Shown here: in pieces, positions 1 through 15,326 of the stretch
Position numbering within the stretch: position 1 is the first letter of the stretch
Layout of the letters: each line of letters begins with the position of its first letter
Assembly: GCA_946633275.1 (NCBI GenBank)
Contig: CAMPAT010000001.1
Location: forward strand, 1 to 15,326
Source of the DNA: an uncultured Clostridia bacterium
GTDB taxonomy: Bacteria > Bacillota > Clostridia > Oscillospirales > Acutalibacteraceae
Direction: 5' to 3'
DNA length: 15,326 bases
Notes under the pieces: model-generated
The model's database searches: none
The model's input: only the letters and a program-made list of their open reading frames with translations
Told to the model about the DNA's origin: nothing
Made by a program: the position numbers and the translations under genes

Positions 1-678
1 AAGGGCGGCGCTGCAGGCGATATTACAAGCGCAACCTGGTTCTTCAAGCTGTTCTTCATCGTAAGTATCATCTTCATCCCATTTGAAATCTCGTTCATCT
101 TCTTCCAGAGCTGGACGAAATCAGTACCCGGCGCTTCCGACAATCTTTCAGGCTGTTATGTCGGTATCGGCACTCTCAAGGCTCTGCGCGAAGCAGGCGT
201 TGAGCTCGAGCAGACGGAAGTAAGAGTTATCTGCTCAGGCTCTGAGGAAGCAGGACTCCGCGGCGCGAAAGCGTACGCAAAGGCTCACGAAAAAGAGCTC
301 AAGGATATCCCGACAGTATGTATCGGACTTGACACCTTCAGAGACCTTGAGGATATGGCAGTTTATGACAGAGACCTCTCAGGCACGCTTCAGCACGACT
401 GGGGCGCAAAGAATCTCGTCAAGAACGCAGCTAAGAACTGCGACTACGACCTCAAGTTTGAGTCAATTTACATCGGCGCTTGCGACGCTGCTGCATTCGA
501 GCAGAGAGGTATCCCGTCTACAGGATTTGCGGCTATGAATCCTGACCCGCCGAGATACTACCATACAAGACTCGACAATCCTGAAAATCTCCGTCCCGAG
601 GCTATTGAAGCAGGTATCGAGATTATGATTGAAACAGTTTGTATGTACGACAAGGAAGGCATTCCGAAGAAAGACTAA
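1..678 (+). CDS. M28-family metallopeptidase (aminopeptidase-like), 5' end missing
   Basis: Frame 1 is open from the first base to the TAA at 676-678, giving 225 visible residues; the start lies outside the window. The family is zinc-dependent exopeptidases with two metal ions. Seen: GASDNLSG (Asp47 of the fragment, the metal-bridging Asp), SGSEEAGLRG (Glu82-Glu83, general base and zinc ligand), GLDTF (Asp111, probable ligand) and YYHTRLDN (His188, last zinc ligand). The first His ligand (HxD) would lie upstream of the window. A very hydrophobic, Phe/Ile-rich stretch at residues about 13-36 sits just before the bridging Asp, so the protein probably has a membrane segment inserted in or before the catalytic domain. 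The substrate cannot be deduced; probably peptide N-terminal residues. The gene is followed by its own terminator and is convergent with the GH27 gene. Confidence 0.88.
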   Translation, partial: KGGAAGDITSATWFFKLFFIVSIIFIPFEISFIFFQSWTKSVPGASDNLSGCYVGIGTLKALREAGVELEQTEVRVICSGSEEAGLRGAKAYAKAHEKELKDIPTVCIGLDTFRDLEDMAVYDRDLSGTLQHDWGAKNLVKNAAKNCDYDLKFESIYIGACDAAAFEQRGIPSTGFAAMNPDPPRYYHTRLDNPENLRPEAIEAGIEIMIETVCMYDKEGIPKKD

Positions 679-690
679 AATGAATAGTTA

Positions 691-713
691 AAGGGCTTGC
701 GTAGCAAGCCCTT
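691..713 (+). terminator. Rho-independent terminator of the M28 gene
   Basis: A perfect 10-bp stem (AAGGGCTTGC / GCAAGCCCTT) with a 3-nt loop begins 12 nt after the stop codon and is followed by TTATTATT. On the + strand this is a good intrinsic terminator. On the - strand the sequence beyond the hairpin is not T-rich, so it would be weak for the convergent GH27 gene whose stop is at 717-719. Confidence 0.88.
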
Positions 714-716
714 TTA

Positions 717-1985
717 TTATTGAATCTTATAAAGCTTTGCGCCGTGAGGAGCTACGGTAACGGTAAGGTCGGCGACCTTGCCGATTTCTTTTTTATCCCA
801 GATATCGTAGACTGTGCCTCCAAAGTCGAAGGTGATGTCTCTCTCCGTATCGCCCGTGTTGAAGAGCGCGGCGTATTTGCAGCCGTCGCCGTCGGACGTC
901 CAGATGACTTTATCGCCATCGCGGAGAAGCTCACGCGCATTTTCCGAATTCTGATTCATATTCATATACTCCGCATTAGTGAGGAGCGAGAGAGTGAACT
1001 CGTCGTTTTCAGGCAGGTTTCCGCCGACCATAAGCGGACTGCGGAAAATTCCCCACAAAGTCATAAGCGTATAATGTTCAGGCACGGTAAACTGACTCAT
1101 ACGGTTATTCGGGCCGTAGTAAGTGCTGTTCTTCGCAATTCTGCCTATCGGGAGCATATCGCAATCGGGGAAGCTGCCCTGGGCAGTTACGCCCTGCCAC
1201 AGCTCGCACTTGTCAAACATATCATAAAGCTTGTCCCACACGTCCCAGAAGTCACCCGTAAGGCGCCACATATTAGCATTCTCCGCAAGGTGCTCAGCCT
1301 TATCGCGAAGCGCAGGACCCGGAGACAGAGAAAGCACAATCTTCCGTCCGCAGTTATCGATAGCTTTACGGAGCATTTCAATCTCATAATCCGCGGAATA
1401 AGGATTATCCCACTTGCGAAATTCCGTAACGCATATATCGTCGCACTTGATGAAGTCGACGCCCCACTCGGCGTACATATTAATTATTGAGTTATAATAC
1501 TGCTGTGCCGCGTCGCAATTCTTCACGCCGTACATATCGGTATTCCAGGAGCACACGGAAAAATGGTGCGCAATCTCACGGCAGGTTGAGCTACTGCCGT
1601 AAATCGGGCAGTTTTGCGCCACAGCCTGACGCGGCACTCCGCGCATAATATGAATGCCGAATTTAAGTCCGAGCGAGTGAATGTACTCAGAAAGCGCAGT
1701 AAAGCCTCTTCCGTCCTTCGCGCTCGGGAAGCGGTTTGGCGCAGGCATAAGTCTGCCATACTCGTCCATACACAGCTCTGCGAAATTATGATAATCGTTA
1801 TTATCGGCTGTCGGCTCGTACCATTGAATATCGCATACGACATATTCCCAACCGTACTGCTTAAGCTCTCTTGCCATATATTCCGCATTTTCTCTGATTT
1901 GCTGTTCAGTTACTGCTGCGCCGAAACAGTCCCAGCTGTTCCAGCCAAGCGGCGGTTTCTTCGCCCACGATTTAAACTCTTTCAT
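717..1985 (-). CDS. GH27 alpha-galactosidase-type glycoside hydrolase
   Basis: 422 aa; hydrolyses alpha-galactosides (or related beta-L-arabinopyranosides, which some GH27 members prefer). No signal peptide is visible, so it is probably cytoplasmic and acts on imported oligosaccharides. The N-terminus PPLGWNSWDCFG (residues 11-22) is the GH27 hallmark, followed by YVVCDIQWYEP (about 48-58), GLKFGIHIMRGVPRQAV (106-122) and WGVDFIKCDD (174-183), where Asp182 of K-C-D is the expected nucleophile. RLTGDFWDVW (241-250) carries the likely acid/base Asp245. A short beta-sandwich tail (about 355-422) ends the protein. The start chosen is ATG 1983-1985, with GGGAGGTG 5 nt upstream; the frame continues upstream to a TTG at 2006, but that codon has no ribosome binding site and would put the Shine-Dalgarno inside the gene. 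It has its own promoter and lies downstream of the GlmS-like gene. The family call is firm; exact sugar specificity is not. Confidence 0.92.
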   Translation of the reverse strand: MKEFKSWAKKPPLGWNSWDCFGAAVTEQQIRENAEYMARELKQYGWEYVVCDIQWYEPTADNNDYHNFAELCMDEYGRLMPAPNRFPSAKDGRGFTALSEYIHSLGLKFGIHIMRGVPRQAVAQNCPIYGSSSTCREIAHHFSVCSWNTDMYGVKNCDAAQQYYNSIINMYAEWGVDFIKCDDICVTEFRKWDNPYSADYEIEMLRKAIDNCGRKIVLSLSPGPALRDKAEHLAENANMWRLTGDFWDVWDKLYDMFDKCELWQGVTAQGSFPDCDMLPIGRIAKNSTYYGPNNRMSQFTVPEHYTLMTLWGIFRSPLMVGGNLPENDEFTLSLLTNAEYMNMNQNSENARELLRDGDKVIWTSDGDGCKYAALFNTGDTERDITFDFGGTVYDIWDKKEIGKVADLTVTVAPHGAKLYKIQ

Positions 1986-1990
1986 ACTTG

Positions 1991-1998
1991 CACCTCCC
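1991..1998 (-). promoter_or_regulatory. Ribosome binding site fixing the GH27 start
   Basis: GGGAGGTG on the - strand, 5 nt before ATG 1983-1985. It is a near-perfect anti-16S match and excludes the upstream in-frame TTG at 2004-2006 as the main start. Confidence 0.85.
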
Positions 1999-2013
1999 GG
2001 GCTCAATGCAAAT

Positions 2014-2042
2014 ATTTTAACATATATAAAGAAAGATGTCTA
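2014..2042 (-). promoter_or_regulatory. SigA-type promoter of the GH27 gene
   Basis: -35 TAGACA (2037-2042), 17-bp spacer, -10 TAAAAT (2014-2019) preceded by TGT (extended -10). The expected transcript start near 2007 leaves a short leader of about 20 nt. The -35 box begins only a few bases after the stop codon of the GlmS-like gene, and no terminator lies between, so readthrough from spoIIE is also possible. Confidence 0.75.
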
Positions 2043-2047
2043 CAGTT

Positions 2048-3811
2048 TTATGACGCCGCGGCAGTATTATCCTCGCATTCTTCATCGGCGCTGCGCAGCA
2101 GGAGCGAAAGCTTATACGAAGCGGCAACGCACGACAGCGCGTCATATATCGGGAGAGTATCGTTCACGCTAATCACCGTGTCAAAAGAGCTAAGCTCTTC
2201 TTCAATATTATCCGTCGTAAACATAATAATTTTTGCGCCGAGAGTTTTAATCCTGCTGAGCATAATGTCGCAGGCAGGCGCTCTGTCCTTATTCGTAACA
2301 AACGCAAGGACGACGGCGCCGCTCAAGCTCGCCTTATCATAACCCGACAGCTCGCCCAAAGGCAACGCAGAGCAGCTTCTGCAGGAAATCCTGCGCAACT
2401 TCTCCGCCGCTTCACGGGACGCCGCATAATCGGTGCCTACTCCGCAGAAGAATAGTTTTTCTGCTGATAAAATCATATTAACGGCGCTCGCAAACGCAGT
2501 ATTCTCCTTAACTGCAGAAGCGATTTTGCCTGCGATTATCTCCGCCATCTTAATTGCGACGTTGAGATAAAGGTCGTTAACAACGCTGTCCTTGACCCCG
2601 ATATACAGCGAAAAGAGCGCAAGAGAAAAGCTCTGAGCAATAAACGAGCTGAGCGAAATGTCGCCGGGAAAATCGCCGCCTGTACAAAGAACTTTGTCGC
2701 ACATAAGGGCAGCCGAGGAAAGCTCACTCGCCGTTACGGCAAGCGTTTTTGCGCCTGCCGCCTTCGCGCGCCTGACAGAGGCGAGGGTTGAATAACCTTC
2801 GCCGCGTTCCGTCACGGCAACAAGGAGAGTATTCTTATCTAAAACGCCTTTCGCATACATAAACTCGCCCGAAGTGTACGCAAACGATGGAATATCAGTC
2901 ATCAGTTCAAGCAGATTGCGGCAGTACAGCGCGGAGTTATACGACGAGCCTTCGCCAACGAGGATAATACGCGAAAGCTTTTCAACGCTCCTGCGCGAAA
3001 GCTTCAGGAAATCGAAGCTCAGCTTTGAATTTTTAATCAGATTTCTGTACACGTCCTTTGCAGTAACCGAGCAGGAATAAAGCTCGTTGTCAAGACTGAA
3101 GTCACTCTCAAAATACGGCTTGTCCGGCACAGGCAAAAAGCTCTTTTTCATCTTCCGCGCTTTTGCGTCAAAGAAGCTCAGCTTTTCGCCGCGCAGCTTA
3201 ACAATCTCGCCGTTACCGACGGCAGCGTACTTATCACAAAAGCGGCAGAGCGAAGAAAGCTCGCTTGAAAGATAAACGCCGCTTTCTCCCATTCCTGCAA
3301 ACAGAGGTCTGTCTCCTGCACAGGCATAAACCGCACTTTCATCAGCGCTGATAAAGGCAAAGCCGGGGGCACCGAGAAGCGCCGCTCTCACCTTACGAAT
3401 GAGCTCAAGCTTGTCCTGCAAATCAGTAATGCAAAGGCACGCAAGGAGCAATTCTTCGTCCGTATTGATAGCAAAAGGCTCCCTGCTCCAGCGCTTAAGC
3501 GAGCGGAAATTCTGAATACTTCCGTCGCAAACAACGGCGTACATATTATTAGAAGCAGGTGAAACTGACGTTTTTGAAGAAGTCCTGACGAGTTGCGCGG
3601 TCTGCGCTATGCCGCAGCTTCCCTCGGCAACGTGCTTCGACGCCTCGCATAACTCAGGAACGCCGCCCGTCACCCTTGCGGTACTGAAGCCGTCCTTAAC
3701 CTTTACGGCAACTCCGTTCGCTTCGCCTCCGCGGTGCTGCATAGAAGACAACCCTTCTGCGAGAATCTTCTTCGGGTCTTCCCTGCCGATATATGCAAAT
3801 ATACCACTCAT
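2048..3811 (-). CDS. GlmS-like pseudoenzyme (degenerate glutaminase plus two SIS domains)
   Basis: 587 aa, close to the length of glucosamine-6-phosphate synthase (about 600), with the same order: class II glutamine amidotransferase domain (1 to about 235) and two SIS domains (about 275-420 and 445-570). The N-terminus MSGIFAYIG aligns with GlmS MCGIVGYIG, but the nucleophile Cys is Ser2. The glutamine-binding HTRWATHG region has become QTAQLVRT (70-77), and HNG has become CDG (95-97). In SIS1 the sugar-phosphate motif SQSGET is TERGEG (334-339). In SIS2 the catalytic Glu (E. coli Glu488) aligns with Arg474 and His504 with Gly490, and the C-terminal DQPRNLAKSVTVE tail is absent. Both half-reactions should therefore be dead, yet the frame is intact. 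Start ATG 3809-3811 has AGGTG 6 nt upstream; an in-frame GTG at 3820 is rejected because that Shine-Dalgarno overlaps it. It begins 9 nt after the spoIIE stop, so is probably co-transcribed with it. Function unknown; a regulatory or scaffold role is inference. Confidence 0.85.
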   Translation of the reverse strand: MSGIFAYIGREDPKKILAEGLSSMQHRGGEANGVAVKVKDGFSTARVTGGVPELCEASKHVAEGSCGIAQTAQLVRTSSKTSVSPASNNMYAVVCDGSIQNFRSLKRWSREPFAINTDEELLLACLCITDLQDKLELIRKVRAALLGAPGFAFISADESAVYACAGDRPLFAGMGESGVYLSSELSSLCRFCDKYAAVGNGEIVKLRGEKLSFFDAKARKMKKSFLPVPDKPYFESDFSLDNELYSCSVTAKDVYRNLIKNSKLSFDFLKLSRRSVEKLSRIILVGEGSSYNSALYCRNLLELMTDIPSFAYTSGEFMYAKGVLDKNTLLVAVTERGEGYSTLASVRRAKAAGAKTLAVTASELSSAALMCDKVLCTGGDFPGDISLSSFIAQSFSLALFSLYIGVKDSVVNDLYLNVAIKMAEIIAGKIASAVKENTAFASAVNMILSAEKLFFCGVGTDYAASREAAEKLRRISCRSCSALPLGELSGYDKASLSGAVVLAFVTNKDRAPACDIMLSRIKTLGAKIIMFTTDNIEEELSSFDTVISVNDTLPIYDALSCVAASYKLSLLLRSADEECEDNTAAAS

Positions 3812-3817
3812 AAATGT

Positions 3818-3822
3818 CACCT
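3818..3822 (-). promoter_or_regulatory. Ribosome binding site of the GlmS-like gene
   Basis: AGGTG, 6 nt before ATG 3809-3811, overlapping the last two bases of the spoIIE TAG stop. This placement selects the ATG start, which puts the residue after Met in register with the GlmS nucleophile, and suggests translational coupling to spoIIE. Confidence 0.7.
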
Positions 3823-5935
3823 AATTCCTTTCAAGCTTTGCATAAATAATACTCATATCGTCAAGTTTCTTCCCATCACCGTCGCGCATAGCGCGCGTCA
3901 GAACTGCGTCCGCAGTCTCCTGCACACCGAGACCGTCGAGCGAAAGAAGAGTCTTCTCAACCCAGTCTCTGCCGAGGTCTGTTATACCGTCGCTCATAAG
4001 GACTATGCTGTCGCCCACGCCGAGCACCGCAGTCCGCTTCGCAAATTCAACGCCGCGCAGTATTCCTGCGGGCATAGAGGTAAGCTCGCAGCTCGTTATT
4101 CCTCTGTTTTTAATTATGAAGCTTGCAGGCGCGCCTGCTTTGTATATTTCAAGCTTCCCCGTATATAAATCTATGCTCGCAATATCGAGCGTGGCGAGAC
4201 TTTCGTCATTACTCTTCACAAGCAGAGCGGAATTAACTACCTTCAGCGCGCTGTCGTAGCCGAAGCCTGCGCTGATTAATTTTGAAATAAGTCCTGCGCC
4301 CATCGCGCCGTCGAGCGCGGCACGCGAGCCTTTGCCCATACCGTCGCTGATAATGAGCAGGCTATGTCCTCTGCCGTCGCTCACGACCTTTACCGTATCT
4401 CCGCAAAGGTTGCCCTCCGCGCTGTGCTGAGCAAAGCCGACAGAAAGGCGGAAGTTCGCACGTTCTGTATAAAGGAGCATAGTTTCGTCCTTAAAATTCG
4501 TAATCCGTGGCGCGTCAAAATACCGCCCGACTGTTTTCCCGATTTCGTCGCACAACTTTTTCTTATCGGCGAGCGCAGTATCGCTCGCAGTCAGAATTTC
4601 AATCCTGATTCTACCGAACTTGTCCTCAATTACGGAAACGTTGCTCGCAAAAATATCATAATCGCCGAGAAGCCGCCTGATTTTTGCGGCAGAGACCGTA
4701 TCAAATATTTCCGACTCGTCGAACTCAAACGCAAGATTTTCAAGCATATCGGCGATTGAGAAGAACTGGTCTGACGCCACCATACGAATCTGATTTGTTT
4801 TTTCAAGCACTATTTCGCGGCGGATATACTCCTCGTCAGTAAGCTGCGCGCGGTCGTAATCGTTTTTCTGACGTGTAATCTCATTAATCCTCTCACGCAC
4901 CGTATCAACGCTCTCGCTGATTGCCGCCATAGCTGAAGAGGCGAAACGGAGCTTAAGCACAAGGTTTTGTCTGAGCGAGCCGTCAGGCGCTTCGTTCTCA
5001 TTAACCGAAAGCGACTGCGAAAGCTTTTCGTTTACCCTTGACGGAAGCAGCACAAACACGAGCGTAGCCGCTGCGCACTCAACGAACAGAGGTAGCGACA
5101 GCTCGCTTCCTGAAGCTGCGGCAAAAAAGCCGACGGAGCAGAGAAAGCTCAGTCCCACTCCGAAAACTGACAGCGAGCCGAACAGCGACGCCACAAGCGC
5201 AGAAAAAGCAAAAGCGCCGCATACAAAGAGCGTATTCTCACTCGCAAGCGACATCGAAAAACCGAGCGACAGCGCGAGGATAACGGCGCGTCTTTCTCCG
5301 GCGTAGCGCACGGCGATAAGAATAAGAAGCATAGCCGCGCCGCGCGCAGGACAGATACTGCCGAAGCTAAGCGCAGACAAATTCATCAGCACAATTCCGA
5401 GAGATATCACAATACAGCTCACGTCGCTAATCGGAAGCGCGCGAAGGCGAAGCCGCTTATAGCTTGAATTAATGCTTCTGTAAAAGAAGAAGGCTCCGCC
5501 GCTGCACAAAACTGCTTCGCTGAGTAAGAGCACGTAATCGCTGAAGCTTCCGCCGAGGCTGAGTCTGAGCACAACGCCGCTGACTAAATCCGCAAAAAAC
5601 GCAACCGCCATAACAAAAAGCGGCTTATGATAAATTTCAAAAGCCGCCGCAGCAAACGCGCCGAGGAGCGCCAGAGTAATGCCTGCAAGCTCTCTTGCAT
5701 TTTCGGCACTAATCCCCCTCAGAGCACACCCGAGCGCCGCGCCTGCCGCGGCAAAAGGAAAGAATTTTTTCGGCGCAGCGGCAGTAAGCGAAATCCCGAA
5801 CGGAGTTATATCGCCCACAACTTTCCCGAAGCTCAGCGCAAAGCCTGCCGAAAAATATGCAAAGTAAAATAATAGTCTTTTTGCGTTTTTCTTCTGTTCT
5901 GTTTTCCTGAGTAAAGTTTCCTGTAAAACAGCCAT
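3821..5935 (-). CDS. spoIIE: Stage II sporulation protein E, membrane serine phosphatase
   Basis: 704 aa (B. subtilis SpoIIE is about 827). SpoIIE localises to the asymmetric septum and dephosphorylates SpoIIAA-P, which frees the forespore sigma factor F. Seen: a basic N-terminus, then about ten hydrophobic segments between residues 20 and 297, a soluble linker with a likely helical regulatory region (about 325-400), and a C-terminal PP2C/SpoIIE phosphatase domain (about 495-704). Metal-binding motifs are present: GNLCGDTV (Asp513), ISDGMGKG (529-536, Asp531), MSDGITD (647-653, Asp649) and DDMSII (692-697). The start ATG at 5933-5935 has AGAGGA about 7 nt upstream. The phosphatase catalytic core looks intact. 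It is the first gene of an operon with the GlmS-like gene and is divergent from the GH3 gene. Its presence implies an endospore-forming ancestry. Confidence 0.93.
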   Translation of the reverse strand: MAVLQETLLRKTEQKKNAKRLLFYFAYFSAGFALSFGKVVGDITPFGISLTAAAPKKFFPFAAAGAALGCALRGISAENARELAGITLALLGAFAAAAFEIYHKPLFVMAVAFFADLVSGVVLRLSLGGSFSDYVLLLSEAVLCSGGAFFFYRSINSSYKRLRLRALPISDVSCIVISLGIVLMNLSALSFGSICPARGAAMLLILIAVRYAGERRAVILALSLGFSMSLASENTLFVCGAFAFSALVASLFGSLSVFGVGLSFLCSVGFFAAASGSELSLPLFVECAAATLVFVLLPSRVNEKLSQSLSVNENEAPDGSLRQNLVLKLRFASSAMAAISESVDTVRERINEITRQKNDYDRAQLTDEEYIRREIVLEKTNQIRMVASDQFFSIADMLENLAFEFDESEIFDTVSAAKIRRLLGDYDIFASNVSVIEDKFGRIRIEILTASDTALADKKKLCDEIGKTVGRYFDAPRITNFKDETMLLYTERANFRLSVGFAQHSAEGNLCGDTVKVVSDGRGHSLLIISDGMGKGSRAALDGAMGAGLISKLISAGFGYDSALKVVNSALLVKSNDESLATLDIASIDLYTGKLEIYKAGAPASFIIKNRGITSCELTSMPAGILRGVEFAKRTAVLGVGDSIVLMSDGITDLGRDWVEKTLLSLDGLGVQETADAVLTRAMRDGDGKKLDDMSIIYAKLERN

Positions 5936-5966
5936 TTTATTGTCCTCTTATATGTAATGTGATATG

Positions 5967-5999
5967 ATTATATATAACGAAAACTGCAAAATGTGTCTT
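5967..5999 (-). promoter_or_regulatory. Candidate spoIIE promoter with unusual spacing
   Basis: AAGACA (5994-5999) and a consensus TATAAT (5967-5972) are separated by 21 bp; alternatively the overlapping TATATA four bases upstream gives 17 bp but a worse -10. In B. subtilis, spoIIE is read by sigma A with Spo0A~P from a promoter with a 21-bp spacer, so the long spacing may be meaningful. No clear Spo0A box (TGTCGAA) was found nearby, so this is tentative. Confidence 0.4.
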
Positions 6000-6027
6000 A
6001 TTGTGTAGCGTTTTACATTTAAACTTC

Positions 6028-6056
6028 TTGTAAGAGCAATAATTATATGATATAAT
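6028..6056 (+). promoter_or_regulatory. SigA-type promoter of the GH3 gene
   Basis: -35 TTGTAA (6028-6033), 17-bp spacer, -10 TATAAT (6051-6056) with an extended TGA in front. Transcription would start near 6063, giving a leader of about 23 nt before ATG 6086. The GH3 ribosome binding site is GGGTGG at 6076-6081. Confidence 0.75.
6042..6056 (+). repeat. Perfect palindrome over the GH3 -10 box
   Basis: ATTATAT-G-ATATAAT is a 7-bp perfect inverted repeat around one central base, so TATAAT reads on both strands. It could be an operator or a chance product of an AT-rich -10 region. No matching repeat was found elsewhere in the window. Confidence 0.4.
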
Positions 6057-6085
6057 AGAGCAAATTATTAACAACGGGTGGTTAT

Positions 6086-8509
6086 ATGGGATTAATGGAT
6101 AAGGTTAAAAGCAAAGTAAGCGATACTATTTCAACTATTACATCTACCTCGCAGGCTGAAAACGCAGGCGTTGACGGCGGCGGAGTTATCACCGAAGAGA
6201 TTAAGCGCCTTTGCAGGCAGTCTGCGGCAGAAGGCGCAGTACTCATCAAAAACGACGGAGTTCTTCCGCTTAAAAAAGGGACTGTTGTGTCGCTCTTTTC
6301 GCGCACACAGCTTGACTGGTTTTTCGTAGGCTACGGCTCAGGCGGCGACGTTAACTGCCCGTGCAAGGTAAATCTTGCAGACGGAATCAGGAACTGCGAA
6401 GAGCTTGAACTTAACGAAAAGCTCGCTTCAATCTACGAAGAATGGATTAAAGACAATCCTGCTAACCACGGAGTCTGGGGAACCTGGCCATACAGCCAGA
6501 AAGAAATGCCGCTCGACATAATTACCCTCCAGAACGCAAAGAGCGGCAGCGACACCGCAGTAGTATCAATCGGCAGAGCCGCAGGCGAGGACAGGGACTC
6601 TGCGTACGAAAACGGATGTTACCTTCTCTCAGACGGTGAAATTGAAATGCTCGACATCGTCTGCGACAATTTCGACAAGGTAATCGTTCTGCTCAATACA
6701 GGCGGCACTATCGATATGTCCTGGGTCAAGAAATACGGCGATAAAATCGGCGCGGTTATGTACGTTTTCCAGGGCGGAATGGAGAGCGGAAACGCGATTG
6801 CAGACCTGCTCTGCGGAAAAGTGAACCCGAGCGGACGACTCGCGGACACAATCGCAAAAAGCTACTTCGATTACCCGTCAAGCGAAAACTTCGGCGGCAG
6901 GAACGTAAATGTTTATGAAGAGGATATCTTCGTTGGATACCGCTATTTTGAGAGTTTTGACAAAAACAACGTGCTTTACCCCTTTGGTTTCGGTCTTAGC
7001 TATACCGATTTTGACATAAGCTACGTTGACACAGAGGCTTTTGACGACGGCTTCGAGGTAACAGTCAAGGTTACTAACATCGGCGACCGCAGCGGCAAGG
7101 AGGTCGTTCAGCTCTATGCCGAAAAGCCGTGCGGAAAGCTCGGTAACCCGTCGAGAGAGCTCGTTGCATTCGCAAAGACTAACGAGCTCAAGACTACTGA
7201 AAACCAGGAAATCAAGCTCTGGGTTGACGCATATCAGCTCACATCATTTGACGACTGCGGCTCGACAAATCACGCGGGAGCATATGTAGCCGAGCAGGGC
7301 GAATACTCCTTCTACCTCGGCAAGAATGTCCGCGAGGCTGAAAAGGTATTTTCATATTATCAGGAGGAGACAGAGGTTTACGCTCAGCATAAGCAGGCTG
7401 CCGCGCCGCAGGAGCACTTTGAAGTGCTTCACGCCGAGATTATCGGCGGCAAAATGGTGCTGCGCAAGAAAGCTGTCGCAAAGCAGAAATACGACCTCGG
7501 CACAAGAATTAACAACAATCTGCCAGAAGATATCGAAATCAAAGGCGATATGGGTTACAAGCTCATCGACGTCAAAGACGGCAAGGTATCTATGGAGGAA
7601 TTCGTCTCCCAGCTCGACATAGACGAGCTTGAAGCAATTACTCGCGGCGATTACAAGATGGACAGTCCGCTCGGCGCGAAAGGTAACGCAGGAGCTTACG
7701 GCGGAGTGCTCGAATCCCTGCGCAACAAAGGTATCCCTGCCGTCATCACTACTGACGGACCTTCCGGAATACGACTTGCGGCAAACTGCTCGCTCATTCC
7801 GATTGGCACGCTTCTTGCCTGCTCATTCAACACAGAGCTTGTCGAGGCGCTTTACGGCGAGATTGCAAAGGAAATGAAGGACAGAGGAAGCGACGTTCTC
7901 CTCGCCCCGGGACTCAACATTCACCGAAATCCTCTTTGCGGACGTAATTTTGAATACTACAGCGAGGACCCGTACATAAGCGGCAAGATGGCTGCAGCAG
8001 CAGTAAGAGGCATTCAGAGCACAGGGCTCTCGGCTTGCCCGAAGCACTTTGCCTGCAACAACCAGGAAATGCGCCGCGTGAAGAACGACAGCCGACTTTC
8101 GGAAAGGGCTCTGCGCGAGATTTATCTCAAAGGATTTGAAATCTGTATCAAAGAGGCTAAGCCGAAAAATATTATGACGTCGTATAACCGCATTAACGGC
8201 GTTTACGGTCACTACAATTACGACCTTTGCACGACCATTCTCCGCGGTGAATGGGGATACGAGGGCAACGTCATGACAGACTGGTGGATGCAGAGCGAGC
8301 GCAGCCCTGAAAACCACGCAGTTAAAGACCAGGCGTACAGAGTAAGAGCTCAGGTTGACCTCTTTATGCCCGGCGGCGCGAGAGTGACGAACCGCAAGCC
8401 GGACGGCACGCTGCTCTCATCTATGGGCAAGCCCTTCGGCATTACGCTCGGCGAAATTCAGCGCAGCGCAATGAATATCCTGAATTCAGTAATTGAAATT
8501 AAATTATAA
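6086..8509 (+). CDS. GH3 beta-glucosidase-type enzyme with inverted domain order
   Basis: 807 aa, no signal peptide, so cytoplasmic. GH3 enzymes release terminal beta-linked sugars, typically glucose from cello-oligosaccharides. The domain order is reversed relative to most GH3: the alpha/beta sandwich comes first (about 35-300, with AAEGAVLIKNDGVLPL at 47-62, GRAAGEDRD at 163-171 carrying the likely acid/base Glu168, and YPFGFGLSYT near 298-307). A fibronectin-III-like domain (about 310-420) follows, then a linker, then the TIM-barrel domain (about 490-800) with ITTDGPSGIRL, the Lys653-His654 substrate-binding pair in KHFACNNQE, and the nucleophile Asp732 in VMTDWW. The same circularly permuted arrangement is known for Ruminococcus albus and Butyrivibrio beta-glucosidases. 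ATG 6086 has GGGTGG 4 nt upstream; an ATG at 6095 is a weaker alternative. Substrate preference cannot be read from sequence. Confidence 0.93.
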   Translation: MGLMDKVKSKVSDTISTITSTSQAENAGVDGGGVITEEIKRLCRQSAAEGAVLIKNDGVLPLKKGTVVSLFSRTQLDWFFVGYGSGGDVNCPCKVNLADGIRNCEELELNEKLASIYEEWIKDNPANHGVWGTWPYSQKEMPLDIITLQNAKSGSDTAVVSIGRAAGEDRDSAYENGCYLLSDGEIEMLDIVCDNFDKVIVLLNTGGTIDMSWVKKYGDKIGAVMYVFQGGMESGNAIADLLCGKVNPSGRLADTIAKSYFDYPSSENFGGRNVNVYEEDIFVGYRYFESFDKNNVLYPFGFGLSYTDFDISYVDTEAFDDGFEVTVKVTNIGDRSGKEVVQLYAEKPCGKLGNPSRELVAFAKTNELKTTENQEIKLWVDAYQLTSFDDCGSTNHAGAYVAEQGEYSFYLGKNVREAEKVFSYYQEETEVYAQHKQAAAPQEHFEVLHAEIIGGKMVLRKKAVAKQKYDLGTRINNNLPEDIEIKGDMGYKLIDVKDGKVSMEEFVSQLDIDELEAITRGDYKMDSPLGAKGNAGAYGGVLESLRNKGIPAVITTDGPSGIRLAANCSLIPIGTLLACSFNTELVEALYGEIAKEMKDRGSDVLLAPGLNIHRNPLCGRNFEYYSEDPYISGKMAAAAVRGIQSTGLSACPKHFACNNQEMRRVKNDSRLSERALREIYLKGFEICIKEAKPKNIMTSYNRINGVYGHYNYDLCTTILRGEWGYEGNVMTDWWMQSERSPENHAVKDQAYRVRAQVDLFMPGGARVTNRKPDGTLLSSMGKPFGITLGEIQRSAMNILNSVIEIKL

Positions 8510-8519
8510 TATGTATAAA

Positions 8520-8554
8520 AAAGGCTTTGCAGTATGATGAACTGCAAAGCCTTT
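8520..8554. terminator. Bidirectional terminator between convergent GH3 and LCP genes
   Basis: A perfect 14-bp stem (AAAGGCTTTGCAGT / ACTGCAAAGCCTTT) with a 7-nt loop lies in the 58-bp gap between two convergent genes. On the - strand it runs into a T-tract (GCCTTTTTTATAC), a strong terminator for the LCP operon. On + it is followed by GCTTATTT, somewhat weaker but adequate for the GH3 gene. Confidence 0.9.
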
Positions 8555-8567
8555 GCTTATTTAAAAC

Positions 8568-9926
8568 TTATTCTAACTGAGTGTAAAATGCGTTCAGCAC
8601 CGTCTGCATAAGGAAGTCTTCGTCGGGATAAAACTCGGCATATACGATATCCTTATACTTCGCGTCAGGCACAGGCGAGGATTTCATCTCGCCTTTGAGC
8701 ACGACTGAATCGAAGTTCCTGATATTCTTCGAAAGCAGGAGCGAAGCCATATATGTGGCGTTACTGAGAGTGAGATTAGTCCTCGAATAATTCTTCGAGA
8801 TATTATAGAGCCTTGATACTGTCGAAAAATCTCTGACTACTGCAGGGAGCGCCTGATTTGAATACGCTTTTACATACTGTATCTGACGGTCCGTACGGTT
8901 AAGAGAAGCCTCGAGATAATCCGTATCACGCGTTCTGACGTACTTCTCCGCCATATCGCCCTTGAGCGTTACAGGGTCGCCCACGCTGACGCCGTATTCA
9001 GGGAAAGGATAAAGCGAATTTGATATCTCAACGCCGCCGATTGCGTCGTTAAGCGGCGCAATACCGTCAAGGTCGAGCGCAAAATACTTGTTTATCGGAA
9101 CGTTATTGAGAATACGGCTCATCGCGTCCACAGTATTCTGACAGCTGAGCTCTCCTCCGTCGCCATAAGCATATGCAAGACAGAGCTGCGCCTTATCCGA
9201 CTTAAGAAGAAGTCCCGTTTCGGGGCTGTACATATCCACATCTACCATAGTATCACGCGGAATTGCGATAACATTCGTCTTACCCGTCTCCGTATCAATC
9301 GCGATTACGATATCCGCGTCGGAAGCGCCGATAAAGTCAGTCTCATCGACAGTCTGAAGTTTTCGCGCGTCTATGCCCTCGAAAGCGAAAGCAACAATAT
9401 TTTCGTTATACTTATACTTATGTCCGCCGTACTCGATAATTTCCTCGTACTTAGTCTGCTCGGTCACGGCAGGCATAATATCCTTCTTACCTAAACTCTT
9501 AAGTACCATAAAAGTACCGAATACCGTACCAAGCGCGAGAAGAAGCACGAGCAGAATAATTATCGCAACCCTGATTGCCGTCGGGAGCTTACGCTTTTTC
9601 TTCTTTTTACTGCCCGATGACGAATGGTGATGGCTCGAAGAATGATGGTGATGATGACTCGAAGAATGATGATGGTGGTGGTGATGATGGTGAGAACGGC
9701 GCTCCGCCTTCTCCCTTTCCGCCTCAGCCACAGCTTCATGATAGCTGCGCACATCCTCCTTAAACTCGTGGTACTCTTCTTCTGCCTGCGTCGCAGATGA
9801 AGCTTCGCCGTCAATATCAGATGCGTCGCCAAGCTCATTGAGCTTGAGCGGTGACGTGCTTTTCACGGTATTAAGAATTTCATCTTCGCCATATCCGGCA
9901 AGATTAGGGTCAATTTGTCTTTTCAT
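8568..9926 (-). CDS. LytR-CpsA-Psr (LCP) family glycopolymer transferase with His/Ser-rich tract
   Basis: 452 aa. LCP proteins transfer lipid-linked glycopolymers to peptidoglycan or, in some bacteria, to surface proteins, outside the membrane. Order: acidic cytoplasmic N-terminus (1-75); a tract of nine His, SSS, five His, SSS, three His, SSS (79-104); a basic stretch KKKKKRK (107-113); a single membrane helix (about 117-143); and the extracellular LCP domain (about 178-355). Family motifs are ASDADIVIAID (201-211), VIAIPRDTMVDV (219-230, Arg224 and Asp225), IGGVEI (296-301) and the Arg-rich KYVRTRDTDYLEASLNRTDRQ (about 328-348). The type II single-helix topology fits the family; the His tract does not belong to it and would lie in the cytoplasm. 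Start ATG 9924-9926 lies inside the end of the sortase gene (17-nt overlap) with only GGAG 12 nt upstream, so translation is probably coupled to the sortase. Confidence 0.9.
   Translation of the reverse strand: MKRQIDPNLAGYGEDEILNTVKSTSPLKLNELGDASDIDGEASSATQAEEEYHEFKEDVRSYHEAVAEAEREKAERRSHHHHHHHHHSSSHHHHHSSSHHHSSSGSKKKKKRKLPTAIRVAIIILLVLLLALGTVFGTFMVLKSLGKKDIMPAVTEQTKYEEIIEYGGHKYKYNENIVAFAFEGIDARKLQTVDETDFIGASDADIVIAIDTETGKTNVIAIPRDTMVDVDMYSPETGLLLKSDKAQLCLAYAYGDGGELSCQNTVDAMSRILNNVPINKYFALDLDGIAPLNDAIGGVEISNSLYPFPEYGVSVGDPVTLKGDMAEKYVRTRDTDYLEASLNRTDRQIQYVKAYSNQALPAVVRDFSTVSRLYNISKNYSRTNLTLSNATYMASLLLSKNIRNFDSVVLKGEMKSSPVPDAKYKDIVYAEFYPDEDFLMQTVLNAFYTQLE
9624..9692 (-). repeat. His/Ser-codon low-complexity tract inside the LCP gene
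   Basis: Codons 79-101 encode nine His, three Ser, five His, three Ser, three His, written with mixed CAC and CAT codons. The pattern His(n)-Ser(3) is repeated three times with n falling from 9 to 5 to 3. The mixed codons suggest an old or selected tract as well as a slippage-prone one. Confidence 0.9.
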
Positions 9927-10707
9927 CCTTAGTTAATACTCCGCATACTAAATATCTGTTATTTCTCTGATTCGTAAAACAGGTCGACAAAATAACAAGC
10001 TTGTCGTCATTATTAAGCCGTCTGCCGAAATTCTCGCGTACATTCTTATTATTAGTCTCCGGCGACTGCACCATAGAAAGAAAATTCGCGAGCACGGCAG
10101 TATCATTAAGCTGGAAGCAATTCAGAATATGCCTGTCATCAAACTTGAACGCAGAAACAATCTGATAAGTCAGCTTCCTGTTCGGCATATAGATATAAAA
10201 CTCGCCGTGCTTGTTGAAGAAATCTTTCCCCTCAAACTTATGGAGCGTAGTAAACATCGTGTCACCGTAGCCGTTATGACCGTACACGACAGTTACGCTG
10301 TCGTTAAACGTATCCGTATTTCCGAGCTCGGTATAAATCGCGCCGCTCGACGCCCACTTCTTAGTATAAGCGTCGTGCTTAAGGTAAAAGTTATCGTCCT
10401 CGGGGTGCTGCACGACGGGATAATCCACCTTTGTACCGGGGACCTTAAGCCAGGCGTAAATGTCGCCGTTCTTCTTATGAAGCGACTCAAAGTCAATCGG
10501 GTTATCAGCATACTGCAGGGCAGTAGTTGTGGCGGCAATGCTCGAAGCAAGCTCGTCGCTCTGGCGCGCAGAATACTGATTATAAAGATAATATCCGAGA
10601 TACACAGAACCTGCAATAACAAGCAGAATACCGATAAATATCAGTATCCCCCTGCCTCTGCGGCGGTCGTCATCGTCGTTATTAATATTGTTAATCTCTT
10701 CACTCAT
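9910..10707 (-). CDS. srtB: Class B sortase
   Basis: 265 aa transpeptidase that cleaves a sorting motif on secreted proteins and links them to the cell wall. Order: acidic and Asn-rich N-terminus, basic RRRGRG (15-20), signal anchor (about 20-42), then the sortase domain (about 68-260). Typical class B features are NPIDFESLHKKNGDIYAWL (69-87), VDYPVVQ (94-100), NFYLKHD (106-112), GAIY (122-125), catalytic His144 in VVYGHN, Cys243 in LSTC and Arg251 in NNRYLV. The frame extends to a TTG at 10728; ATG 10705-10707 (MSEEIN) is preferred because it begins the normal cytoplasmic leader, though no strong ribosome binding site precedes either. It sits just behind the terminator of the gene for a small SPKTG protein, its likely substrate, and overlaps the LCP gene by 17 nt. 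No separate promoter is visible. Confidence 0.93.
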   Translation of the reverse strand: MSEEINNINNDDDDRRRGRGILIFIGILLVIAGSVYLGYYLYNQYSARQSDELASSIAATTTALQYADNPIDFESLHKKNGDIYAWLKVPGTKVDYPVVQHPEDDNFYLKHDAYTKKWASSGAIYTELGNTDTFNDSVTVVYGHNGYGDTMFTTLHKFEGKDFFNKHGEFYIYMPNRKLTYQIVSAFKFDDRHILNCFQLNDTAVLANFLSMVQSPETNNKNVRENFGRRLNNDDKLVILSTCFTNQRNNRYLVCGVLTKDEKTN

Positions 10708-10732
10708 AATAATCATTCTTAAAAACAATTAA

Positions 10733-10756
10733 AAAAGCCCGTTTGAACGGGCTTTT
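10733..10756 (-). terminator. Intergenic terminator between surface-protein and sortase genes
   Basis: Stem AAAAGCCCGTT / AACGGGCTTTT with T-run (TTTTTT, 10731-10736) on the - strand. It begins 9 nt after the surface-protein stop and ends 25 nt before the sortase start. Transcripts of the surface-protein gene should mostly stop here, and readthrough would supply sortase and LCP. Confidence 0.88.
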
Positions 10757-10765
10757 ATTCAATTA

Positions 10766-11260
10766 TTACTCTTCGTTCTTCTTTCTTGCTACTGCAAGGA
10801 TTGCAACGCCTGCGCCTGCTACTGCGATTGCCGAAGCAGTTGCCGCACCGGTCTTAGGTGATTTCTTATTGCCGTTGCTCTTCTTCTTTGAAGTAGTAGT
10901 GTTCTTAACGATAGCGTTAGCGATTACTTTACCGTCATAGTCGTTAAGGAGCTGAATTGTAATCTTATTACCCTCTTCGTAAATAATCTTATAATCCTTA
11001 CCTTCGGTCATACCCGGGAATTCCCAGCCTTGGAGCTCACCGTCGCCGGTATATTCAAAAGTAATCTTAGTCGGGTCTTCAGGGTCCTTAGTAACCTTAA
11101 TGTCGTCAGACTCGTTACCGTTAACTTCAGTAACAATCGGATTTTCCTGCGTCGGATGCTCAGGACTTACTACGCCGCCTGCTGCAAAAACAGAAGTTGC
11201 AAAGCATAAAACAGAAACAAGCATAGCCGCTGAGACTAAAACAGAAATAAGCTTTTTCAT
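10766..11260 (-). CDS. Small secreted protein with sortase sorting signal (SPKTG)
   Basis: 164 aa. Residues 1-26 are a signal peptide (KK, then a hydrophobic core ending SVFA, cleavage expected before Ala27-Gly). The mature part (about 27-120) is acidic and beta-rich looking, with an Asp/Glu/Pro/Thr-rich segment (VTKDPEDPTKITFEY); no family was recognised. A Lys/Ser/Asn linker (121-133) leads to SPKTG (134-138), a hydrophobic stretch AATASAIAVAGAGVAILAVA (139-158) and a charged tail RKKNEE: the three-part cell-wall sorting signal. SPKTG resembles the NPKTG/NPQTN motifs used by class B sortases more than LPXTG. The next gene encodes a class B sortase, its probable processing enzyme. Start ATG 11258-11260 has AGAGGTG 7 nt upstream, and the gene has a strong promoter and its own terminator, suggesting high expression. 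Confidence 0.88.
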   Translation of the reverse strand: MKKLISVLVSAAMLVSVLCFATSVFAAGGVVSPEHPTQENPIVTEVNGNESDDIKVTKDPEDPTKITFEYTGDGELQGWEFPGMTEGKDYKIIYEEGNKITIQLLNDYDGKVIANAIVKNTTTSKKKSNGNKKSPKTGAATASAIAVAGAGVAILAVARKKNEE

Positions 11261-11314
11261 AATTTAACACCTCTAATGTACTAATAAAGATAATTCTTCA
11301 CTATAATCAAATAA

Positions 11315-11343
11315 ATTATAACACGAGTAATATATTTTGTAAA
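11315..11343 (-). promoter_or_regulatory. Strong SigA-type promoter of the surface-protein gene
   Basis: -35 TTTACA (11338-11343), 17-bp spacer, consensus -10 TATAAT (11315-11320) preceded by TGT (extended -10). The leader to ATG 11260 is about 48 nt. Between this promoter and the ABC exporter stop (11418) the sequence is AT-rich, with no GC-rich hairpin, so some exporter readthrough is possible. Confidence 0.82.
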
Positions 11344-11417
11344 GTCTTTTTTTATAAAAAATAATCTTGTGAATAATTACCAAATATAGTGTTTCAGGCG
11401 CATTTTCGCTCAAAATA

Positions 11418-13268
11418 TCACGACAGCTGAGCCTTGCCTGTGCACAGCTCATAGTATCTGCCCTTCTGTTCAAGCAGGACAAAATGGTCGCCGCGTTCGA
11501 TAATCTCGCCGTTTTCGAGCACCATAATCGCATTTGAATTGCGTACGGTTGACAGTCTGTGAGCGATGACGAAGACCGTCCTGCCTATCATAAGTCTGTC
11601 CATTCCGTGCTCGATATGCGCTTCCGTCCTCGTATCGACAGACGAGGTCGCTTCATCAAGAATCATAACAGGCGGGTCTGCAACGGCAGCTCTTGCAATC
11701 GCGAGGAGCTGGCGCTGTCCCTGGGAAAGATTAGCGCCGTCGCCCGTAATTTCCGTGTCGTAGCCTTCCGGCAGGTGCTTGATGAAGGAATGCGCCGAAG
11801 CAAGTTTAGAGGCGGCAATACCCTCTTCGTCAGTCGCGTCAAGCCTGCCATAACGAATATTGTCCATAATCGTACCTGTAAACAGGTGCGTATCCTGGAG
11901 AACTATCGCAAGCGAGCGGCGCAGGTCGCTCTTCTTAATACGCTTAATATCAATTCCGTCGTAAGTAATTGCGCCCTGCTGAATATCATAAAATCTGTTA
12001 ATCAGATTAGTAATCGTAGTTTTTCCTGCGCCTGTTGAGCCGACAAAGGCAATCTTCTGGCCCGGCTTTGCGTAAAGATTGATGTCGTGAAGCACAACCT
12101 TATCGTCCGTATAAGAGAACGTTACGTCGTCAAAAACCACCTTGCCTTCAACAGGTATTCTGCTGTCGCCGTCAACCCAGAACCAGCGCTTTCCTTCTTC
12201 CGTTTTCTCCTCTTCGAGAGTTACTGTACCCTCGTCAATTTCCGGCTCGGTGTTCATAATCTCAAACACACGCTCCGCGCCCGCAAGAGCAGAAAAGATA
12301 TTGTTCATCTGGTTCATTATCTGATTAATCGGCTGAGTGAACTGCTTTGAGTTGCTGAGGAAGGTAAAAAACGTGCCTATATCAAGCGAGCCCATCAGCA
12401 CGAGCATTCCGCCCGTAAGAGTAATCGTCGCATACGAAGCGTTATTGATACCCGTTGAGCACGGACCCATAATGCCCGAATAGAAATTCGCCTTCTTTGC
12501 AACCACGCGGTAACCGTCGTTAAGTTCGTCAAACTCGTCCTTGGCAATCTGCTCATGGTTAAACACCTTAACGACCTTCATACCCTCCATCGTTTCCTCG
12601 ATATTACCGTTCATCTTGCCGAGAGCAGCCTGCTGCGACTTATAATACTTACGCGTTTTCTTGGCGATAAATACGGAATTAATCACCATAATTACGAGGA
12701 AAACAAGCGCAACAAGGAAGAGCTGCCACTTAAGATAAATCATCATAATGATGATACTGATAAACGAGAAGACTGACGAAACGAGCTGGACTACCGTCTG
12801 CTCAAGCATCATCTGGATATTATCAACATCGTTCGTAAAACGGCTCATAACCTCGCCGTGAGTCTGAGAGTCAAAATACTTCAGCGGCAGGGTCTGCAGA
12901 TGGTCAAATAAATCCTTGCGGATAATATTAGTCGTCTTGTAAGCAATGCTCACCATAATCTTCGCCTGGATAAAGCTGAAAAGCGAAGCGCCGACATAAA
13001 AGCCGGAAACGATTGCAAGATTCTTAATAAGCAGCTTAATTCCGACTGTTGCAAAATTGTTCGCTTTAATCGAATCTGCAACGTCGTTAAGTATCGGCTT
13101 AAGCCAATATGAAGCGCCCATCTGGCAAATCGTACCGAGAACGAGCATTAAAAGCACGACGATAAGCAGGTACTTGCTCCTGCCGATATATTCGACGATG
13201 CCCAAAAGTGTTTTCTTGGCGTCCTTCGGCTTAACGACGCCCGGATTTCTTCCGCCCATAGGTGGCAT
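11418..13268 (-). CDS. ABC exporter half-transporter, canonical ATPase subunit
   Basis: 616 aa; type IV (B-family) exporter half with fused membrane and nucleotide-binding domains. Membrane domain about 30-325 (six helices), then NBD about 375-605: Walker A GSTGAGKT (410-417), Q-loop Gln458, signature LSQGQ (514-518, altered from LSGGQ), Walker B VMILDE (534-539) with catalytic Glu539, and H-loop AHRLSTV with His570. This is the partner that supplies the consensus Walker B/His but the altered signature, as in TM288 or LmrCD-type heterodimers. The start ATG overlaps the stop codon of the upstream partner by one base (TAATG), which is strong evidence for a co-translated pair; a GGGGG run lies about 11 nt upstream. 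An insertion (about 340-375, EEEKTEEGKRWFWVDGD) precedes the NBD. Substrate unknown; drugs, lipids or peptides are possible. Confidence 0.94.
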   Translation of the reverse strand: MPPMGGRNPGVVKPKDAKKTLLGIVEYIGRSKYLLIVVLLMLVLGTICQMGASYWLKPILNDVADSIKANNFATVGIKLLIKNLAIVSGFYVGASLFSFIQAKIMVSIAYKTTNIIRKDLFDHLQTLPLKYFDSQTHGEVMSRFTNDVDNIQMMLEQTVVQLVSSVFSFISIIIMMIYLKWQLFLVALVFLVIMVINSVFIAKKTRKYYKSQQAALGKMNGNIEETMEGMKVVKVFNHEQIAKDEFDELNDGYRVVAKKANFYSGIMGPCSTGINNASYATITLTGGMLVLMGSLDIGTFFTFLSNSKQFTQPINQIMNQMNNIFSALAGAERVFEIMNTEPEIDEGTVTLEEEKTEEGKRWFWVDGDSRIPVEGKVVFDDVTFSYTDDKVVLHDINLYAKPGQKIAFVGSTGAGKTTITNLINRFYDIQQGAITYDGIDIKRIKKSDLRRSLAIVLQDTHLFTGTIMDNIRYGRLDATDEEGIAASKLASAHSFIKHLPEGYDTEITGDGANLSQGQRQLLAIARAAVADPPVMILDEATSSVDTRTEAHIEHGMDRLMIGRTVFVIAHRLSTVRNSNAIMVLENGEIIERGDHFVLLEQKGRYYELCTGKAQLS

Positions 13269-15007
13269 TATTCAAGCACCCCCTTCTGCTGAGTTTCAAA
13301 AATCTCTTTGTAAATCTCGCTCGTATTAATAAGCTCGTCGTGCGTGCCGCAAGCTTCAATCCTGCCGTCGTCAAGCACGATTATCTCATCTGCGTCGCGC
13401 ACGGATGAAATACGCTGAGCAATAATTATCACAGTAGTATCGCCGAGGCTCGTGTAAAAACTCTCGCGGATTTTCGCCTCAGTCGCCGTATCGACAGCCG
13501 AGGTTGAGTCATCGAGAATGAGAATCTTAGGCTGCTTAATCATCGCCCTTGCGATACAGAGTCTCTGCTTCTGTCCGCCGGAAAGATTAAGTCCGCCCTG
13601 CGAAAGGTCGGTGTCGTAGCCGTCAGGCTGTTCCATAATGAAATCGTGCGCCTGCGCCGCCTTGCACGCCGCGATAATCTCCTCGTCAGTCGCGTCGTTC
13701 CTGCCCCAGCGGACATTATCGCGTATTGAGCCTGAAAAAAGAACGTTCTTCTGCAGCACCATACCCGTAATATCGCGCAGCGCCGTAAGGTCATAATCTC
13801 TCACGTCAACGCCGTCGATAAGAACTGCGCCGCCCGTAACGTCGTAAAGACGCGGAATAAGATTAACAAGGCTCGATTTACCGCTGCCCGTCGAACCGAT
13901 TATTCCGACAATACTGCCTGCCTCGGCCTTAAATGAGACACCTTCAAGCACGTTATCACCCTCGTGATATCCGAAGGAGACGTCCTTAAATTCAACGCAG
14001 CCCTTCGGAGCTTCGGGAATGAACGGCTCCTCGGGATTCACGATATCTATCTCGGTATCAAGCACCTCAACTACACGGTCGCCGCAAGCCTTCGCTCTCG
14101 TGACCTGGAGCATAAGGATTGATACCATCATAATATTCATAAGCACCTGGATTATGTAAGAGGCGAGAACTGAAATCTGGCCAACGTCCATAGTGCCTGC
14201 GGCAGCGCTTTTTGCTCCGCGGAAGTAAATAAACACGATTACGACATTCATCATAAGCATCATAATCGGCATTACGGTTACGACAAGTCCGCTCGCCCTT
14301 GCGCCCTGAGCAGCAAGCTCATCCGAAGCGTCGTGGAACTTCTCCTTCTCTCTGTCCTCGCGCACAAACGCCTTTACTACTCTGATTCCGATTAAGTTTT
14401 CCTGCACAACGCGGTTAACGTTATCAATCTTCTTCTGCATTTTCTGGAACATCGGGAAGCCGAACTTAAGCACAACCGCAACGATTGCAATAATAATCGG
14501 AAGCATAATGAGAAGGATGGACGAAATCTTGGCGTTAATAGTAAACGCAAAGAAAGCCGCAACTATGAGAAGCGCGGGAGCGCGCACAAGAATACGGAGC
14601 ACCATCATCAGAGTGTTCTGAAGCATAGTGACGTCATTCGTCATTCTCGTCGTGAGCGACGAGGTCGAAAACGAGTCAATATTCTTAAATGAAAATGCGC
14701 TGATTTTCTCGTACATAGCCTTACGCAGACGGTACGAAAAGCGCTGGCTCACTACAGACGAGGCGTGCATAGTTGCAAGTCCGCCGAAAAGTCCGACAAG
14801 CGCCATAACAAACATTAAAATCCCCATAAGAACAACGAAGCCCGTAACCTTTTCGCCGCTCTGCGCAGCGTTTGAGACTCTGTTATAAACAGTATTCGCC
14901 AGCGACGGCAACGCCATTTCGCAGACAGCCTCGACTATCATACCCGTAGCGCTGATTGCGCATAGCCAGCCGAGCCCATTTAAATATTTCGAAAGCTTTT
15001 TGAGCAT
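13268..15007 (-). CDS. ABC exporter half-transporter, degenerate ATPase subunit
   Basis: 579 aa; partner of the downstream half-transporter. Membrane domain about 10-305, NBD about 337-570: Walker A GSTGSGKS (371-378), Q-loop Gln419, canonical signature LSGGQ (475-479), Walker B ILILDD with Asp500 in place of the catalytic Glu, and AQRISSV with Gln531 in place of the switch His. These two substitutions are the hallmark of the degenerate-site subunit in heterodimeric exporters such as TM287/288. Combined with the partner's LSQGQ, one ATP site is competent and the other is not. The frame extends to a TTG at 15046, but ATG 15005-15007 has AGGGAG 7 nt upstream and is chosen. First gene of a two-gene operon, divergent from rsmA. 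Confidence 0.94.
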   Translation of the reverse strand: MLKKLSKYLNGLGWLCAISATGMIVEAVCEMALPSLANTVYNRVSNAAQSGEKVTGFVVLMGILMFVMALVGLFGGLATMHASSVVSQRFSYRLRKAMYEKISAFSFKNIDSFSTSSLTTRMTNDVTMLQNTLMMVLRILVRAPALLIVAAFFAFTINAKISSILLIMLPIIIAIVAVVLKFGFPMFQKMQKKIDNVNRVVQENLIGIRVVKAFVREDREKEKFHDASDELAAQGARASGLVVTVMPIMMLMMNVVIVFIYFRGAKSAAAGTMDVGQISVLASYIIQVLMNIMMVSILMLQVTRAKACGDRVVEVLDTEIDIVNPEEPFIPEAPKGCVEFKDVSFGYHEGDNVLEGVSFKAEAGSIVGIIGSTGSGKSSLVNLIPRLYDVTGGAVLIDGVDVRDYDLTALRDITGMVLQKNVLFSGSIRDNVRWGRNDATDEEIIAACKAAQAHDFIMEQPDGYDTDLSQGGLNLSGGQKQRLCIARAMIKQPKILILDDSTSAVDTATEAKIRESFYTSLGDTTVIIIAQRISSVRDADEIIVLDDGRIEACGTHDELINTSEIYKEIFETQQKGVLE

Positions 15008-15014
15008 ATATTCA

Positions 15015-15020
15015 CTCCCT
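15015..15020 (-). promoter_or_regulatory. Ribosome binding site fixing the exporter start
   Basis: AGGGAG, 7 nt before ATG 15005-15007, which decides against the upstream TTG at 15044-15046. Confidence 0.75.
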
Positions 15021-15049
15021 TTTAAGAGAATTAAATAATTAGTCAAGAT

Positions 15050-15078
15050 ATTCTATCACACCTTGATTTTTTATTCAA
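15050..15078 (-). promoter_or_regulatory. SigA-type promoter of the ABC exporter operon
   Basis: -35 TTGAAT (15073-15078), 17-bp spacer, -10 TAGAAT (15050-15055) with an extended TGA in front. Leader of about 36 nt to ATG 15007. Back to back with the rsmA promoter; the two -35 boxes are 24 bp apart. Confidence 0.75.
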
Positions 15079-15102
15079 TACCTTTAAAATGATAAATTTT
15101 TA

Positions 15103-15131
15103 TTGATATGGAAGTAGTTTTGTGGTAAAAT
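15103..15131 (+). promoter_or_regulatory. SigA-type promoter of rsmA
   Basis: -35 TTGATA (15103-15108), 17-bp spacer, -10 TAAAAT (15126-15131) with an extended TGG in front. Leader of about 32 nt to ATG 15170. Confidence 0.75.
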
Positions 15132-15169
15132 ATTTTGATATATTATTAAAAAGACAGGATTTACGAGTT

Positions 15170-15326
15170 ATGGCATACGACTTATGCGACTATAATACAG
15201 TAAACAGTTTATTAAAAAAATACGGATTTACTTTTTCAAAAGCGCTCGGGCAGAATTTTCTGATTGACGGCAACGTCTGTCCCTCAATGGCGCAGACGCT
15301 CGGCGCAGATAAAAACACGGGCGTGC
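15170..15326 (+). CDS. rsmA: 16S rRNA dimethyladenosine transferase, 5' part only
   Basis: The first 52 codons are visible and the frame runs off the window. RsmA (KsgA) uses S-adenosylmethionine to dimethylate two adjacent adenines near the 3' end of 16S rRNA during small-subunit assembly. The recognisable part is KYGFTFSKALGQNFLID (about residues 18-34), the conserved N-terminal rRNA/SAM-binding signature, with the usual LGQNFL core. The preceding MAYDLCDYNTVNSLLKK fits the variable leader seen in clostridial members. ATG 15170-15172 is the only sensible start before the motif; AGGA lies about 12 nt upstream, a poor spacing. Its own promoter lies at 15103-15131, divergent from the exporter. 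Confidence 0.9.
   Translation, partial: MAYDLCDYNTVNSLLKKYGFTFSKALGQNFLIDGNVCPSMAQTLGADKNTGV

Follow-up and report, generated by a model that had tools for sequence, protein, structure and literature searches.

The gene immediately downstream of spoIIE in the window (the whole 15,326-nt stretch of DNA analysed here) encodes a protein that keeps the full-length GlmS fold and has lost both active sites. Related genes are tightly linked to spoIIE throughout the genus, group with active GlmS encoded at the same spot, evolve under purifying selection, and possess a new conserved junction signature that is common to full-length and trimmed, double-SIS forms. That a dead GlmS is kept behind spoIIE suggests an additional, non-enzymatic role connected with spore formation. 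We tentatively favour the reading that the window protein works as a non-enzymatic protein partner of SpoIIE, although we hold it somewhat short of an even chance.

The window gene and its junction with spoIIE

The pseudoenzyme gene (2048..3811, minus strand) encodes 587 aa from an ATG at 3811, or 590 aa from a GTG at 3820, the start being uncertain by these three codons; residues are numbered here from the ATG (alignment numbers, which follow the GTG start, minus 3). An earlier, sequence-only reading of this DNA had described an intact ORF of GlmS length without frameshift, and the frame (2048–3820) indeed runs through 587 or 590 codons with zero internal stops. The GlmS model TIGR01135 aligns over positions 2–568 of its 607 at 189.8 bits, under its cut-off of 418, and the NagB-II type deaminase model NF046059 yields 34.5 bits, not reaching its cut-off of 430. 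In line with the architecture proposed earlier, structure prediction returned a full-length GlmS fold composed of a glutaminase and a double-SIS part (pLDDT 88.9; TM 0.85/0.82 to E. coli GlmS, 2j6h). A domain profile search found no DNA-binding domain in the window protein, so it does not have the architecture of RpiR/MurR-type sensors; the MurR/RpiR model matches at residues 318–378 only. Where the source annotation names these proteins, it lists them as SIS domain-containing protein and nothing more, and the family has thus gone unnoticed in annotation. The window is contig 1 of a 1.16-Mb, 62.5% complete assembly, and the closest named relative (65% identity) is Eubacterium sp. RGIG5812, a MAG from sheep ileum.

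Both catalytic centres are degenerate (Cys1, Lys485, Glu488, His504, Lys603 and so on are E. coli GlmS numbers). In the glutaminase (Ntn) domain (3137..3811, minus strand; ~residues 1–225), Cys1 is replaced by Ser2, HTRWATHG by QTAQLVRT and HNG by CDG, with Arg26-Gly27, Gly99 and Asp123 retained. In the double-SIS, isomerase-like part (2078..3109, minus strand; ~residues 235–578), the former sugar-phosphate loop SQSGET reads TERGEG (2795..2812, minus strand; residues 334–339), Arg474 and Gly490 take the places of Glu488 and His504, and Ala602/Lys603 are not kept; Lys485 is. Compared with GlmS (TIGR01135; E. coli 2j6h/1jxa; human GFAT-1), the window protein therefore lacks Cys1, HTRWATHG, Glu488, His504 and Lys603. 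The alignment reproduced every loss named in the earlier reading, from the Cys nucleophile and the HTRWATHG/HNG motifs to SQSGET, Glu488/His504 and the C-terminal tail.

The upstream spoIIE gene (3821..5935, minus strand) encodes 704 aa with a membrane N-terminal part and a PP2C phosphatase domain, and exceeds the cut-offs of both PF07228 (91.7 bits; cut-off 25) and SpoIIE_N PF19732 (28.7 bits; cut-off 27). Its score against TIGR02865 (229.4 bits) falls under the equivalog cut-off of 490.8, which was reached in 0 of 80 genomes of the genus, marking SpoIIE as divergent throughout. spoIIE terminates at 3821 on the same strand, 9 nt ahead of the ATG at 3811, just as read from the sequence alone, and a Shine-Dalgarno-like GAAAGGA within its end (3826..3832, minus strand) precedes the ATG by 14 nt and the GTG by 5 nt. 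Regions upstream of spoIIE showed no enrichment of the classical Spo0A box (1 of 69, against a shuffled mean of 1.9), and control of the gene pair through such a box was dropped from consideration. At 41 nt behind the pseudoenzyme lies a melibiase-like gene (717–2006, minus strand); as a member of this family follows in 10 genomes, counting the window, transcription may continue into it.

GlmS-derived genes behind spoIIE across the genus

We searched 80 draft genomes of the genus for SpoIIE and GlmS and retrieved the surroundings of spoIIE. It lay on a retrieved contig in 76 genomes (window counted), two of which (G087 and G071) end behind spoIIE, leaving 74 testable cases. In 67 of these, the next gene downstream on the spoIIE strand was GlmS-derived. 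Active GlmS accounted for 17, belonging to an alpha (14 genomes) or a beta lineage (G086, G031 and G061, the last split across two frames). Another 23, window included, were full-length pseudoenzymes (two cut by a contig end and one, in G019, with an in-frame stop), and 27 were double-SIS proteins of ~320–370 aa that lack the glutaminase domain (two truncated at a contig end). One further short row (G003), the 28th, is a contig-edge fragment without spoIIE that clusters with the full-length pseudoenzymes and stands outside the 67. The remaining seven genomes (G083, G027, G017, G094, G081, G095 and G074) carried no GlmS-like gene behind spoIIE, which in G074 is itself broken up; hence, the linked gene is not essential to the pathway everywhere.

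Adjacency to spoIIE and catalytic loss thus recur together in 23 linked homologues, where the sequence-only reading had left open a peculiarity of one strain. Together with 25 database clusters at 35–65% identity (partly the same proteins as the genus set), this rules out a strain-specific oddity or a frameshift artefact. Beyond the genus, glmS and spoIIE were never adjacent in the 14 order genomes with both positions listed (different contigs; 2.5 Mb apart in G044). Among 200 family genomes, a second GlmS match at the spoIIE locus was confined to the window's genus and G170, from a sister genus (leaving aside a second match in G246 and split matches in G298). Of seven family genomes examined outside the genus, G170 alone had a GlmS-like pseudo form behind spoIIE, truncated where the contig ends. 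In another family genus, G153 (L168) harbors an active glmS, grouping with beta, 1.5 kb from spoIIE and convergent with it, so closeness alone can arise without an operon.

Inactive forms sit tighter against spoIIE than linked active GlmS. The gap measures 17–157 nt (median 29; n = 14) for alpha and 76–116 nt (n = 3) for beta active GlmS, compared to −4 to 19 nt with one of 290 nt (median 5; n = 23) for pseudoenzymes and −4 to 51 nt (median 2; n = 26, of 27) for double-SIS forms. Open frames and tight coupling are found in 49 genomes (22 of 23 pseudoenzyme and 27 of 27 double-SIS loci; four cut by contig ends). The spoIIE/GlmS-derived pair is the sole constant of these loci, other neighbours being common within subgroups and different between them; for instance, a GH3 gene precedes most pseudoenzyme loci. 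The window's GH3 glycosidase gene (6086–8506, plus strand), divergent from spoIIE, has a permuted domain order with the C-terminal before the N-terminal domain, and its cluster comprises 19 ORFs near spoIIE, mostly in pseudoenzyme genomes.

At the position of Cys1, the 23 linked pseudoenzymes carry 19 Ser, 2 Gly, 1 Thr and 1 Asn but never Cys, and none keeps HTRWATHG. Among the 21 with sequence in the region, His504 is kept in none, Glu488 in 5 and Lys485 in 11; Glu501 is kept in 17 of 23. The catalytic residues are kept in all 46 unlinked and 17 linked active GlmS wherever sequence reaches (G061 was not scorable at the last ones). Loss of the same set from 23 linked homologues, set against its retention in 46 unlinked GlmS, goes beyond chance. 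As Ser can serve as Ntn nucleophile in other families, the frequent Ser at Cys1 and the partial retention of Lys485 and Glu501 might point to a pocket remodelled for a new SIS- or amidase-type reaction. We consider such a different enzyme very unlikely, given that no alternative conserved catalytic set was seen, that the former active-site columns show average conservation, and that two losses of the glutaminase domain left the rest in place.

Active GlmS shows some of its strongest conservation at the active-site columns (entropy near 0). For the 21 pseudoenzymes, the fraction of random column sets as low was 0.49 (glutaminase), 0.30 (SIS1) and 0.49 (SIS2), i.e. conservation was average, and in 22 double-SIS forms the former active-site columns fell below average (0.86 for the SIS1 columns; 0.90). 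These values speak against a metabolite-sensor model, in which a double-SIS pocket still able to bind a sugar phosphate (or UDP-GlcNAc) would signal the supply of wall precursors to SpoIIE or to sporulation entry. Raised in the sequence-only reading, it did not hold up as a general account, is disfavoured as such, and appears unlikely to us. Its best case is the window's own subclade of eight, where the SIS1 loops (VGEGSSYN-like and S-x-R-G-E-T-like) are conserved above average, a level that a fraction of 0.008 of random sets matched (several sets were tried, of which this is one); in addition, the double-SIS form of G005 retains SQSGE. However, the 399–404 pocket loop is below average even in this subclade (0.97), and the shared signature described below lies away from the former pocket columns. 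Sugar-phosphate sensing would, judged from these alignments, fit the window subclade at most.

As anticipated from the sequence, the window's genome does contain a second, active-looking glmS, on contig C178; it is cut by the contig end, with catalytic residues intact as far as sequence reaches, and absence of active GlmS from this genome is ruled out. Linked active GlmS was the sole GlmS found in 17 of 17 genomes. An active GlmS, whole or partial, was found elsewhere in 21 of 23 genomes with a linked pseudoenzyme, the exceptions being G006 (73% complete) and G013 (88% complete), and one was found elsewhere in 25 of 27 double-SIS genomes, all but G079 and G080 (each >400 contigs). The 12 of 46 unlinked GlmS placed in a tree were all beta, and the remaining ones are likewise 38–44% identical to alpha. 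A glmS ribozyme preceded 9 of 20 unlinked loci searched, all nine in genomes with a double-SIS form or no linked gene, in contrast to 0 of 14 linked loci searched (window plus 13 active-linked); none was detected at the six unlinked glmS loci searched in pseudoenzyme genomes. Separately, no GlmS-scoring match was listed for some genomes of 97–98% completeness, including G083 (L041) and, in the wider family, G139, G141 and G152, which suggests that these near-complete genomes depend on amino sugars from outside.

Co-occurrence with an unlinked active GlmS would be expected if the pseudoenzyme formed mixed oligomers with that enzyme and tuned amino-sugar synthesis in sporulating cells. The same co-occurrence would be just as expected had the unlinked enzyme done no more than free the linked one, and the link to spoIIE exists also where the linked gene is the sole GlmS. 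In genomes with all three genes near whole, distances among linked proteins tracked those of SpoIIE with unlinked GlmS partialled out (r 0.825 for 12 of 23 pseudoenzyme genomes and 0.83 for 22 of 27 double-SIS genomes; 0 of 2000 permutations as strong in each set). Partial correlations with unlinked GlmS given SpoIIE reached only 0.32 and 0.25, and the window protein is 21–26% identical to unlinked GlmS. Of the suggested partnership with a real GlmS, the enzyme's presence in the genome thus stood and the partnership itself found little support; we rate a regulatory subunit as quite unlikely. The covariation with SpoIIE is suggestive only, as shared locus history and a slowly evolving control gene can also produce it.

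Ancestry, selection and a shared junction signature

In a tree of full-length proteins (63 rows; support by SH-aLRT only), a single clade (100) holds 21 pseudoenzymes and joins alpha and the linked G170 protein (100), with long branches present, and beta falls with the GlmS of two further genera (97). A tree of the SIS part (SH-aLRT only) unites all inactive forms in one clade (99), sister to alpha (together 99), again with long branches. Five double-SIS forms are nested in the pseudoenzymes and the other 22 form a clade of their own (100), indicating that the glutaminase domain was lost twice. An RpoB tree of 25 genomes, of 32 searched, recovered the pseudoenzyme genomes with those of the five-member group (100/100) and the other double-SIS genomes with G027 (100/100). 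It placed both inactive groups together at 84/84, with alpha genomes outside and G170 unplaced.

An ancestral active form and a single catalytic loss make the simpler history, which rests on the less well supported branches, such as the 84/84 in RpoB, and is not proven. Indeed, a SpoIIE tree puts the inactive forms at the base and G170 inside the genus; its root comes from very long outgroups and is unsafe, and it leaves room for two losses or for a dead ancestral form as well. In the same tree, the three beta-linked genomes (G086, G031 and G061; L045, L058 and L089) are nested inside the alpha clade, apparently reflecting in-place replacement of alpha by beta, which is ~40% identical.

Selection was assessed as dN/dS by NG86, where values near or over dS 1 are rough, yet all lie far from 1. 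Six of seven pseudoenzyme pairs gave 0.11–0.32 (one was saturated), with 0.14–0.15 at dS ~1.2 for the least diverged pair (G084/G067). Six of nine double-SIS pairs gave 0.09–0.14, with three saturated (YN00 up to 0.18) and the closest pairs at dS 0.3–0.8. For comparison, ratios were 0.03–0.10 for linked active GlmS, 0.03–0.05 for unlinked GlmS and 0.02–0.19 for SpoIIE. Inactive linked forms are thus under purifying selection (dN/dS ~0.1–0.3), at ratios exceeding those of linked active forms. The earlier suggestion that selection kept the fold without catalysis fits these values, none of which approaches 1.

Some features would suit a slowly decaying relic, i.e. an old gene that lost its function once the unlinked GlmS had taken over and is now simply carried along by spoIIE translation. 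It evolves much faster than unlinked GlmS (mean distance 1.27 vs. 0.18 in 12 genomes), its dN/dS exceeds that of linked active forms, and two domain losses, several complete losses and one in-frame stop have occurred. Yet dN/dS of ~0.1–0.3 at high dS, which disfavours an unconstrained relic, together with the open, tightly coupled frames in 49 genomes and a signature newly gained and common to inactive forms, leaves this explanation highly improbable. Barely credible is a polarity or expression device, in which translation of a long downstream frame, rather than its product, sets spoIIE mRNA stability or coupling: the very tight spacing (medians of 2–5 nt) would agree with it, but purifying selection acts at the amino-acid level and the confidently predicted folds are conserved.

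Full-length and double-SIS inactive forms match each other as profiles (E 8.4e-44 over 318 columns), and the predicted fold of a double-SIS form (pLDDT 89.4) has the GlmS isomerase domain as its nearest structure. Across 48 inactive forms, the shared residues are Gly405 (45), Tyr415 (43), Arg348 (40), Lys407 (40), Lys421 (35) and Asn557 (42; Asp in the window protein). In active forms, position 405 is Ala in all 17 linked proteins and in 44 of the 46 unlinked ones; among the 17 linked ones, position 415 is Phe in 14 and position 407 Lys in 4. Four of the six shared residues fall in the SIS1/SIS2 junction, which in the window reads LYIGVKDSVVNDLYLNVAIKMAE (2540..2608, minus strand; residues 402–424), a signature that the double-SIS remnants have too and that active GlmS mostly lack.

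A possible partner of SpoIIE

The lineage looks spore-forming, with spoIIAB, spo0A and spoIVA above cut-off in 65, 71 and 65 of 80 genomes, respectively; looser spoIIAB matches occur in 79, and such matches also occur in non-spore-formers. Of these three genes, only spoIIAB was found in the window's own 62.5% complete genome. A role of the linked pseudoenzyme in sporulation, as the sequence-only reading had it, may follow from its place behind spoIIE. The ancestor may have been a bifunctional spoIIE-linked GlmS that had, or gained, a non-catalytic role related to SpoIIE; with GlcN6P synthesis passing to an unlinked GlmS, selection would have continued to act on the second job of the linked copy alone. 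Putative translational coupling would yield the linked protein together with SpoIIE, and its double-SIS body, which probably dimerises as GlmS does, would bind SpoIIE, perhaps via the junction signature. Bound, it might stabilise, position or switch the phosphatase at the sporulation septum, a site of wall-precursor use, and the glutaminase domain would be dispensable for this role.

In Bacillus subtilis, RodZ, SpoIIQ and FtsZ are further known SpoIIE partners, and neither they nor GpsB are GlmS-like. There, SpoIIE is reported to form a complex that links division and peptidoglycan synthesis through GpsB (PMC7349982), and PMC5468089 describes its switching via dimerisation of its regulatory region. 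A double-SIS dimer made beside SpoIIE could conceivably act on a GpsB-linked complex or on such a dimerisation switch. As presented in PMC5468089, the pseudophosphatase RssB, with its PP2C switch, also keeps the fold, has lost catalysis and plays a regulatory role; unlike RssB, the window pseudoenzyme derives from amino-sugar metabolism and is tied to spoIIE.

Several points count against a partner of SpoIIE: the seven genomes without a linked gene, the divergent SpoIIE, the lack of Spo0A-box enrichment, the in-frame stop in G019, a rate covariation confounded by the locus, and dN/dS above the 0.03–0.10 of linked active forms. Still, we rank this role above that of a sensor. A related possibility, which we find rather doubtful, is that active GlmS belongs to the SpoIIE machinery in its own right where it is the sole GlmS, coupling amino-sugar supply to sigma-F activation or the septum. 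Elsewhere, the jobs would have been split and the linked copy left dead, at first full-length and then twice trimmed to a double-SIS form. If so, the genus would preserve, as a natural record, how a moonlighting enzyme came to lose its day job. A SpoIIE partner, if real, would be new and would bridge wall-precursor metabolism directly to the first sporulation switch, and this in a lineage where sporulation has apparently received little study. With active, dead full-length, dead trimmed and lost states, the genus offers a densely sampled series for how an enzyme becomes a pseudoenzyme.

Literature searches, which covered few subscription journals or preprints, returned no report on SpoIIE together with a SIS domain and, judging by titles and abstract starts, no GlmS pseudoenzyme or spoIIE–glmS unit; the portions available of PMC3789822 and PMC13046274 likewise contain nothing on either. 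In architecture, the 27 double-SIS remnants resemble NagB-II, AgaS and FrlB, stand-alone double-SIS isomerases or deaminases. In contrast to these enzymes, however, 4 of 4 remnants tested match GlmS models first, with NagB-II a weak third match of one, and 32 aligned relatives keep a KEIF-x-Q stretch resembling the KEIYEQP helix of GlmS.

The smaller double-SIS group comprises five genomes, and in four of them (G012, G005, G093 and G092; near L127, L123, L131 and L163) the unlinked glmS is within 2–5 kb of another sporulation gene, spoIIAB. The window itself further encodes a LytR-CpsA-Psr family protein (8571–9926, minus strand) with a natural poly-histidine/serine stretch ahead of its membrane segment, in which single runs reach nine His. 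Also present are a class B sortase (9913–10728, minus strand) and, beside it, a small secreted-looking protein (10766–11260, minus strand) that ends in an SPKTG-type motif and a hydrophobic tail and is perhaps a sortase substrate.
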